Positions 1 through 64,000 of a stretch of DNA of 64,000 nt are shown here, in pieces. The notes beneath the pieces were generated by a model. That model worked only from the letters and a program-made list of their open reading frames with translations, did no database searches and was not told the DNA's origin. Positions within the stretch are counted from its first letter, which is position 1; each line of letters starts with the position of its first letter. Made by a program: the position numbers and the translations under genes. The stretch covers positions 434,001-498,000 of the forward strand of contig JAFLBV010000002.1 of assembly GCA_017302895.1 (NCBI GenBank), read 5' to 3'. This DNA comes from Ignavibacteria bacterium. Lineage in GTDB: Bacteria; Bacteroidota; Ignavibacteria; Ignavibacteriales; Ignavibacteriaceae.

Positions 1-2
1 TG

Positions 3-1649
3 ACTGATTCTCTATTGGAAAGCGTCTCTTTATCAAAGTATTTTGATAACAAATACGCTTTAGGGACATCGGGCGTTCCATACAAAAAATTGATTTCATG
101 GGACGATGGCTATTCCGACCTCTATTCAGTGGATATTACCTCCGGTGAACGAAAGCTGATAAAGAAAAAACAAAGTCAGCTTAACACCATTTCACCAAAC
201 GGCAAATTTATCGTCTGGTACGAAGAATCTGATTCATCCTACTATTCTTACGACAATGAGAGTGGAACAACCGCAAAAATTTCGAACGGTATAAGTGAGC
301 CGTTATTTGATGTGGAAAACGATGTTCCCGATCTGCCCTCAGCTTACGGAACCGGTGGCTGGACAGAAGATGACAAAAATCTTTTAATTCATTCCCGCTA
401 TGATGTCTGGATGGTCGACCCCCGCGGGGACGATAAACCGGTTAGATTAACCTCTGGAAAAGAATCAAACATTGTTTTCCGGACGCTCGATCTTGACAGA
501 GAGCTTCCTTTCTTTCATGAAAATAGCACACTCTATTTTACGGCGTTTAACAAAACTTCAAAAGAGAGCGGATTTGCAAAATTTCAGTTAAAATCCGATA
601 AAACCGCTCAGATTCTGTTTATTACGGCAAATGGATATGGAGCAATTGCCAAAGCCAAAAACAGCGACGATTTTATTATTAACAGAGAATCTTCGAAAGA
701 GTCGCCAAATATTTACTATTCAAAAGGACTCACTCCCGACCTTAAGAGAATAAGCGACATTAACCCCCAACATCAGGACTGGCTCTGGGCTGATGTACAG
801 CTCGTGAAATACTATTCCATCGACGGAAAACCTCTCGAAGGACTCCTCTATTTACCCGAAAATTTGGATAAATCGAAAAAATATCCGATGATGGTATATT
901 TCTACGAAAAGAGTTCTGATAATCTTAACAGATACTGGACTCCCTCCCCCAGCAGATCGATAATAAATCCTTCTTTTTATGCCAGCAATCAGTATGTTGT
1001 ATTTATCCCCGATATTGTTTATGAAGACGGATATCCCGGCAAAGGAGCCTATAACTGCATAGTTGGTGGAACACTTTCAATGCTTGAGCAATTTCCTTTC
1101 ATTGATCGTGAAAACATCGCACTTCAGGGACAGAGCTGGGGTGGCTACCAAACAGCATTTTTGATTACACAAACTAATCTTTACAAAGCTGCAATGGCAG
1201 GCGCACCCGTTTCAAATATGACAAGTGCTTATGGTGGAATCAGATGGGGTTCGGGTCTCGTCCGTCAGTTTCAGTACGAGAAGGGTCAGAGCAGGATTGG
1301 TGCTTCACTCTGGGAGAAGCCTGAACTCTACATCGCCAACAGTCCGTTGTTCTTCCTTGACAGAGTGCAGACTCCCCTCCTGATTATGGCAAACGACAAA
1401 GATGATGCTGTGCCATGGTATCAGGGTATCGAGCTGTATACCGGCTTGAGAAGGCTTGAAAAACCGGTCTGGATGCTCAACTACACAGGAGATGTGCATA
1501 ATCTTAAAGAGTCAAACTGGGGAAACAGAGTGGATTTGAGTATCAGGATGCTTCAATTCTTCGATCATTACCTGAAAGGTGCACCGGCACCAAAATGGAT
1601 GACCGAAGGAATCAGAGCAATTGACAAAGATAAAATTCGCGGTTATTGA
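3..1649 (+). CDS. Prolyl oligopeptidase-family (S9) serine peptidase, 5'-truncated by window edge
   Basis: C-terminal part of an S9-type peptidase. The reading frame is open to the left edge, so the true start and any signal peptide lie outside the window. The first ~270 visible residues look like beta-propeller repeats, and the rest is an alpha/beta-hydrolase domain. The nucleophile elbow GQSWGG has its serine codon at 1134-1136. The acid is the first Asp of DDAVP (1401-1403) and the histidine is in GDVHN (1497-1499), so the triad is complete and in family order. The family cleaves peptides, or oligopeptides, after selected residues, usually in the periplasm or outside the cell in this group. 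It is convergent with the deaminase gene on the other strand, and a hairpin separates them. Family assignment is firm; substrate is unknown. Confidence 0.9.
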   Translation, partial: TDSLLESVSLSKYFDNKYALGTSGVPYKKLISWDDGYSDLYSVDITSGERKLIKKKQSQLNTISPNGKFIVWYEESDSSYYSYDNESGTTAKISNGISEPLFDVENDVPDLPSAYGTGGWTEDDKNLLIHSRYDVWMVDPRGDDKPVRLTSGKESNIVFRTLDLDRELPFFHENSTLYFTAFNKTSKESGFAKFQLKSDKTAQILFITANGYGAIAKAKNSDDFIINRESSKESPNIYYSKGLTPDLKRISDINPQHQDWLWADVQLVKYYSIDGKPLEGLLYLPENLDKSKKYPMMVYFYEKSSDNLNRYWTPSPSRSIINPSFYASNQYVVFIPDIVYEDGYPGKGAYNCIVGGTLSMLEQFPFIDRENIALQGQSWGGYQTAFLITQTNLYKAAMAGAPVSNMTSAYGGIRWGSGLVRQFQYEKGQSRIGASLWEKPELYIANSPLFFLDRVQTPLLIMANDKDDAVPWYQGIELYTGLRRLEKPVWMLNYTGDVHNLKESNWGNRVDLSIRMLQFFDHYLKGAPAPKWMTEGIRAIDKDKIRGY

Positions 1650-1661
1650 TAATCAGTTGGT

Positions 1662-1702
1662 AATCAGGAGAGTGAGGTAATATCAACCTTACTTTCCTGA
1701 TT
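1662..1702. terminator. Hairpin between convergent genes, probable bidirectional terminator
   Basis: Outer arms AATCAGGA (1662-1669) and TCCTGATT (1695-1702) are perfectly complementary. Inner arms GTGAGGT and ACCTTAC pair with one mismatch around an AATATCA loop. The hairpin lies between the convergent S9 peptidase and deaminase genes and touches the deaminase stop codon. The following T-tract is short, so termination is inferred. Confidence 0.45.
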
Positions 1703-2672
1703 AATTTTCGAAATTCCCCCGCAGCGATTCATACTTCGGAAACCTTTCGATAAATCCCGATTTTCCCTGCAGTCCTCCGGTGTGATATACCAAAATCCTG
1801 TCATTTTTCTTGAAAAACCCGTTTTTCGAGAGTTCCGATACTGCAAAAAGAACTTTCCCTGTGTAAACAGGATCGAGTTCAATCTTTTGTTCGTTCTGAA
1901 AGTGGATGATAAACTGCAGAAGTTGTTCGTTTGTTTTCGCATAACCCCCGAAATGAAAACCGTCGATTACACTCAAATTGTCGAAATTCTCCACTCCCTC
2001 GGCGGCGATTGTCTTTTTTAGATTATCTATTATATTGTGGTGATCTCTTAGTACCGGAATCGACAAGAATTTTGTATGATGGTTTTTACCCTCCCAAGCA
2101 GCAAGAAGGTTACCTCCAAGTGTCCCACCCGACCCTGTAGCCATCACGATGTAATCAAATTCAGGAGCATCAGCAGGCAGCATTTCTGAAGCACCGAGGT
2201 ACCCTAATCTGTTGCTTCCACCCTCCGGAACAAAATAAAAGTCTCCAAAAATAGTGCGAAGTCTTTCGATGTATTCTTCGGAATACCTTTCCCGGTACTC
2301 ACTTCGACTTACAAAGTGAAGCCTCATTCCGAATGATTCTGCTTCCCGAAGAGTGTGATTGAGAGGATCAGTCCTCTCCCCTCTGATAACTCCTGTTGTC
2401 GGAAGACCGAAAATTTGGCCTGCACCTGCGGTAGCGTGAATGTGATTTGAGTAGGCTCCGCCAAAAGTCAGAAGCGAGTCTTTTCCCTGTTCAATGCATG
2501 CAAGTATGTTCCTTTTAAGTTTGAACCATTTGTTACCCTGAAGGACAGGATGAGTTTTATCGAATCTCTCAACAAATATATTGCCGGTTGGAAAGAGTTC
2601 ACTCTTTTGGATCGGCGTTCGGGGAACTGAATAATTCTCGAAGAACTGCTTTACTTTCGCAGAGTTTGTCAT
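1701..2672 (-). CDS. PLP-dependent deaminase/lyase (ACC deaminase / D-cysteine desulfhydrase family)
   Basis: 323 aa, full length for the 1-aminocyclopropane-1-carboxylate deaminase / D-cysteine desulfhydrase family of fold-type II PLP enzymes. The N-terminal GNKWFKLKRN segment holds the candidate PLP-binding lysine, followed by the TFGGAYSNHIHATA substrate/phosphate region. The glycine-rich MATGSGGTLGG loop near residue 180 binds the cofactor phosphate. Such enzymes release ammonia plus a 2-keto acid, or H2S and pyruvate from D-cysteine. Motifs alone do not separate the two activities, and D-cysteine desulfhydrase is the commoner one in bacteria. It is the last gene of an apparent hisS-hutH-deaminase operon, 28 bp after hutH. 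It starts at an ATG. Confidence 0.8.
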   Translation of the reverse strand: MTNSAKVKQFFENYSVPRTPIQKSELFPTGNIFVERFDKTHPVLQGNKWFKLKRNILACIEQGKDSLLTFGGAYSNHIHATAGAGQIFGLPTTGVIRGERTDPLNHTLREAESFGMRLHFVSRSEYRERYSEEYIERLRTIFGDFYFVPEGGSNRLGYLGASEMLPADAPEFDYIVMATGSGGTLGGNLLAAWEGKNHHTKFLSIPVLRDHHNIIDNLKKTIAAEGVENFDNLSVIDGFHFGGYAKTNEQLLQFIIHFQNEQKIELDPVYTGKVLFAVSELSKNGFFKKNDRILVYHTGGLQGKSGFIERFPKYESLRGNFEN

Positions 2673-2700
2673 AAATGTCCCGGTAAATTCCGTTTAGACG

Positions 2701-4296
2701 CTATTTGTTGAGTCGGAAATTCGAGATAAAAAGTCTGACAGACTCAATTTCCGAACCAAGATAAGTATCCCCTTCTGGAAGTGGCAATATTTTGTTTAAC
2801 TCATCGAAAAGAGAAGCAGTCCCTTCACCCAGCCTGCATAAATCTCCTTCAAGATAACCCGGTTTGTTGTTAGTCATTTGCAAGCCTCTCAAGGCACACA
2901 AAATCTCAACTGCAAGCACTGTTTTAAGGTTTTCCAAAACCTTCAGCAAATGAACAACACCAACACTACCCATGGAAACAAAATCTTCCTGGCCTGCTGA
3001 AGTCGAAATGGACATTACGGAAGCAGGATTCGAAAGCACTCTGTTCTCCCCTGCCCTGGAAGCCCCCGAATATTGCGCGAGCATTAGACCCGAATCACCT
3101 TTCTCAGGCGAAATTGCAAGATTGGAAGGAAGTCCAAAACTCAGGTTTTTGCTGAGCATTGAAAATGATCTTTTGTCGGATATCAATGAGAGTGTCGTAA
3201 AAGAAAGTTTAAGATAATCTATTACATTTGCCAGTGGTTGACCATGGAAGTTTGAACCGGAGTGAAAAATCAGAGAATCGTCTTCAAGTTCAAACAAAGG
3301 ATTGTCCGTTACCGAATTTATCTCTATTGTGAGGACTTCATCAAACTTTTGCAGGGCCTCAAAAGCCGCTCCGTGTACAGGTGGAACAGACCTAAAACAA
3401 TATCTGTCCTGCACTCTCTCAGTGGCTGAAGCAATATCCTGCCCTTTGAACTGAATTTTTTGGGCTTCCACTGTTGTTCGTTTTGATCCGTTCAAGAGCC
3501 TCCGCATTTCCCCGGAAACTTCTACAAGACCTTTGTGCTGTCTTTTAGAAGCAAGGAAACTGCTGAAGGCATCCTTTTCACCTCTTATTGCTTCGAGTGA
3601 AAGAGCTGCTGCCAAATTACTTGTTTTTAACAGGTTACGAGCTTCAATTGATGCAAATACAGAGTTTGCCGACATGAAATTGGTACCGTTAGTCAAGCCC
3701 ATTGCCTCTTTGAATCCCAATCTAACAGGATTCAGACCGGCTCTTTTTAGTGCATCGGGAGCCTTCAATAGTTCTCCATTGTACCATGCCCGGGCTTCAG
3801 GAAGTCCAATCATTACTCCGGCAATCATTGCCAAAGGAACGAGATCACCGCTTGCACCAACCGACCCTTCTGTAAGCACTAACGGAACGACTCCGGCATT
3901 TAACATCGACTCAAGCATCTCGACCGTCTCAATCGACATAGCAGAAACACCATGAGCGAACGAATTAAGCCTGATTATCATCATTGCCCTGACGATTTCC
4001 GGGTTCAAAGGCTCACCGGTTCCACAACTGTGCGATTTAATATATTTAATCTGAAACTCTTCAGCATCTTCAGGTGAAATGTACGTGTCTTTCAAATTTC
4101 CCACGCCCACATTCACGCCATAAATTTTCTGAAGCGGATTTTCCGAAATCTGCTGTAAAAGCCTGTCGCGACACTTTGCGATGGCAACGCGGGCATCATC
4201 AGTTAACAAAACCTTAAACGGTTTCACGGAGGCATCATAAACTTCATCTATCGTTAATGAGTGCCCGTCCAAATAAAGGATATTATTCTTGATCAT
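2701..4296 (-). CDS. hutH: Histidine ammonia-lyase
   Basis: 531 aa member of the MIO-type aromatic amino acid lyases. The self-cyclising Ala-Ser-Gly triad is at residues 148-150 in the motif GSVGASGDLVPLA. Selectivity positions match histidine rather than tyrosine or phenylalanine lyases: Ser-His at 88-89 (SHSCGTGEP, aligned with SHAAGxGEP of HutH) and a Gln-Glu-Asp in GQEDFVSMG. The enzyme removes ammonia from L-histidine to give urocanate. No hutU, hutI or hutG is present in the window, so the degradation pathway is not clustered. It follows hisS by 25 bp and precedes the PLP deaminase by 28 bp, all on the minus strand. A GGGAGAG ribosome-binding site precedes the ATG. The substrate call rests on motif comparison only. 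Confidence 0.83.
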   Translation of the reverse strand: MIKNNILYLDGHSLTIDEVYDASVKPFKVLLTDDARVAIAKCRDRLLQQISENPLQKIYGVNVGVGNLKDTYISPEDAEEFQIKYIKSHSCGTGEPLNPEIVRAMMIIRLNSFAHGVSAMSIETVEMLESMLNAGVVPLVLTEGSVGASGDLVPLAMIAGVMIGLPEARAWYNGELLKAPDALKRAGLNPVRLGFKEAMGLTNGTNFMSANSVFASIEARNLLKTSNLAAALSLEAIRGEKDAFSSFLASKRQHKGLVEVSGEMRRLLNGSKRTTVEAQKIQFKGQDIASATERVQDRYCFRSVPPVHGAAFEALQKFDEVLTIEINSVTDNPLFELEDDSLIFHSGSNFHGQPLANVIDYLKLSFTTLSLISDKRSFSMLSKNLSFGLPSNLAISPEKGDSGLMLAQYSGASRAGENRVLSNPASVMSISTSAGQEDFVSMGSVGVVHLLKVLENLKTVLAVEILCALRGLQMTNNKPGYLEGDLCRLGEGTASLFDELNKILPLPEGDTYLGSEIESVRLFISNFRLNK

Positions 4297-4321
4297 TCTG
4301 TATCTCTCCCGTACTTTTCCG

Positions 4322-5875
4322 TTACCTGTTTAACATTTGTTTTACTGCGGCAACAAGATCTTCACGCAACACTTCTTTTTGGACTTTTTGTTTCCACTCT
4401 TCCTTGTTCGTAATTGAGTCCGACATTTCTTTCCCAAGAGCGAGATCCCTGACTGTTACGACACCTTTAGCATACTCGTCACTGCCAAGAAGAAGACATA
4501 CAGGTGAATCCATTTTATCAGCATAACCGAGCTGTTTTTTCAATCCCCGTTGTGCACCATAGTAAACTTCTGTGCTGATTCCTGCATTTCTGAGCTCAGT
4601 TGCTATTTTCTGATATTCACCCATGAGTTCATCATCAAAGACAGTGACCAGAACAGACGATTTCGATTTAACATCCGAATTACCCGATAACACCAGCAAT
4701 TCACAGAGCCTGTCAACTCCTATGGATGCACCTGCAGCCGGCACTTTGATACCGAGCAGTCTTTCAACCAAACCATCGTATCTGCCACCACCGCATATGG
4801 AACCCACTTTTCTTGTATTTCCTTTTGAGTCTTCAAATGTAAGCAGCGACTCTACTTCGTAAACGGGTCCTGTGTAATATCCCAATCCGCGAACAATTGA
4901 TGGAGAAAATAAAACTCTGTTCTCGTCAAAACCGGCGGATGAAAGTAGCATGTCGATCTTTTTTAATTCTGCCAAACCTTCTGCAAATTTTTCATTTGAT
5001 CCACCCAGTCCCTCTAGCTCTGTAAGAATGTCTTCTCTTTTACTGTCTTCCGTAAATCTTTCGAAATAACCTGCTATTCCTTTTACAATTGTTTTATCAA
5101 TGCCAAGGCCCGGTATGAAAGCACCTGAGGAATCTTTTCTTCCCTCTCCGAGTTCAGCTACAATTCCCTGCACACCGACTTTATCTATTTTATCGATAAT
5201 TCTTAATACATTAGCCTCGTTTGCTTCGCCTTCGATACCGAGAGACTCGAGGAATCCGGATAATATCTTTCTGTTGTTCACCTTAACCAGATAAGAATTT
5301 CTCGCCAGCCCTATTGCTTCCAAAGCATCTGAAAGGATCATGCACGATTCAGCATCCGTTGCTACATCAGCGGTACCAACAGTATCAAAATCGAGTTGCC
5401 AGAATTCCCTGAATCTGCCCGGATCAAGCTTGGCTTCAAATCTGTAAACGGGACCGTATTGATATCTCTTGAACAAAGGGGCGTTTTTGGTCGTCAACTG
5501 ACTTTTTATCGATTGAAGGAACAATTCCTCAGCATACATTCTCGCCAAAGGGGCAGTAAGATCATACCGCATTGCGATATGGTGATTATCCATTACCACA
5601 AAATCGGACTCATCCCGTAACTCGCTCCCGTCATCTTTATAAACAGGCTCAGTCTCAGGGTTTCTGAATGAATAGACACCTTCAGCCACTGTTTCCTTGT
5701 CGGGAAGATATTTACCAAGGTTCTCAGCATATTCAAGTATCGGAGTGTCCCAATGACGAAATCCGTAAAGTTCGTAAACCTTTCCGGCTTTTTCGACCAC
5801 ATTCTTTCGTAATTCATTTAATTTCGGCTCAATATCTCTGAAACCTTTAATTTTTCGTGGAATCATTCCATTCAT
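4322..5875 (-). CDS. hisS: Histidyl-tRNA synthetase, long non-canonical form
   Basis: 517 aa class II synthetase that charges tRNA-His with histidine. The usual bacterial form is about 420-450 aa, so this is the long type seen in alphaproteobacteria and eukaryotes. Visible parts are the N-terminal PRKIKGFRD, motif 1, motif 2 around residues 141-167, the histidine signature RGLGYYTG, and the anticodon-binding domain at the C-terminus. The motif-2 loop reads RFEAKLDPGRFREF. The canonical bacterial loop is RHERPQKGRYRQF, so the arginine after Glu is replaced by Ala and the loop has one extra residue. That loop contacts the tRNA acceptor end. The cognate tRNA-His at 8652-8725 lacks the G-1:C73 pair, which fits a changed recognition mode. 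It is first in the hisS-hutH-deaminase operon. Confidence 0.95.
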   Translation of the reverse strand: MNGMIPRKIKGFRDIEPKLNELRKNVVEKAGKVYELYGFRHWDTPILEYAENLGKYLPDKETVAEGVYSFRNPETEPVYKDDGSELRDESDFVVMDNHHIAMRYDLTAPLARMYAEELFLQSIKSQLTTKNAPLFKRYQYGPVYRFEAKLDPGRFREFWQLDFDTVGTADVATDAESCMILSDALEAIGLARNSYLVKVNNRKILSGFLESLGIEGEANEANVLRIIDKIDKVGVQGIVAELGEGRKDSSGAFIPGLGIDKTIVKGIAGYFERFTEDSKREDILTELEGLGGSNEKFAEGLAELKKIDMLLSSAGFDENRVLFSPSIVRGLGYYTGPVYEVESLLTFEDSKGNTRKVGSICGGGRYDGLVERLLGIKVPAAGASIGVDRLCELLVLSGNSDVKSKSSVLVTVFDDELMGEYQKIATELRNAGISTEVYYGAQRGLKKQLGYADKMDSPVCLLLGSDEYAKGVVTVRDLALGKEMSDSITNKEEWKQKVQKEVLREDLVAAVKQMLNR

Positions 5876-5897
5876 TTTCTATCCGGGTTTTCTAAAA

Positions 5898-5930
5898 ATT
5901 ATAAATTTAAATTTACGAAAAAGTTATCAT
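5898..5930 (-). promoter_or_regulatory. hisS: Possible promoter of the hisS operon
   Basis: On the minus strand a perfect TATAAT (complement at 5898-5903) lies 22 bp upstream of the hisS ATG. A weak -35-like TAACTT sits 17 bp further upstream. The surroundings are very AT-rich, so the match could be chance. Confidence 0.3.
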
Positions 5931-5984
5931 GTTGATCCATTTTGTATTTTTGAAGAATCATTCATAAATATTACGAGACAGATT

Positions 5985-6632
5985 TTGGAACTCTTCAGCA
6001 AACTGCGCGAACCGGTAAATGGATTTACTCATTTCCTGGGTGTAGTTCTTGCGCCAGTAGCACTATTTGTGCTTTTGAATCGCGAGCATCCTGCCGTAAC
6101 AGGGACGCACATTGTTGCATTTTCAATTTTCTGTGCATCGCAGTTTTTTCTTTTTCTGGCGAGTACACTCTATCACTGGATTCCGGCCTCGGATCGAAAA
6201 CTCGTGATACTCAGGAAAATAGACCACATCATGATCTTTGTTTCAATTGCAGGTTCTTACACTCCCGTTTGTTTGATTACCCTCGGAGGTACTCTCGGGT
6301 ATGTAACACTGGGAGTGGTTTGGACGATAGCCCTTGCGGGTTTTTTCATCAAGGTATTTTGGTTGCATGCGCCGCGAAAACTGTATACAGGAATCTATCT
6401 TGCAATGGGGTGGCTCGTTCTTTTAGTCATCTATCCGCTTTACAATGCAATGCCGGAAGGTGGAATGTTTTGGCTGATTCTTGAAGCAGTATTTTATACT
6501 GTTGGTGCTCTTATCTATGCATTTAAGAGACCTGACCCGTTTCCGGGGATAATGGGATTTCACGAAATATTTCACATCTTCATCTTGTTGGGGGCATTCT
6601 CCCACTTTTATCTTTTACTCAAATTTGTTTGA
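5985..6632 (+). CDS. Hemolysin III / PAQR-family membrane protein
   Basis: 215 aa integral membrane protein with about seven predicted membrane segments. It carries the three PAQR signatures: STLYHW near residue 62, RKIDHIMIF near residue 78, and HEIFHIF near the C-terminus. The conserved His, Asp and Ser residues are thought to bind a metal. Bacterial members (hemolysin III, YqfA/TrhA) are linked to membrane-fluidity homeostasis or hydrolase-like activity rather than to true toxin function. The start is a TTG at 5985, which gives the family N-terminus MELFSKLREPVNGFTHFLG. It is a single gene, divergent from hisS. The family is clear; the biochemical role is unsettled for the whole family. 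Confidence 0.88.
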   Translation: MELFSKLREPVNGFTHFLGVVLAPVALFVLLNREHPAVTGTHIVAFSIFCASQFFLFLASTLYHWIPASDRKLVILRKIDHIMIFVSIAGSYTPVCLITLGGTLGYVTLGVVWTIALAGFFIKVFWLHAPRKLYTGIYLAMGWLVLLVIYPLYNAMPEGGMFWLILEAVFYTVGALIYAFKRPDPFPGIMGFHEIFHIFILLGAFSHFYLLLKFV

Positions 6633-6751
6633 AAATCCGGAAGTCAACATTAATCGCGCGCTTGTAAGTTAACGGCCTGTGAGAAAAACAAGATAAGACT
6701 AAGATCTCATAAAATTTTTATGCAATTTCAGTATTATCTTTATCCTTAACC

Positions 6752-6780
6752 TTGTTTTTTCCAAATCTTAATCGTATTTT
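6752..6780 (+). promoter_or_regulatory. Possible sigma70-type promoter for the secreted protein
   Basis: TTGTTT (6752-6757), a 17 bp spacer and TATTTT (6775-6780), about 50 bp ahead of the ATG at 6830. The match is moderate in AT-rich sequence. The rest of 6633-6829 shows no gene. Confidence 0.3.
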
Positions 6781-6829
6781 CCACACTTTAATAGAAATAT
6801 TTCATTAATCAATCTCACAAGAGGTTAGC

Positions 6830-8602
6830 ATGCGCAAAATGTACTCTCTCTTCTTCTTCATTTGTCTTTCACTGATCGCATCATCCCAGGATTTGCGTAT
6901 CGAGAAACCGGTCTTCTCCGCGGGCAATCAGGGTGACTGGGTTCCTGACAATGTAGTGCTCAACTATAAACCGATCGGAATGATGTCAGGAATTCAAACA
7001 TCCAACGGTGATATATATATTGCTATCAATGATACTCTTTCAACCACAAACTTGGGTCTTGTCGTCAGAAAATCGACTGATGCCGGGGTTACATGGACTA
7101 CTCTCAGCGGAGTAAACAGCAGAACAAAATTTGAAAAACTCAAACTTATTAAAAGTTCTTTGGATTCTGTTTACTGCTTCTTCCAGGAAGGTTTCAGCGT
7201 TTACAGTTGGAATATTAACGGTTCAATTTTAAATCCCGTTATGGTTGCTGGTGGTTACAGATCTTTTGATGTGGAGATAACATCAACCAATTCAATGTAT
7301 GTCGTTTTGGATTCACTCCCATCAAACAACCTGGTAAGATATGCCTCGCTCGATTATGGTTACAGTTGGATCAACAGAGGAAGTATATCCTCAGCTGCGG
7401 CATTACCATTCCTCTCCAAATCTGTAAGTGGTGATACTCTGTTTCTTAATTATATGGGACCCATCCTCGCCGATACTGCAACATCGGTCATAAGAGTTGT
7501 AAGGTACCGTGAAACAGCCCCGGGCGTATTGGCTTCAGCAACTTTTCAGGATATAGCAACCAGTACCCTTCCGAAATATGAATATAAAACAGTAGCTGGA
7601 AATGGCGTTGCCTGGTTTGTTTATACAAAGGTTGATGGAAGTTCACAACTTTGGGCGCGACAGAGCACAGACGGAGGCTTCACCTACGGCACAGAATTCA
7701 GGGTTAATCCTGATGAAACTGTTAATCAGTATGGATTTGATCTAAAAGCGAAATTTCCTGCCGGAAACGGATTCAGTTTTGTTTATCATGCTGACAGTGC
7801 TCAGGTTGGACCTTCGACTTCAGTAACTGATAAAATACAATTCGGATCTGCGCTTCAGACAGGTTCTTCGTTCCAGCCTTTTGAACAGATCAATCAAGTG
7901 CCTGCTTTCTTCTCAGCAAACAACTGCAAACCAATCATCGTCGAACTTCCGTTCTACAACAGCTCAGGTGTAGCATTTGAAGCTGAGACCGGTACAGGAA
8001 ATAAAGTCTACTGGGATGCTTTCCATCTCGTTCCTGTTGAATTGACTTCGTTCTCTGCAGATGTTTATGCAAATAAAGTCGTCCTTAACTGGTCAACAGC
8101 CACTGAAACCAACAACCGCGGATTTTCAGTTGAGAAAAAGACTATCGGAAACTGGGAAAAAATCGGATTCGTAAACGGTAACGGAACTTCAACCAGAGCT
8201 CACAATTATTCATTTATTGATAATGACAACGCCACCGGAAAGGTTTACTACAGACTGAATCAGATCGATCTGGACGGAACAAGTTCCTTCTCAAAAGTTG
8301 TTGAAGTTGATCTTTCTACACCTAATGAGTACAACTTAAGCCAGAATTATCCGAATCCTTTCAACCCTTCAACCTCAATAAAATTCGCATTGAAGGTGGA
8401 TTCAAAAGTATCTTTGAAGATATTCAACCCTCTCGGACAGGAAGTAATGACTATCCTCTCCGACAACCATGCCGCAGGAAGCTACAATATTTCCGTTAAT
8501 GCAGCAGGTTTGAACAGCGGTGTATATTTCTACACACTGGAAGCAAACGGAGTGGATGGGAGTAAATTCACTTCCACGAAGAAAATGATACTGATGAAAT
8601 AA
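6830..8602 (+). CDS. Secreted protein with type IX secretion C-terminal sorting domain
   Basis: 590 aa. A signal peptide covers roughly residues 1-20 (MRKMYSLFFFICLSLIASSQ). The middle (about 30-400) has sialidase/BNR-like features such as repeated STDAG or STDGG turns (residues about 86 and 283). Next comes a module beginning VELTSFSADVYANKVVLNW that is common in Ignavibacteria-type secreted proteins. The last ~85 residues form a T9SS type A sorting domain: YPNPFNPSTSIKF, then KIFNPLGQEV and a final SGVYFYTLEAN strand. It should be exported by Sec, carried over the outer membrane by the T9SS, and cleaved and anchored by PorU (gene at 50404). An AAGAGG ribosome-binding site precedes the ATG. 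Its catalytic function, if any, cannot be told. Confidence 0.8.
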   Translation: MRKMYSLFFFICLSLIASSQDLRIEKPVFSAGNQGDWVPDNVVLNYKPIGMMSGIQTSNGDIYIAINDTLSTTNLGLVVRKSTDAGVTWTTLSGVNSRTKFEKLKLIKSSLDSVYCFFQEGFSVYSWNINGSILNPVMVAGGYRSFDVEITSTNSMYVVLDSLPSNNLVRYASLDYGYSWINRGSISSAAALPFLSKSVSGDTLFLNYMGPILADTATSVIRVVRYRETAPGVLASATFQDIATSTLPKYEYKTVAGNGVAWFVYTKVDGSSQLWARQSTDGGFTYGTEFRVNPDETVNQYGFDLKAKFPAGNGFSFVYHADSAQVGPSTSVTDKIQFGSALQTGSSFQPFEQINQVPAFFSANNCKPIIVELPFYNSSGVAFEAETGTGNKVYWDAFHLVPVELTSFSADVYANKVVLNWSTATETNNRGFSVEKKTIGNWEKIGFVNGNGTSTRAHNYSFIDNDNATGKVYYRLNQIDLDGTSSFSKVVEVDLSTPNEYNLSQNYPNPFNPSTSIKFALKVDSKVSLKIFNPLGQEVMTILSDNHAAGSYNISVNAAGLNSGVYFYTLEANGVDGSKFTSTKKMILMK

Positions 8603-8620
8603 TTCAATTATTTAAAACTA

Positions 8621-8650
8621 AAAAGGCTGCCTTTATGGCAGCCTTTTTTT
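8621..8650. terminator. Strong bidirectional rho-independent terminator
   Basis: GGCTGCC (8625-8631), loop TTTAT, GGCAGCC (8637-8643), flanked by AAAA on the left and seven Ts on the right. It ends the plus-strand secreted-protein gene. On the minus strand it starts immediately after the tRNA-His 3' end, so it serves both. Confidence 0.9.
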
Positions 8651-8651
8651 G

Positions 8652-8725
8652 TACCGTTGATAGGATTCGAACCTATGGCCTTCTGAGCCACAGTCAGACG
8701 CTCTAACCAACTGAGCTACAACGGC
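8652..8725 (-). tRNA. tRNA-His (GTG) lacking the G-1:C73 identity pair
   Basis: A full cloverleaf of 74 nt on the minus strand. Acceptor GCCGTTG pairs with CAACGGT, with a G1.U72 wobble. The D-arm is GCTC/GAGC, the anticodon stem TCTGA/TCAGA, and the loop CTGTGGC gives anticodon GTG at positions 34-36. The T-arm is ATAGG/CCTAT with loop TTCGAAT. The base at -1 is T and the discriminator base 73 is A, so the hallmark G-1:C73 pair of tRNA-His is not encoded. CCA is not encoded either (the 3' end runs into CAAAAAAA). A promoter-like pair lies upstream and a terminator hairpin follows directly. Confidence 0.93.
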
Positions 8726-8740
8726 AGAATTTAGTCTGCA

Positions 8741-8768
8741 AATATACCAATTTTATCGTTTATTTCAA
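8741..8768 (-). promoter_or_regulatory. Probable promoter of tRNA-His
   Basis: Minus-strand TTGAAA (complement at 8763-8768), a 16 bp spacer, and TATATT (complement at 8741-8746). This places transcription start a few bases before the mature tRNA 5' end at 8725. The rest of 8769-8977 is AT-rich and shows no gene. Confidence 0.55.
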
Positions 8769-8977
8769 AAAATTCTATCTGCCTAATCTAAATTCTTTCA
8801 AACTTTTTTCGTTCAAACCCCTTATCAAAAAGCAGATTTACACCGCAATCTATAAATCAAGTCTCAACTGATTCGCCCTGATCACCTAAATTCCTCTCAT
8901 CATTTTGCAACTGTACAATCGTCACATATCATTAATTTTAATGCTTATTTTTATCTCCGTATATTTAAAGCTTGAAA

Positions 8978-9400
8978 ATGAAAAATTTCGCATTTGGCTT
9001 CTTCGCCCTGTTACTCTTCTTTTGTTTTGTTTCCTGCGAATCACCACGACTTGTATTTCCCGATATGGACTATGGAGTAGTGATTGATTCTTCAGATGTC
9101 AAATTGTACCAGTCGGGTAAAAGAGATTCACTCGATCTTATTTCACCAGGTGACAGAATAAAAGCCCAGGACAGCATCGTAATTTTATTCTCACCAACTC
9201 AGGAGCTCTATTTTTCCTCACAGGCAACGGTAAAGTTGTTTGTTGAAAGGAATCTGGATTTCGGAGATGAGACGATTGTAAATATCACCGATCATTATTC
9301 CATTTCTAAAATCAATGATTCTCTTGTTGTGAGAAGAAGCGCGACCAAGATCATTTTCGCATCTGATAAGACTCAATCCATATCATGGGACCAAAAATGA
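8978..9400 (+). CDS. Small lipoprotein of unknown function
   Basis: About 140 aa. The N-terminus MKNFAFGFFALLLFFCFVSC is a lipoprotein signal peptide with the lipobox FVSC, so the mature protein should be lipid-anchored at the cysteine. The rest is short and beta-rich with no motif I recognise. The ATG at 8978 is preferred over an in-frame TTG at 8972 because it gives a standard signal peptide. Its stop overlaps the start of the next gene in an ATGA (9397-9400), indicating translational coupling with the secreted esterase. That pairing is the only functional clue. Confidence 0.65.
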   Translation: MKNFAFGFFALLLFFCFVSCESPRLVFPDMDYGVVIDSSDVKLYQSGKRDSLDLISPGDRIKAQDSIVILFSPTQELYFSSQATVKLFVERNLDFGDETIVNITDHYSISKINDSLVVRRSATKIIFASDKTQSISWDQK

Positions 9401-10536
9401 ACCGCTTAAAAATTACTCTATTGTTTACAGTTATTCTCTTCTCACTAAATTTCGCTCAAATTAATATAAAAATGATCGTGAAGGCAGAAGGAGTTGAGAA
9501 CAGCGAATCAGTCTATATCGCTGGAAACCGGCCGGAAATCGGTAACTGGAATCCCGGCGCTACAAAATTTTTCAAAGAACCAACCGGCAACTGGGTATAC
9601 TCGTTCACCATCCCGGCACCTGATCAATTGGAGTTCAAGTTTACCAAAGGAAGCTGGAGCCAGGAAGCCGCCAATCCCGATGGAACCATTCCCGGAAACA
9701 CAATAGTAAACGCAGTTCGCGATACTGTCCTTGAATTTAAAATTTGCTGCTGGAGCAAAGCTGCCGGTACCACTGCCTTCAAAGGACAAATTACCGGAAA
9801 AGTGGAATACATCAGAGGACTTGGTGAGGGAAACATCCTTCCGAGAGATATCATCATTCTTCTGCCTGAAGGTTATGAAAAGTCATCGGACCGCTATCCT
9901 GTTCTTTACATGCACGATGGACAGAACATCTTCGATCCTTCAACTGTAGGCTTTGGAGTTGACTGGCAAATAGATGAAGCAATCGACTCACTTGCAAAAC
10001 AAGGCAAAGTCGAAAAGATGATCATTGTTGGTATTTACAACAGCAAAAACAGACGACCTGAATATTCCCATTCAAAACTCGGTGAAGAATACATGAATTT
10101 TGTTGTCAATAAGGTAAAACCTTTGATCGATTCCAAGTACAGAACAAAACCGGGAAGAGAGTTTACCAGCACGGCCGGTTCGTCGATGGGTGGACTTATC
10201 TCGTTCATGCTTCTCTGGGAGCATAATGATGTCTTTTCAAAAGCAGGAAGTTTCTCCCCTGCTCTTAAAATAGATATTTACGATTATGTCTCGATTGTAA
10301 AAAACACTTCAAGTCCAAAAAGAAATTTCAAATTATACATCGATAACGGTGGAAAGGGACTCGAAGCTAAACTTCAACCGGGAATCGATGAAATGATTGC
10401 CACCCTTGAAGAACTTGGTTACAAACAGGGAGAGGATTTTATTACTGTTTTTGATCCCGAAGCAGAGCACAATGAAAGCGCCTGGGCTAAAAGAATCCCA
10501 AATTTTTTAATGAAAATGTTCGGTACGAATAAATAA
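9397..10536 (+). CDS. Secreted esterase with N-terminal starch-binding-like (CBM20) domain
   Basis: 379 aa from the ATG at 9397, chosen because it overlaps the upstream stop (ATGA) and begins a clean signal peptide (MNRLKITLLFTVILFSLNFA). Residues about 20-115 resemble a CBM20 module, with the SVYIAGNRPEIGNWNP stretch and a conserved aromatic pattern. The rest is an esterase-D/Fes-type alpha/beta hydrolase: YPVLYMHDGQNIFDP, the nucleophile motif GSSMGG near residue 254, and a late EAEHNESAW that supplies the likely catalytic histidine. Homologues hydrolyse esters on carbohydrates, siderophores or feruloylated xylan. The actual substrate cannot be told. It is probably periplasmic or exported. 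Confidence 0.78.
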   Translation: MNRLKITLLFTVILFSLNFAQINIKMIVKAEGVENSESVYIAGNRPEIGNWNPGATKFFKEPTGNWVYSFTIPAPDQLEFKFTKGSWSQEAANPDGTIPGNTIVNAVRDTVLEFKICCWSKAAGTTAFKGQITGKVEYIRGLGEGNILPRDIIILLPEGYEKSSDRYPVLYMHDGQNIFDPSTVGFGVDWQIDEAIDSLAKQGKVEKMIIVGIYNSKNRRPEYSHSKLGEEYMNFVVNKVKPLIDSKYRTKPGREFTSTAGSSMGGLISFMLLWEHNDVFSKAGSFSPALKIDIYDYVSIVKNTSSPKRNFKLYIDNGGKGLEAKLQPGIDEMIATLEELGYKQGEDFITVFDPEAEHNESAWAKRIPNFLMKMFGTNK

Positions 10537-10567
10537 CCCAAGAAAATTACTGATTAAACAGGACACC

Positions 10568-11206
10568 ATGCTTAAAATCAATGAAATATATTTTTCTGTC
10601 CAGGGTGAGAGCACTCATGCCGGACTTCCATGTGTTTTTGTGCGACTCACATATTGCAACCTGAGATGCACCTACTGCGATACTGAGTACGCTTTTTATG
10701 AAGGAAAGGATATGAGCCTCGAAGATATCCTTGCTGAAGTGAAAAAGTATAATTGCGACATGGTTGAGATAACCGGTGGGGAGCCTTTAATTCAGAAAGA
10801 AGTACTGCCGCTTATGACTACTCTTTGCGATATGGGGTATAAAGTCCTTATTGAGACAGGTGGAAGCCTCCCGATCGATAATATCGACCCTAGAGTACAT
10901 GTAATAATGGATTTAAAGTGTCCGTCAAGTAAAATGATGAAGAAAAACCGTTATGAAAATCTTCAGTACATTAAACCGATAGATGAATTGAAGTTTGTAA
11001 TCGGCAGCCGGGAGGATTATGAATGGTCAAAAGAGATTATTAAGGAATACGACCTGCAAAATAAATGCGAAATATTATTCTCCGTCGTATTTGAAAGTTT
11101 AAAACCCGTGGAGCTTGTAAACTGGATAATTGAAGATTCTCTAAAAGTGAGATTTCAATTACAAATGCACAAGTTTATTTGGGATCCAAAGAAAAAAGGA
11201 GTTTAG
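10568..11206 (+). CDS. queE: 7-carboxy-7-deazaguanine synthase (radical SAM)
   Basis: 212 aa. It begins with the QueE N-terminus INEIYFSVQGES, followed by the radical-SAM cluster motif in YCNLRCTYCD, where three cysteines ligate the 4Fe-4S cluster. EITGGEPL is the SAM-binding segment. The enzyme rearranges 6-carboxytetrahydropterin to 7-carboxy-7-deazaguanine in the pathway to preQ0 and queuosine. The next gene makes its substrate (QueD, 4 bp gap), so pathway context agrees. Other preQ0 genes (queC, queF, a GTP cyclohydrolase) are not in the window. An AGGA ribosome-binding site precedes the ATG. Confidence 0.92.
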   Translation: MLKINEIYFSVQGESTHAGLPCVFVRLTYCNLRCTYCDTEYAFYEGKDMSLEDILAEVKKYNCDMVEITGGEPLIQKEVLPLMTTLCDMGYKVLIETGGSLPIDNIDPRVHVIMDLKCPSSKMMKKNRYENLQYIKPIDELKFVIGSREDYEWSKEIIKEYDLQNKCEILFSVVFESLKPVELVNWIIEDSLKVRFQLQMHKFIWDPKKKGV

Positions 11207-11210
11207 AATA

Positions 11211-11627
11211 ATGAAAGTATCAAAAAGTTTTCATTGGGAAATGGGTCACCGTCTCCCCTTTCATCAGGGTAAATGCGTGAATCTTCACGGTCATTCCTAC
11301 AGGATGTTTCTCGAAGTGGAAGGTGATCTCGATGAAAACGGGCTTGTTATCGATTTCTATGACCTGAAGAAAATTGTTAACCCGATAATCGAAGAACTCG
11401 ATCATTCATTCATGGTATCATCTCTCGATGCTGATTTGAACAATCTTCTCAGCTCTTTTCCGACGAAGAGGGTTGATGTCGACTTCCATTCATCAGTAGA
11501 AAATATTACAAAATATCTTCTCGACCGAATCGCCTCGAGTACCCTTCCAAAAAATATTCGTGCAATCACAGCAACAGTTTATGAAACTCAGGACGCTTAT
11601 GCCCGCGATACAAGGATTACAGGTTAA
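11211..11627 (+). CDS. queD: 6-carboxy-5,6,7,8-tetrahydropterin synthase
   Basis: 138 aa, full length for the QueD/6-pyruvoyl-tetrahydropterin synthase family. Zinc ligands are visible as the early GHRLPFH histidine and the HGHSY pair (about residues 28-30). It converts dihydroneopterin triphosphate to 6-carboxytetrahydropterin, the QueE substrate. It sits between queE and truA, with a GGAG ribosome-binding site overlapping the end of queE. All three products act on modified nucleosides in tRNA, so the operon is coherent. Confidence 0.92.
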   Translation: MKVSKSFHWEMGHRLPFHQGKCVNLHGHSYRMFLEVEGDLDENGLVIDFYDLKKIVNPIIEELDHSFMVSSLDADLNNLLSSFPTKRVDVDFHSSVENITKYLLDRIASSTLPKNIRAITATVYETQDAYARDTRITG

Positions 11628-11633
11628 ACTCAG

Positions 11634-12416
11634 ATGCCGACATATAAAATCACCCTTGAGTACGAAGGAACCCGCTACAGTGGCTGGCAGGCTCAAAAAA
11701 ACGCAAAGACTGTACAAGGTACACTTCTCCAAATCCTGAAACAAATTTTTGGGACTGATAACATCGATCTTCAAGGAGCTGGGAGAACCGATGCCGGTGT
11801 ACACGCTGCGGCTCAGATTGCTTCCCTTGTGACTCCTGTTGCCATCCCCCCGGATGTCCTCAAATTAAAAATTAACGATTTGTGTCCTCACGATATCAAT
11901 ATCCTGAAGATAGAACAGGCAAATGAGCGCTTTCATGCAAGACACAACGCAAAGCGAAGAACCTACATCTATCACATCTCTACCAGAAGAACGGCGTTTG
12001 GAAAGAACTATGTCTGGTGGGTTAAAGATCAACTCGATTCAAAAGCAATGCGGGCCGCAGCCAAAGAGTTGAACGGGCTCCATGATTTTGCTTCCTTCGG
12101 AGATATGAAAGCCGGTGGTGACGCGAAATCGAGCAAGGTAATGGTCTATTCCACAGAACTGGTGGATACGGGTTCGATGATTCTTTTCAGAATAACAGCT
12201 TCTCATTTTTTGTGGAAGATGGTTAGAAGAATAGTTGGTGTGCTGGTGGAAGTTGGCAGAGGAAATATAAAACCGGAAGATATGAAAATACTATTGAATG
12301 AGACAAATGACTATCCGGCGAAATTCACTGCACCACCAAGTGGACTGTTTCTCGAGAATGTTCAGTATGACGACAAGGATATCCTTTCGGATATAAAACC
12401 GTTGTTTAAGGTTTAG
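11634..12416 (+). CDS. truA: tRNA pseudouridine synthase A
   Basis: 260 aa. The catalytic aspartate lies in GAGRTDAGVHA (about residue 53), the invariant TruA motif. The N-terminal LEYEGTRYSGWQ and the C-terminal HFLWKMVRRIVGVL are also family signatures. It forms pseudouridine at positions 38-40 of the tRNA anticodon stem-loop. It is the last gene of queE-queD-truA, starts 7 bp after queD, and overlaps the convergent lpxD stop by 4 bp. Confidence 0.95.
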   Translation: MPTYKITLEYEGTRYSGWQAQKNAKTVQGTLLQILKQIFGTDNIDLQGAGRTDAGVHAAAQIASLVTPVAIPPDVLKLKINDLCPHDINILKIEQANERFHARHNAKRRTYIYHISTRRTAFGKNYVWWVKDQLDSKAMRAAAKELNGLHDFASFGDMKAGGDAKSSKVMVYSTELVDTGSMILFRITASHFLWKMVRRIVGVLVEVGRGNIKPEDMKILLNETNDYPAKFTAPPSGLFLENVQYDDKDILSDIKPLFKV

Positions 12417-13462
12417 ACCTTTTCTTCGTCCTGTTTCTTTTTGAGTTCTTCTATTTCAGCTTTGAGTTGTCTAACAGTTTCGTTCAAGCTTTCAAGGTTA
12501 CGAATGTGGACTTCTATTCTCTTGTACTGATTAATCTTCTTGACAGGACTTCCCAAATAAATACCTTTTTCAGTCAGGTTTCGTGAGACTCCTGACTGGG
12601 CTCCAATAATAATCCCGTCTCCGATTTCGATGTGGTCGACAAGACCCACCTGACCGGCAAGAATTACATCCTTCCCTACTTTTGTGCTTCCGGAAACACC
12701 CGAGAGTGCAGAAATTGCAGTATTCTCTCCAATTTCCACATTATGCCCAATCTGAACAAGATTATCCACTTTTGAGTGGGCTTTTATGATAGTGCTTCCT
12801 AAAGCAGCTCTGTCAATACAGGTATTGGCACCTATCTCAACAAAATCTTCAATTATCACATTCCCGATCTGTGGAATCTTAATGTAATTGCCATCAGGGC
12901 CCTTGATAAATCCAAATCCATCGGCACCAATTGATGCACCACCGTGGATGATGACCTTTTTGCCGATTTTTGTGTTTTCTCTGATCGTTACATTTGGATA
13001 AATGAGGGTTCCGTCACCAACAGTACAACTCTCCAAAATAACAGTATTGTGATAAATGATAACATTGTTGCCAATTGTGCAGTTTTTGCCAATTACAACA
13101 TTTTTGCCAATTGCTGCACCCTGACCAACAGTGGATGAGGGATCAACAGAAGCTGATGGGTCGATACCGTTCAGATCCGGTTGTTTGGTGAAAAACTTCT
13201 GTAAGGTAAGAAGAAATGCTTTATGAGGTTCATCAACAATGAGGAAGGTTACATCACTTCTGTCCCTGTTAAAGTCTTTCTTAACCAGAATTGCAGATGC
13301 TTTTGTAGTGTGATAATACTTTTCATAAGCAGAAGAGCCGAGAAAAGTTAAACTTCCCGGCTCTGCTTTTTCAATATTTAGAAGTGTCTCAATTGTAATT
13401 TCATCGTCACCGATAATTTCGGCTCCAACAAAAAGGGCAATTTCTTTTAAGCTTACTGACAT
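12413..13462 (-). CDS. lpxD: UDP-3-O-acylglucosamine N-acyltransferase
   Basis: 349 aa. An N-terminal uridine-binding domain (residues 1-100, including LTFLGSSAYEKYY) is followed by many hexapeptide repeats forming a left-handed beta-helix. The catalytic-histidine region DNLVQIGHNVEIGE and the IHGGASIGADGFGF segment are typical of LpxD. The C-terminal helix is a short coiled coil ending in lysine- and glutamate-rich sequence. It adds the N-linked acyl chain in lipid A synthesis, which indicates a lipopolysaccharide outer membrane. It is last in the uppS-bamA-skp-skp-lpxD operon and starts at the upstream stop codon (1 bp overlap). Confidence 0.95.
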   Translation of the reverse strand: MSVSLKEIALFVGAEIIGDDEITIETLLNIEKAEPGSLTFLGSSAYEKYYHTTKASAILVKKDFNRDRSDVTFLIVDEPHKAFLLTLQKFFTKQPDLNGIDPSASVDPSSTVGQGAAIGKNVVIGKNCTIGNNVIIYHNTVILESCTVGDGTLIYPNVTIRENTKIGKKVIIHGGASIGADGFGFIKGPDGNYIKIPQIGNVIIEDFVEIGANTCIDRAALGSTIIKAHSKVDNLVQIGHNVEIGENTAISALSGVSGSTKVGKDVILAGQVGLVDHIEIGDGIIIGAQSGVSRNLTEKGIYLGSPVKKINQYKRIEVHIRNLESLNETVRQLKAEIEELKKKQDEEKV

Positions 13463-13968
13463 TATTTTAACTTGTCCAAAACTTTGGAGGTAACATCATA
13501 TTTATCTTTGGCAAAGAGCAACATTACAGCACCGCTCCTGTCGAATATGAAATCGAGATCATCATCCTTGGCAACCTGTTGAATTGCATTAAAAACCTTG
13601 TTTTGAACAGGTCTCATTACTTCTTCCTGTTTCAAAAACAGTTCACCACCATTTCCAAATTTTTTGGTTCGGTAGGCTTCGAGGTCTTTTTCAAGTTGTT
13701 TAATCTCGGCTTCAATATCAGACTTCATTTGATCAGTGAGAATGAGTTTCCTCTTCTCAAAATCCTCTTTCTTTAGTCTGATGTCTGACTCGAACTTCGA
13801 AATCTCGTTCTGCCATTCGACGATCAAAGCATCAAGTTGACGCTTCGCATCTTCAGCATCCGGAAGATTTTTCATAATTGCATCAGAATCAACATAACCG
13901 ATCTTGAGTTGGGCAAAAAGTCCGGTGGTTGCAAATGCAATTACAAGGATGATAAACTTAAGTTTCAT
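13462..13968 (-). CDS. Skp/OmpH-family periplasmic chaperone (copy 2)
   Basis: 168 aa with a signal peptide (MKLKFIILVIAFATTGLFA), then the OmpH start KIGYVDSDAIMKNLPDA. A long charged helical hairpin (about 35-120) forms the tentacle. The C-terminal DDLDFIFDRSGAVML strand closes the domain. Skp binds unfolded outer-membrane proteins in the periplasm and hands them to BamA, encoded upstream. It is a tandem paralogue of the next gene upstream, 21 bp away. The two differ enough in sequence that they are not a recent duplication. Confidence 0.87.
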   Translation of the reverse strand: MKLKFIILVIAFATTGLFAQLKIGYVDSDAIMKNLPDAEDAKRQLDALIVEWQNEISKFESDIRLKKEDFEKRKLILTDQMKSDIEAEIKQLEKDLEAYRTKKFGNGGELFLKQEEVMRPVQNKVFNAIQQVAKDDDLDFIFDRSGAVMLLFAKDKYDVTSKVLDKLK

Positions 13969-13989
13969 CTCTGTTTGCTCTTCGTGGTT

Positions 13990-14517
13990 TTATTTACCTG
14001 ATTTTCTAATCTTGTCCAAAACTTTATAGGTAAGATCAAACTGAACATCCGCGTATAATACGATAGGATCCTGACCTGATTTTTTGTTCAGTACATAATG
14101 CATTCCCTCTTCTTTGGCGGTAATTGCAATATTGTCATACAGTTTTTCGTAGATTGGTTTCAAAAGTTCATCCTGTTTTACAAGCAGGTCTTCTCTTCTT
14201 TTAGCCTGAAGATCTTCGATACTTTTCTGCTTGTTAGCGAGTTGAATCTGTTTTTCTTTTGCTTTTGGATCATTTGGTTTGTTCTGGAATTCTTTTTGAA
14301 AAGCTTCCACTTCTTTTCCGAATGCCTGTCCGATTGAATCAAGTTCAGCTTTAAATTTGCTTTCAAGCGCCTTAAGGTCGCCATTGGCTTTTATTGCTTC
14401 AGGTAATTGCTGCAGAATAAGGTCTGCGTCGACGATTGCCACTTTAAGTGTTGTATTCTGTGCATAAACGGATGCACCCAGAATTAAAAACAGCGATAGA
14501 ACAATTAGTTTTTTCAC
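13990..14517 (-). CDS. Skp/OmpH-family periplasmic chaperone (copy 1)
   Basis: 175 aa. The signal peptide ends near ASVYA (residues 1-19), followed by VAIVDADLILQQLPEA and a long charged coiled-coil stretch (about 45-125). The domain ends with the EGMHYVLNKKSGQDPIVLYAD strand. It is the first of two tandem Skp-like genes, 26 bp downstream of bamA. The pair could form a heterotrimer or work on different clients; the sequence does not decide. Confidence 0.87.
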   Translation of the reverse strand: MKKLIVLSLFLILGASVYAQNTTLKVAIVDADLILQQLPEAIKANGDLKALESKFKAELDSIGQAFGKEVEAFQKEFQNKPNDPKAKEKQIQLANKQKSIEDLQAKRREDLLVKQDELLKPIYEKLYDNIAITAKEEGMHYVLNKKSGQDPIVLYADVQFDLTYKVLDKIRKSGK

Positions 14518-14543
14518 TTCTATTTCCTTTTTGTATAATTTAA

Positions 14544-17054
14544 TTAAAAACCTTTACCAAACTGGAAGTGGAACTGCCATTTTGGATCAGTACCATCAAC
14601 TTCCCGTCTGTCAAAACCGTAGCCTAGATCAAAACCGAGCAAGCCTACAGGATTGATAAGTATCCTTGCGCCGAAACCGGCACTTCTGCGTAACTTAAAC
14701 GGATCCGCAGTTGTAATATTCTCGAACACATTTCCTGCTTCAGCGAATGCGAGCACATATAACGGCATCGGATCAAGTGATACTGCAAAACGCAATTCTG
14801 CAATATATTTGAAGAACATTCGTCCACCGATTACATCACCGTTTGTCTGTCTCGGACCCACCGTTCTGTCGTCATAACCCCTGAGTGAAGTGGTTGCGAT
14901 AACGAGACCGGCACCGCCCATGTAAAACAGTTCGAATGGTTGTATGGTTGTGTTCTTTTTTAATTCCTCTATATAACCCATATCACTGCTGAGATAAAGG
15001 GCAAATCTGTTGGAATTGAACAATCTCTTGTACCACTCTGTTGTGAGTGTCATTTTAAAGTAATCCACCGAACCCGGTAAAAAAGGCCCGCCACTGATTT
15101 CAGACGACCAGGTGAGTGATGATCCCTTTGAAGGGAAAATAGGATTATCCACATCTTTTCTGTTCAAAGTGAAACCAAGAGTAAACTGCTCCGATTCACC
15201 TTCTCTGTAGAATCCACCACCATTCAATACATTATTGTTCTGGTATCTGAAAAATCCCTGAATGTAAAAATAATCATCGGGCCACTTGAGACGACGGCCA
15301 ACTTTGACCGATCCGCCCGCTTGGAACAGATCATAAATATAGCTTTGTCTCGTAGAGAAAAGATCAAAACCTACAAGCGTAGGTGTATTCATGAACCATG
15401 GCTCTGTAAAACCGAATGAAAATGTTCTGTATAGATTACCAACACCAAACTGCCAGTTGAAACTTAATATCTGTCCCGCACCAAGCTGGAACGGTTCAGC
15501 AATCGAGAAGTTATTCAGTGTCACACCGATTGCACCTGAAAATCCAAATGATCCGCTGTAACCGATTGATGCATTTAAGTAATCGCTCGATTTTTCTTCA
15601 ACTATGAAAGCGACATTTACTGTGCTGTCGTTCTCTAAATTATAGTCAACACCTTCTTTGTATAATTTTTCAACATTAAAATACTGAAGGTTTGCGAGCT
15701 GTTGCAGACTTCTGATCATGGCAGCTTTATTGAAAAAGTCACTCGGAACCGTGTATAATTCTCTTCTGATAACTTTTTCTTTAGTCTTGTCATTTCCCTT
15801 GATTGAGACTTTACCGATCTTAAACTGATTATTCTCATTCACGGATATGTAAATATCAATCGAATCCTTGGCAACTTTCTTCTCGGCAGCATTAACTGTA
15901 AAAGTCAAATAACCATTGTCGAGGTAGAGTGAAGCGACATCATTCTGCTTTTCGTTTCCCCTCAAATTCTGATTGAAAGTAATCAGATCGTAGATGTCAC
16001 CCGTTTTAAATCCTAATCTCTCGTTTAATACTTCGGAATTGTAGACTGTGTTCCCTTCCCACACGATATTTCTTATTTTATATCTTGAACCTTCAAGAAT
16101 GTTGAAATAAACATCAACCATTTTCTTGTCTTCGGTATATACGAGCGAATCTGACAGAATTTCAGCGTCGCGGAATCCGTTTTGATTCAGGAATTTAAGA
16201 AGGGTCTCTTTATCTTTCTTTACTTTTTCAGGTTCATATCTCGCAGAACTCCAGAATTTCCACCATTTTTTCTCGGACAATTCCTCAAGTTCGCTTTTCA
16301 GATCATCTTCAGAGTAAAAACTGTTCCCAGTAAATCTAATAGTCCTTACGCTCAGACGGCTGTTTTCTTCTATCTTAAACTTAACCAGTTTGCGAACTTT
16401 AATCTTGTCAGAGAGGTTACGGTTCACTCCCTGCAGATCGTCGTATGTGGTTGTTATTTCGTCAGAGAAATCCTTTTGATTCCGCCATGTAACTGACATT
16501 TTGTTACTTGTGGAATCGACAGAAAGGAAATCGTAATAAATGACATCGACTTTGGTGTTTAAATAACCTTCTTTGGTATAGGCATCAATAATTTTATTTT
16601 TGATCCTGATCAATTCCTGAGGTTTAAGAATTTGACCCCGTACAAGAGAAATCATTTCTTCAAGCTCTGATTTGCTGAGTTCGGAGTTTCCTTGCAATAC
16701 CATTTGTTCAAAACGGGGATATTCTGAAACCTTGATCTTCAGAAAAACACCATTTTCAAAATACTTTTCAATAATTATCTGTATATCAGAAAATATTCTC
16801 AAATCCCACAGGTTTTTTACGGCACTGATGGTCTCATCTCCGGGAATTTGAATTTCCCTGCCGGTATCCTTGATTTTTTTCAGTCCTGAATATTCCACTA
16901 TGGTGTTTGCATCTGCAGTGACATTCCCCTCTACCGAAACAGAGAGAACTTTATAGTATGTCGTATTTATCTGGGAATATACAGAAGGGACACAAAAAAA
17001 TAGTAAAAATAAGAAAAATGAAAACTTCAATCCCGAAAAGTGGAATCTCATCAT
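14544..17054 (-). CDS. bamA: Outer-membrane protein assembly factor BamA
   Basis: 836 aa. After a signal peptide (about residues 1-28) come five POTRA-like repeats to about residue 440, recognisable by recurring fxGN and YxNxGFRDA patterns. The C-terminal 16-stranded barrel follows. The barrel includes the GGxxxLRGY-like segment ATTSLRGYDDRTVGP, the loop-6 substrate signature, and ends in an aromatic residue (FQFGKGF) as an outer-membrane insertion signal. It folds and inserts outer-membrane beta-barrels, including the PorV and PorQ homologues found elsewhere in this window. It overlaps uppS by 1 bp. Confidence 0.95.
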   Translation of the reverse strand: MMRFHFSGLKFSFFLFLLFFCVPSVYSQINTTYYKVLSVSVEGNVTADANTIVEYSGLKKIKDTGREIQIPGDETISAVKNLWDLRIFSDIQIIIEKYFENGVFLKIKVSEYPRFEQMVLQGNSELSKSELEEMISLVRGQILKPQELIRIKNKIIDAYTKEGYLNTKVDVIYYDFLSVDSTSNKMSVTWRNQKDFSDEITTTYDDLQGVNRNLSDKIKVRKLVKFKIEENSRLSVRTIRFTGNSFYSEDDLKSELEELSEKKWWKFWSSARYEPEKVKKDKETLLKFLNQNGFRDAEILSDSLVYTEDKKMVDVYFNILEGSRYKIRNIVWEGNTVYNSEVLNERLGFKTGDIYDLITFNQNLRGNEKQNDVASLYLDNGYLTFTVNAAEKKVAKDSIDIYISVNENNQFKIGKVSIKGNDKTKEKVIRRELYTVPSDFFNKAAMIRSLQQLANLQYFNVEKLYKEGVDYNLENDSTVNVAFIVEEKSSDYLNASIGYSGSFGFSGAIGVTLNNFSIAEPFQLGAGQILSFNWQFGVGNLYRTFSFGFTEPWFMNTPTLVGFDLFSTRQSYIYDLFQAGGSVKVGRRLKWPDDYFYIQGFFRYQNNNVLNGGGFYREGESEQFTLGFTLNRKDVDNPIFPSKGSSLTWSSEISGGPFLPGSVDYFKMTLTTEWYKRLFNSNRFALYLSSDMGYIEELKKNTTIQPFELFYMGGAGLVIATTSLRGYDDRTVGPRQTNGDVIGGRMFFKYIAELRFAVSLDPMPLYVLAFAEAGNVFENITTADPFKLRRSAGFGARILINPVGLLGFDLGYGFDRREVDGTDPKWQFHFQFGKGF

Positions 17055-17836
17055 TATTGCCTTTGCTTTTGTAATTGTTCGCTGACTTTTCCGAATCTTC
17101 TTTCGCGTTTTTTATAATCCTCGATTGCATCCATGAGTTCCTTGGTTCGGAATTGGGGCCAAAATACAGGGGTTATATATATTTCCGAATACGCGAGTTG
17201 CCACAGAAGGAAATTGCTTATTCGCATTTCGCCGCTGGTGCGGATGAGGAGATCAGGGTCAGGAATGTTTTTTGTATTTAAGTATTTTGAGAATGTTTCA
17301 ATTTTTATCTCATTCTCGCTTATTTTGCCATCATTCAGATCTTTCACGATCCCTTTGACAGCATCGATTATTTCCCACCTGCCGCTGTAACTGAGAGCGA
17401 GTACCAGGGTGAGTGTTTTGTTGTTTTTTGTTTTTTCGATGGCATCGGAAAGTTCATGTTGGACTTCCGTCGGAAGAGAACAAATATCCCCAATCGCCAT
17501 CAGTTTCACATCGTTGTTATGCAACTCATGTATTTCTCTTCTGAGAACTTTCACAAGCAACCTCATGAGAGTTGTTACCTCTGTTTTCGGGCGTTTCCAG
17601 TTCTCTGTTGAAAAAGTATAGAGGGTCAGATACTTGACACCGGCTTTGGCACTTGCCTTGACGATTTCCCTGACCGACTCGACTCCCTCTCTGTGACCGG
17701 CAATCCGGGGGAGATTGTTACTCTTCGCCCAACGACCATTTCCATCCATGATGATGGCTATGTGACGGGGTACTTCGCTATGAGTATTCAGTGTTTTAGA
17801 TTCTGTTTGAGATGTACTGATATTTGCTTTGCCCAA
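17054..17836 (-). CDS. uppS: Isoprenyl (undecaprenyl) diphosphate synthase
   Basis: 260 aa cis-prenyltransferase. The catalytic region HIAIIMDGNGRWAK holds the key aspartate, followed by RIAGHREGVES, LYTFSTENWKRP and, near the end, the RTSGEMRISNFLLWQ signature. It condenses isopentenyl diphosphate onto farnesyl diphosphate to build the C55 lipid carrier for peptidoglycan and O-antigen. Linkage of uppS with bamA, skp and lpxD is a common envelope operon in this group. It is the first gene. The 160 bp ahead of it (17837-17996) are AT-rich and gene-free and probably hold the operon promoter. Confidence 0.95.
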   Translation of the reverse strand: MGKANISTSQTESKTLNTHSEVPRHIAIIMDGNGRWAKSNNLPRIAGHREGVESVREIVKASAKAGVKYLTLYTFSTENWKRPKTEVTTLMRLLVKVLRREIHELHNNDVKLMAIGDICSLPTEVQHELSDAIEKTKNNKTLTLVLALSYSGRWEIIDAVKGIVKDLNDGKISENEIKIETFSKYLNTKNIPDPDLLIRTSGEMRISNFLLWQLAYSEIYITPVFWPQFRTKELMDAIEDYKKRERRFGKVSEQLQKQRQ

Positions 17837-17996
17837 CTGTGGACCGGTTAGTTACAAAAATAAAAATTCAAAGAAAGGAATTTTAAATATTTTTCGACGG
17901 AAAAACAAATTACTTTAACAATTAGCAAACATCTGAATAATTTTTTTGCTAAAAAAGTCAAAAAGAAGGGAGATTTTTAGAAATTGTCTCTTTTAG

Positions 17997-18443
17997 CTAA
18001 TTAATGAACCTGGGGAGCAGAGTTTTTGACTGAGCAAGAGCTTCGTTGAACAGTATTTCGGACTCCGGCTCACAGAGTACGAGTTCTATGTTTTCGGAAA
18101 TAGAAGCCAGATCAGTTTCGACCAGATGTTTTATCAGGAAAAAGTTCTTTCTCGCGAGGGCTATGAAAAGTTTAACCGGATTCCCGCTGTATGTCGATTT
18201 CCGTTCAGCAAGAAACTTAATCTTTTTTCTGATAAACTCCATATCCATCCCGGACAAATCATCGATCACAATTCCTATGGCGAATTCCTTCTTTTGCTTT
18301 GCCAGAATATCAATCTGAAACTCACCGATGTCGGGCGGATCCGGTATATATGTACCGTATCGCCTGCCGAGAGTCGAGTATCCACTTGATCTCAACTTAA
18401 AATACAGCTTGTCTGTCAGGTCTCTTTTATTTAACGATTGCAT
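17997..18443 (-). CDS. Unknown protein in the lexA operon
   Basis: 148 aa, not recognised. It is soluble, with no signal peptide or membrane segment. A central stretch, FQIDILAKQKKEFAIGIVID, alternates as two beta-strands with a conserved-looking Asp, which loosely recalls the core of PD-(D/E)XK nucleases. The expected E-x-K is not there, so I do not assign that fold. An FLAERK helix and an ALARKNF strand follow. It is third in lexA - WYL protein - this gene, 16 bp after the WYL gene, so it is probably induced with the SOS response. Its start ATG has CGGAGG-like sequence just upstream on the minus strand. Confidence 0.6.
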   Translation of the reverse strand: MQSLNKRDLTDKLYFKLRSSGYSTLGRRYGTYIPDPPDIGEFQIDILAKQKKEFAIGIVIDDLSGMDMEFIRKKIKFLAERKSTYSGNPVKLFIALARKNFFLIKHLVETDLASISENIELVLCEPESEILFNEALAQSKTLLPRFIN

Positions 18444-18459
18444 AATTTCCTCCGGGTTC

Positions 18460-18708
18460 CTATTGAAAGCGGGATGTATTAACTACTCTGGGAGCGAATT
18501 TCTCCTGTTCAAGTACCTTGATATTATAGATTTTGCGAAACTCAAATTTTTGAATCGTATCTGTATCACTTATTTTTCCATATATCGTCTTTTTACCTTC
18601 TTTGTCACAAGAAATGATGTACGGATCAATTACCAGTTGTTGCATTGAATAGTAAAATCTGATTTTGTTTCTGTTTTTGATTGCTTTGTTCAATATATCT
18701 GTTTTCAT
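18460..18708 (-). CDS. Stand-alone WYL-like domain protein
   Basis: 82 aa, almost exactly one WYL domain with no DNA-binding domain attached. The pattern follows the family: AIKNRNKIRFYY at the N-terminus, then VIDPYIIS, a GKKTIYGK strand in place of the WYL motif itself, and KFEFRKIYNIKVLEQEKF matching the family's FxxxRI end. WYL domains sense nucleic-acid or nucleotide ligands and usually sit behind a helix-turn-helix in transcription regulators. Here the domain lies 9 bp after lexA and 16 bp before an unknown gene. It could modulate LexA or the companion protein. The domain call rests on pattern only. Confidence 0.65.
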   Translation of the reverse strand: MKTDILNKAIKNRNKIRFYYSMQQLVIDPYIISCDKEGKKTIYGKISDTDTIQKFEFRKIYNIKVLEQEKFAPRVVNTSRFQ

Positions 18709-18717
18709 TTTAATTCC

Positions 18718-19359
18718 TCAGTTATACCACCTTAAAACACCGACAACTTTACCGGCTATTGAAAAATCACTTGTTGGCTTTATCTCGATAACGGGGAATG
18801 CATCATTCTCCGGAACAAGAGTAGTCTTGCCATCTTTTTTCAGGTATCTTTTCACCGTTGCATCACCGTCAACCATCGCAACAACGATATCGTAATTGTG
18901 TACCGGTTTCTTTGGTGAGACTACGACAATATCGCCTTCGTAGATCCCGGCATTTATCATGCTGTCCCCTTTCACCTTAAGAGCATAGCAGTCATCAGTA
19001 GTTCTCACGAAGACCGAATCGATTACGATGCTTCCCTCAAGATTTTCCTCCGCCAGAATTGGCAATCCGGCTGCAACTCTTCCAACTACCGGAACATTAA
19101 TTGCTGAATCGATTCGCGACTCTGTCTCCCGGTCAAATCCGGAATCTGTTCTCAAGGAAATTCCCCTGCTTACATTGCTGCTCATATTCAGATATCCTTT
19201 TTTGTAGAGAGTATCCAAATGCTTTTTTGCTCCACTTGGGGAGTTAAAACCAAAATGTGATGCTATCTCTCTTACTGAGGGAGCATATCCATTGTTCCCG
19301 ATATACTGAGATACAAATACCAGTATCTCTTTTTGTCTGTCTGTAAGGTCGTTTTTCAC
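18718..19359 (-). CDS. lexA: LexA repressor
   Basis: 213 aa. The N-terminal winged helix is TDRQKEILVFVSQYI with the recognition-helix region SVREIASHFGFNSPSGAKKHL. The self-cleavage site is Ala97-Gly98 in RVAAGLP, and the catalytic dyad is Ser133 (KGDSM) and Lys170 (ATVKRYL). It represses DNA-damage genes and cleaves itself when RecA filaments form. The start is GTG at 19359 with AGGTGA upstream. Its promoter carries an 18 bp palindrome between the -35 and -10 boxes, indicating autoregulation. It leads a three-gene unit with a WYL-domain protein and an unknown protein. Confidence 0.95.
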   Translation of the reverse strand: MKNDLTDRQKEILVFVSQYIGNNGYAPSVREIASHFGFNSPSGAKKHLDTLYKKGYLNMSSNVSRGISLRTDSGFDRETESRIDSAINVPVVGRVAAGLPILAEENLEGSIVIDSVFVRTTDDCYALKVKGDSMINAGIYEGDIVVVSPKKPVHNYDIVVAMVDGDATVKRYLKKDGKTTLVPENDAFPVIEIKPTSDFSIAGKVVGVLRWYN

Positions 19360-19380
19360 TGTTCACCTAAAGTAATCAAT

Positions 19381-19420
19381 TGTACACCACAAATATAGTG
19401 TACAGATGTACACTTGTCAA
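19381..19420 (-). promoter_or_regulatory. lexA: lexA promoter with LexA operator in the spacer
   Basis: Read on the minus strand: a consensus -35 TTGACA (complement at 19415-19420), a 17 bp spacer, and -10 TATATT (complement at 19392-19397). The spacer is filled by the perfect palindrome AGTGTACA-GA-TGTACACT (plus-strand 19397-19414), i.e. GTAC-N4-GTAC. A third half-site TGTACAC lies at 19381-19387, near the expected transcription start. The geometry fits steric repression by LexA. The box resembles the N4-spaced LexA sites of Firmicutes and cyanobacteria rather than the Escherichia coli CTGT-N8-ACAG. Confidence 0.78.
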
Positions 19421-19518
19421 GTACTTTCTGCAATTTTTTTTAAGAAAAATGTTTTACATTGCCAGTTAAGGGCATGCTTCTTATATTTTTGATTGATTTA
19501 TTATATTTTAGGCAAAAA

Positions 19519-20301
19519 TTGAAGATATTAATTTCAAATGACGACGGCATAGATTCCTACGGAATAATTGCCTTGGGAAGGGAGCTCGAGAAATTTGGTG
19601 AAGTGTTCATTGTTGCTCCCATTTTCGAACAAAGTGCTGCCGGGCACTCAATCACCATGAAGAGACCACTGAAAGTAGTAAAACATTTCGTGGAAGGCAG
19701 ATTTTTTGGATATGCTATTAACGGAACACCGGCTGACTGTGTAAAAATCGGTATTACAAAAGTTCTTAACTTCATTCCTGATGTCGTGGTCTCCGGAATC
19801 AACCATGGTTCAAACACCGCTACTAATATCGTTTACTCGGGTACCGTGTCTGCTGCCAGAGAGGCATCAATGATGGATATCCCCGGAATTGCTTTTTCGA
19901 TAAATGGCAGAACTTCGGAAAATATCGACTGGGCAGCCGAAGCGGCTGCAATAATCACGGTTAAAGCTCTCGAACACGGCTTCGAAAAAGGGAAACTGCT
20001 GAATGTAAATTTCCCGAATCTTCCAAAATCAGAGATTAAAGGTACCCTTATCACAAGACAGGGAATATCCAGATTTGCTGATACTTATGACACAGTACAC
20101 GATATTATTGGAAGAGAGTATCACCAGCTCAAGGGCGATTTTATCAATCTTGACGGTACTGATCTTTCCATCGACCAGAATGCAATCGAAAATGGTTACA
20201 TCTCGATTACCCCGATCCAACTCGATTCAACAGACCATCAGGAGATCGCCAAAATAAAAACCTGGAACTTTGAAGATTTGAATGGAACCAATGGAAGTTA
20301 G
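19519..20301 (+). CDS. surE: 5'-nucleotidase SurE
   Basis: 260 aa from a TTG at 19519. This start gives the family N-terminus MKILISNDDGID, where the two aspartates bind the divalent metal; upstream in-frame starts (19459, 19474) would add an unrelated hydrophobic leader. Other signatures are the VVSGINHGSNTATNIVYSGTVSAAREA block, with the Asn and Ser metal/phosphate ligands. SurE removes the phosphate from nucleoside monophosphates and is a stationary-phase survival enzyme. AGG lies 8 bp before the TTG. It is followed 2 bp later by the von Willebrand-like membrane protein. Its promoter region abuts the lexA operator, but nothing shows it is LexA-controlled. Confidence 0.93.
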   Translation: MKILISNDDGIDSYGIIALGRELEKFGEVFIVAPIFEQSAAGHSITMKRPLKVVKHFVEGRFFGYAINGTPADCVKIGITKVLNFIPDVVVSGINHGSNTATNIVYSGTVSAAREASMMDIPGIAFSINGRTSENIDWAAEAAAIITVKALEHGFEKGKLLNVNFPNLPKSEIKGTLITRQGISRFADTYDTVHDIIGREYHQLKGDFINLDGTDLSIDQNAIENGYISITPIQLDSTDHQEIAKIKTWNFEDLNGTNGS

Positions 20302-20303
20302 AA

Positions 20304-22445
20304 TTGCCTGAGCAAATATCACTTCTGATTTCGGGGTCATGGCTCTACTACTTCATCGCTGCATCTCTGCTGGCTGTGCTGGCATGGTATTATTACAGAA
20401 TCACCATACCTGTTGTCTCAACCGCCAAAAGAACTTTCCTGTTGATTTTGAGAAGTTCAATTCTCATGACACTTGCTTTACTTTTGTTCAGTCCGGCGCT
20501 AAATCTGGGCTTTACATCGATACAGAAACCGGTTAATTATTTTTTCATCGACAGATCCGAATCGATCAGGTTTGACGATGGAACAAAGAGAGAAGAAGTA
20601 ATCAACAAATTTCTGGCTGACCTCGCCGCATCGCCTCTCGGTAAAAATTCCAAAGTTTTTTCATTCTCCAAATTAGTGGATTCCATTTCCTCGAATAGTG
20701 CATCAGGAAAACTGAAATTTGACGGAGAGGTAACGAATTTTGAGAGCATATTTGAATTTGCCAAGGAAAAAAAAATAAAAAATGCTACCATCACTATCGT
20801 TTCTGATGGTGTCATGACTGATGGCACAAATCCACTTATCAGTGCCGGAAAACTCGGTGTTCCGGTCTGGTCAGTCCTTATTGGCGATTCTACCGTTAAA
20901 AAAGATATAGCAGTGGAAAATGTTTTGTACAACGACTATATTTTTAAGGGAAGTCGTTCCCCTGTTACTGCTACCTTGCAGGTGGCAGGATTTCCGAATA
21001 CAGATATAAAAGTCGATCTCACTGAAGACGGTAGAATTATCGAGTCTGCTAACGTATCAGTTGATAAAAATGGCTCTACATCAATTAATTTCACATATAT
21101 CCCGAATTCGACAGGGATTAAAAAACTTGCAGTGACCGCAAAAATTTTCCCGGCTGAGGTAAACAAGCAAAACAACACCTTTCCGTTCTTTGTTAATGTA
21201 ATTGACAACAGAAAAAAGGTGCTCGTTTTATCCGGTGCCCCAACACCTGATGTTACATTCATCAAAAATGCCCTCTCAGGAGACTCCAATCTGACAGTAA
21301 GATCAATGACTTTTGATGCTTCAGATAAACCACTCGAAAAGGATATTAATAGCTCTGTTCTCGACAGCACGGGGGTCCTTGTACTGGTTAACTATCCTGT
21401 CAAATCAATCCCGGGATCAATCCAGGATAAAGTTGTTGATCTTATTTCAAACAGGAATGTTCCCGTATTCATACTGATCAATCAATACTCTGATCTCGCA
21501 CTTCTGAAAAAAATTGAGCCCTGGCTGCCGGTTACGCTTCGACCCGGAGCCGGTGTTGATTTCGAGGCTCAACTTTCGATGGCGGAGGGGGTTGAAAGAA
21601 ATCCACTCTTCTATTCGAGTGACCCTGCATCGCTGAAAGAATGGGATGCACTTCCCCCTGTTCTGATTCCCAATCTGCGGGCTGATGCAAGACCTGAGAG
21701 TCAGGTACTGGCTTTCGTAAAATTGAACAATAAAGTGTTGCCTAACCCCTTGATTGTCAGCCGGAATTTTGGTTTTAAGCGGTCTTTGGCAATAATCGCA
21801 GGAGATATCTGGAAATGGAAATTGAAGGCGAAGAAGGAAAAGTTGTTTGATGATTTTCTTTTCAGTTCGGCAAAATGGCTTGGAGCGGTCAAAGACAAAA
21901 AAAGATTCAGCGTAAGAACCAACAAAAGATTCTATTCCAGGAATGAGCAGGTTGAGTTTATTGCAGAGGCTTATACAGAGTCGTTCGACCCTCTTTCCGA
22001 TGCCGATGTTAAAATTTTGATCAACTCTCCCGGTGGCAAAACTGAATTCAACCTTTCACCGGTTGGATCCGGAATTTATCAGGGAATATACAAACCTGAA
22101 AAGGTTGGCGATCATACATTTTCAGGTACAGGTTCACTCGCCGGGAATCCTTTTGGTACTGATCCGGGTACTTTTAATATCGGTGATGTAAATATCGAAA
22201 TGGTTGACCCTTACGCTAACCCCGGTTTTCTAAGAGACCTGTCCTCACTAACCGGTGGGAATTTCTATACTTACACCAACTACCTTAAATTCTTTGATGA
22301 ACTGGAAAAAGCAAACAAGGAAACATCACTGGAATTCAGGGAGAACAAATCCCACAATCTGTGGAACAACTCATGGATGCTGATAGTGCTTGTCTTATTG
22401 CTTTCGACTGAATGGTTTTTAAGAAAAAGAGAAGGTATGATGTAG
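20304..22445 (+). CDS. Membrane protein with von Willebrand A-like domain
   Basis: 713 aa. Two N-terminal membrane helices (about residues 12-30 and 42-62) and one near the C-terminus (about 688-705) bracket a large extracytoplasmic part. Residues about 75-200 look like a von Willebrand A domain with a MIDAS-type D-R-S-E-S and a later SDG. A middle section (about 305-410, KVLVLSGAPTPDVTFIKNAL) resembles a class I amidotransferase-like fold. A beta-rich segment, with NSPGGKTEFNLSPVGSGIYQG, follows. This architecture matches uncharacterised BatA-like proteins common in Bacteroidetes relatives. Translation starts at TTG, 2 bp after surE, and stops 1 bp before comF. Function unknown. Confidence 0.72.
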   Translation: MPEQISLLISGSWLYYFIAASLLAVLAWYYYRITIPVVSTAKRTFLLILRSSILMTLALLLFSPALNLGFTSIQKPVNYFFIDRSESIRFDDGTKREEVINKFLADLAASPLGKNSKVFSFSKLVDSISSNSASGKLKFDGEVTNFESIFEFAKEKKIKNATITIVSDGVMTDGTNPLISAGKLGVPVWSVLIGDSTVKKDIAVENVLYNDYIFKGSRSPVTATLQVAGFPNTDIKVDLTEDGRIIESANVSVDKNGSTSINFTYIPNSTGIKKLAVTAKIFPAEVNKQNNTFPFFVNVIDNRKKVLVLSGAPTPDVTFIKNALSGDSNLTVRSMTFDASDKPLEKDINSSVLDSTGVLVLVNYPVKSIPGSIQDKVVDLISNRNVPVFILINQYSDLALLKKIEPWLPVTLRPGAGVDFEAQLSMAEGVERNPLFYSSDPASLKEWDALPPVLIPNLRADARPESQVLAFVKLNNKVLPNPLIVSRNFGFKRSLAIIAGDIWKWKLKAKKEKLFDDFLFSSAKWLGAVKDKKRFSVRTNKRFYSRNEQVEFIAEAYTESFDPLSDADVKILINSPGGKTEFNLSPVGSGIYQGIYKPEKVGDHTFSGTGSLAGNPFGTDPGTFNIGDVNIEMVDPYANPGFLRDLSSLTGGNFYTYTNYLKFFDELEKANKETSLEFRENKSHNLWNNSWMLIVLVLLLSTEWFLRKREGMM

Positions 22446-23129
22446 GTGGCACGGCTTGTTTCAAAACTTGCTGATGTTATTGTCCCCCGGTTTTGTATCC
22501 ACTGCGAATCTCTTCTCCCCTTCGAGGCAAATTTTTTGTGTAAAAAGTGTTTCGAGACAGAGCCCAAACTTAACCATTTCGATTTAATGAAGTTGCACCA
22601 CGAAAAGTTTCACGACGGGGTGATAACTGATCTCTTCTCACTGGCTAAATTTACTCACGAGTCCCCTCTTAGAACACTGGTCGTATCTCTAAAGTATAAC
22701 GATTTATATCACGCAGGAAAGTATCTCGGCGATCTGATTGGAGCGCACTTCAATGAGGCATTCAGTGTCTTGGGTATCGATTATATCGTTCCGGTTCCCC
22801 TTCACCGATTAAGAATGATTGAGAGGGGTTTTAACCAGTCAGAAGAAATAGCCAAAGGAATAAGCAGTGTAACAGGACTATCTGTGGAAAAGAGCCATCT
22901 CAGAAGAATTCGCTACACCGAGGCTCAAGTGGTTACCGGATCGAAAAGTGGAAGGGAGGGCAATCTTATAGGGGCATTTAAAGCAAAAAACCCACTGCAG
23001 TTCACATCAAAAAACATCCTTTTGGTTGATGATGTAATTACCACGGGTTCGACAATCCGGGAAGCAGCCAAAGCCCTTTGGGATTCCGGTGCTTCCAATA
23101 TCTATGCAACTTCGGTTTTGATAGCCTGA
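22446..23129 (+). CDS. comF: ComF-family phosphoribosyltransferase-like protein
   Basis: 227 aa. The N-terminus has a four-cysteine zinc finger (CIHC ... CKKC, residues 17-36). The C-terminal phosphoribosyltransferase domain contains PVPLHRLRMIERGFNQS and the PRPP-binding LLVDDVITTGSTI. The family is needed for DNA uptake in naturally competent bacteria, though many carriers are not known to be competent. The start is GTG, directly after the preceding stop. Its own stop abuts the convergent argS stop with no spacer. Confidence 0.88.
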   Translation: MARLVSKLADVIVPRFCIHCESLLPFEANFLCKKCFETEPKLNHFDLMKLHHEKFHDGVITDLFSLAKFTHESPLRTLVVSLKYNDLYHAGKYLGDLIGAHFNEAFSVLGIDYIVPVPLHRLRMIERGFNQSEEIAKGISSVTGLSVEKSHLRRIRYTEAQVVTGSKSGREGNLIGAFKAKNPLQFTSKNILLVDDVITTGSTIREAAKALWDSGASNIYATSVLIA

Positions 23130-24758
23130 CTACATCTTCTCAGGAGCAGTTACACCAAGGATACTTAAACCATTTGAAATAACGGTTTTAACTGCATTTA
23201 CCAAAGCAAGTCGAGCCCCGGCGAGTCCTGGTTCACTACCAATAATTCTGCAGACGGTATAAAATTTATGAAATGCCGCTGCAAGTTCTTCAAGATACGC
23301 ACAAAGAATCACTGCATCAAGCACCTTTGCTGCACTCTCTACAACATCCGGATATGACAACAATTTCTTAATCAGTCGTTGTTCTTCATCAGTAACAAGG
23401 AGTTCCAATTGATCGGTCTGCATTCTCAAACCCTCCTGATCGGTCATCCGAAGGATTGAGCAAATTCTCGCATGTGCATATTGAAGATAAAATACCGGAT
23501 TTTCCTCGGAATGTTTTACCGCTAGGTTCAAATCAAAATTTAGATGTGTCGAAATTGCCCGCATATTGAAGAAGTATCGCACAACATCGGAACCCACCCA
23601 GTCAATCAACTCATCAAGGGTGATATAATTTGCTTTTCTGGTCGACATTTTCACCGCTTTACCATCTTTGATAACGGTTACAAACTGATGAATCATCACC
23701 TTTACTTTTTCGATATCGTAGCCAAGTTCAGCGAGAGCTGCCAGAACATCGGGATATGTGGCTGTGTGATCGGATCCAAAAAGATCGACAATAAAATCGT
23801 AACCACGCTCAAATTTTGTGGCATGGTATGCAATATCCGGCAGTCTGTAAGTGGGTTCTCCGGTATTTTTAACTATTACCTTATCTTTTTCGTTGCCAAG
23901 ATCGGAGAGTCTTAACCAGACAGCCCCGTCTTTTTCGTAACTTAGGTCCCTGTCTTTGAAAGTTTTTAACAAACCGTCAATTTTCCCATCTTCATAAAGG
24001 GAATTCTCGTTGAAGAAAACATTGTGTTTTATCCCAATCCGTTCGAGTGTTTTCTTTATATCCTCGAAAATTACTCTTTCAGCCTCTTCCTTAAAAATAC
24101 CCTCGGGACCTTCAGATTTAAGGCTGTCACCATGTTTTTCGAACAAATCCTGTGCAATCCCCGTAATATATTCACCCTGATAATGATCCTCCGGAAACTC
24201 CTCCAGCTCGCCTGTCAATTCAAGATAACGCAACCTGACCGAATTGCCGAGAACTCTCATCTGCCTGCCGGCATTGTTAAAATAATATTCCCTGTCCACT
24301 TCAAATCCGGTTGCCTCAAGCAGGTTAGCCATAGTGTCGCCACTAACAGCATTTCTGCCGTGACCTACGGTAAGAGGTCCTGTGGGATTTGCGGAGACGA
24401 ATTCAATTATCGCTCTCTTCCCCCTGTTGGAATCACTTTTACCGAACTGCTTCCCTTCATCAAGAATTTTTTTCACGGATGAAGAAATGTACTCAGGCGT
24501 AAAATAAAAATTTATAAAACCGGGTCCGGCCACCTCAACTTTGGAGATTATTGACCTGTCAAAATTTAGACTGTAGATAATTTCCTGAGCAAGGTCCCTT
24601 GGTTTTTTATCAAGCCGTTTTGCCATCAACATCGCAATATTGGTTGAGAAGTCTCCATGAGATTCAATCTTAGGGATGTCAAAGCTTACTTCGATATCTT
24701 CCGATAACTCAAAATTATTCTTAAGTCCGGCAAACAAACCTGACAAATACTTTTTCAA
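23130..24758 (-). CDS. argS: Arginyl-tRNA synthetase
   Basis: 542 aa class I synthetase, full length. It has the ArgRS N-terminal additional domain, the HIGH-type motif as SANPTGPLTVGHGRN (about residue 112), the DYFN-like REYYFNNAGRQM, and a KMSTRKAN segment in the KMSKS position. The DALR anticodon-binding domain ends at the C-terminal GLSILGVTAPEKM. It charges tRNA-Arg and needs the tRNA to activate arginine. It lies 36 bp after rsfS. Confidence 0.96.
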   Translation of the reverse strand: MKKYLSGLFAGLKNNFELSEDIEVSFDIPKIESHGDFSTNIAMLMAKRLDKKPRDLAQEIIYSLNFDRSIISKVEVAGPGFINFYFTPEYISSSVKKILDEGKQFGKSDSNRGKRAIIEFVSANPTGPLTVGHGRNAVSGDTMANLLEATGFEVDREYYFNNAGRQMRVLGNSVRLRYLELTGELEEFPEDHYQGEYITGIAQDLFEKHGDSLKSEGPEGIFKEEAERVIFEDIKKTLERIGIKHNVFFNENSLYEDGKIDGLLKTFKDRDLSYEKDGAVWLRLSDLGNEKDKVIVKNTGEPTYRLPDIAYHATKFERGYDFIVDLFGSDHTATYPDVLAALAELGYDIEKVKVMIHQFVTVIKDGKAVKMSTRKANYITLDELIDWVGSDVVRYFFNMRAISTHLNFDLNLAVKHSEENPVFYLQYAHARICSILRMTDQEGLRMQTDQLELLVTDEEQRLIKKLLSYPDVVESAAKVLDAVILCAYLEELAAAFHKFYTVCRIIGSEPGLAGARLALVNAVKTVISNGLSILGVTAPEKM

Positions 24759-24794
24759 ATTTCTACTCCATGAGGTAATTTAATTGGATGAGAT

Positions 24795-25172
24795 TCAGCC
24801 GATGGGGTCTTTTAGTTCCTGAACTGGTGCATCACCCCAGAGTCGTTCGAGGTTGTAGAATTGTCTTGATTCATTTCTGAATACATGAACAACAATATCG
24901 GAAAGATCAATAAGTACCCACGAAAGAGCTTTGAATCCCTCTTTTTTCCATACTTTGATCCCTTCGTCGGAAAGGCTTTTATCAACATTGTCGGCGATGG
25001 CTTTTACTTGCATATCTGATTCACCACTACAGATAACGAAATAGTCTGCAATTGTGGTTATGTTTCTAAGATCAAGTATCTTAACATCAACCCCTTTTTT
25101 CTCAAATATCGATTCTGTGATAATCTTTAATATTTGATCCTGTTCCTGGTCCCGTTCGTTCATTTTTTCCAT
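24795..25172 (-). CDS. rsfS: Ribosomal silencing factor RsfS
   Basis: 125 aa, the normal size. Family signatures are DLRNITTIADYFVICSGES, then the VKAIADNVDKSL helix and the WVLIDLSDIVVHVFRNESR strand, ending near the FYNLERLWGDA motif. RsfS binds uL14 on the large subunit and blocks subunit joining when nutrients run low. Its ATG directly abuts the stop of the upstream LytR_C gene, a common pairing of rsfS with LytR-type genes. Confidence 0.93.
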   Translation of the reverse strand: MEKMNERDQEQDQILKIITESIFEKKGVDVKILDLRNITTIADYFVICSGESDMQVKAIADNVDKSLSDEGIKVWKKEGFKALSWVLIDLSDIVVHVFRNESRQFYNLERLWGDAPVQELKDPIG

Positions 25173-25664
25173 TTATTGATTGTTGAAAGGTTTTAAATTT
25201 TTATAATCTTTCCCGATGATAACTATCACATCGAGAAGGTAGTCTTCATTAATATTTTCTGAAACATTTTTCTTGGGGTCAACGCCAAGCACTTTGGCAG
25301 TTTGGAGGGCATTCTCACGGTTTCCCCGGTTGTCGATAACCAGAGTCTCTTCGACATCGAATGATGAATAATTTTCAGCATCTATAATGTCGAAATTATT
25401 CTTCCGCAAATATTCGGTTACTTTTTCACCCAGACCTTTAATTCCACATCCGTTATATATCTTGACCTGAATCAACCTTTGTACTCCCGGTTGATCGCCT
25501 GTCTTTACTTCTTTCGCAGAATCAGCAAGTTTTCCAATACCCGAATAGATAAAATACCCGAGCATAACCAATAGAACGAAAATGGAGATATTCAGCAGGA
25601 CATTGAGGGGTCCCTTTACAGAACTCTTCTCTTTATTCTCAGCACCTTCTTTATTGGAGAACAA
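25173..25664 (-). CDS. Membrane-anchored LytR C-terminal-domain protein
   Basis: 163 aa. One membrane helix (about 20-42, NVLLNISIFVLLVMLGYFIY) is followed by a periplasmic LytR_C domain with the typical VKIYNGCGIKGLGEKVTEYL start and the VLGVDPKKN turn. The catalytic LytR-CpsA-Psr domain that transfers glycopolymers to peptidoglycan is absent, so this is only the accessory domain. No ATG is available before the membrane helix, so a TTG start at 25664 is used. It abuts rsfS. Confidence 0.7.
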   Translation of the reverse strand: MFSNKEGAENKEKSSVKGPLNVLLNISIFVLLVMLGYFIYSGIGKLADSAKEVKTGDQPGVQRLIQVKIYNGCGIKGLGEKVTEYLRKNNFDIIDAENYSSFDVEETLVIDNRGNRENALQTAKVLGVDPKKNVSENINEDYLLDVIVIIGKDYKNLKPFNNQ

Positions 25665-25678
25665 TTTGCCCCAACCTT

Positions 25679-26194
25679 TTAGCGAACAAACCAGTCATCA
25701 TTAAATGAATTTCCCCAGGGGCTGTAATTTCCGTAAAAAGGATTATTGTATCCGTAATACGAATTGTACATGCCCGCAGGGATATTGCGGTACTGAATAC
25801 GAATAACTGTATCATCCCATGGTTTGAAGTTTAACTCTGCTCTGCTGATGTATAGTCCGTTTATGTTGTCCTGAAAGGTTTTACCCAGCGAATTATAAGG
25901 TGAATAGACGAGAGACGCATCAAGTCTGATGTTTAAATTGTCAGAAAATTTATAAAACATACTGTTGGTATAGACTGTTGTTGCTATCCCATGTTCGCCA
26001 AAAGTTGAAAAAGATGCATCAAACGAATGTTTCATCGAAAAATTATCTGAGTTAAAAATATTGGAGAGGAAATTCCCGCCGGTTTCTTTTGAGAAAATAC
26101 CGTCACGAACCTCAGGTTTTGAAAACGGATCTTTTTTGAACTGAGCAAAAGAAACTGCGGTGATCAGCAATACTAAAATCAATATTTTTTTCAT
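25679..26194 (-). CDS. Exported protein of unknown function
   Basis: 171 aa. The signal peptide is MKKILILVLLITAVSFAQ. The mature part is beta-rich and aromatic (many Phe, Tyr, Asn), with a FNSDNFSMKHSFDASFSTFG stretch and a Tyr/Asn/Gly-rich tail near YYGYNNPFYGNYSPWG. This composition suits an outer-membrane or surface-located protein, but it is too short for a full barrel and I do not recognise the family. It lies 14 bp before the LytR_C gene and 34 bp after panD. Confidence 0.6.
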   Translation of the reverse strand: MKKILILVLLITAVSFAQFKKDPFSKPEVRDGIFSKETGGNFLSNIFNSDNFSMKHSFDASFSTFGEHGIATTVYTNSMFYKFSDNLNIRLDASLVYSPYNSLGKTFQDNINGLYISRAELNFKPWDDTVIRIQYRNIPAGMYNSYYGYNNPFYGNYSPWGNSFNDDWFVR

Positions 26195-26228
26195 AATTGT
26201 CTCCGGGTATCGTTCAGATAATCATCAA

Positions 26229-26585
26229 TTAGAAGGTTTTGGTTACTCTGTTGTTGTCATCAACTATCACGACTTTTGGTTTGTAATCAACCAGGGTTTC
26301 GTCTTCCATCATTGCGTAGGATATAACCACAATTTTATCACCAACATAACCTAATCTGGCGGCAGGCCCGTTCAAGCAGATAATGCCCGAACCTCTTTCA
26401 CCGGGTATGGTGTAGGTTTCAAGCCGGCTTCCGTTATTTACATTTACAACTTGTACTTTTTCATACGGTAAAATGTTCGCTTCATCAAGTAGATCGAGAT
26501 CGACAGTCAAACTTCCCTCATAATAAAGTTCGGAAGCTGTAACAGTCGGTCTTTGAATTTTGGATTTACACATTTCTCTTAACAT
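26229..26585 (-). CDS. panD: Aspartate 1-decarboxylase proenzyme
   Basis: 118 aa from the ATG at 26585. This start puts the self-processing Gly24-Ser25 (YEGSLTVD) at the standard position; an upstream TTG at 26603 would add six unusual residues. Cleavage there makes the pyruvoyl cofactor. Other conserved parts are [10 protein letters not shown] with the active-site lysine, the [13 protein letters not shown] loop with catalytic Tyr and Arg, and GPAAR. It produces beta-alanine for pantothenate and CoA. No other pan gene is nearby. Confidence 0.95.
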
Positions 26586-26659
26586 TAAGAGTCTTTTCCT
26601 CAAGAATATTTATAAAAAACAATCAAAGATACAAATAATTTGAAACAAATATTAGTTCC

Positions 26660-27586
26660 TTAAAACTCTGTGCTTACACCAATCCGGTGAAGTGTACCAA
26701 TTTCCCCGTAGGAAGAAAAGGCGTAATCGAAGGTATATTTATCAATTTTGACTCCCAGACCGGCATTGAAACCTGCAAGTCCGGCAAAATCACCCACCTT
26801 CAAATCTTTTCTTTTTTTGTTGTCATATCCCAAACGAAGAGTCAAAGATTTGCTTAGATAAAACTCGGTTCCAAAGCTGAAGTATTCAAGCCTTTTAATA
26901 AACTCATCTGTATCTTCATTGAGACGATGAAAGTCCAGAAAAAGTTTTACGGGCAAGTGTTCAAGTTTTTTCGTGACACCGACACTTATATCAAATGGCA
27001 GTTTTTCAGTTGCTCCGGTGTATGAGGAGAGCTGACCGCCAATGTTGGTCATTGTGAAGCCGATATTAATCAGTTGGGAAGGAATATTATACTGTAATCC
27101 CAAATCGAAGGCAATACCCGAAGAACTGTAGGAAGCTATCGATGAGTGGATCAGCTTTAAGTTTGCACCATAATAAAAATTTTCAGCGAGTACATTCGCA
27201 TAACCAACCGTAAAAGCCAGTTCATTAACTCCGTAGGTACCTGTTTTGTTCCCGAATTCGTCAGCTTCGGTAAATGTACCGTAATTGGCATAACGAAAAG
27301 CGGCTCCGAATCTGCCAATTCCTTCAAACTCTTTGGTGTATGCAACACCGAAAAAATTGATATCAAGCAGATGTTTCACAAAGTTGGCGGAAAAAGGAGA
27401 GCCGGCTAATTGCTTTAAAGCAGCCGGGTTATAGTGGATTACATTGGCGTCATCAGTTCCCGCTGTAAAACTGCCACCCAGGGCTGCTGCCCGGGGGCTG
27501 ACATCGACTCGCAAGAACTCGAAAGTATTCTGTGCATTTACTGCCACTGATGTAATTATTAGGATTGAAAAGAGAAATCTTTTCAA
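26660..27586 (-). CDS. porQ: PorQ-like outer-membrane protein (type IX secretion associated)
   Basis: 308 aa. A signal peptide (MKRFLFSILIITSVAVNAQ) is followed by FLRVDVSPRAAALGGSFTAG, the N-terminal signature shared by the PorV/PorQ branch of the FadL-like barrel family. HYNPAALK and many amphipathic strands follow, and the protein ends in Phe, as outer-membrane barrels do. The single domain and the SPRAAALGG variant favour PorQ over PorV, and a better PorV is at 49209. PorQ helps attach T9SS cargo to the cell surface. It is a separate unit between panD and the response-regulator kinase. Confidence 0.75.
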   Translation of the reverse strand: MKRFLFSILIITSVAVNAQNTFEFLRVDVSPRAAALGGSFTAGTDDANVIHYNPAALKQLAGSPFSANFVKHLLDINFFGVAYTKEFEGIGRFGAAFRYANYGTFTEADEFGNKTGTYGVNELAFTVGYANVLAENFYYGANLKLIHSSIASYSSSGIAFDLGLQYNIPSQLINIGFTMTNIGGQLSSYTGATEKLPFDISVGVTKKLEHLPVKLFLDFHRLNEDTDEFIKRLEYFSFGTEFYLSKSLTLRLGYDNKKRKDLKVGDFAGLAGFNAGLGVKIDKYTFDYAFSSYGEIGTLHRIGVSTEF

Positions 27587-27659
27587 ATGATACTCCGGAT
27601 ATTTGAAATTTAACCTCTAAATATAACGATTTTCGATTTCCGAATTCACTCCAATAAAT

Positions 27660-28760
27660 TTACTCTTTATTCAGTTTCAGTTCCAGAGTGACAGTGGTTC
27701 CCAATCCCGGTTCAGAGCTAAACCGCACATTCCCCTCAAAAATTGACATAATACTCTTTACGATTGCGAGTCCCAGTCCTGATCCCTGCTGTTCGAACAT
27801 ATCCCTGTTAAACTGCACAAAAGCCCCGATATCTGCCAGTTGACGGGAAGTCATTCCCCTGCCCTTGTCATAGACAGTCAACCAGTAGACTTTATTCCCC
27901 TTCTTCCCCTTTATCAACACTTTGGAACCTGACCGTGAAAATTTAAGTGCATTTTCAATAAGTTCAGAAAGGAGAAGAGCCAGATAGTCACCGTTTATCA
28001 TAACAACAGCAGTCTCAAGGTCCACCACGAGATCCTCGAATCTGTTTTTCTCAAATTTCTCCTTGTTCATTACCGCTTCCACCAGTTCATTGGAGATGAT
28101 GGAATCACCCTTCAGAAGGCTTCGTCTCTCATTTGCATCATTCAGGAGGACCTGTAGTTTGGAATAGTTGAGGTATTTGCCGATTGTCTTTTTCAACCGC
28201 ATGGAGGATTCATTAATGAAACCCGCCATTTCCCTTACCTCATCCGGAGTCATAATGTCAGCTTCATTAATCATGATTTCTGAAAATCCAATAATTCCCG
28301 ACAGAGGGGTGTTTAATTCGTGGGGGAGGCTGAAAGAAATACTCTTGGTGATAGATTTAATTCTGTCATCACTTACCTGCCGAACCTTCTCGCTTTTTTT
28401 CAGCCGGGCATCAATTGTCAACAAAAGTTCATCCACTGAAAACGGCTTAATTAAAAAATCATCCGCACCCAGTTCCATCGCTTTTCTTCGATAATTTCCT
28501 TCACTATGAGCTGTGAGAAAAATAAAGGGAGTTGTTGCCCACGATTCATTTTTTGCAAGCTCCGCAAGCAACTCGTATCCATCCATCTCCGGCATCGAAA
28601 CATCAGAAATGATTAAATCAGGATTGAATATTGGTACCGCCTCAAGTGCACTGACACCATTCGGGGTTGCAAGAACTTCAAACCCCTCCGTGGTTAGAAT
28701 TTCCTCCAGACTCGAGCACAAACTCTTGTCATCTTCAATTATCAGTATCTTTTTCATCAA
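27660..28760 (-). CDS. Receiver-first hybrid histidine kinase
   Basis: 366 aa, cytoplasmic, no membrane segment. An N-terminal receiver domain (residues 3-120) has the acidic pair D10-D11, phospho-acceptor Asp53 (DLIISDVSMPEMDG), and Lys105 in LIKPF. A HisKA-like helix follows with candidate His147 in SLPHELNTPL, then a HATPase domain with ENALKF (N box) and DKGRGM and GSGLGLAI (G boxes). The receiver precedes the kinase, an order found in hybrids that are fed by another kinase. It is divergent from the binding protein/chemoreceptor pair at 28929, so they may share signals. The partner kinase is not in the window. Confidence 0.82.
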   Translation of the reverse strand: MMKKILIIEDDKSLCSSLEEILTTEGFEVLATPNGVSALEAVPIFNPDLIISDVSMPEMDGYELLAELAKNESWATTPFIFLTAHSEGNYRRKAMELGADDFLIKPFSVDELLLTIDARLKKSEKVRQVSDDRIKSITKSISFSLPHELNTPLSGIIGFSEIMINEADIMTPDEVREMAGFINESSMRLKKTIGKYLNYSKLQVLLNDANERRSLLKGDSIISNELVEAVMNKEKFEKNRFEDLVVDLETAVVMINGDYLALLLSELIENALKFSRSGSKVLIKGKKGNKVYWLTVYDKGRGMTSRQLADIGAFVQFNRDMFEQQGSGLGLAIVKSIMSIFEGNVRFSSEPGLGTTVTLELKLNKE

Positions 28761-28928
28761 ATATTTGATTGTTTGTTGATTTGGGACAATTTCAGAACAT
28801 CTTAAGTGTAAATTTAATCACTTTTTTTTGTAATATGCGTGATTCATCTTAAATTAAATGATTCCTTTTCAAATATTGTTTTTTTTGTATCACCATAGTC
28901 GTTGCAAACCATTTAGTTTTGAAATTTT

Positions 28929-29918
28929 ATGAGATATTTTAGTCCAAACCGTCTTAAAATAATCCTGCTCTTCCTCGTGACGGGCATATTCGCATTGTTG
29001 CCAATGCAGAGTAACAGCTCACTGAGGAAGATCATACTTGCAGTCCACTGGCAGCCACAGGCACAGTTTGCCGGATACTATGTTGCAATAACAAAAGGAA
29101 TTTATAAAAAATATGGTTTGGATGTAACAATAAGACACACCGGTTTTAAGGATAATGCAATTGATTATCTCAAGGCAGGAAGTGCACATTTTATTACCAA
29201 CTTTCTATCAGGCGCTTTGGAAGATTACGACCACGGTTTTAAATACAGATTAATCGGGCAAATTTCAAAAAAATCTGCACTTACCATCGCGGGATTAAAA
29301 TCACGAGGTATCAAGCAACTAAATGATCTCAACAATAAAAAGATCGCCATCTGGCAAGCGGGTTTTCGGGAACTCCCACAGGCATTCCTGACCAAATACA
29401 ACTTAAACTCAAAATTTGTACCTGTCAGGTCCACTGTAAATCTGTTTCTGATGGGAGGTGTGGATGCACAAGTGGTAATGGATTACAATGAACTGAACAG
29501 CATCATTTTTTCAGGAATAAGTGAGGATGACCTTACCCTTTTCAGGATTGCCAATTATGGATTGAATGTCCCTGAGGATGGAATTTATTGTACGGATGAG
29601 TTTCTCCGGAACAACAAAGAAATCTGCAAAAACTTCCTCCTGGCATCGATGGAAGGCTGGATAGAGGCGTTCAAGAACAAGGAAGAGACCGTAAATGAAT
29701 GTATGAAATTGAAAAGAAAAGCGGGTCTCTCCGCCAACTACGCTCATCAGATGCGGATGTTGAACACGATGGAAGATATCATTTCGCCGGTGAATGACAA
29801 AATCGACCCTGTACTCGACAAACGCTCATTCGCTATCGCCATTCAGGTATTGACAGATGCAAAAAGGATAAAAGGTGACATCAATTACGATTCCTTCTTC
29901 AAGGAGGTCAGGAAATGA
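28929..29918 (+). CDS. NMT1/THI5-like periplasmic substrate-binding protein
   Basis: 329 aa. It has a signal peptide (about residues 1-29, MRYFSPNRLKIILLFLVTGI...), then the family start LAVHWQPQAQFAGYYVAITKGIY and LAGSAHF-type ligand-loop sequence. Homologues bind thiamine precursors, taurine, nitrate or sulfonates for ABC transporters. No permease or ATPase gene lies nearby. Instead the stop codon overlaps the start of a chemoreceptor by 4 bp (ATGA at 29915-29918). The likely role is therefore ligand presentation to that receptor. The mature protein lacks a lipobox. The ligand cannot be told from the sequence. Confidence 0.82.
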   Translation: MRYFSPNRLKIILLFLVTGIFALLPMQSNSSLRKIILAVHWQPQAQFAGYYVAITKGIYKKYGLDVTIRHTGFKDNAIDYLKAGSAHFITNFLSGALEDYDHGFKYRLIGQISKKSALTIAGLKSRGIKQLNDLNNKKIAIWQAGFRELPQAFLTKYNLNSKFVPVRSTVNLFLMGGVDAQVVMDYNELNSIIFSGISEDDLTLFRIANYGLNVPEDGIYCTDEFLRNNKEICKNFLLASMEGWIEAFKNKEETVNECMKLKRKAGLSANYAHQMRMLNTMEDIISPVNDKIDPVLDKRSFAIAIQVLTDAKRIKGDINYDSFFKEVRK

Positions 29919-31951
29919 TAAAGAAAATACGGTCTCTGCCTCTTAATAAAAGGTTGTCAGTCTATATCCTCCTCATTTCACTCGTCATTTTGATTGCGAT
30001 CTATCTCTCCAATTATTTTGTTTCCAGATCAATAATCCTCGATGGAATCGAAGAGGATTCAAGAAACATCACCGAAGCTAAAGTTAATATGATGGAATCG
30101 TACCTGACGAATGTCGAAAAAATTCCTGAGGCGCTCTCGGCTGTACTTTCCAACTTTCCTTATGATACAACCCGCAATTCAACCCTTATTAAAGATATCC
30201 TTAAAGATAATCCGGGAGTTTACGGAATTTGTATTGCTTTTGAACCTTCTGCAAGAAAAGACTCACTCCCCTATGCTCCCTATTATTACAGGAACAAAGA
30301 TTCCGTGGTTTACACTGACCTTGCCAAAGAGGAGTATAAATACGAAATGTGGGACTGGTACCAGATTCCTTTCGTCCTAAAAAGAGCAATCTGGTCAGAG
30401 CCATATTATGATTCAGGTGGCGGAGAAAATCTGATGATTACATATTCCGTACCGTTTGTCGACAAGGTTTCAGGCAAAACAAGAGGAATTGTTACAGCTG
30501 ATGTAGATCTCACTCAGCTTCGCAATGTGATCTCAAATATCAAGATTCTTCAAAATGGCTATGCCTTCGCAATCAGCAGATTTGGAACATTCATTTCTCA
30601 CAGAGACTCGTCTCTGATTTTGAATGAGACGGTTTTCAGTCTTTCGGAAAGACTTCAGGATGAGGAATTCAGTCTTGTTGGCAAAAAAATGGTTGCCGGA
30701 GAAACCGGGTTTAATAAAATTGTGGAACCCGTATCTGGAGAGGATTACAGGATTTATTACATCCCAATGAAATCAGCCGGGTGGTCAGTAGGAATAATGA
30801 TACCTGAAAATGAACTCTTTTCCGGGCTTTATTTCCTCAATAATGTTATTCTTTTTGTAGGTTTTACTGGTGCCTCAGTCCTTGCGATTTTTATATTTTT
30901 TGTGATCCAAAGGACCACCAAACCGGTCTCATCAATCTCAGATGTTCTGGCTTTTGTCGCGAATGGCAACCTGAGGGCGGCGGTTGAAAAGTATGAAGAA
31001 CTAAACAAAGGCATCAAGACATCACAGAAAGACGAGAGTTCGTCAAAAGATGAAATAACAAAACTCTGGTTCTTCATGAGGAAGATGATATTCGACTTGA
31101 GAGGTCTCTCGATAAGGATAAAATCAGCCGGTAACTACCTGAAATCATCGGCGGGCACTCTTAATGATGCAGCAGCATTCTTGGAGAATACATTCGCAGA
31201 ACAGGACATTGCAAACAAAAATGTTCGACATTTCGGTGAAGAAATTGATAACATTACCAAAGCTCTTGCAGATGACACCGTCAGACTTACTGAGGCAGTG
31301 GAAGAAACCGGCAATCTTATTATGCAGGGGCAGAACAATATTGGCAATATCGGCGATTCAATAGTTGAGATTGGTAAATCAACCGGTTCCATTGTGCAAA
31401 AATTGAATAACATCAACAAACGAACTGCAAATATTTCTCGGGTGATCACAACAATCTCCAATATTGCCGACAGAACCAATCTTATTTCGCTAAACGCTGC
31501 TATTGAAGCTGAAAAGGCAGGCGAAGCAGGCTTGGGTTTCAAGGTTATTGCGGATGAAATTAAACGACTCTCTGAAAATACATTTAATTCGCTGAACGAG
31601 ATTGGTGAGATTATAGAAGATGTGAAAGGATCCGTCGCAGATGGTGTCGAGACAGTTTCCAAATACCACAGCAGATCACTGGAGGGTTTCAGAGAAATTC
31701 AAAAAATGATTGATGACCTCAGTATCATCCTTGATAAGAACAAAGAATTGATACCACAGTTTGAAATGTTCAAAAAGGCAATGACAGTGGCTCAGAATAG
31801 CGTGGCCTCTATCGGCAGTAATCTTCTTGCAGTTGAAAAACTCAGTATCGATACCAAACAGGCAATCAGTAATTTGCTCGATGTTTCAGAGACTGTTAAT
31901 GATGCAGTTCATTCACTCGAAAATGAAGTGAACAAGATTATCACCGATTAG
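29915..31951 (+). CDS. Methyl-accepting chemotaxis protein with dCache-type sensor
   Basis: 678 aa. A membrane helix (about 16-38), a large periplasmic dCache-like sensor (about 40-300, with WYQIPFVLKRAIWSEPYYD and YSVPFVDKVSGKTRGIV), a second membrane helix (about 303-325), a HAMP-like linker, and the signalling domain follow in order. The hairpin tip (residues about 505-560) reads ISNIADRTNLISLNAAIEAE and then AGEAGLGFKVIADEIKRL. No C-terminal CheR-tethering pentapeptide is seen. The gene is translationally coupled to the binding protein upstream. Its 3' end overlaps the convergent K+ channel gene by 4 bp. The tip is canonical, so it should couple to CheA/CheW encoded elsewhere. Confidence 0.9.
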   Translation: MIKKIRSLPLNKRLSVYILLISLVILIAIYLSNYFVSRSIILDGIEEDSRNITEAKVNMMESYLTNVEKIPEALSAVLSNFPYDTTRNSTLIKDILKDNPGVYGICIAFEPSARKDSLPYAPYYYRNKDSVVYTDLAKEEYKYEMWDWYQIPFVLKRAIWSEPYYDSGGGENLMITYSVPFVDKVSGKTRGIVTADVDLTQLRNVISNIKILQNGYAFAISRFGTFISHRDSSLILNETVFSLSERLQDEEFSLVGKKMVAGETGFNKIVEPVSGEDYRIYYIPMKSAGWSVGIMIPENELFSGLYFLNNVILFVGFTGASVLAIFIFFVIQRTTKPVSSISDVLAFVANGNLRAAVEKYEELNKGIKTSQKDESSSKDEITKLWFFMRKMIFDLRGLSIRIKSAGNYLKSSAGTLNDAAAFLENTFAEQDIANKNVRHFGEEIDNITKALADDTVRLTEAVEETGNLIMQGQNNIGNIGDSIVEIGKSTGSIVQKLNNINKRTANISRVITTISNIADRTNLISLNAAIEAEKAGEAGLGFKVIADEIKRLSENTFNSLNEIGEIIEDVKGSVADGVETVSKYHSRSLEGFREIQKMIDDLSIILDKNKELIPQFEMFKKAMTVAQNSVASIGSNLLAVEKLSIDTKQAISNLLDVSETVNDAVHSLENEVNKIITD

Positions 31952-33234
31952 TTTTCAGATTTGCCGTTTGAAGACCGTCTTTCAGCAGCTTTTGCCATGA
32001 TTACAGATGCTACATTCGGGAATCTTAGGAGCACATAGTTGAATGCAGCTTTGTCCAATGAGTATGCCTCTGCATAACTTTTTGAGATGATGGTGGCGTT
32101 TCTTTTGGTATTTTCAAAAAGGGCGATTTCTCCGAAAAAGTCACCGGCTTTCAGAGTTGCAAGATGCTTTCTCTCCTGCCCCGCGACTACTTCCAGCTCT
32201 CCCGACAACAAAAAGTACATTTTATCACCCGTAGCTCCCTCTTCAAAAATTATATCTCCGGGAATGAATATCTCTGTTTTCAATTCACCGGAAATCTCGC
32301 GGATAAAATCTTCAGGAGATTCTGAAAATGCAGATATCATCCTGATAATTCTCTGCTTAAGGCTGATCATTACTTCATTCCGTAATGATTCAGGCAAGGA
32401 ATTCAAGAATATCTGTTCATCTTTCCCCGAATAATTTCGCGAGAAGATATAATCGTAGTAATCCCCAATTTTGTGCTGTAGTTCCGGAGGGAGACCTCTG
32501 TTACCCACAATGGTTTTAAGTCTTTCCATATTTTCATAGTAATATTGCTCAACAGAGTCCCGCTTAGACAATATACCTGCAACATTACCAATCAACCAGC
32601 CATAGATACCAACACCGAACATCATAACCACCATCGAGTAAACCATCTGTCCCCTGGTTTCAGCAACAATGTCTCCAAATCCTACAGTTGTAAGAGTTTG
32701 AATTGTCCAGTACATCGCTTCGATGTAGAGGGAGAGGGTATCTTTCTCCTGCACACCGGGTTCAAGAGCTATCCATCCACATGCCAGCCAGTGAGCAGCA
32801 AGAGTGATCCAAAAAAGGAAAAACACAATGTACAAAAAATCATTTCTCTTGAGGTCCCTCCGCCTCCACAGTTTTTGATGTTGTGAGAGCCTCAACAATT
32901 TTAATGACCTGAGCAGAAGAACAGGCACTAAACCAAACAATTCATAGGGAAAAACAGCCAGTAAGTCAATGAACAACCACAGGTTCTTCTTTCTTATTCC
33001 CAAATCTCTTGCCAAAGAACTGTAATGCTCACTTTTCTCTTTATAGATGTTGTAGTTGGCGATCAAATCCCAGCCGTTTATTATCAAATTAGCAACCATC
33101 AGGATAAGATACAACTCATCGTAAGCAATGGTACCAACTATTATCAGTGGATAATATATTGAGGAGACCACGGCAAGAAGTGAGACGAGAATAAACCGGA
33201 TTACAGTAAGCGGGTTAGATTTGAAAGACATCAT
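31948..33234 (-). CDS. Cyclic-nucleotide-gated-type potassium channel
   Basis: 428 aa. About six membrane helices occupy residues 10-235. They include an S4-like LLLRSLKLLRL with spaced positive charges and a pore loop with the K+ selectivity filter TTVGFGD (about residue 184). A C-linker (240-300) leads to a cyclic-nucleotide-binding domain (about 305-415), with the phosphate-binding cassette FFGEIALFENTKRNAT whose Arg contacts the nucleotide phosphate in this family. It is likely an inner-membrane K+ channel opened by cAMP or cGMP. It is the last gene of the rsh-ruvX-channel unit, 5 bp after ruvX, and convergent with the chemoreceptor. Confidence 0.88.
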   Translation of the reverse strand: MMSFKSNPLTVIRFILVSLLAVVSSIYYPLIIVGTIAYDELYLILMVANLIINGWDLIANYNIYKEKSEHYSSLARDLGIRKKNLWLFIDLLAVFPYELFGLVPVLLLRSLKLLRLSQHQKLWRRRDLKRNDFLYIVFFLFWITLAAHWLACGWIALEPGVQEKDTLSLYIEAMYWTIQTLTTVGFGDIVAETRGQMVYSMVVMMFGVGIYGWLIGNVAGILSKRDSVEQYYYENMERLKTIVGNRGLPPELQHKIGDYYDYIFSRNYSGKDEQIFLNSLPESLRNEVMISLKQRIIRMISAFSESPEDFIREISGELKTEIFIPGDIIFEEGATGDKMYFLLSGELEVVAGQERKHLATLKAGDFFGEIALFENTKRNATIISKSYAEAYSLDKAAFNYVLLRFPNVASVIMAKAAERRSSNGKSEN

Positions 33235-33239
33235 GGCAA

Positions 33240-33659
33240 TTATCCAAACTCCTTAAGATAATCTTCAAGAATTACAGCAGCGGCAAATTTATCAACCAAA
33301 GATTTATTCCGTCTTTTCGATTTTTTTGCTACTGATTGGAGAATTCTTTCACTTGCAATGGATGAGGAATAACGCTCATCATACAATTCAACAGGAACCC
33401 CTGTCTCCTGCTCAACCGATTTTGAAAATTTCTCGATAATATCAGACAAAACCGTTTTAGAACCGTCACCATTCAGAGGGTAACCGACAATTATCCGCTC
33501 TACATCTTTCTCCTTTACCAAAATCACGATCTTTCCCAATAAAGCTGAATTGTTTTCAAAGGTATCGAAAGGTGAGGCGATTATTTTTAAAGGATCACTC
33601 AGGGCTATGCCCACTCTCTTCGAACCGTAATCAATCGAAAGAATTCGTCCTTCCGCCAC
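33240..33659 (-). CDS. ruvX: Putative pre-16S rRNA nuclease / Holliday junction resolvase YqgF
   Basis: 139 aa, normal size for the YqgF family of RNase H-like nucleases. The first acidic site is in ILSIDYGSKRVGIA, the second Glu is near VELYDERYSS, and the third Asp is in KSLVDKFAAAVILEDYL. The family finishes the 5' end of 16S rRNA and was first proposed as a Holliday junction resolvase. The start is GTG at 33659. It shares one nucleotide with the stop codon of rsh and is followed 5 bp later by the channel gene. Confidence 0.93.
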   Translation of the reverse strand: MAEGRILSIDYGSKRVGIALSDPLKIIASPFDTFENNSALLGKIVILVKEKDVERIIVGYPLNGDGSKTVLSDIIEKFSKSVEQETGVPVELYDERYSSSIASERILQSVAKKSKRRNKSLVDKFAAAVILEDYLKEFG

Positions 33660-35824
33660 TATTTAGCCTCAGCCATTCTGGTGACGGAATAAACCCCCTT
33701 AATCTTCTTCAGGCGGTCGATAATTCTCGAAAGATGATTCAGATCCTGTACAAAAAGAGTGACTTGTCCTTCGAAAAATGAATCGCTCGTGTCTAGACTG
33801 ATTGACTTGATCGAAGTGTTGTTGTAGCTTACTATCGTATTAGCAATATCCTTTAGCATACCTGCGGAATCGTCTCCACGAATAACCAGACCGGCGATGA
33901 AGGATGAGTTTTCAACTTCGGGCCATTTTATCGAAACCACTTTCTCCGGCTCAACTTTAGACTTCTCAATCAGATTGCGGCAGGTCTTCCTGTGAATCCG
34001 GATACCTTCACCGGTCGTAATAAATCCAGCAACTTCATCACCCGGAATCGGATTACAACACTTGGAGTATGAGAGCATCATCTTGATGTCTTCACCATCG
34101 ACAACGAGTTCTCCACCCGTTCCTCTTGCATAACGGGCGAAATCCTCAAACTCTATGTTGGGTGAACCCTGTAATTTGTGATCCTTCTCCTTTGGCTCTT
34201 CCAAAATCGCTTCAATGGTGATGTTCCCCTGCCCAAGCATCTTAAACATCTGACGGGTATGATGAAACTTGTTCCTCTGAAGTATTTTTGCAACCTCATT
34301 CTCACCAAGAGTGAGCTTTAATTTCTTTAACCTTTTCTCCCAGATTTCCCTACCACTCTCAATAAAGACCTCTTCCTCTTTATTGAGCCATTTTCTGATT
34401 TCAGATTTGGCTTTTTGCGTCTGAACAAACTTAAGCCAGTTTTTATTCGGGTGCTGATTTTTTGAGGTAATTATCTCAACCTGATCACCACGATTCAACA
34501 CAAAATCGAGAGGTACAATCTTTTTATTGACTTTCGCCCCGATACAATGATGTCCAATATTGGAATGTATTGCAAAAGCAAAGTCAACTGGAGTCGACCT
34601 TACAGGCAACCTTTTCAGGTCGCCTTTTGGAGTCATTACAAAAATTTCATTCTCGTAGAGATTTAACTTGAAGTTTTCTATAATGTTTTTCTTCAGATCA
34701 TCGCTACCCGAACTTTCAACCATTTCCCTGATCCACTGGACATAATCATCTGTATTCCTGTCCTTTACGGTGTTCCCCTCTTTATAGCGCCAGTGTGCTG
34801 CAACACCTCTCTCGGCAATTTCGTGCATCTTTCGGGTTCTGATCTGAACCTCCACTACCCTTCCTTCGGGACCTATCAAGGCAGTGTGAATCGACTGATA
34901 ATTATTAACTTTGGGAATGGCTATATAGTCTTTAAATCTGTCGGGTACCGGAATATAAAGTGCATTGATGATACCAAAAACAGTATAACAATCGAAGGAA
35001 TTATCAGAATCCAGAATCAATCTTATTGCAAAAAGGTCAAATATCTCTTCGAACGGCTTGTTCTGTTTTATCATCTTTCGGTAAATGCTGTACAGGTGCT
35101 TTGGTCTGCCACTCAATTCGCATTTAAAGTTCTTCTCTTCGAGAGCAGCCAGGATTGGTGCCGAGAACCTGTCAAGATATTCATTTCTCTCGTCCCTTTT
35201 CAGATTCAGTTTTTTTCGAATATCATCGTAGGCATTCCTGTTCAATTCCTTGAAAGCAAGGTCCTCAAGTTCCCATTTAATCTTGCCCAATCCAAACCGG
35301 TGAGCAAGCGGGGCGTAAATTTCAAGAGTCTCGGTGGCAATTCTTTTTCGCTTGTCGGGTTCCAGATATTCAAGGGTTCGCATGTTGTGAAGACGGTCGG
35401 CGAATTTCACTATGATGACCCTGATATCTTTCATAATAGACATCAGGAGTTTTCTGTAGTTTTCTGCCTGGTTTATCTCAGCCGATCGGAAAAGCTCTTT
35501 AATCTTGGTCAGACCGTCCACAATAATTGCAACATCCGATCCAAAATTTCTTTTAATCAGGTCTGAAGAATACTCCTCGTTATCTTCAACCACATCATGC
35601 AGCAAGCCACAGGCGATTGAGACATCGTCAAAGGGAATTTCTTCTATAAGGATGCGGGCTACAGCAAGGGGATGACTAAAGTAGGGTTCATCAGATGCTC
35701 TTTTGTCATTTTGGTGGGCAATCGCAGCAAATTCATAGGCTTTTTTAATAAGCGCCAGGTCGGCGTTGGGTATCTTCTCTTTGCAGAGTTTCAGCAGTTC
35801 ATCTAATCTTCCATCTTCACTCAT
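33659..35824 (-). CDS. spoT: Bifunctional (p)ppGpp synthetase/hydrolase (RelA/SpoT homologue)
   Basis: 721 aa. The N-terminal hydrolase domain keeps the His-Asp metal site (HDVVED near residue 75). The synthetase domain has the RFKD motif, which marks bifunctional rather than synthesis-only enzymes, and the catalytic NNYQSIHT. TGS (about 395-455), zinc-finger-like and C-terminal ACT (about 650-720) domains follow. It makes and degrades the stringent-response alarmone and sets growth rate under starvation. It is translationally linked to ruvX. The 82 bp upstream (35825-35906) hold its likely promoter. Confidence 0.95.
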   Translation of the reverse strand: MSEDGRLDELLKLCKEKIPNADLALIKKAYEFAAIAHQNDKRASDEPYFSHPLAVARILIEEIPFDDVSIACGLLHDVVEDNEEYSSDLIKRNFGSDVAIIVDGLTKIKELFRSAEINQAENYRKLLMSIMKDIRVIIVKFADRLHNMRTLEYLEPDKRKRIATETLEIYAPLAHRFGLGKIKWELEDLAFKELNRNAYDDIRKKLNLKRDERNEYLDRFSAPILAALEEKNFKCELSGRPKHLYSIYRKMIKQNKPFEEIFDLFAIRLILDSDNSFDCYTVFGIINALYIPVPDRFKDYIAIPKVNNYQSIHTALIGPEGRVVEVQIRTRKMHEIAERGVAAHWRYKEGNTVKDRNTDDYVQWIREMVESSGSDDLKKNIIENFKLNLYENEIFVMTPKGDLKRLPVRSTPVDFAFAIHSNIGHHCIGAKVNKKIVPLDFVLNRGDQVEIITSKNQHPNKNWLKFVQTQKAKSEIRKWLNKEEEVFIESGREIWEKRLKKLKLTLGENEVAKILQRNKFHHTRQMFKMLGQGNITIEAILEEPKEKDHKLQGSPNIEFEDFARYARGTGGELVVDGEDIKMMLSYSKCCNPIPGDEVAGFITTGEGIRIHRKTCRNLIEKSKVEPEKVVSIKWPEVENSSFIAGLVIRGDDSAGMLKDIANTIVSYNNTSIKSISLDTSDSFFEGQVTLFVQDLNHLSRIIDRLKKIKGVYSVTRMAEAK

Positions 35825-35906
35825 TACAGGTATTTGCTCCGGATATCAAAAAATCATCAGCGTAAAATAATCAAGAAAATCCACTTAATTAATGTTAAAG
35901 AAGAGA

Positions 35907-36938
35907 TTATACCCTTTTTTTCAATGAGTCGCGAAGCTGTTTTACTCTTTTGAGTCGTTCAGCCAGTTTTTTCTCATCCCATGAATTGAAATTTTTCAAA
36001 GCCAGTATCTCTTCACAGTATTTAAGTGCCTCTTTGTACATCTTAAGTTTTTCATAATTCATGGCTATCTTGTGTTTAAGAGTCACTATATTGAAATAGT
36101 AATAATTGGTTGATACGGGAAATGTAGAGAGAATCTGTCCGTAAACTTCGATCGCCTTCTTTTTGTCGATCTCCTCGAGTGCCCTGGCTTTGGTCCACTT
36201 TACAATCCGGTTACCGGGCGCCTTTTTAAGTATTTCATTGCAAAGATTGAGCGCTTTGGCGTACTGCTTTTTATCGATGTAAATCCAGGCAAGAGAATTG
36301 GCAGTCAGGAAGTCGTTATATGAGTAGTAATTCCTGTTCCTCTCCAGAATTTTGATCGCCTGCTCCGAATTATCTTCCAGGAAAGGAAGCCAGGAAAGAT
36401 CTTTTGTCTTCGAACTCTTCCAATAGTCGAAGATTGCCATGGCTGTGGAAGCTTCATAAAATTTTTTGTCAAGTTCGGAACACCGTTCGAAGTACTTCAG
36501 AGCATTTGTCCCTGTTTTGAATACTCCAAACCAGTCTTCCTTTATAAAGTCGAAATATGCCTCGTAGGAATAGATTAGAGCCATTGCATAGGTATTCCAA
36601 ACACTTTTGCTGTTTTTGTCATAATTTTGGTCGGCAATATCTTCTGCCCGTTCGAGCTTACTCAAAATATACGATTCATTGAAAGGTACTCCCCAGTCGT
36701 AAGCTTTTACGATCTCAACTCCTGCGAGATAAAGAGAACCGAAAGGAAGAGAAGGATAATCCTTCTCAAGTCTCCCAAAAGTAGCCTTGGCACTGTCATA
36801 GCGGGATCCGGAGAGGAATGTAATCCCCCTCTCGATTATGGAGTGCACTTTAGGATCGGGATATTTTTGAGAATAGACCGAGGAATTAAAGAGAGCTAAA
36901 AAGATAGAAGTTACCAGGATGAGTGTGATACGATTCAA
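35907..36938 (-). CDS. Secreted TPR-repeat protein
   Basis: 343 aa with a signal peptide (MNRITLILVTSIFLALFNSSVYSQ). The body is helical with several tetratricopeptide-like repeats, clearest at RYDSAKATFGRLEKDYPSL (about 46), KQYAKALNLCNEILKKAPGN (about 235) and KMYKEALKYCEEILAL (about 305). It probably works as a periplasmic scaffold, perhaps lipid-independent since no lipobox is present. It lies 13 bp after the oxidoreductase gene. No specific family is recognised. Confidence 0.72.
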   Translation of the reverse strand: MNRITLILVTSIFLALFNSSVYSQKYPDPKVHSIIERGITFLSGSRYDSAKATFGRLEKDYPSLPFGSLYLAGVEIVKAYDWGVPFNESYILSKLERAEDIADQNYDKNSKSVWNTYAMALIYSYEAYFDFIKEDWFGVFKTGTNALKYFERCSELDKKFYEASTAMAIFDYWKSSKTKDLSWLPFLEDNSEQAIKILERNRNYYSYNDFLTANSLAWIYIDKKQYAKALNLCNEILKKAPGNRIVKWTKARALEEIDKKKAIEVYGQILSTFPVSTNYYYFNIVTLKHKIAMNYEKLKMYKEALKYCEEILALKNFNSWDEKKLAERLKRVKQLRDSLKKRV

Positions 36939-36951
36939 TTAAATTCCCAAT

Positions 36952-38298
36952 TTATTTTTGAACTGCTTTATAAGCAAGGATTTCGAGTAAATTCTTAAAA
37001 GGTGAAAGTGTCGGTGTGTAATTAAAGTTACTCTCTCTCAAATCGGTAATTTTAAGACCAGCCTTGATTGCGAGCGCGATGATATCACAGTATCCTGAGA
37101 CCTCTCTCCCGCCAAAAAACCCGGCACCAAGAATTTTACCATCATTTCCGTAGAAAATTTTCCCGAATACTTTATGAAAGTCAGGCATTACCTTAATTAT
37201 TGCGTCAGAAGTGGCGGAGACTGATTTATAAGGAATCTGATATTTCTCCATTCTTGATGTGCAAATGCCTGTTGCAGTGGCAAAATTGTTAAATACTCTC
37301 AAAGACAGATTTCGAATAACAGGATTCATAAATTCATTGCCGCCTGCAGCATTTGCTCCGGCAATGTGTCCCCCATCCCTGGCGAGTTTCGCCATCGGCA
37401 GCCATGCAGGTCTTCCCGTAATTTTTTCCTTCAGTTCAACACAATCTCCTGCAGCGAAAATATTCGGGTCGGATGTTCTCATTCTGCTGTCAACTTTGAT
37501 GCCTCCATAGCCCCCAATTTCCAGTCCTGCACTTTTGGCGAGATCAGCATTTGGTTCGATGCCAATAGCCACAATTACATGGTCGCATTCCTTCAGCCTG
37601 CCGTCAATCTTAATTTTCCTGACCTTCCCACCATCAGAAAACACTTTTAAGTCACTGATGTTTCCGTAGAAATCGATACCTTCCGAAACGAGTGATTCTT
37701 TAACCAGCTCCCTTATCTCCGTTACAAATCCGTGAACCGGTAAAGGTTCTTTATCAATGAGAAATACTTCATTCCCTGATTTCTTCAGCGATTCAGCAAA
37801 CTCGACACCCGAGTATGACGCACCCACAACGCACCATTTCTTGTTCACAGTCTCTGACTGAATAAGGAGTTCTTCAATCTCTTCAATATTACGGACATAA
37901 AACACATTCTCTGTCTCCCGGGGAAACAGCGGGTGTATTATGTGCCGGGCTCCTGTCGCGAGTACCAGTCGGTCGTAGGTCAGGTCGAATCCGGTACCGT
38001 TTTTTTCAGCACGCAGGACTCTTGTCCGTGCATTGATGGAGAGTACTTTTGTTTCAAGGAGAAGTTCAACATTATAATGGCGGGAGAAATCTTCCTTCGA
38101 AAAGAAGAGCAGTTCTCCGGGTGAAGTGACTTCCCCGGAGATCAGGTAAGGAATCTCGCAGGTTCCTGTGGATACATATCTTCCTGAATCGATCATTGTT
38201 ATCTCAGCATCAGGATTCTCTCTCCTGGCCTTCGCTGCGGCAGCAGGTCCCGCTGCCCTGCTCCCAACGATAACAATTTTCTTGATCAGGTGTTTCAT
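36952..38298 (-). CDS. FAD-dependent CoA-disulfide reductase-like oxidoreductase
   Basis: 448 aa pyridine nucleotide-disulfide oxidoreductase. It has FAD-binding IVIVGSRAAGPAAAA, the single active-site cysteine Cys47 in STGTCEIPYLISG, the NAD-binding VVGASYSGVEFAESLKKSG, and FAAGDCVELKEKITGRP. A dimerisation domain closes the protein. One redox cysteine is typical of CoA-disulfide reductases, NADH oxidases and related polysulfide reductases; no rhodanese domain is attached. Electron donor and acceptor cannot be decided here. It overlaps the der stop by 1 bp. Confidence 0.85.
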   Translation of the reverse strand: MKHLIKKIVIVGSRAAGPAAAAKARRENPDAEITMIDSGRYVSTGTCEIPYLISGEVTSPGELLFFSKEDFSRHYNVELLLETKVLSINARTRVLRAEKNGTGFDLTYDRLVLATGARHIIHPLFPRETENVFYVRNIEEIEELLIQSETVNKKWCVVGASYSGVEFAESLKKSGNEVFLIDKEPLPVHGFVTEIRELVKESLVSEGIDFYGNISDLKVFSDGGKVRKIKIDGRLKECDHVIVAIGIEPNADLAKSAGLEIGGYGGIKVDSRMRTSDPNIFAAGDCVELKEKITGRPAWLPMAKLARDGGHIAGANAAGGNEFMNPVIRNLSLRVFNNFATATGICTSRMEKYQIPYKSVSATSDAIIKVMPDFHKVFGKIFYGNDGKILGAGFFGGREVSGYCDIIALAIKAGLKITDLRESNFNYTPTLSPFKNLLEILAYKAVQK

Positions 38299-39608
38299 TA
38301 TTTTTCTTTGAATGAAATTGTAAAAGGAACTCCTTTAAATCCAAAATGCCGTCTGATGGCTTTTTCGAGAAACCTTCTGTAATTGTCAGAAACAGCTTTT
38401 GGATAATTGCAAAAGAAAAGAAATACCGGGTAATTATCACCAACCTGGTTGATAAATTTTATTCTGACTTCTTTTCCTGTGTGTGTTGCAGGTGGCGGTG
38501 AAGCTTCTATCTCTTTCAGGATTTTGTCGTTCAACTCACTCGTTGGGATTTTTTTGTGCCGTTCCTGCTGTATTTCTTTAGCGAGTTCTATGAGTTTAAA
38601 AATCCTCTGTTTTGTTACAGCGGATATGAAAATCACAGGGAAATAATCATATTTACCGAGAGTTTGTGTCAGCACTTTTTCATAGTATTTAGCGGTATTG
38701 CTGTCTTTCTCAACCAGATCCCATTTATTTATGGCGATTATTACACCTTTTCTTCTTTGAATAGCCTCTTCAAGAATCTTTTGTTCCTGATTTTCAAAGC
38801 CCTGAACAGCATCTACCATCAGCACCACTATGTGGGCATCAGCAATAGCTCTGAGGGTTCTGACCGAAGAATAGTACTCAATATTCTCCTTAATTTTCGA
38901 TTTCCGCCTTAATCCCGCGGTATCAACAATCGTGATTTCCTCACCGTAAAACTTGATAATGCTGTCTATGGAATCCCTTGTAGTCCCGGGAATATTCGTT
39001 ACGATGCTTCTGTCCTCACCGAGAAGTGCATTCGTCAGGGATGATTTTCCGACATTCGGTCGACCGACAAATGCAATCTTCAAGCCTTCATCCAAAGGGT
39101 CTTCTTCTGCGAGCGGGAACCCGTCAATGATTACTTCAAGGAAATCGCCCGTCATTCTTCCATTAAGAGCAGATATTGGGTGTGGTTCTCCAAACCCCAG
39201 GGCATAAAACTCGTGCACATTATTTTCCAGCTTCTCAGAGTCAATCTTATTCACACAAAGAATCGTCCTTTTGCCGGAAGTTCTGAGTAAATCGGCGATT
39301 ACTTCATCTATCGGGAGCAAGCCAGTTCTGCCGTCAACCACGAAAATAATTTTGTCAGCCTCAGTAAGAGCTATCTCAACCTGCTCCCTGATTGCAGTTT
39401 CAAACTGATCGGGAGAATCAGGGACATAGCCACCGGTATCAATAAGTCTGAATCTTTTCAGGTTCCATTCGACATAGCCAAATTGCCTGTCACGCGTTAC
39501 ACCACTGACATCGTCAACGATGGCATCCTTTGTTCCGGTCAACCGGTTGAATAGAGTTGATTTTCCAACATTGGGACGACCAACTATTACTACTAAATTA
39601 TCTCTCAT
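38298..39608 (-). CDS. der: Ribosome-assembly GTPase Der (EngA)
   Basis: 436 aa with two tandem GTPase domains. The first has GRPNVGKST, DTGG and NKID; the second has GRPNVGKSS, DTAG and NKWD. A KH-like C-terminal domain (about 350-436) follows. This double architecture is unique to Der, which is essential for 50S subunit maturation. It lies 21 bp after the SGNH hydrolase gene and overlaps the oxidoreductase start by 1 bp. Confidence 0.97.
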   Translation of the reverse strand: MRDNLVVIVGRPNVGKSTLFNRLTGTKDAIVDDVSGVTRDRQFGYVEWNLKRFRLIDTGGYVPDSPDQFETAIREQVEIALTEADKIIFVVDGRTGLLPIDEVIADLLRTSGKRTILCVNKIDSEKLENNVHEFYALGFGEPHPISALNGRMTGDFLEVIIDGFPLAEEDPLDEGLKIAFVGRPNVGKSSLTNALLGEDRSIVTNIPGTTRDSIDSIIKFYGEEITIVDTAGLRRKSKIKENIEYYSSVRTLRAIADAHIVVLMVDAVQGFENQEQKILEEAIQRRKGVIIAINKWDLVEKDSNTAKYYEKVLTQTLGKYDYFPVIFISAVTKQRIFKLIELAKEIQQERHKKIPTSELNDKILKEIEASPPPATHTGKEVRIKFINQVGDNYPVFLFFCNYPKAVSDNYRRFLEKAIRRHFGFKGVPFTISFKEK

Positions 39609-39629
39609 GATATATTGTAATTTCCTGTT

Positions 39630-40658
39630 CTATCTTTTATAATCGAGCTTGAACACTTCGATGACCGCCTTTGTAAGAAAATCCCCGCCACCATTGGTGA
39701 AGTGAATTCCATCGTTAGCGCGAGTCAGCACCTGTTTTTGGCCATCTTTAATGTAAGCCGTGTAATTCCCTTGTGAATCCCCTAATATTTTTACTCCTGA
39801 CAAAAATTTCCCGTTTGCAAATTTAGCTGTTTCTTCCTCAAAAACTTTGGAAAGTGTTCTCATTTTTCCATCAAAGGTTTTGTCTCTCATTGGTGGCATT
39901 CCAATCCAATAAAACCTGGAAGCTGAAGAAGACATTTTTGATGCAAATTTATTTACTTTTGATCTGTAAAGATCTGTCCACTCCTTTGTCCCGTAATAAA
40001 TATCTTTTCCCCCACTGTTTACTCCCTGGGCATCGTTGGTACCTATCATCAGAACTATCAAATCATATTTTTTACCGGAACAGAGTTTGTCAAGCTGCTT
40101 GAACCAGTCAAAGTAGTCCTGACGGGTAAGTCCTGTAGAGTTTTTTGAAAACACAGTAACCTTTACATTTCCCAGTGATTCGAGAGCTTTTTGAAGAATA
40201 TCAGCAAACCCCACCTTCATCATTGAATCACCTATTAACAAAACTTCGACGGTACCTGTGTTTTTTGTTGAAACAGCATCTTTTTTTGCGGTAACATCAA
40301 ATGGGACAATCTTAGCCTCCAACACTTCTTCACTTGAACTCCCTGCTTCAAACCAGGGATATCGATCCTTTCTAACGAGTTCATCCGGGTTCTGGTCAAA
40401 TCCGGCTCCCTCGTCTACCTGCGCAAAATTACGATACCCTTCCTGAAGTTTGGTTACAGGGGTTGTAAATCCTGCAGTCCTTGTAACTGTATAAACGGGT
40501 TCGAAAACCTCAATAAAAATCGACCTGAACGGAGACTCGACCGGCAGACGGTATGCCCACTTGAATAATCCAACTGAGTTCAATATAAGTGTAAGTGCGA
40601 AAACGACAATAACCATCATAATCACAGTTTTTAATGGATAAGGAGCCGGTTCTTTCAT
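39630..40658 (-). CDS. Membrane-anchored SGNH hydrolase (O-acetylation partner)
   Basis: 342 aa with one N-terminal membrane helix (about residues 12-31). The periplasmic SGNH/DUF459-like domain shows block I as LLIGDSMMKVG (nucleophile Ser), block III as MIGTNDAQG, and block V as NDGIHFTNGG with the Asp and His of the triad. All three blocks are intact, so it should be active as an acetyl- or acyl-transferase/esterase. It is paired with the MBOAT gene 12 bp upstream, as AlgI is with AlgJ/AlgX in alginate acetylation. The acceptor polysaccharide is unknown. Confidence 0.83.
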   Translation of the reverse strand: MKEPAPYPLKTVIMMVIVVFALTLILNSVGLFKWAYRLPVESPFRSIFIEVFEPVYTVTRTAGFTTPVTKLQEGYRNFAQVDEGAGFDQNPDELVRKDRYPWFEAGSSSEEVLEAKIVPFDVTAKKDAVSTKNTGTVEVLLIGDSMMKVGFADILQKALESLGNVKVTVFSKNSTGLTRQDYFDWFKQLDKLCSGKKYDLIVLMIGTNDAQGVNSGGKDIYYGTKEWTDLYRSKVNKFASKMSSSASRFYWIGMPPMRDKTFDGKMRTLSKVFEEETAKFANGKFLSGVKILGDSQGNYTAYIKDGQKQVLTRANDGIHFTNGGGDFLTKAVIEVFKLDYKR

Positions 40659-40670
40659 ATTCAGGATAAG

Positions 40671-42083
40671 TTAAAATTGGAAATAAATAAATGGTGCTAC
40701 ACCTTCAGGACCAAAAGCACCTATCAAAACAAGTACCACACCGAATGCCCCTGCCTGAACAACGGGATGAAGATTCGCAAATTTTTCCCGGATATACAGT
40801 CCCCAGTTTTTGGGTGTAAAATTCGAAGCAATGCCATAAAGGATAATCGTTACTCCCAACGGAGTGAGAATCGAGCCGGAAAAATCGAATTTCGCTATCG
40901 AAGAGAGATATTCCATTGCTGAAGCAAAACTGCTGGCTCTGAAGAAAACCCAAGTAAGGCAGACGAAATGAAATACAAATAAAAATGAAACAACATTACC
41001 AATCATTCTCTTTTCTCTTTTCCCCCTCTTCTCTGCTATATACCTCTCAACTGCCAGACCACCACCGTGTAACGCTCCCCAAAAGACAAAATTCCAGGCA
41101 GCACCGTGCCACAATCCTCCCAATAGCATAGTTAATGCAAGATTTCTGTAAGTCATCAATCTTCCCTTCCGGTTTCCACCTAACGGGATGTAGAGGTAGT
41201 CACGCAACCAGGTCGAAAGCGAGATATGCCACCTTCTCCAGAATTCCTGTATACTCAATGACCTGTATGGATGGTTAAAGTTTATCGTAAACTCATATCC
41301 AAACAAATATGCGACTCCAATCGCGATATCACTATAAGCACTAAAATCACAGTAAATTTGTACTGCATACGCATATACCGCAAACAAAGTGTCAAAAGAA
41401 GAATACTGAGACGGATCCTGAAAAACAGGATCAACTATCTGAATCGCAAGATAATTTGCGATGACAACCTTCTTGAACAGTCCTCCCAGAATCAAAGTGG
41501 CTGCCTGTGCAACTTTAATTTGATCTTTCTCAACATGTTTATAGAGTTGAGGGAGAAACTCCGATGCCCTCACGATTGGCCCGGCCACCAACTGAGGGAA
41601 AAATGCCACATAGAGCAACACATCAACCGCACTGTCAGCAGCTGGAATATCCTTTCGGTAAACATCTATTACATAGCTCATTGCCTGGAAAGTGAAAAAG
41701 GATATTCCGACGGGAAGTATGACTTCGAGTGCACTAATCTGAAACCCGAACCCAAAAGCAGCAAGCATCTCGTTGAAGTTTGTGATAAAAAACCCGTAAT
41801 ACTTGAAAAAACCAAGAATTCCCAGATTAATAACCGTTGAGATGATAATTAACCGTTTCCGTAGTTTTGCATCTTCGGTACCTGCCATCCATCTTCCAAA
41901 CCAGTATGAAGAATAGCAACAAAAGAAAAGCAGTATTGCAAATCGCCAGTCCCAATATCCATAGAAAAAGTAACTTGCGACTAAAAGGATGTATTTTCGC
42001 AAGAGAGGTTTGCTGTACGCAAGCCAACTTGCAAAAAAGACTATTAAAAAGAAAATTCCAAATTCAACGGTTGGAAAAAGCAT
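40671..42083 (-). CDS. MBOAT-family O-acyltransferase (AlgI-like)
   Basis: 470 aa polytopic membrane protein with about ten helices. The MBOAT core includes the RRWHISLSTWLRDYLYIPLGGNR-type region (about residue 288) and the catalytic histidine in GGLWHGAAWNFVFWGALHG (about 327). AlgI-like proteins move acetyl groups across the inner membrane for polysaccharide O-acetylation. The adjacent SGNH protein would complete the transfer in the periplasm. Related DltB proteins act on teichoic acids but are unlikely in this envelope type. Confidence 0.9.
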   Translation of the reverse strand: MLFPTVEFGIFFLIVFFASWLAYSKPLLRKYILLVASYFFYGYWDWRFAILLFFCCYSSYWFGRWMAGTEDAKLRKRLIIISTVINLGILGFFKYYGFFITNFNEMLAAFGFGFQISALEVILPVGISFFTFQAMSYVIDVYRKDIPAADSAVDVLLYVAFFPQLVAGPIVRASEFLPQLYKHVEKDQIKVAQAATLILGGLFKKVVIANYLAIQIVDPVFQDPSQYSSFDTLFAVYAYAVQIYCDFSAYSDIAIGVAYLFGYEFTINFNHPYRSLSIQEFWRRWHISLSTWLRDYLYIPLGGNRKGRLMTYRNLALTMLLGGLWHGAAWNFVFWGALHGGGLAVERYIAEKRGKREKRMIGNVVSFLFVFHFVCLTWVFFRASSFASAMEYLSSIAKFDFSGSILTPLGVTIILYGIASNFTPKNWGLYIREKFANLHPVVQAGAFGVVLVLIGAFGPEGVAPFIYFQF

Positions 42084-42106
42084 TTCTAAAAACTGTCAAT
42101 AAATGA

Positions 42107-42979
42107 TTAAAACCTCAAGCTGACATTAAGTTTTGGAATAAACTCAACATCCATAGCTGTATTAATTATTTCGGGTGATAAACGAAGATTCATCGATAGA
42201 TTTTTGTTAAAAACCGCGGATGACCACGCAGCTTCACCTGCAGAAAGTATGTGATTGATTACCACAAAAACAATAAATCTGCTCGAAGCATTATAAAAAT
42301 CGTTTGCTTCACCTCTCATCTGACTGTAACCAAGGAACATCGGAGTCAAATTTGCATTATATTCAGGCGAGTTATCGTTCAACTGGTCTCTCCACCCGTG
42401 GTTGTACTGGGGATATTTTCCAATCAATTCGTAGTATTGTTGCTCCCCATATCTTGGCAGCTTGTGAGAAAATCTGCTTTCGACATGATTCAATTCAGTC
42501 CAGTTGACTCTTTCCCACGGTTTTAGCGATGTGTTTGGATCGATAGTCACATTACCGTCTGGCAGACCCAGAGCAGTTCTGTTTGCGATTAACCAGTTCG
42601 CATATTTGACAACACTCCAATTCTCATCAGCATAAGCTTCGAATTCCTTCGTTTTATCATCACCCTTGTTGTTGTAGAGTATGGCAGCAGTTATGAGACC
42701 CGCTTCAAGACCGACAAATATGGCGGTTTTCCAAAAATCTCCATTATAGGCCTGCCCTGCACCGGGTATTGCGGCAGACAGAATTGTGGCAAGCCAAACT
42801 GATTTGTGCTCAGGATTAAGATTTATTTCATTTATCATCTCAGGTGAATAACTCCCGGCGAGGAGTCTGGCATCTGTCTTCAAATCACCTGTGAGTTCGA
42901 TTTTATTTTCAACTGTAACCTGTGAGAAGGATGTGAAATTAAGAAGCATGAACGCTGTGAACAAAAAGATTATTTTCAT
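42107..42979 (-). CDS. DUF5683-like membrane/exported protein
   Basis: 290 aa. A signal peptide (about residues 1-20) is followed by SVWLATILSAAIPGAGQAYNGDFWKTAIFVGLEAG (about 60-95), the hallmark of the DUF5683 family in Bacteroidetes relatives, which contains one or two hydrophobic helices. The C-terminus is beta-rich. The gene lies 12 bp after the peptidase/barrel fusion and 23 bp before the MBOAT gene. The function of the family is not known. Confidence 0.7.
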   Translation of the reverse strand: MKIIFLFTAFMLLNFTSFSQVTVENKIELTGDLKTDARLLAGSYSPEMINEINLNPEHKSVWLATILSAAIPGAGQAYNGDFWKTAIFVGLEAGLITAAILYNNKGDDKTKEFEAYADENWSVVKYANWLIANRTALGLPDGNVTIDPNTSLKPWERVNWTELNHVESRFSHKLPRYGEQQYYELIGKYPQYNHGWRDQLNDNSPEYNANLTPMFLGYSQMRGEANDFYNASSRFIVFVVINHILSAGEAAWSSAVFNKNLSMNLRLSPEIINTAMDVEFIPKLNVSLRF

Positions 42980-42991
42980 AAATTTTCCTTT

Positions 42992-45900
42992 TTAAAAATC
43001 GAAGCCAAAAAGCACACCGCCATAGAAATTCCATTCTTTCCCATACTTCACCACTTCCCCGGTTTGTGCAGTCTTGGTAACATCATCAAAACCGTATGCC
43101 GCCGAGAAAAACACCGCTGTCGGGAAGAGGTAAAATGAATTCAGCGAAAATCTGAGTTCTGCACCAACACCTTTTTTCAGGTTTCCTGACTCGGAGATGT
43201 TTCCTGTCCATGCGTTTCCAAGATCGCCAAATACAGAAAGATATATCTTGTCGAGGTAAAGATGTCCGAATTTGTAATCAATATCCCTGAAGAGGGGCAT
43301 TCTGTATGTCAGGTTGGCATACATTATCTCATTGCCACTGATCGCATAGAATGGGTAAGCTTTCATCCCGACAAGTCCACCAAGAAAGAAATCGAAGAAA
43401 TCGGGAACGGCCGGTCCAAAGATGGTTCCTCCCCTCAACTTGACGCCGAGAGAATGTCCTCTGAAAGTTTCGAAGGAATAACCTGTATTAATTTCAAGTC
43501 GGTGAAAATTATAATTTTTGTACTGAGCCACCAGAATACCGTTATCCACTGAGTATTCACCATCAGGATTGAATCTGTTCATCTCATAATCATACCTGAT
43601 TTCAAGATTACTCCCAATCGGATTAATATCCATATCCTTGTTCGGTTTCTTGTAGTCAGTTTTATAAGTGGCTCTGAAATTACTTCCAATCAGATATGTA
43701 TCGTTAAAAGTTGGATACAGATCTGAAACTGTCCCCGGTATAATAAAACTCTCGATTGTAGCAGTGTAACTGCTGTAAATGTACCTCAGCTCGAGGTCTT
43801 TTTCCGTGCCAAAAAGTTTGTGTTTTGCAATAAGATCCACTTCGAAAAGGTTGTAAATTACATTCGTAGAGGCTTTGGGCAACTCTTCAAAAATTATATC
43901 CACATCTGCTTTTCTGGTCACATTATACACTTCAAGACCGAGGTCAGGTCTTAAACCAAGAGCCGGTAGAAGCGGCAACTTATTCCTGTAATCGAAACTT
44001 AGAAAAAGATCTCTCTCTCCCCTTGTGTTTATCGAACCTCCTGCAAAAATACTGAACCTGTTAAGCATGTCAGAAGAACTGACATAAAGTCCGGGTTTAA
44101 TCTTTTCGAGCACATTATTTGTGGTACTGTAATTGTCGTATCTTACAAAAGGAAAAATACTCAACCTTGAAAAAGCCCCCGAATATTTGGTTTTAGCCGA
44201 ATCAGGATACTGATAATCGTTAAAGTTTTTAAGTCTGTCCCAGTCAACAACAGTATTGTCTTTTTTGGGTTGATTGCTGTCCAAAGGTGGATCGTTCCGT
44301 TTAACATACTTTTTATTTTCGTCAACCTTCTGTTGTTCAGCAACAGGGAGAAAGAAAATCTTGTAGCCTCCTGAAGTGTAACCTGCATAAGCAATATTTC
44401 CCGATTGATCAACTGAAGGCATAAAAGCACCACCAGTGACATTGGTAAGCCTTTTTTGTTCCTTTTTTGTCAAATCGTAGCTGTAGATATTAAAAATACC
44501 TGTCTCATCCGATGCGTAGATAAGTTTGCCGTCAGCGGTTGGAACCGGACTTCTCTCATCTTTCGGTGAATTAAGCACGAACTCGACACTTCCGCCTGCT
44601 GCCGGTATCATAGCGATGTCCCGCCCGTGAAGATAGGAATAGTCAAAATAAATGATTTTGCTATCAGGAGAGAACACGGGTTTGAAAACCTGTTCACCAT
44701 TTGCGTAAAATGTCAGTTGTTTAAAATTCTTTCCATCTATATCAATTGTGCCGATATTAGTGGTGCCGTCCTTTTGAAAAAGAAAGACGATTTTCTTTCC
44801 ATCCGGTGAAACTGAGGGCATGTTTGCTCTCAAATTGTGCGTAAGGCGGGTTTCTTTCTCACCTTTTTTATCGAAAACATAGATGTCATGTACTTTGTAA
44901 TCGTTCGGATTATCATCAGACAGTTTTGAGTAGATTACCTGATCAGTGCCGGGAACCTCGGAATAAGTGGATCTTACACCCGGAATCAGTACCTTCTCCT
45001 CTTTGTTTGATAAATTGTATTCATACAGTGCCGTTGGTGAAAAATAGTCACTGTTCTTATTCGAAATGTAATAAATCCTGTTACCGTCGGATGAAATCGA
45101 AGGGTAGAAATTACCAAAACCTGTCTCTCCGATTAAATTACCTGTTACTTTATTCTCAAGAACTGAGGAAATTCTTTCCCTGTAATCTTTCCTTAGAAAC
45201 CCTGCCCACTCATTATACAATTCTTTTCCACTCATTCCGAGGATGTCACTTGCAGCGGCATCAAACGAAAAATTTGTGAGTTTACCGAGAGCCTTTGTTA
45301 GTTTCGTCAGTTTTTCTTCACCGTATTTTTGGGCAATGTATTTAGTAAGGGCAAATCCTGAGTTGTAAACAGATTCATTTCCAAGACTGGTTTTTTCAAA
45401 TACCCCCATCTGGTTCCATGTGAGCATGGTGCTGTCAAGGACATAGGATCTTAGGATCATGTCGCGGTGAGCATCCCAATAATCATAATCAAATTCTTTT
45501 CTCATATACTGGGCTGTTCCCTCTGCGAACCATGCAGGCATGTTGAGCATTGCCAAAGGGTATGATACTATAACATTAGGGAATCCGTACAAGATATCGG
45601 GTCTTCTCTTATCTTCATAGTTTAATACCTGAAGATAAACAGCAGGAACCGAACGGGTGGTTTTAAGAGAAGCCTGAATCTGCACCATATGAGTGAACTC
45701 GTGGGAGATAACATTTCTCAACCAGTTGTGAGAGCCTCTAAGATCAAAATCAAGAGCACTAGTCCATATCTCAATTTTATTGTCAAAGAAATAGGTCGCC
45801 CCGTTGGAGTAATCATCAATGTCTTTTATTACATAGTGGACTTTATCGGGATAATATTCATAAAGTGAACAAACGGGGTCCCAAACTTCTTCAGCTATTT

Positions 45901-46063
45901 TAAGTACAACTCTCGCAGTCCTCTCGGCACCTTCGTGGAAATGAACTTCCACATTCTTCCCCTTGATAGTGTACCATTCAAATTCTGAATTGTATTTATC
46001 GAATTGTGCAAAAGAATTTCCAGTAAGCAAAAAAACTGAAATTAGAGCAAGTTTCCTGAACAT
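42992..46063 (-). CDS. Peptidase MA / TolB-like beta-propeller / outer-membrane barrel fusion protein
   Basis: 1023 aa from the ATG at 46063; the TTG one codon upstream is less likely. A signal peptide (about 1-19) is followed by a gluzincin-type peptidase domain with HEFTH at 121-125 and the third zinc ligand Glu181 in AWFAEGTAQY. Residues about 310-600 hold WD40-like PD40 repeats of the TolB type (SPDGKKIVF, SPDSKIIYF, TADGKLIYA). The last ~380 residues look like a BamA/surface-antigen barrel ending in FLFGFDF-style aromatics. All catalytic residues are present. It probably sits in the outer membrane with its peptidase in the periplasm or at the surface. It lies 9 bp after the degenerate M6-like gene. 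Confidence 0.8.
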   Translation of the reverse strand: MFRKLALISVFLLTGNSFAQFDKYNSEFEWYTIKGKNVEVHFHEGAERTARVVLKIAEEVWDPVCSLYEYYPDKVHYVIKDIDDYSNGATYFFDNKIEIWTSALDFDLRGSHNWLRNVISHEFTHMVQIQASLKTTRSVPAVYLQVLNYEDKRRPDILYGFPNVIVSYPLAMLNMPAWFAEGTAQYMRKEFDYDYWDAHRDMILRSYVLDSTMLTWNQMGVFEKTSLGNESVYNSGFALTKYIAQKYGEEKLTKLTKALGKLTNFSFDAAASDILGMSGKELYNEWAGFLRKDYRERISSVLENKVTGNLIGETGFGNFYPSISSDGNRIYYISNKNSDYFSPTALYEYNLSNKEEKVLIPGVRSTYSEVPGTDQVIYSKLSDDNPNDYKVHDIYVFDKKGEKETRLTHNLRANMPSVSPDGKKIVFLFQKDGTTNIGTIDIDGKNFKQLTFYANGEQVFKPVFSPDSKIIYFDYSYLHGRDIAMIPAAGGSVEFVLNSPKDERSPVPTADGKLIYASDETGIFNIYSYDLTKKEQKRLTNVTGGAFMPSVDQSGNIAYAGYTSGGYKIFFLPVAEQQKVDENKKYVKRNDPPLDSNQPKKDNTVVDWDRLKNFNDYQYPDSAKTKYSGAFSRLSIFPFVRYDNYSTTNNVLEKIKPGLYVSSSDMLNRFSIFAGGSINTRGERDLFLSFDYRNKLPLLPALGLRPDLGLEVYNVTRKADVDIIFEELPKASTNVIYNLFEVDLIAKHKLFGTEKDLELRYIYSSYTATIESFIIPGTVSDLYPTFNDTYLIGSNFRATYKTDYKKPNKDMDINPIGSNLEIRYDYEMNRFNPDGEYSVDNGILVAQYKNYNFHRLEINTGYSFETFRGHSLGVKLRGGTIFGPAVPDFFDFFLGGLVGMKAYPFYAISGNEIMYANLTYRMPLFRDIDYKFGHLYLDKIYLSVFGDLGNAWTGNISESGNLKKGVGAELRFSLNSFYLFPTAVFFSAAYGFDDVTKTAQTGEVVKYGKEWNFYGGVLFGFDF

Positions 46064-46072
46064 CAAATACCG

Positions 46073-49000
46073 TTACTTTATTATTGCAATTTTAATTATC
46101 TTATAATCCGATTTACCCGAGACGGTCGACTTTGCTTCAACTCTCGCGAGATAAACCCCGGATTGAATATTACCGACATTCCAACTAATTTCTCCGTCCA
46201 TCCCACCCTGTCCAAATCCCTTCAACTCGGCGACATAATCTCCTGCCAGATCGAAAATTTTTACCGAAATATCCGAATCTTCCGAGACATAGTATCTGAT
46301 ATAAGTCTGACCTGAAACTACAGGATTAGGGTAGTTGTATACGCTCTCCTGTGGCAGATAGGAACCGTAAACAGGAAACCCGTTGCCGATTTTTATCGAA
46401 TTGGTACCGGCATTATTTCCGGACTTTCCGGAATAAAATACAGTCCCTCCATTAAGATTCAACTCCCATGCAGCAATCAAACCCGATTTCCCGGTTGCCT
46501 GTAGAACAATTTTATTATTTGTCGGGGAGAATGTCGGCGTGTAATTCAGTGAATCTCCTATCGTCAAAGGAAAACCACCAATCTGATTACCTGTTTTTCC
46601 GTCATACGCATAAATATTGCCCGCGGTTGTAGATGCCAGCAACTCGGGATGACCTGTGCCAATAAAATCAGCAGATACCGGTTTACCGATAAAAATCTCG
46701 CCGGCTTTAATTGAAACAGGGAAATTATCAGCCGGAACATTTTCAAGATTTACGGAATTAAGTTCGTTACCTGCGACATAATTGATATATAGATTCCCGT
46801 CCCGTTTGGTGTCTGTAACCGAAATCTCTTCAACGGTTTTGGAGGAACGGAGTTTAAATTCTTTCTCCAATACCGGTGTTCCATTATCGTTCTTAAATAT
46901 TTTGACGATATTACCCGATTCTAAAACTACCAATCTGATTACCCCCGACTGATCTACCATCACTCCATTTTTAAATTCTCCACTCACAAGGAGAGATTTA
47001 CCCTTGAATACTCCGACATGGTAGATTGTGGAAGGAGCACTCTGAATGAACATCAATGTACCGCCTGATGAAAACAGATCAGTTACAGGTACTGAGTTTG
47101 TTGCCGGAATAGCCTCAATCAGGCTGAAAGGAGCTAATGAATACCTGTAGATTACTCCTGTTGAAGTGCCGACTGCTAAAGCCGGGATTTCTGTCGGACC
47201 TGAGGTAATTACAGGATCACTCGTTATGTCTGCGCTCGTTGAAAGTGTATCCAGACCAATGGTAACCGGATCAACAACAGCAATCTTAACCTGCTTCCCG
47301 GTTACACCTGCAAAATAGTTCTTCGATGAATAGACCGTCTGGGCTACCTGTTTCGACGAAAAACCAAAATCAATTGCTCTGCCCGGACTTAGATCGTTTG
47401 GTTGTTCAACAAGCAAATTTCCATAACGGTAAAAATTTCCTATGTCTGTAAGAATTATTTGAGATGGTACCCATCCATTACTTCTCTTCCCGAAGATCAC
47501 CGGTTTTATTAGTGAATCCCCCAAAGAGATTGTCATTTTCATCCGGCCAAAATTCTGAGAGAAATTTTTCATCGTAATGAGAGAATTGGCCCCGTCATTA
47601 CTCTTGCTGTCCGGCCTTGAAGTGTTCGAAAAAATATTCTTATAGAGATCAGCTTTATTCTCGAGGAACCAGAAATCATATTCTGTTCCCTCTCCCACAA
47701 CTTCATCTCCGAAAATTGTACGGAATTTTTCCCCAATATCGTTTACACCGTCAGCCTCAACTACTGCAACTCCCCGTCTCTTTTTGTCGGTATTAACCTT
47801 GTTGTCGGCAATTTTTTCAGTGATTACTTTTTCATCAATATGCCAGACCAGAATGCCACTGCCGGGAAGTGCCCAGTCGAATTCATCTACATCAACAAGA
47901 ACGCCTGTAAGAGAATCTATCGAATAACTGTAAAATCCTGTAGTATCTTTTACGTATGTTTTTGTGATATTCACCGAACCGTCACGAAGTGTCAATGTCA
48001 CCCCATTTCTTGAAGCATCCCGTTGCCGGTTTTCAATCAAAAAATATTCTGATTCATTTATCCGCAACTTAAGTACAACAGTATCTGAGAGCGTTGCAAC
48101 ATTTTTTGCAGCAATCGTTACATCCTTAAGCGTGCCGGAGAATTCTACCGGTGTAATCCATCCCAGTCTTATCTTCTCCCATGGTGAGGGTTCAGGAGGA
48201 AAAGCCCCGTTATACGCAAAGATTGACTGACCGTCCATCAAACCAAATCTTCCAATGGCACTTAGACCGGTGTTTGTGTCGAAAAGATCCGGAAGTCCGA
48301 GATAACTGCCAACCGTTGAGACAAGAAGTCCGTTGATGGTTATCTGAAATAAAAATTTAGTGTTGAATGAAGAAACTTCCCTGTTTTGTGTTTGTGGAAG
48401 AATTCCGGTATTCTTAATGTTAAATGTTCCGCCACTTACAGGCACACCCTGGAAACTGTTGCCGTAAAATTTCTGTAACGCAGGTAAATTGAAGTAAATT
48501 GAGGGTAAATCTCGTTCGTTACCAAGACTTCCGGGAAGGCTAACATCGCGTCCCACACCTGCGTGAAAAATGAAGAAAAGATTGTAATCCTTGAAATTGA
48601 ATCCCGGATTCGCCTGATCTGCCAGTGTCCAGGTTTCCTGAACAAAATCACCCATAACCTTAAAGTCAGTGGAGTTGATTGGAGGAGAATAATTTCTCAT
48701 TGTTTTGGAGAGAGTGACACTGTTTGGAAGTACTTCGAAAACAACTGTCTGTTTCCCGTTCGACGCTTTTTGATAATAGTTTTTTACAAACTCAAGGTGG
48801 GCAAGGAAGTAATTCCTGTCGTGTGGCAAAGGATCAACTATTTTCTTTCCATAGTCCTGAGAATAGATGGAAGGGAAAGTACCATTTCCGACCGTTGTAT
48901 TGTCATTGTCGGGTTGAAATTCTGCCATAACAGCAAGAATTTTAATGGTGTCTGTACCTGTCAATTGAGTGTTATTCGAAACTGCCCCTTGCGGGTAAAC

Positions 49001-49075
49001 AGCCGGTTTAATCACCTGACCGTAGGTCAGCGGTACCAATAGAAGTAGAAATATTGAAGTTTTAAGTAGTTTCAT
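46073..49075 (-). CDS. M6-like secreted pseudopeptidase with type IX sorting domain
   Basis: 1000 aa from the ATG at 49075, which starts a signal peptide (MKLLKTSIFLLLLVPLTYG); an upstream TTG (49099) is less likely. Residues about 40-320 match the M6 (immune inhibitor A) fold, with LGLPDLFDTNTG and GRFGLMDGQ followed by SPWEKIRLGW. The zinc-binding HExxH that should precede LGLPD is replaced by STVGS, so both histidines and the Glu are lost. The middle (about 500-850) has beta-propeller-like repeats. The last ~80 residues form a T9SS type A sorting domain: YPNPVVSGQTYIRY and then KIFDLAGDYVAEL. It should be exported and surface-anchored but not active as a zinc protease. The 113 bp upstream separate it from porV. 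Confidence 0.82.
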   Translation of the reverse strand: MKLLKTSIFLLLLVPLTYGQVIKPAVYPQGAVSNNTQLTGTDTIKILAVMAEFQPDNDNTTVGNGTFPSIYSQDYGKKIVDPLPHDRNYFLAHLEFVKNYYQKASNGKQTVVFEVLPNSVTLSKTMRNYSPPINSTDFKVMGDFVQETWTLADQANPGFNFKDYNLFFIFHAGVGRDVSLPGSLGNERDLPSIYFNLPALQKFYGNSFQGVPVSGGTFNIKNTGILPQTQNREVSSFNTKFLFQITINGLLVSTVGSYLGLPDLFDTNTGLSAIGRFGLMDGQSIFAYNGAFPPEPSPWEKIRLGWITPVEFSGTLKDVTIAAKNVATLSDTVVLKLRINESEYFLIENRQRDASRNGVTLTLRDGSVNITKTYVKDTTGFYSYSIDSLTGVLVDVDEFDWALPGSGILVWHIDEKVITEKIADNKVNTDKKRRGVAVVEADGVNDIGEKFRTIFGDEVVGEGTEYDFWFLENKADLYKNIFSNTSRPDSKSNDGANSLITMKNFSQNFGRMKMTISLGDSLIKPVIFGKRSNGWVPSQIILTDIGNFYRYGNLLVEQPNDLSPGRAIDFGFSSKQVAQTVYSSKNYFAGVTGKQVKIAVVDPVTIGLDTLSTSADITSDPVITSGPTEIPALAVGTSTGVIYRYSLAPFSLIEAIPATNSVPVTDLFSSGGTLMFIQSAPSTIYHVGVFKGKSLLVSGEFKNGVMVDQSGVIRLVVLESGNIVKIFKNDNGTPVLEKEFKLRSSKTVEEISVTDTKRDGNLYINYVAGNELNSVNLENVPADNFPVSIKAGEIFIGKPVSADFIGTGHPELLASTTAGNIYAYDGKTGNQIGGFPLTIGDSLNYTPTFSPTNNKIVLQATGKSGLIAAWELNLNGGTVFYSGKSGNNAGTNSIKIGNGFPVYGSYLPQESVYNYPNPVVSGQTYIRYYVSEDSDISVKIFDLAGDYVAELKGFGQGGMDGEISWNVGNIQSGVYLARVEAKSTVSGKSDYKIIKIAIIK

Positions 49076-49164
49076 TTGCCGGGAATAAAATTTATACAAA
49101 TTTTAAAGATAAGGGTATCGGGGATTAAGAAAAACAGAAAAGCGAAAAATAGCTCTGTTGTAGA

Positions 49165-49196
49165 GAAAAAAAATCAAGGGACAGTCACCTGTCCCC
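49165..49196 (-). terminator. Rho-independent terminator after porV
   Basis: On the minus strand the stem GGGACAG-GTGA-CTGTCCC (plus coordinates 49178-49195, perfect 7 bp arms) is followed by TTGA and a run of eight Ts. It lies just after the porV stop and so separates porU-porV from the M6-like gene. Confidence 0.85.
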
Positions 49197-49208
49197 TGAT
49201 CCTGAAAA

Positions 49209-50369
49209 TTAGAGACCTCTTGGTAAACCTTTTACCTGATCAACAAGTCCACCCCATCCTACCAGAATAGTAAAACGAAGTGTATCGCTCAGAGGATGAT
49301 TTTCGCCATCCTTGAAGACGGATGTGGATATATAACTGAAATCAAATCCATATATATCGTATCTGATACCGGCTCCAAGAGTGATGAATTTTCTGTTTCC
49401 GTAATTTGGATCTTCATAAAAGAATCCGGAACGGAGTGCAAAAAGGAAATCACCGGGTGTACCATACCAGTATTCAAGACCCATCGAAGTTACGATATCC
49501 GCAAGCTCTTCACCAATTGGTTTATCACCCCAGGCAGTGAAAACAGCTTTGTAGAAATCATCACTTGTTCCATCTGCATACCTTCTGACGAGAAGTTTTG
49601 TGAAATCAAGGGTATAGGTCAAACTGTTGTATTCATCAGACAGAATCCTGTATGCAAGACCGAGTCTGAACTGGGTTGGAATTGGATCTGCCTGAGCTCT
49701 GTCGATATACGAGATTTTTGGTCCCAAATTACTTAGATTAAGACCAATGGAGAATTTGTTTCCCAAATCGTAGTCAACAAAAGGTAAAACCAGTGAAGTT
49801 GGTCTCCACATGAAACCAAGGTCAAAACTTACAGAGGTTGCCGTACCGGTTCCCTGTTCCTGACCTGTGGGCTGATCTGAAAGACGGCTGTGTATTAATC
49901 TTAAATTAACACCCAAACCCCAGTCTTTCGATAATTTTGTTGCATAACCAACCGTTGCAGCCATATCGAATGATCTGAAAGTACCGAGAGGATCGGGTGA
50001 ATCAGGGCCTGTTCTTACGAACTCACCATAATTCATGTATGTAATACTCGCAGTTACACTTCCGTTGATGTCTTCTATATAATTTCTGTAAGTAGCATAA
50101 TCATAGAAAAGATCGAGTTTGAACTGTGGCAGCCAGTTAGAGTGGGTAAAACTGAATTCCTGACCTGTAAGGAACGCAATTCCTGCAGGATTCCAGAATA
50201 CAGCCGAAGAGTTGTCCGCAAGACCGGCTCCGGACTCTCCAATACCACCACCTCTTGAATCGGGTGCGATTAAGAGAAATGGTACCGCTGCTTCTCCCTG
50301 AGCCAGAACGGATTTACTGAATCCGAAAACTATAAAGAAACCCAGGAATGCGATTTTGAACTTGTTCAT
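49209..50369 (-). CDS. porV: Type IX secretion outer-membrane protein PorV
   Basis: 386 aa. The signal peptide ends near SVLAQ (residue 24). The mature N-terminus, VPFLLIAPDSRGGGIGESGAG followed by DNSSAVFWNPAG, is the PorV signature. The rest forms a 14-stranded FadL-like barrel ending near FTILVGWG. PorV shuttles T9SS cargo from the translocon to the PorU sortase on the cell surface. A strong GGAGG ribosome-binding site lies before the ATG. It follows porU by 23 bp, consistent with their known complex. Confidence 0.9.
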   Translation of the reverse strand: MNKFKIAFLGFFIVFGFSKSVLAQGEAAVPFLLIAPDSRGGGIGESGAGLADNSSAVFWNPAGIAFLTGQEFSFTHSNWLPQFKLDLFYDYATYRNYIEDINGSVTASITYMNYGEFVRTGPDSPDPLGTFRSFDMAATVGYATKLSKDWGLGVNLRLIHSRLSDQPTGQEQGTGTATSVSFDLGFMWRPTSLVLPFVDYDLGNKFSIGLNLSNLGPKISYIDRAQADPIPTQFRLGLAYRILSDEYNSLTYTLDFTKLLVRRYADGTSDDFYKAVFTAWGDKPIGEELADIVTSMGLEYWYGTPGDFLFALRSGFFYEDPNYGNRKFITLGAGIRYDIYGFDFSYISTSVFKDGENHPLSDTLRFTILVGWGGLVDQVKGLPRGL

Positions 50370-50403
50370 TAATTAACCTCCAATGAAAAATAAATTAAAA
50401 ACT

Positions 50404-53400
50404 CTATCTTACAATACTCAGTTTACCGAGTACTGTTTTTGTCTCACCACCGTTTGATGGTTTGACAATTAATTTGTAAAGGTAAGTCCCGTTTCCGGCA
50501 AGATCACCATCCTGATCACGACCATCCCACTCAATCCGAACAAAACGGTCGTTTACCCATTTTGAATCTATCTCTTTGATTTTACGCCCTGCAACCGTAT
50601 ATATCAGAATTCTGACATCAACTGTTCCGGCAATGTTGTGCTGAAATGTAAAAAATGTGTTGGAAGAGAATGGATTAGGATAATTCATTACATATTCCAC
50701 TGCTGTCCCGTTCCCGGAGACAACCTTGAACTCTGTCTCTGCAGTCGATGCATTATTAAACACATCCCATCCTTTTATACGGATGTTGTAGATACCCGGT
50801 TCCAGACTTACGAATTTATAGTTTACCTTGCCACTTTTACCGCCTGAATTAAGGTCACCGGTAAAATAATTCGTCAAATCGATTGGATTCTCTTCTTTCT
50901 CATTCAAAACTGCTTCAAGTTTATGCCCTACTCCCAGACCCGTTGTATTCAAGCCTGTCTCGTCCTTTAAAGAAACAACGAGAGTTGAATTTGGATTCAC
51001 CAAATACGCATTTTCATACTGAGCATCGTCAAAAGTAATATCAATTACAGGTCCTTTGCCGTCATTTATCACAGACTGATCAACTCCACCTATCGAAACA
51101 TTATTGGTGAAAGCAATTCCGTCTTTTTCACTGTTAAAAAAGTAAAATACAATTTTACCCTTTTGATTGTCGTATGAAATATCTTTTGGAACAACAAAGT
51201 CGGTGTTAAATTTGCCATTCAGAACCGAAACCCTTCCTCGGAAGATCAAACCACCAGGCACTTTCATGCTGACATTCGGTCCAATTTCAGGAAGTGGCAA
51301 AGTAGTCTCAGCATCATAAACTGTGAGTAATCCTTCGCCGTTGAAATCACTCCAATTAGTTCCGTCCGCCTTTTTAACTGTTCCGGCTATCTTTATGTTA
51401 TTCAAAGCTTTAACGGGTATGGTCTGAACAAAAGGATCAATACCGTTTATCGAATCAACCTTTCCTGAGAACTGCGGAAGAGCGAGTCTTAAAGCAGGAT
51501 CGCAGAATAAATGAAATTTCTGGTCATTCGAACTGGTATATCTCATTTTTGTGGTCAGATAAGCCGTTCCTATTCTTCTTGGCAGATTGTCTGAATCCCG
51601 TTGTGTGCTCAAAATCTGCGAATAAAAATCATCATTCAATATCGTATTTTGTTCCGAGAAGACAGGTCTTACCGCTGTAAAAACTCCTATTGCTCCGGCA
51701 TTCGGAAGAAACAGAAGGTCTTCAGTAGCGCTTTGAGCATCTGTTTTATCGTAGTACCCGAAATCACATGTAGCGGCTGTCAAGAAGAAGTATCTGCTGT
51801 TCTTTAGTTGAGGAATTGTCGAGCTTTTCACGAATACCTGTTCATGTGCCCAAAGTTCAGGACTTCCATGGCCGATATAATTGAGAAGTACCGATCCCTC
51901 ATTTATCGAATTGATAATTGCGGCGTTCACTTCGGGCTTCCTTCTGCCAAGGCTCGTTTGAACTGTTGGATAATTGATCAGATATATTTTTTTCTGATCA
52001 TATTCCCTCGGTATTACTGTCTGCGAAAGTCTCTCCGACTGTTCCGTATTCCTTGCCAGATCGATCCCCTGCGATGTAAGATTGTCATCAGCCACTAAGG
52101 TAATGAGATTCTTCCATGCATTTTTGTCGGTGGTTTTCTCATAGGCTATGAGTTTGTTGAGGTAATCATTCGCCTGTTTCTGACTTTGAATGGCTATTCT
52201 TCCGATCGCAATATCAACTTTTCTGTCGGTCCCTGATACGCATGCAAAAAAATCATCAGTTGGATATGCCTCGATCTCCTGTAAAAATTCACGGGTCTGA
52301 TAAGTCAGGACAAAGTTTTTGTTTTTACCTTCAATGTTTTTGAAGTCATAATCCCCGTCTCCCCAAAGAAAAACATAATCGGGAGTGATTTGCCAATTGT
52401 CATATGCGTATTTTATGAAATCTCTTAGTGCGCTCGGATCCAGACTGCCACCGTTGAACTCGTTCATGATCTCTTCCACAAAAAATATTTTTACGGAAAG
52501 AGGGTCATTTGTATTTGATTCTCTGTGCTGCTTGTATCGATTTGCAGATTCCTGGAAATCCTTGCTTGTCACGAGAATCAGTTTTGCACCTGAAAGATCA
52601 CCCCTGATATTCTGATTTGCCACTTCCACGGTATTTACAGGTGTTTTATACTGGTTTCCACAGAAAGCGTAATATCTGCTGACGAAATTTGGCTTTTCGT
52701 AAACTCTGAAACGATACTCACTCCCGCTTTGCATTACCGGGTTTGTAACCAGCTTTACAGCCGAGTGATCGGTAATATCATAAACCTTGATATCGGTATT
52801 CGAGAAATTGTTCAGTCTGTACTCGTACAATGAATCAGGACCCGTCGTTCCTGATACTTTCGGAGAATAAAACAATAATATATCGTTATAGGCTTTTAGA
52901 TATCTTGTATATGTAATCTCATAAAAATCGAGATAACCGTAGGAAGTGCTGTTCAGAGCACCAAAAGTAAATCTTAGCACACTTCTTTCGTCGGGATAAG
53001 TCCCAAAATGTGTGACACTTCTGCTGCTGTCCATCCTGCCGTAAGAATACGGGTCAGAGCCAATTCCCGTCATACTGCTCTGTCTTACAAGGTTTCCGTT
53101 CTCCTCAATTGTCAAACTTATTCTGTCTGTTGATCTGTTCACAAACCAGTAACGGTAATATGAAGGAGTGCCGGGTACGATACCCTCAACCTTTTTCTGA
53201 TAAACCCGGGATTTAACAGACTGCGAAAACTCATCGCCAACGAAGTATCTGCCGCTCTGTCCGATATTTATTTTATCTTCATCCCAAAATTCATAGGCAT
53301 TGGAGGTTTCGACCACAGTTGGATTCGGATCGGTCACTGCTGTTTTGGTACCTGTTCTTTTGCCGTTGGCTCCACCGGATGTTATCCAGAAGTAGTTTTT

Positions 53401-54393
53401 GGCTGAATAGGAATGCTGGTTTCTCATCATCTGTCTGCCAAGGGTATCATAATACCAGAATGCGGTGCCCCGTCCGTAAAAAATGATGTTGTCAGCCGGA
53501 TCGAATCTACCATCATCTTCACCTGAAACTGTTATCGCAATCTCCTGCAGGTCCTCGGGTCTTGGCATGAGAATGTTCTCCGAGAGAACATAACCGCCAT
53601 TGTTGTAAATCTTTATTGTTTTGGGATTGACAGTAGCAGGATCAACACCATAATTTCGCAGCTGATCATAGGTAATGCGGTAAAAACCTTCTTCCGGAGC
53701 CTCAAATCTTACCCATTTCCCTGACGAAAGCACTGTGGAACCGGCTCCCGCCCCTTTTTTCAGTGCAGGCTTTGCCTTTGTTATCCATCGTTTTGCGACA
53801 TCATAATTTATTATCATGTCTCTTAGCAAATCATCTTCAACATTGGAGGAAATTGATGATCCACCAAATGAGAATTTTACCTGAATCCGGGTCACTACTT
53901 TTATTTTGCCATACTCTTGAATCGCAGGAACAATGTGGATATCCTGTACATTTAGTCCCCGAATTATCCCGCTCTCACCGAAGATTATATTTTCAGATAA
54001 ATCTGTCGATCCTGGTCTTGAAACATAAGTGTAAACAGGGTTTCTGTCTTCGTTAAAGGAGATTTCTGCCACAGGCGGGAGTTCGCCATCAAAATACTTA
54101 AATGTTGCGGAAATGATCTCAGCGGTTACGCCATTTTCAAAGGGAATACCAAGCGAAATCACTCTGGATTTCATATTTGGCATACCTGCTTTTAGATTTG
54201 GAAGGACACCGGCACCCCTGAAATTAATCTCACGATACAATCTTTCACCATACAAATGCACGGATGTATCCGTAAAGTCGGGTATAAATTCAATTATACA
54301 CGATGAAGGAGAAGATTGAACGAGTCTTAAATCACTCTGAGGAAACACTGTGAGGAACAGAGCAACAATTGACAGTGAGATTTTTTTGAGCAT
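50404..54393 (-). CDS. porU: Type IX secretion sortase PorU (gingipain-like C25 peptidase)
   Basis: 1329 aa from the ATG at 54393, which has GGAAAG upstream and starts a signal peptide (MLKKISLSIVALFLTVFPQS); an in-frame TTG at 54423 would give ten odd residues. The C25 catalytic histidine is His842 in NYIGHGSPELW and the cysteine is Cys876 in TAATCDFG, the normal spacing. A FlgD-like/T9SS-type C-terminal domain ends the protein (YPNPFSSNTFFTF and then GNGTYLYKLIV). PorU cleaves the sorting domain of T9SS cargo and attaches it to lipopolysaccharide. It leads porU-porV. Confidence 0.92.
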   Translation of the reverse strand: MLKKISLSIVALFLTVFPQSDLRLVQSSPSSCIIEFIPDFTDTSVHLYGERLYREINFRGAGVLPNLKAGMPNMKSRVISLGIPFENGVTAEIISATFKYFDGELPPVAEISFNEDRNPVYTYVSRPGSTDLSENIIFGESGIIRGLNVQDIHIVPAIQEYGKIKVVTRIQVKFSFGGSSISSNVEDDLLRDMIINYDVAKRWITKAKPALKKGAGAGSTVLSSGKWVRFEAPEEGFYRITYDQLRNYGVDPATVNPKTIKIYNNGGYVLSENILMPRPEDLQEIAITVSGEDDGRFDPADNIIFYGRGTAFWYYDTLGRQMMRNQHSYSAKNYFWITSGGANGKRTGTKTAVTDPNPTVVETSNAYEFWDEDKINIGQSGRYFVGDEFSQSVKSRVYQKKVEGIVPGTPSYYRYWFVNRSTDRISLTIEENGNLVRQSSMTGIGSDPYSYGRMDSSRSVTHFGTYPDERSVLRFTFGALNSTSYGYLDFYEITYTRYLKAYNDILLFYSPKVSGTTGPDSLYEYRLNNFSNTDIKVYDITDHSAVKLVTNPVMQSGSEYRFRVYEKPNFVSRYYAFCGNQYKTPVNTVEVANQNIRGDLSGAKLILVTSKDFQESANRYKQHRESNTNDPLSVKIFFVEEIMNEFNGGSLDPSALRDFIKYAYDNWQITPDYVFLWGDGDYDFKNIEGKNKNFVLTYQTREFLQEIEAYPTDDFFACVSGTDRKVDIAIGRIAIQSQKQANDYLNKLIAYEKTTDKNAWKNLITLVADDNLTSQGIDLARNTEQSERLSQTVIPREYDQKKIYLINYPTVQTSLGRRKPEVNAAIINSINEGSVLLNYIGHGSPELWAHEQVFVKSSTIPQLKNSRYFFLTAATCDFGYYDKTDAQSATEDLLFLPNAGAIGVFTAVRPVFSEQNTILNDDFYSQILSTQRDSDNLPRRIGTAYLTTKMRYTSSNDQKFHLFCDPALRLALPQFSGKVDSINGIDPFVQTIPVKALNNIKIAGTVKKADGTNWSDFNGEGLLTVYDAETTLPLPEIGPNVSMKVPGGLIFRGRVSVLNGKFNTDFVVPKDISYDNQKGKIVFYFFNSEKDGIAFTNNVSIGGVDQSVINDGKGPVIDITFDDAQYENAYLVNPNSTLVVSLKDETGLNTTGLGVGHKLEAVLNEKEENPIDLTNYFTGDLNSGGKSGKVNYKFVSLEPGIYNIRIKGWDVFNNASTAETEFKVVSGNGTAVEYVMNYPNPFSSNTFFTFQHNIAGTVDVRILIYTVAGRKIKEIDSKWVNDRFVRIEWDGRDQDGDLAGNGTYLYKLIVKPSNGGETKTVLGKLSIVR

Positions 54394-54485
54394 ACTTTCC
54401 GGTTTATTGTTATTTACAAACAAACTTTGATAAACTTAGTATAAAAATCTCGTATAATTGCTCCGATTTTACAGGCAAACTACTA

Positions 54486-54523
54486 CATTCACGACTGAAT
54501 GTCAAGTCAAAATTCATGACTTG
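54486..54523. repeat. Two inverted repeats upstream of porU
   Basis: CATTC (54486-54490) with GAATG (54497-54501), and CAAGTCA (54503-54509) with TGACTTG (54517-54523), lie next to each other 90-130 bp upstream of the porU start. No T-run follows on either strand, so a terminator is unlikely and a protein-binding site is possible. The rest of 54394-54621 is AT-rich with no gene. Confidence 0.4.
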
Positions 54524-54621
54524 TTGCCTTGGCGAGTTCTGAAAATTATTTACTTCAACTTTCAAGATAATTAATTATTTGTTAATAAGCTAAATCAAAA
54601 GTGTTGTACAACTCACATTTT

Positions 54622-56448
54622 TTACTTTTTATTGCCATTTTTAGGGAATTTGACATTAAATACAGAACCTTTACCCAATTCACTTTCCACATTTATTTCA
54701 CCGTTCATTAATCGGGTATATTTTTCGGCAATACTAAGCCCAAGTCCCGAACCCTCATATCCTCTTCCCATCCCCTCACTCGCCTGTCTAAATTCATCCC
54801 AAACCAGTTTTATCTCCTCTACAGACATACCAATTCCGGTATCAATGATCCTGATCAGCCAAAAATCCCCTGATTCATTCAGTTTTACCTGAATACTTCC
54901 TTTTTGAGTAAACTTGATTGCATTATTCAGAAGATTGCTGATCACATTAAGGAACAAATCAGGATCAAGATGGCAAGGGGCCTCTTTTGCCATAGAGTGG
55001 AAAGTTAATTCCAGTCCCTTTTGGCCGGCTGCTGCTGTATAGAGTTTTACTTCTTCTTCGAGGTACTGAACGAGATCAACATCACGAGGTGAGACCGCTA
55101 TTTTTCCTGCGTCATATTTTGATAGATCCAGTATCAGTTTTACGGTCTCTAACAGCCGCAAACCACCTTTGTGAATTGTGTTTATCATTCTGGTAAGATG
55201 CTCATCGTTTTTGAGTTCCTCTCCCAGAATTTCAGAATATCCAAGAATTCCAATTAAGGGGGTCCGAAGTTCATGACTCATATTGGCAAAGAAGTTGGCC
55301 TTTACCCTGTTCATCTCTTCAGCTTTCTCTTTTGCCGCAATCAACTCTTCCAGGTAATTCTTTCTTTGGAGAAAAATGCCGATATGAGTTGCTGCTATAT
55401 TAAGTATATCAACCGTTTTCTGATCAAAGAATTGCGGATTGGTAATATTTTCTACCAATACCAAGCCAATCATCTCTCCTTTTATCACAAGTTTCGTGAA
55501 GGCAATGGAAACAGGAATTAAGCCTGATAAATCACTCCCCTTTTCCGAAACAATTTTATTCAGATGTGGCTGGTTAAGTACTGAATTGTTTTTTTGGTGA
55601 AGGAGAAGATTACAAAGAGTCTGATCATGAGTATGAATTACCGTTTTTTTCATGTTGGAATGTGTGGAATATTCAATAGTCGAGGAACCGGTAATTTTAT
55701 TGTATGAGGCAAGAATGAAACGGTCAAATTCAAGCAGATGTCTTAGCTCTTTTTCCACTACTCCGGCAACTTTTACAGTATCCTGATTAGAGAGAATTAT
55801 ATTGGACATCCTGTATTGCATCGATTGTAACAAAAGAGCTTTTTTTTGTATTGTGATATCTTTTTGTATCCCCCAGTTTCCAATTAGCATCCCGTCTTTT
55901 ATGTTTCCGATTAGGGTATTGCTGAAATATTTAATATTTCCGTCAACATCCAGCTCCTTTGTCTCAAGATTCTCAATTTTGTAATTGGATTTGATAAAGT
56001 CTTCAGTCGCTTTTATGTTTATTGCATCAATTTTATTTCCATAGAGTTCGAGAAGAGTCTTTCCTGTCATTTCAGAAGGGAGTGAATAACCATACAGTTT
56101 TGCCAGTGCAAAATTACTTTCAGTTATCACACCCCGGGTAATGACTTCAGTAACCTGATGCGAAATATTATCTGAAGTGTCAACAGGAGGATGATATTCC
56201 ACATAAAAAATCCCTTCACTCGACTTTCGGAGTAACTCCTGAAATCTCTCTTCACTTTTAATAAGCAATTCTTCAGTTTTTTTTCTCTCGACTATCTCAT
56301 TTTCAAGTTCCCTGTTCGCCCGTTCTATCTCGTCAATATATTTTCTTAAAGAAGGGTAATAACTTTTTCTTGCAGAACTCTCCCCAAGACCGATAATTTT
56401 TTCCCGAAGTTGTTCGAAAGAATCCGACTCTTCAGAGTGATTCTTCAT
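54622..56448 (-). CDS. PAS-GAF sensor histidine kinase
   Basis: 608 aa with no membrane helix, so cytoplasmic. An N-terminal coiled coil (about 35-60) leads to a PAS domain (about 62-200, FQELLRKSSEGIFYVEY), a GAF domain (about 215-355), a HisKA helix with His392 in NMSHELRTPL, and a HATPase domain with NNAIKF (N box), DTGIGM and GSGLGL. No receiver domain and no adjacent response regulator are present, so it is an orphan kinase. Its first 17 bp overlap the end of the Fe-dependent alcohol dehydrogenase gene, so the two are translated together. Confidence 0.9.
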   Translation of the reverse strand: MKNHSEESDSFEQLREKIIGLGESSARKSYYPSLRKYIDEIERANRELENEIVERKKTEELLIKSEERFQELLRKSSEGIFYVEYHPPVDTSDNISHQVTEVITRGVITESNFALAKLYGYSLPSEMTGKTLLELYGNKIDAINIKATEDFIKSNYKIENLETKELDVDGNIKYFSNTLIGNIKDGMLIGNWGIQKDITIQKKALLLQSMQYRMSNIILSNQDTVKVAGVVEKELRHLLEFDRFILASYNKITGSSTIEYSTHSNMKKTVIHTHDQTLCNLLLHQKNNSVLNQPHLNKIVSEKGSDLSGLIPVSIAFTKLVIKGEMIGLVLVENITNPQFFDQKTVDILNIAATHIGIFLQRKNYLEELIAAKEKAEEMNRVKANFFANMSHELRTPLIGILGYSEILGEELKNDEHLTRMINTIHKGGLRLLETVKLILDLSKYDAGKIAVSPRDVDLVQYLEEEVKLYTAAAGQKGLELTFHSMAKEAPCHLDPDLFLNVISNLLNNAIKFTQKGSIQVKLNESGDFWLIRIIDTGIGMSVEEIKLVWDEFRQASEGMGRGYEGSGLGLSIAEKYTRLMNGEINVESELGKGSVFNVKFPKNGNKK

Positions 56449-57583
56449 AAACCGCCTCGATATCTTTTACTGAAGGAATTCTGGGATTTGTTGCCATACA
56501 AGGGTCCTTTATTGCATTTTTTGCGAGACTGGGAATATCTCCGGTTTTGATGGCCTTGCCAGAAAGTGAATCCTTGATTCCTGCGTCTGTCTTAAACTGA
56601 TCGATCGATTCCGTTAGTTTCTTAAGAATCTCCTTTTCAGTCATCCCCCTGATGTCCAGTCCGATTGTTTCGGCGAGAATTTTATACCTGTCAGGGCTTG
56701 CCTTATAATTAAACCTGATCACAGAGTTCAGAAGCATGGCATTGCATTCTCCGTGACTCAAATCTTTCAGCCCACCAAGGCTGTGTGCCATCGCATGAAC
56801 AGCTCCGAGACTTGCGTTTGAAAATGCCAGTCCGGCCTGAAGACTGCCGAGCATTACATTTGTCCTGTACTCCCTGTTATCAGGCTCTAAAAGCACTTTA
56901 TGCAAATTGTTCCAAATTAATTTGATTGCCGCGATAGCATGAATATCCATGATTGGTGAATTGGCAGTAGAGACCAGGGCTTCTACTGCATGCACAAGAG
57001 CATCGATTCCGGTGCAGGCGGTTAAATAATTGTCCATTGTCATGCAGGTGAGCGGATCGATAAGGGCCACATCAGGGACTACGGTCTTGCTGATTATCGC
57101 AAACTTCCTTTTCTCAATTTCATTTGAGATTATTGCAAATTGTGAAACATCTGCTGAAGTACCTGCTGTGGTAGGAATACAGATTATCGGGGGTCCCGGG
57201 ATTGAGACTGCGTCAATTCCCTCAAATCCGGAAACATCACAATTGTTGGTGGTTACAATTCCGATTGCTTTTGCTGCATCCATCGGGCTGCCACCACCCA
57301 CTGCTACAATTATGTCACACTTATTTTCTTTGTAAAACTCCGCTCCCTCCATAACCTGTGAAGACCTGGGATTTGGTCTTATGTTTGAATAGATAGATGG
57401 TTCCAGCCCTTCTTCCATAAGTTTTTCTGAGACAACCCCAGCCCAACCCGCATCCATTACACCCTGATCAGTAACGATCAGCGGTCGATATGATCCAAAA
57501 TTAATCGCATATCGTCCAACCATATCAATGGCACCGGCTCCGAATATGAATTCCGGAGCGACAAATTTCCTGATCTCTTGCAT
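56432..57583 (-). CDS. Iron-containing alcohol dehydrogenase
   Basis: 383 aa, full length for group III Fe-ADHs. The NAD-binding motif is VAVGGGSPMDAAKAIG (about residue 95). The metal ligands are supplied by the Asp in the GIDALVHAVEA region and the histidines in GAVHAMAHSLGG and DLSHGECNA. These enzymes interconvert alcohols and aldehydes (butanol, 1,3-propanediol, lactaldehyde types) with NAD(H). The substrate cannot be told. It is co-transcribed with a sensor kinase whose start it overlaps by 17 bp. Confidence 0.9.
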   Translation of the reverse strand: MQEIRKFVAPEFIFGAGAIDMVGRYAINFGSYRPLIVTDQGVMDAGWAGVVSEKLMEEGLEPSIYSNIRPNPRSSQVMEGAEFYKENKCDIIVAVGGGSPMDAAKAIGIVTTNNCDVSGFEGIDAVSIPGPPIICIPTTAGTSADVSQFAIISNEIEKRKFAIISKTVVPDVALIDPLTCMTMDNYLTACTGIDALVHAVEALVSTANSPIMDIHAIAAIKLIWNNLHKVLLEPDNREYRTNVMLGSLQAGLAFSNASLGAVHAMAHSLGGLKDLSHGECNAMLLNSVIRFNYKASPDRYKILAETIGLDIRGMTEKEILKKLTESIDQFKTDAGIKDSLSGKAIKTGDIPSLAKNAIKDPCMATNPRIPSVKDIEAVYEESL

Positions 57584-57641
57584 TTTTTTCTCTCGAAAAG
57601 ATAATTACACCGCTAAAATAACGGTAATGACCAAAATTCCA

Positions 57642-58283
57642 TTAATACTGTACTTTTGCAGCAGGACAAATGTCCCTCAACACACACTTTTCACATTCGG
57701 GTTTCCTCGCAAAACAAATATTCCTGCCATGTGTAGCAAGCTGATGAGAAAAGAGTACCCAGTCAGATGGATCGAGTAACTCTTTGAGTTGTGCCTCAAT
57801 TTTATCAGGATCAGAACTTTCTACCAGCCCAAGCAAATTTGAGAGTCTCTTAACATGGGTGTCAACGGCGATTGCAGGAATTCCATATGCATTCCCTACC
57901 ACTACCGATGCGGTTTTTCTCCCAACCCCGGGCAACTCCTTAAGGGTGTCAAAATCTGATGGCACTTCCCCGTCAAACTGATCGACTAATATTTCGCAAC
58001 AGTTCTTGATGCTTTTCGCCTTTTGCCTGTAAAATCCTGTGGAAAATATCGCTTTTTCTATCGTTTCAAGAGATGAACCGGCAAAATCCGCAGGTGATTT
58101 GAAATCCCTGAAAAGCTCAGCCGTTACCAGATTAACTCTTGCATCGGTGCATTGAGCTGAAAGAATGGTAGCTATCAAAAGTTCAAAAGGTGAACTGAAA
58201 TTTAGAGCACACACCGCCTCGGGATACTCTTCTTTCATCCTTCTGACAACTTCTTTAGCCCTTGCTTTTTTATCCATATTCAT
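57642..58283 (-). CDS. nth: Endonuclease III
   Basis: 213 aa from the ATG at 58283; an ATG 12 codons upstream (58319) is possible, but the shorter form matches family length. The helix-hairpin-helix LPGVGRKTASVVVGNAYGIPAIAVDTHVKRLSN has the catalytic lysine and aspartate. The 4Fe-4S cluster cysteines are in CFARKPECEKCVLRDIC. It removes oxidised pyrimidines and nicks abasic sites in base-excision repair. It is a single gene, divergent from the membrane protein at 58345. Confidence 0.93.
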   Translation of the reverse strand: MNMDKKARAKEVVRRMKEEYPEAVCALNFSSPFELLIATILSAQCTDARVNLVTAELFRDFKSPADFAGSSLETIEKAIFSTGFYRQKAKSIKNCCEILVDQFDGEVPSDFDTLKELPGVGRKTASVVVGNAYGIPAIAVDTHVKRLSNLLGLVESSDPDKIEAQLKELLDPSDWVLFSHQLATHGRNICFARKPECEKCVLRDICPAAKVQY

Positions 58284-58344
58284 TTTATCTGATTCCAAAA
58301 ATTTTGTAAATTGAATCATACATCAATAATTTTCCCGGAGACCT

Positions 58345-59196
58345 GTGATTGACATTCTTCTTGGTGCATCCAAAAACACCCTTCTTCACCTGATTCTGAT
58401 ATTTGGCTTAACGGGAATCATAACAGTCATGCTCTTTTTATTACAAAGAATGATTTGCATCTCCTTTAATAAAACCACAGGGTGGAAAGGTGTCTACATC
58501 ACCGCATGGATCGGAACCCCTGTTCACGAATTCTCACATGCGTTGTTCTGTGTTATTTTTGGACACAAAATAAATGAAGTTGCTCTCTTTAAACCGGATA
58601 AGGCTTCAGGTGTACTTGGATATGTCACACACAACTACAATCCTAAAAGTATTTACCAGTCAATCGGGAATTTTTTCATAGGTATTGCCCCCCTGCTGGT
58701 GGGAAGTCTTATACTCTTTTTGCTGTTCGACACTTTTTTCCCTGATCAGGCTTCGACTGCCATGAAATCCAACATCAATATTAACAAACTCGATTCGTCC
58801 ATCGGTGAAGTTTTTAAGGAAGTTTATGCGGGAATTGGAACAAATTTCTCAATTCTGCGGGCTTCACTTCTTAAACCCGGCATTCTCGCAATCGCCATCC
58901 TCTATGTCATGACCTCAATCTCTGCCCATATTGCTCCGAGTCATACCGATCTGAAAAATGCACTGCCCGGTTTTGGACTTCTTGCAGGAGTAATATTAAC
59001 ATTTAATTTAGTAGCTGCCTTCATGAAGTTTGACACAACTTTACTAATGAGTAAAATTTCATTGTTCCTGGGAAAATTGCACGGTATTTTACTTTTCGGC
59101 CTTGCTCTTACAATCTTCACTTTTTTACTTTTCTACATACCACTTGCAGTTTACTACCTTTTTAGAAATAAAAGGCTTCTTAACCCGTTTTTTTAA
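58345..59196 (+). CDS. Multi-spanning membrane protein with HExxH motif
   Basis: 283 aa with about five or six membrane helices. HEFSH (about residue 61) lies at the end of a hydrophobic stretch, followed by ALFCVIFGHKINEVALFKP, which resembles M50-like membrane metalloproteases; a second conserved metal ligand cannot be identified with confidence. The start is GTG with CGGAG upstream. It lies divergently next to nth and convergent with hemL. Family not recognised; a proteolytic role is a guess from the motif. Confidence 0.6.
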   Translation: MIDILLGASKNTLLHLILIFGLTGIITVMLFLLQRMICISFNKTTGWKGVYITAWIGTPVHEFSHALFCVIFGHKINEVALFKPDKASGVLGYVTHNYNPKSIYQSIGNFFIGIAPLLVGSLILFLLFDTFFPDQASTAMKSNININKLDSSIGEVFKEVYAGIGTNFSILRASLLKPGILAIAILYVMTSISAHIAPSHTDLKNALPGFGLLAGVILTFNLVAAFMKFDTTLLMSKISLFLGKLHGILLFGLALTIFTFLLFYIPLAVYYLFRNKRLLNPFF

Positions 59197-59215
59197 TCAG
59201 GTTGCAGTTTTTAAG

Positions 59216-59237
59216 AACTGAGGTAAAAACCTCAGTT
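59216..59237. terminator. Hairpin between convergent genes
   Basis: A perfect 9 bp inverted repeat AACTGAGGT/ACCTCAGTT with a four-base loop lies between the convergent membrane protein and hemL genes. Neither side has a clear T-run, so it is a weak or rho-assisted terminator candidate. Confidence 0.45.
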
Positions 59238-59239
59238 CA

Positions 59240-60529
59240 TTAAATAATTTCATTAAGAGTATCGAAATGGGCTTTCACAGTCCTGTCGATATCTTCTTCG
59301 CTAAGAGCTGTACTCAAGAACCACGATTCAAATTGTGCAGGTGGAAGATAAATCCCCCTGTCGAGCATTCCGTGGAAAAACTTTGCGTAAAGAGCAGTAT
59401 CAGATTTGACAGCTGTATCAAAATCGTAAACAGGAGATTCCGTGAAAAACATGCTGATCATCGATCCGATCCTGTTTATTCTGTAGCTTCTTCCAAGTTT
59501 ATCAAGATTCTCTCTGAATCCTGTCTCCAACCGGTCAGTTCTGTCTTCCAAAAGGTTGTAAATTCCGGGATTTTCCTTTATGTGTGAAAGAGCCGCGTAA
59601 CCTGCTGCCATTGCAAGTGGATTTCCGCTAAGGGTTCCTGCCTGATATACAGGGCCGAGAGGAGCCAACTTTTCCATAATCTCTTTTTTACCACCAAATG
59701 CTCCAACCGGAAGTCCTCCACCAATAATTTTACCAAAAGTCGTAAGATCAGGAGTTATTCCAAATACTTCCTGTGCACCACCTGCAGCGAGGCGGAACCC
59801 GGTCATAACTTCATCAAGTATAAAAACTATTCCCTCTTCACTGCACAGTTCGCGAAGTCCGTTTATAAAATCCTCTGTCGGTATTACAACGCCCATATTT
59901 CCAACCACCGGCTCAAGGATCAGCGCAGCCACTTCATTTTTATTGTTTTTTACGATCTCCTTAACATTATCAAGGTCGTTATATCTGGCTATCAGAGTAT
60001 CTGAAGCAGTCCCTTTGGTAACACCCGGACTGTTCGGTTCGCCGAGTGTAAGGGCACCACTGCCCGCTTTAATCAGGAAAAAGTCCGCATGACCATGGTA
60101 GCAGCCCTCAAATTTAATTATCTTTTCCCGTCCGGTAAATCCTCTTGCAACCCTGACTGCACTCATGGTCGCTTCGGTACCCGAATTCACCATTCGTACC
60201 ATTTCAACAGATGGTACCATTGAAGTTATTAGCTCAGCCATCCTGACTTCCATTTCAGTGGGTGCACCAAAACTTGACCCGTTCTCAAGAGCGTCAATCA
60301 CTGCCTTTTTAATAAAAGGAGGGTTATGCCCAAAAATGTGCGGTCCCCAACTTCCGATGTAATCTATATATTCATTTCCATCAACATCGAACAGTCTGGA
60401 GCCTTCACCGCGAGCCATGAAAACAGGATTGCCACCGACCGATTTGAATGCCCGTACAGGTGAGTTCACACCGCCGGGGATAAAATTTTTAGCCTGCTCA
60501 AAAAGTTCTTTGCTTCTTCTAATTTCCAT
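59240..60529 (-). CDS. hemL: Glutamate-1-semialdehyde 2,1-aminomutase
   Basis: 429 aa from the ATG at 60529; a TTG six codons upstream is less likely. The family start is RSKELFEQAKNFIPGGVNSPVRAF. The PLP lysine lies in TTFGKIIGGGLPVGAFGG and the LYHGH-like motif is CYHGHADFF. It converts glutamate-1-semialdehyde to 5-aminolevulinate, the C5 route to heme. It lies 21 bp after hemB, so they form an operon. Confidence 0.95.
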   Translation of the reverse strand: MEIRRSKELFEQAKNFIPGGVNSPVRAFKSVGGNPVFMARGEGSRLFDVDGNEYIDYIGSWGPHIFGHNPPFIKKAVIDALENGSSFGAPTEMEVRMAELITSMVPSVEMVRMVNSGTEATMSAVRVARGFTGREKIIKFEGCYHGHADFFLIKAGSGALTLGEPNSPGVTKGTASDTLIARYNDLDNVKEIVKNNKNEVAALILEPVVGNMGVVIPTEDFINGLRELCSEEGIVFILDEVMTGFRLAAGGAQEVFGITPDLTTFGKIIGGGLPVGAFGGKKEIMEKLAPLGPVYQAGTLSGNPLAMAAGYAALSHIKENPGIYNLLEDRTDRLETGFRENLDKLGRSYRINRIGSMISMFFTESPVYDFDTAVKSDTALYAKFFHGMLDRGIYLPPAQFESWFLSTALSEEDIDRTVKAHFDTLNEII

Positions 60530-60550
60530 TAAAAAACTGCCTTTCAAATA

Positions 60551-61570
<1,020 letters not shown>

Positions 61571-61633
61571 TTAAAAAATCACAAATTTAAATCTACAACT
61601 ATATAAGGGGCTAATAAAAACTTTTGGCAGGTA

Positions 61634-62149
61634 TTACTGAAAGAAAATTATTTTTTCCATGATTAACTGCTCGACTGTTGTTTTACCCATCGTAAAAGGT
61701 TCTGTCTTCACAGTCTCAAATCCCTGTTTTTTATACCATTTAACGCTTTTTTCATTTTGCGTCATTACACCAAGTGTAACTTTTTCGAAACGGTACTCCA
61801 GAGCAAACTCACAAGCAAAATCAAGGAGCTGTTTTCCAATTCCATTTCCCTGACTTTTTGGAAGAACATACAGTGATATTACAGTGAAAATGTTGTTGTC
61901 ATCATCTCTTCTTAGTCTCATCCAGCCAATTACTTCAACCCCGTCATCATAAACGAAGCACTCCTCGCGGTCAGTATTCAGGATTTCTTTCAATTTCGCA
62001 GCCGAATAATTCTCATCGAGATACGAATCCAAATCCTCTGCAGGGATGTAAGCATATGCATCGTGCCATGTTGTGCGGAGCAGTTCCCTGATTTTATCGA
62101 TATCTTTGTTTTCTGCTGGTCTGATATTGATTACATTCTCGATCGGCAT
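61634..62149 (-). CDS. GNAT-family N-acetyltransferase
   Basis: 171 aa GNAT fold. The acetyl-CoA-binding motif A is VISLYVLPKSQGNGIGKQLLDFA (residues about 90-112), with VTLGVMTQNEKSVKWYKKQGFE as motif B. The substrate (amino acid, peptide or small amine) is not inferable. It stands alone between hemB and the citrate synthase, on the same strand. Confidence 0.88.
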   Translation of the reverse strand: MPIENVINIRPAENKDIDKIRELLRTTWHDAYAYIPAEDLDSYLDENYSAAKLKEILNTDREECFVYDDGVEVIGWMRLRRDDDNNIFTVISLYVLPKSQGNGIGKQLLDFACEFALEYRFEKVTLGVMTQNEKSVKWYKKQGFETVKTEPFTMGKTTVEQLIMEKIIFFQ

Positions 62150-62264
62150 AATAATTTTTCGTTTGAATAATTAAATATTTTTTTCATTTTGCAATATATG
62201 TATTTCCATTTGATTAGAAAATCCACACATTTTGTCTTTTCTAAATCATCAAACATTTAAACTT

Positions 62265-62298
62265 AAAAGAGGCTGCTACAATGCAACAGCCTCTTTTT
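62265..62298. terminator. Rho-independent terminator after citrate synthase
   Basis: Arms GAGGCTG (62269-62275) and CAGCCTC (62287-62293) with AAAA on the left and TTTTT on the right. It lies 33 bp after the citrate synthase stop, and the A/T flanks let it work in both directions. The rest of 62150-62330 shows no gene. Confidence 0.82.
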
Positions 62299-62330
62299 CA
62301 AATTAGCACGAGGTTTTCAGAAAACCCGGT

Positions 62331-63611
62331 TTACTTTATTACCTGACTCTTCAACCATGAAGTGGTAACTGATTTTGGTCGAACGATCGGTAGGCCCATA
62401 GCTCTGTTCATAACCGCTTGTGAGGCTAAACCAATTGATCTTGACAGCGCGAAAATCACGGTATAGTAGGAAAATTCCCTTAGACCGTAATGATACAGGA
62501 GTGAACCTGTAACGGCATCAACATTGGGCCAAGGATTCTGAATTTTGGGGATTCCTTTCAATACTTCAGGCACAACTTCGAAGGTGTTTACAACTGTTTT
62601 GAAAACAGGATCATCGGGACAGTGAACTTTTCCGAATTCAAGAAAAGCTGTAAATCTTGGATCTACAACTCTAAGAACTGCATGGCCATAACCCGGAATC
62701 ACCTGACCTGATGCCAAAGTTTCGTTCACAACCTCTTCAATCTCTTCTTTTGTTGGTGTTCCATTATACTTCTTCATTACATCCAACACCCATTTGAGGG
62801 CTTCCTGATTTGCAAGACCGTGAAGCGGGCCTGCAAGTCCGTTGAATCCTGCAGAGATTGAATAATAGAGATCCGATAACGCCGAGTTCACAATTGAAGC
62901 TGTAAACGAGCTCACATTACCACCTTCATGGTCGGAATGAGCGACGAGAAACAAGGTCATCAATTTCAAAAATTCATCGCCGGAGGCTTCCAATCCCAAC
63001 ATATGAACAAAATCTTCCGAGAGTCTCATATCTGGATCCGGTTGAATCAGTTCACCTTTGTTGTATCTGATTCGGTAAATTGCTGCAGCGATTGCCGGAA
63101 GTTTCGCGATGATATTTAGCGCATCTTCCAGAGTGTACCGCCAGTATTCACTTTTGTGAATTCCTTCATCGTGATGACGGGCGAAAGATGACTCCTTCTG
63201 CATGGAAAGCACCGCTGTCGAAAGCATTGTCATCGGGTGAGAATCTTTAGGCATTGCCTTGAGTATCTCCCAGACATAATACGGGACAAATTTCCTTATT
63301 CTTAGAGCCACCTGAAATTCATGGAGTTCTTCCTCATTTGGCAAATCCCCCGTAAGAAGGAGATAAAACACCTGCACTCCGGTGATATCAGTAAGTTCAG
63401 CAACCGGTTTTCCACGGATTATGAGACCCTGATCCTTGGGAACAACTGAGGTGTCACACCAAAGAGATGTTACTCCGCGCATTCCACCCATTATCTGCGA
63501 AACGGTAATGTCAGAAACTTTTTGATCTCCACTTTCCTTTAAAAATGCTGACATGTCGGAACGCCAGAACTCTATTTTTGCCGCCATTGTATCGAAAATA
63601 TTTGGTGCCAT
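62331..63611 (-). CDS. gltA: Citrate synthase, eukaryote/mitochondrial-like type
   Basis: 426 aa. The catalytic histidines are in HSDHEGGNVSSF and IPGYGHAVLR, with LAGPLHGLANQE between them and the catalytic Asp in NVDAVTGSLLYHYG. The wording of these blocks (MGGMRG, LAGPLHGLANQE, PGYGHAVLR) is that of the mitochondrial enzyme rather than the usual bacterial type I or II forms. It condenses oxaloacetate with acetyl-CoA in the first step of the citric acid cycle. It stands alone, with a terminator on each side. Confidence 0.93.
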   Translation of the reverse strand: MAPNIFDTMAAKIEFWRSDMSAFLKESGDQKVSDITVSQIMGGMRGVTSLWCDTSVVPKDQGLIIRGKPVAELTDITGVQVFYLLLTGDLPNEEELHEFQVALRIRKFVPYYVWEILKAMPKDSHPMTMLSTAVLSMQKESSFARHHDEGIHKSEYWRYTLEDALNIIAKLPAIAAAIYRIRYNKGELIQPDPDMRLSEDFVHMLGLEASGDEFLKLMTLFLVAHSDHEGGNVSSFTASIVNSALSDLYYSISAGFNGLAGPLHGLANQEALKWVLDVMKKYNGTPTKEEIEEVVNETLASGQVIPGYGHAVLRVVDPRFTAFLEFGKVHCPDDPVFKTVVNTFEVVPEVLKGIPKIQNPWPNVDAVTGSLLYHYGLREFSYYTVIFALSRSIGLASQAVMNRAMGLPIVRPKSVTTSWLKSQVIK

Positions 63612-63688
63612 ATGTTCTTTCGAAGTTTATTGGATTTATGATTTAAACATAAACATTTTAATTAATTCATTAATTCAAAATGTTTAAA

Positions 63689-63715
63689 AAACAAGGAGGC
63701 ATCGCCTCCTTGTTT
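63689..63715. terminator. Strong hairpin terminator after htpG
   Basis: A perfect 12 bp inverted repeat, AAACAAGGAGGC and GCCTCCTTGTTT, with an ATC loop. It lies 10 bp after the htpG stop on the minus strand and about 80 bp ahead of citrate synthase. T-rich flanks occur on both sides, so it can act in either direction. Confidence 0.85.
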
Positions 63716-63724
63716 AAAATATCT

Positions 63725-64000
63725 CTATTTTATTATGGTGTACGAACCGGTGAAAGTTTCAAGTATCGAGTTCATCTCCTTCACAAGCACAAAAGGATCT
63801 TTTAGATCACCCGACCCGAGCTCTGCGGAAAGGTAAAGCACATTCACAACTCTCGGAATAACCGGAGATTTTTTGTCTCCCTTATAAATGTTGAGAAGGT
63901 TCCTGATCACGGCACTGTTCTTGTTTATCTCCATAACTTTGGAGGCACCAAAAGAATCAAACATCGGATTGCTTCCTTTCATCATGCGTCTGAAAGATGC
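63725..64000 (-). CDS. htpG: Chaperone HtpG (Hsp90), C-terminal end only
   Basis: About 92 codons of the 3' end; the gene runs off the right edge of the window, and the reading frame is open there. The tail RVVNVLYLSAELGSGDLKDPFVLVKEMNSIL matches the C-terminal dimerisation region of bacterial Hsp90 (compare [23 protein letters not shown] in Escherichia coli HtpG), and ASKVMEINKNSAVIRNLL matches the FELNPDHxLVKR segment. HtpG is a cytosolic ATP-dependent chaperone. The identification rests on this one domain. Confidence 0.75.
   Translation of the reverse strand, partial: ASFRRMMKGSNPMFDSFGASKVMEINKNSAVIRNLLNIYKGDKKSPVIPRVVNVLYLSAELGSGDLKDPFVLVKEMNSILETFTGSYTIIK

Follow-up and report, generated by a model that had tools for sequence, protein, structure and literature searches.

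The window analyzed here is a 64,000-nucleotide stretch of an Ignavibacteriaceae draft genome (3.98 Mb, six contigs, scored 100% complete), and it contains a tRNA-His(GUG) gene on the minus strand at 8652–8725. The G-1:C73 pair is a near-universal identity element of tRNA-His. A first-pass annotation of the sequence had described this gene as having a GTG anticodon and a G1·U72 wobble while lacking both G-1 and C73; ARAGORN, Rfam (RF00005, 76.2 bits, threshold 29) and direct reading of the minus strand bear this out. Position -1 is T in place of G (8726, minus strand), followed by G1 (8725), and the gene ends with T72 (8653) and A73 (8652). Hence, as in the tRNA-His of the RRCH alphaproteobacteria (Caulobacter, Rhizobiales, Rhodobacterales), there is no genomically encoded G-1. 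All seven acceptor-stem pairs are formed, including G1·U72, and CCA is absent from the gene, the 3' trailer being CAAAAAA. An identical tRNA-His is found in a second genome of the genus (G003) and the same bases at -1, 1, 72 and 73 occur in G001 and G002, ruling out sequencing error. The T at -1 is uninformative alone, since 31 of the 44 tRNA genes of the source genome have T there; we accordingly rejected it as a conserved feature of tRNA-His.

The same window encodes a histidyl-tRNA synthetase (HisRS) of 517 amino acids (hisS, 4322–5875, minus strand), which the annotation had rightly linked to the unusual tRNA. Its product matches TIGR00442 at 321 bits (cut-off 286.75) and contains both the catalytic and the anticodon domain of HisRS (PF13393, PF03129). 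In ordinary HisRS, the Gln of the motif-2 loop RPQ(A/K)GR interacts with G-1:C73, and Gly occupies its place in RRCH alphaproteobacteria (PMC3937112). Alignments show that residues 145–155 of the window protein read RFEAKLDPGRF (codons at 5411–5443, minus strand) where ordinary HisRS has RPQAGRF; the Gln is thus lost, but the loop is KLDPGRF rather than the KPGPGRF of the alphaproteobacteria. Residues 245–258 (5102–5143, minus strand) form an insert, GRxDxSGxxIxGxG, that was present together with a C-terminal extension, EEW..Q.EV, in all aligned HisRS forms from genomes lacking G-1 and in no ordinary HisRS.

In most relatives hisS is encoded next to tRNA-His, an arrangement referred to here as the cassette. 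In the window, the two genes are split by two plus-strand genes, one for an HlyIII-family membrane protein (5985–6632; PF03006) and one for a type IX secretion-sorted protein (6830–8602; PF18962). G003 is arranged as in the window, with the HlyIII gene in the same place; this gene is absent in G001, where other genes occupy a gap of 5.5 kb, while G009 retains an intact 80-bp arrangement. The next gene after hisS encodes an aromatic amino acid lyase resembling histidine ammonia-lyase (2701–4296, minus strand; PF00221, 494 bits). A lyase gene likewise follows hisS in eight other loci (L117, L118, L119, L120, L122, L123, L134 and L144; 32–76% identity), which belong to different lineages and carry differing lyase subtypes. 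Apart from this gene, conserved-neighbor analysis around the cassette recovered only a block in seven Saprospirales-type loci.

We surveyed the source genome for genes that could supply a conventional histidine identity. It contains 44 tRNA genes, of which one is tRNA-His, and hisS is likewise single copy. The annotation had named a second tRNA-His with G-1:C73 as the finding that would overturn its reading, and none was present among the 44 tRNA genes of this genome. The draft state of the assembly leaves a negligible chance that a normal tRNA-His was missed and that the gene in the window is decayed or does not serve histidine: the genome is scored as complete, no other tRNA has a GUG anticodon, and the 76-bit cloverleaf is kept in 4/4 genomes of the genus. 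The annotation had also proposed a search for Thg1-like proteins, and the source genome, at its scored completeness, has no match to PF04446, the Thg1 family whose presence would accompany a eukaryote-type tRNA-His. Eukaryotes do add G-1 opposite A73 (PMC6471195), and an unrecognized Thg1-like or other enzyme could in principle do so here. Given the lack of Thg1, however, such post-transcriptional addition is unlikely, and the probability we attach to it is very low; it also fits poorly with a HisRS that lacks the motif-2 Gln linked to G-1:C73 (PMC3937112) and with relatives whose base 73 varies (A, G or U).

Comparison with relatives, another of the checks proposed, placed the window in its phylogenetic setting; the FCB-group origin that had been suspected is correct. 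The 517-aa HisRS type also occurs in five genomes of the family (G001, G003, G005, G009 and G014; 58–96% identity), and the remaining family and order members with a match encode an ordinary HisRS of ~425 amino acids that is about 30% identical to it. G-1, G1-C72, U2-A71 and C73 were present in 30/30 typed family and order relatives outside this group. In contrast, the tRNA-His of G000, G001, G002, G003, G009 and G014 lacks G-1 and has G1·U72, C2-G71 and A73. The tRNA type and the HisRS type covaried completely wherever both genes were typed, which leaves aside G005 (no typed tRNA-His) and G002 (HisRS not found). With the acceptor stem left out, identity of the window tRNA to ordinary tRNA-His is 69% within its family and 79% within its order, and its identity to cassette tRNAs from other lineages is 73%; the tRNA body by itself therefore does not prove the putative co-transfer.

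The annotation had left a choice between an independent loss and a transferred identity system, and these data support the second and not the first. In the first case, the native tRNA-His would have lost G-1 and C73 in place and the native HisRS would have adapted, which would suit a tRNA body that is that of a normal bacterial tRNA and that matches ordinary relatives at U20a and over a large part of the D arm. We nevertheless consider this scenario highly improbable: a HisRS only ~30% identical to that of its own family, and grouped with the alphaproteobacterial type, is not a modified native enzyme. The transferred system agrees with a replacement HisRS that most members of the family and order lack, that belongs to the same clade as the alphaproteobacterial type and that most relatives encode beside the tRNA.

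We queried 84,980 species genomes with an alignment of six proteins and obtained 32 loci, which belong to Ignavibacteria, Bacteroidales, Saprospirales, Kapabacteria and an Acidobacteria MAG; sampling outside Bacteroidota was thin. At 24 loci (Saprospirales, Bacteroidales, Ignavibacteria, Kapabacteria and Acidobacteria MAGs), tRNA-His(GUG) precedes hisS by 23–158 bp in the same orientation, and G at -1 was absent from every hisS-linked tRNA-His. The sole exception in a carrier is a tRNA-His located elsewhere in a MAG with a cassette-type HisRS (L155 and L129 in G050), in which G-1 stands opposite A73 with C72. The 1:72 pair is G·U in Ignavibacteria, Bacteroidales and Kapabacteria, C-G in most Saprospirales and U-A in two carriers; base 73 is mostly A, but three carriers have G and one has U. 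C2:G71 is constant in cassette tRNA-His. We rejected this pair as a feature exclusive to G-1-less tRNAs, as an ordinary Kapabacteria tRNA-His (L176) also carries it. In the Acidobacteria MAG (L119, L149), the usual T-1/A73 is reversed to A-1/T73.

These variants bear on how the 5' end of the tRNA may be formed. RNase P could cut one base upstream, such that U-1 is kept, pairs with A73 and substitutes for G-1:C73; T-1 occurs with A73 in 30/41 genomes, and the swapped A-1/T73 of one relative would preserve such a pair. Against this, C-1/A73, A-1/A73 or G-1/A73 is found in 7/41 genomes and T-1 is the default across the source genome, and we judge this possibility improbable. Because position -1 does not pair with base 73 in those seven genomes, and because of that default, we infer that RNase P would instead cleave at +1 to leave a normal 7-bp acceptor stem.

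Ordinary HisRS was not found in 34 genomes with the new HisRS type or its tRNA, with the exception of one MAG that has both. This Kapabacteria MAG (G065; L146, L173, L176) encodes an ordinary HisRS and a G-1:C73 tRNA-His alongside the new pair, on contigs of similar GC content, and represents either a transitional state or contamination. Another genome, G042 (L120, L145), contains the cassette in two copies, with one hisS cut to 257 amino acids and two tRNA-His genes that differ only at base 73 (G and A). No vector was identified: IMG/VR yielded no relative, and the HisRS in phage records were distant ones only.

We also searched 245 genomes of the class for tRNA-His genes whose base 73 is not C. 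There were 35 matches, 20 of which were real as judged by acceptor pairing and cloverleaf and the rest chance; the real genes comprised four in family f1, six in f5, nine in f8 and one in f56. All 20 of these genomes encode a HisRS of the superclade resolved by the trees below. Families f5 and f8 (L221–L239) have a third G-1-independent form of HisRS, with the loop KPDPGRF and a tRNA-His with G1·U72 and A73; in four f8 genomes with such a HisRS, no tRNA-His was found by the search pattern. In a 396-genome sample of the phylum, C73 was present in every real tRNA-His among the matches listed.

Maximum-likelihood analysis, on trees with long branches and a single eukaryote (human HARS), grouped HisRS from genomes lacking G-1 in one clade (100/99), with the alphaproteobacterial type inside and human HARS outside. 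Ordinary Ignavibacteria HisRS grouped with that of E. coli. The superclade splits into the f5/f8 form (93/85) and a branch that unites the alphaproteobacteria with their sister, the cassette clade (100/99); the window HisRS thus falls outside the RRCH group itself, in its sister clade. Topologies that joined alphaproteobacteria with human HARS (p = 0.0002), or that placed alphaproteobacteria outside all Bacteroidota and Ignavibacteria forms (p = 0.009), were rejected. The two indel-type characters, i.e., the insert and the C-terminal extension, agree with the HisRS tree. Outside these lineages, the closest HisRS proteins are alphaproteobacterial (Paracoccus, Ruegeria, Rhodobacter, Sinorhizobium, Methylobacterium), at about 38–44% identity and E-values of about 1e-82 to 1e-113.

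The rpoB tree requires at least three to four changes of the trait within the class. A single acquisition within Ignavibacteriaceae was not rejected (p = 0.35), and repeated acquisition inside this family is therefore unsupported. One genome with an ordinary pair (G010, L258) fell inside the G-1-less subclade of the rpoB tree, a placement that could mean that the trait reverted, that the pair was replaced a second time or that the tree is poorly resolved there. Within the cassette clade, HisRS and tRNA distances were correlated (r = 0.44; 0/5000 permutations), with taxonomic relatedness as a confounder. Such a correlation is as expected if tRNA-His and hisS travel together, though shared taxonomy also contributes to it.

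Taken together, these comparisons make it very probable that the ordinary hisS and the G-1:C73 tRNA-His were lost from this genome and replaced by a foreign, self-contained pair related to the Caulobacter system. The genome would have acquired a G-1-independent HisRS together with a tRNA-His lacking G-1 and C73. The HisRS has apparently moved between bacterial lineages with its tRNA-His gene, and the direction of this transfer is inferred. A two-gene unit, tRNA-His followed by hisS on the same strand, would have spread among Bacteroidota and Ignavibacteria lineages; here its two parts are separated by two genes.

The window tRNA-His would then be charged without G-1. Its HisRS would most likely identify the tRNA by the anticodon and the acceptor end, through a motif-2 loop (KLxPGRF) without the Gln said to read G-1:C73; the enzyme of RRCH alphaproteobacteria is a sister form of this one. 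Caulobacter tRNA-His is reported to be recognized by its anticodon together with A73 and U72 (PMC9976931); both bases are present in the window tRNA-His, but they are not universal across the wider cassette clade. The absence of G-1, the Gln-less loop and the variability of the 1:72 pair and base 73 suggest that the anticodon is likely the main recognition signal for HisRS of the window clade. A broader reading, which we regard as possible but somewhat doubtful, is that the two genes form a mobile module able to specify histidine identity by itself. Its HisRS would be independent of positions -1, 72 and 73, since all three vary among carriers, and would instead read the anticodon, with C2:G71 as a possible further signal; the alphaproteobacterial system would descend from an early version of this module in bacteria and not from a eukaryotic HisRS.

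Reviews from 2019 and 2023 name only alphaproteobacteria among bacteria without G-1 (PMC6471195, PMC9976931), and we found no report of a G-1-less tRNA-His in Bacteroidetes or Ignavibacteria within an open-access library. Our findings extend this identity to several Bacteroidota and Ignavibacteria lineages. As the other deep branch of the sampled superclade is ignavibacterial, the proposal that alphaproteobacteria have a HisRS of eukaryotic origin should be tested anew. Adjacent tRNA and synthetase genes that travel as one would offer a natural route to altering an almost universal identity rule with no mischarging step in between, and the loci are a source of dozens of natural candidates for orthogonal HisRS/tRNA pairs.

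Several known systems resemble this one. Relative to the ordinary bacterial pair, the GUG anticodon and the two HisRS domains are retained, but G-1, C73 and the motif-2 Gln are missing, and C2:G71 stands where ordinary relatives have U2:A71. Trypanosoma brucei and Acanthamoeba castellanii also combine a tRNA-His lacking G-1 with an atypical HisRS (PMC6471195, PMC9976931); both are eukaryotes. The archaeal-type TyrRS and TrpRS of CPR bacteria similarly pair a foreign-type synthetase with a matching tRNA identity (PMC5370408), though for other amino acids and from other donors. The closest parallel is with the RRCH alphaproteobacteria, which share the lack of G-1, the loss of the motif-2 Gln, the GRxDxSG insert and the EEW..Q.EV extension; the tRNA-His of Shinella and Sinorhizobium meliloti lacks G-1 and has U72 and A73, as does that of the window. 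The two systems differ in their HisRS, which are about 38–44% identical, in extra inserts before motif 2 in the window clade, and in a loop that is one residue longer there (KLxPGRF) than the alphaproteobacterial KPGPGRF. Moreover, alphaproteobacterial hisS sits with hisZ/hisG, whereas the window's relatives mostly have tRNA-His just upstream of hisS and show three 1:72 pairs (G·U, C-G or U-A) and three bases at position 73. What is known, then, is the superclade and the kind of identity change; what is new is its occurrence in a different phylum, where the two genes are usually linked, the HisRS loop is distinct and the requirements on the acceptor end are less strict.
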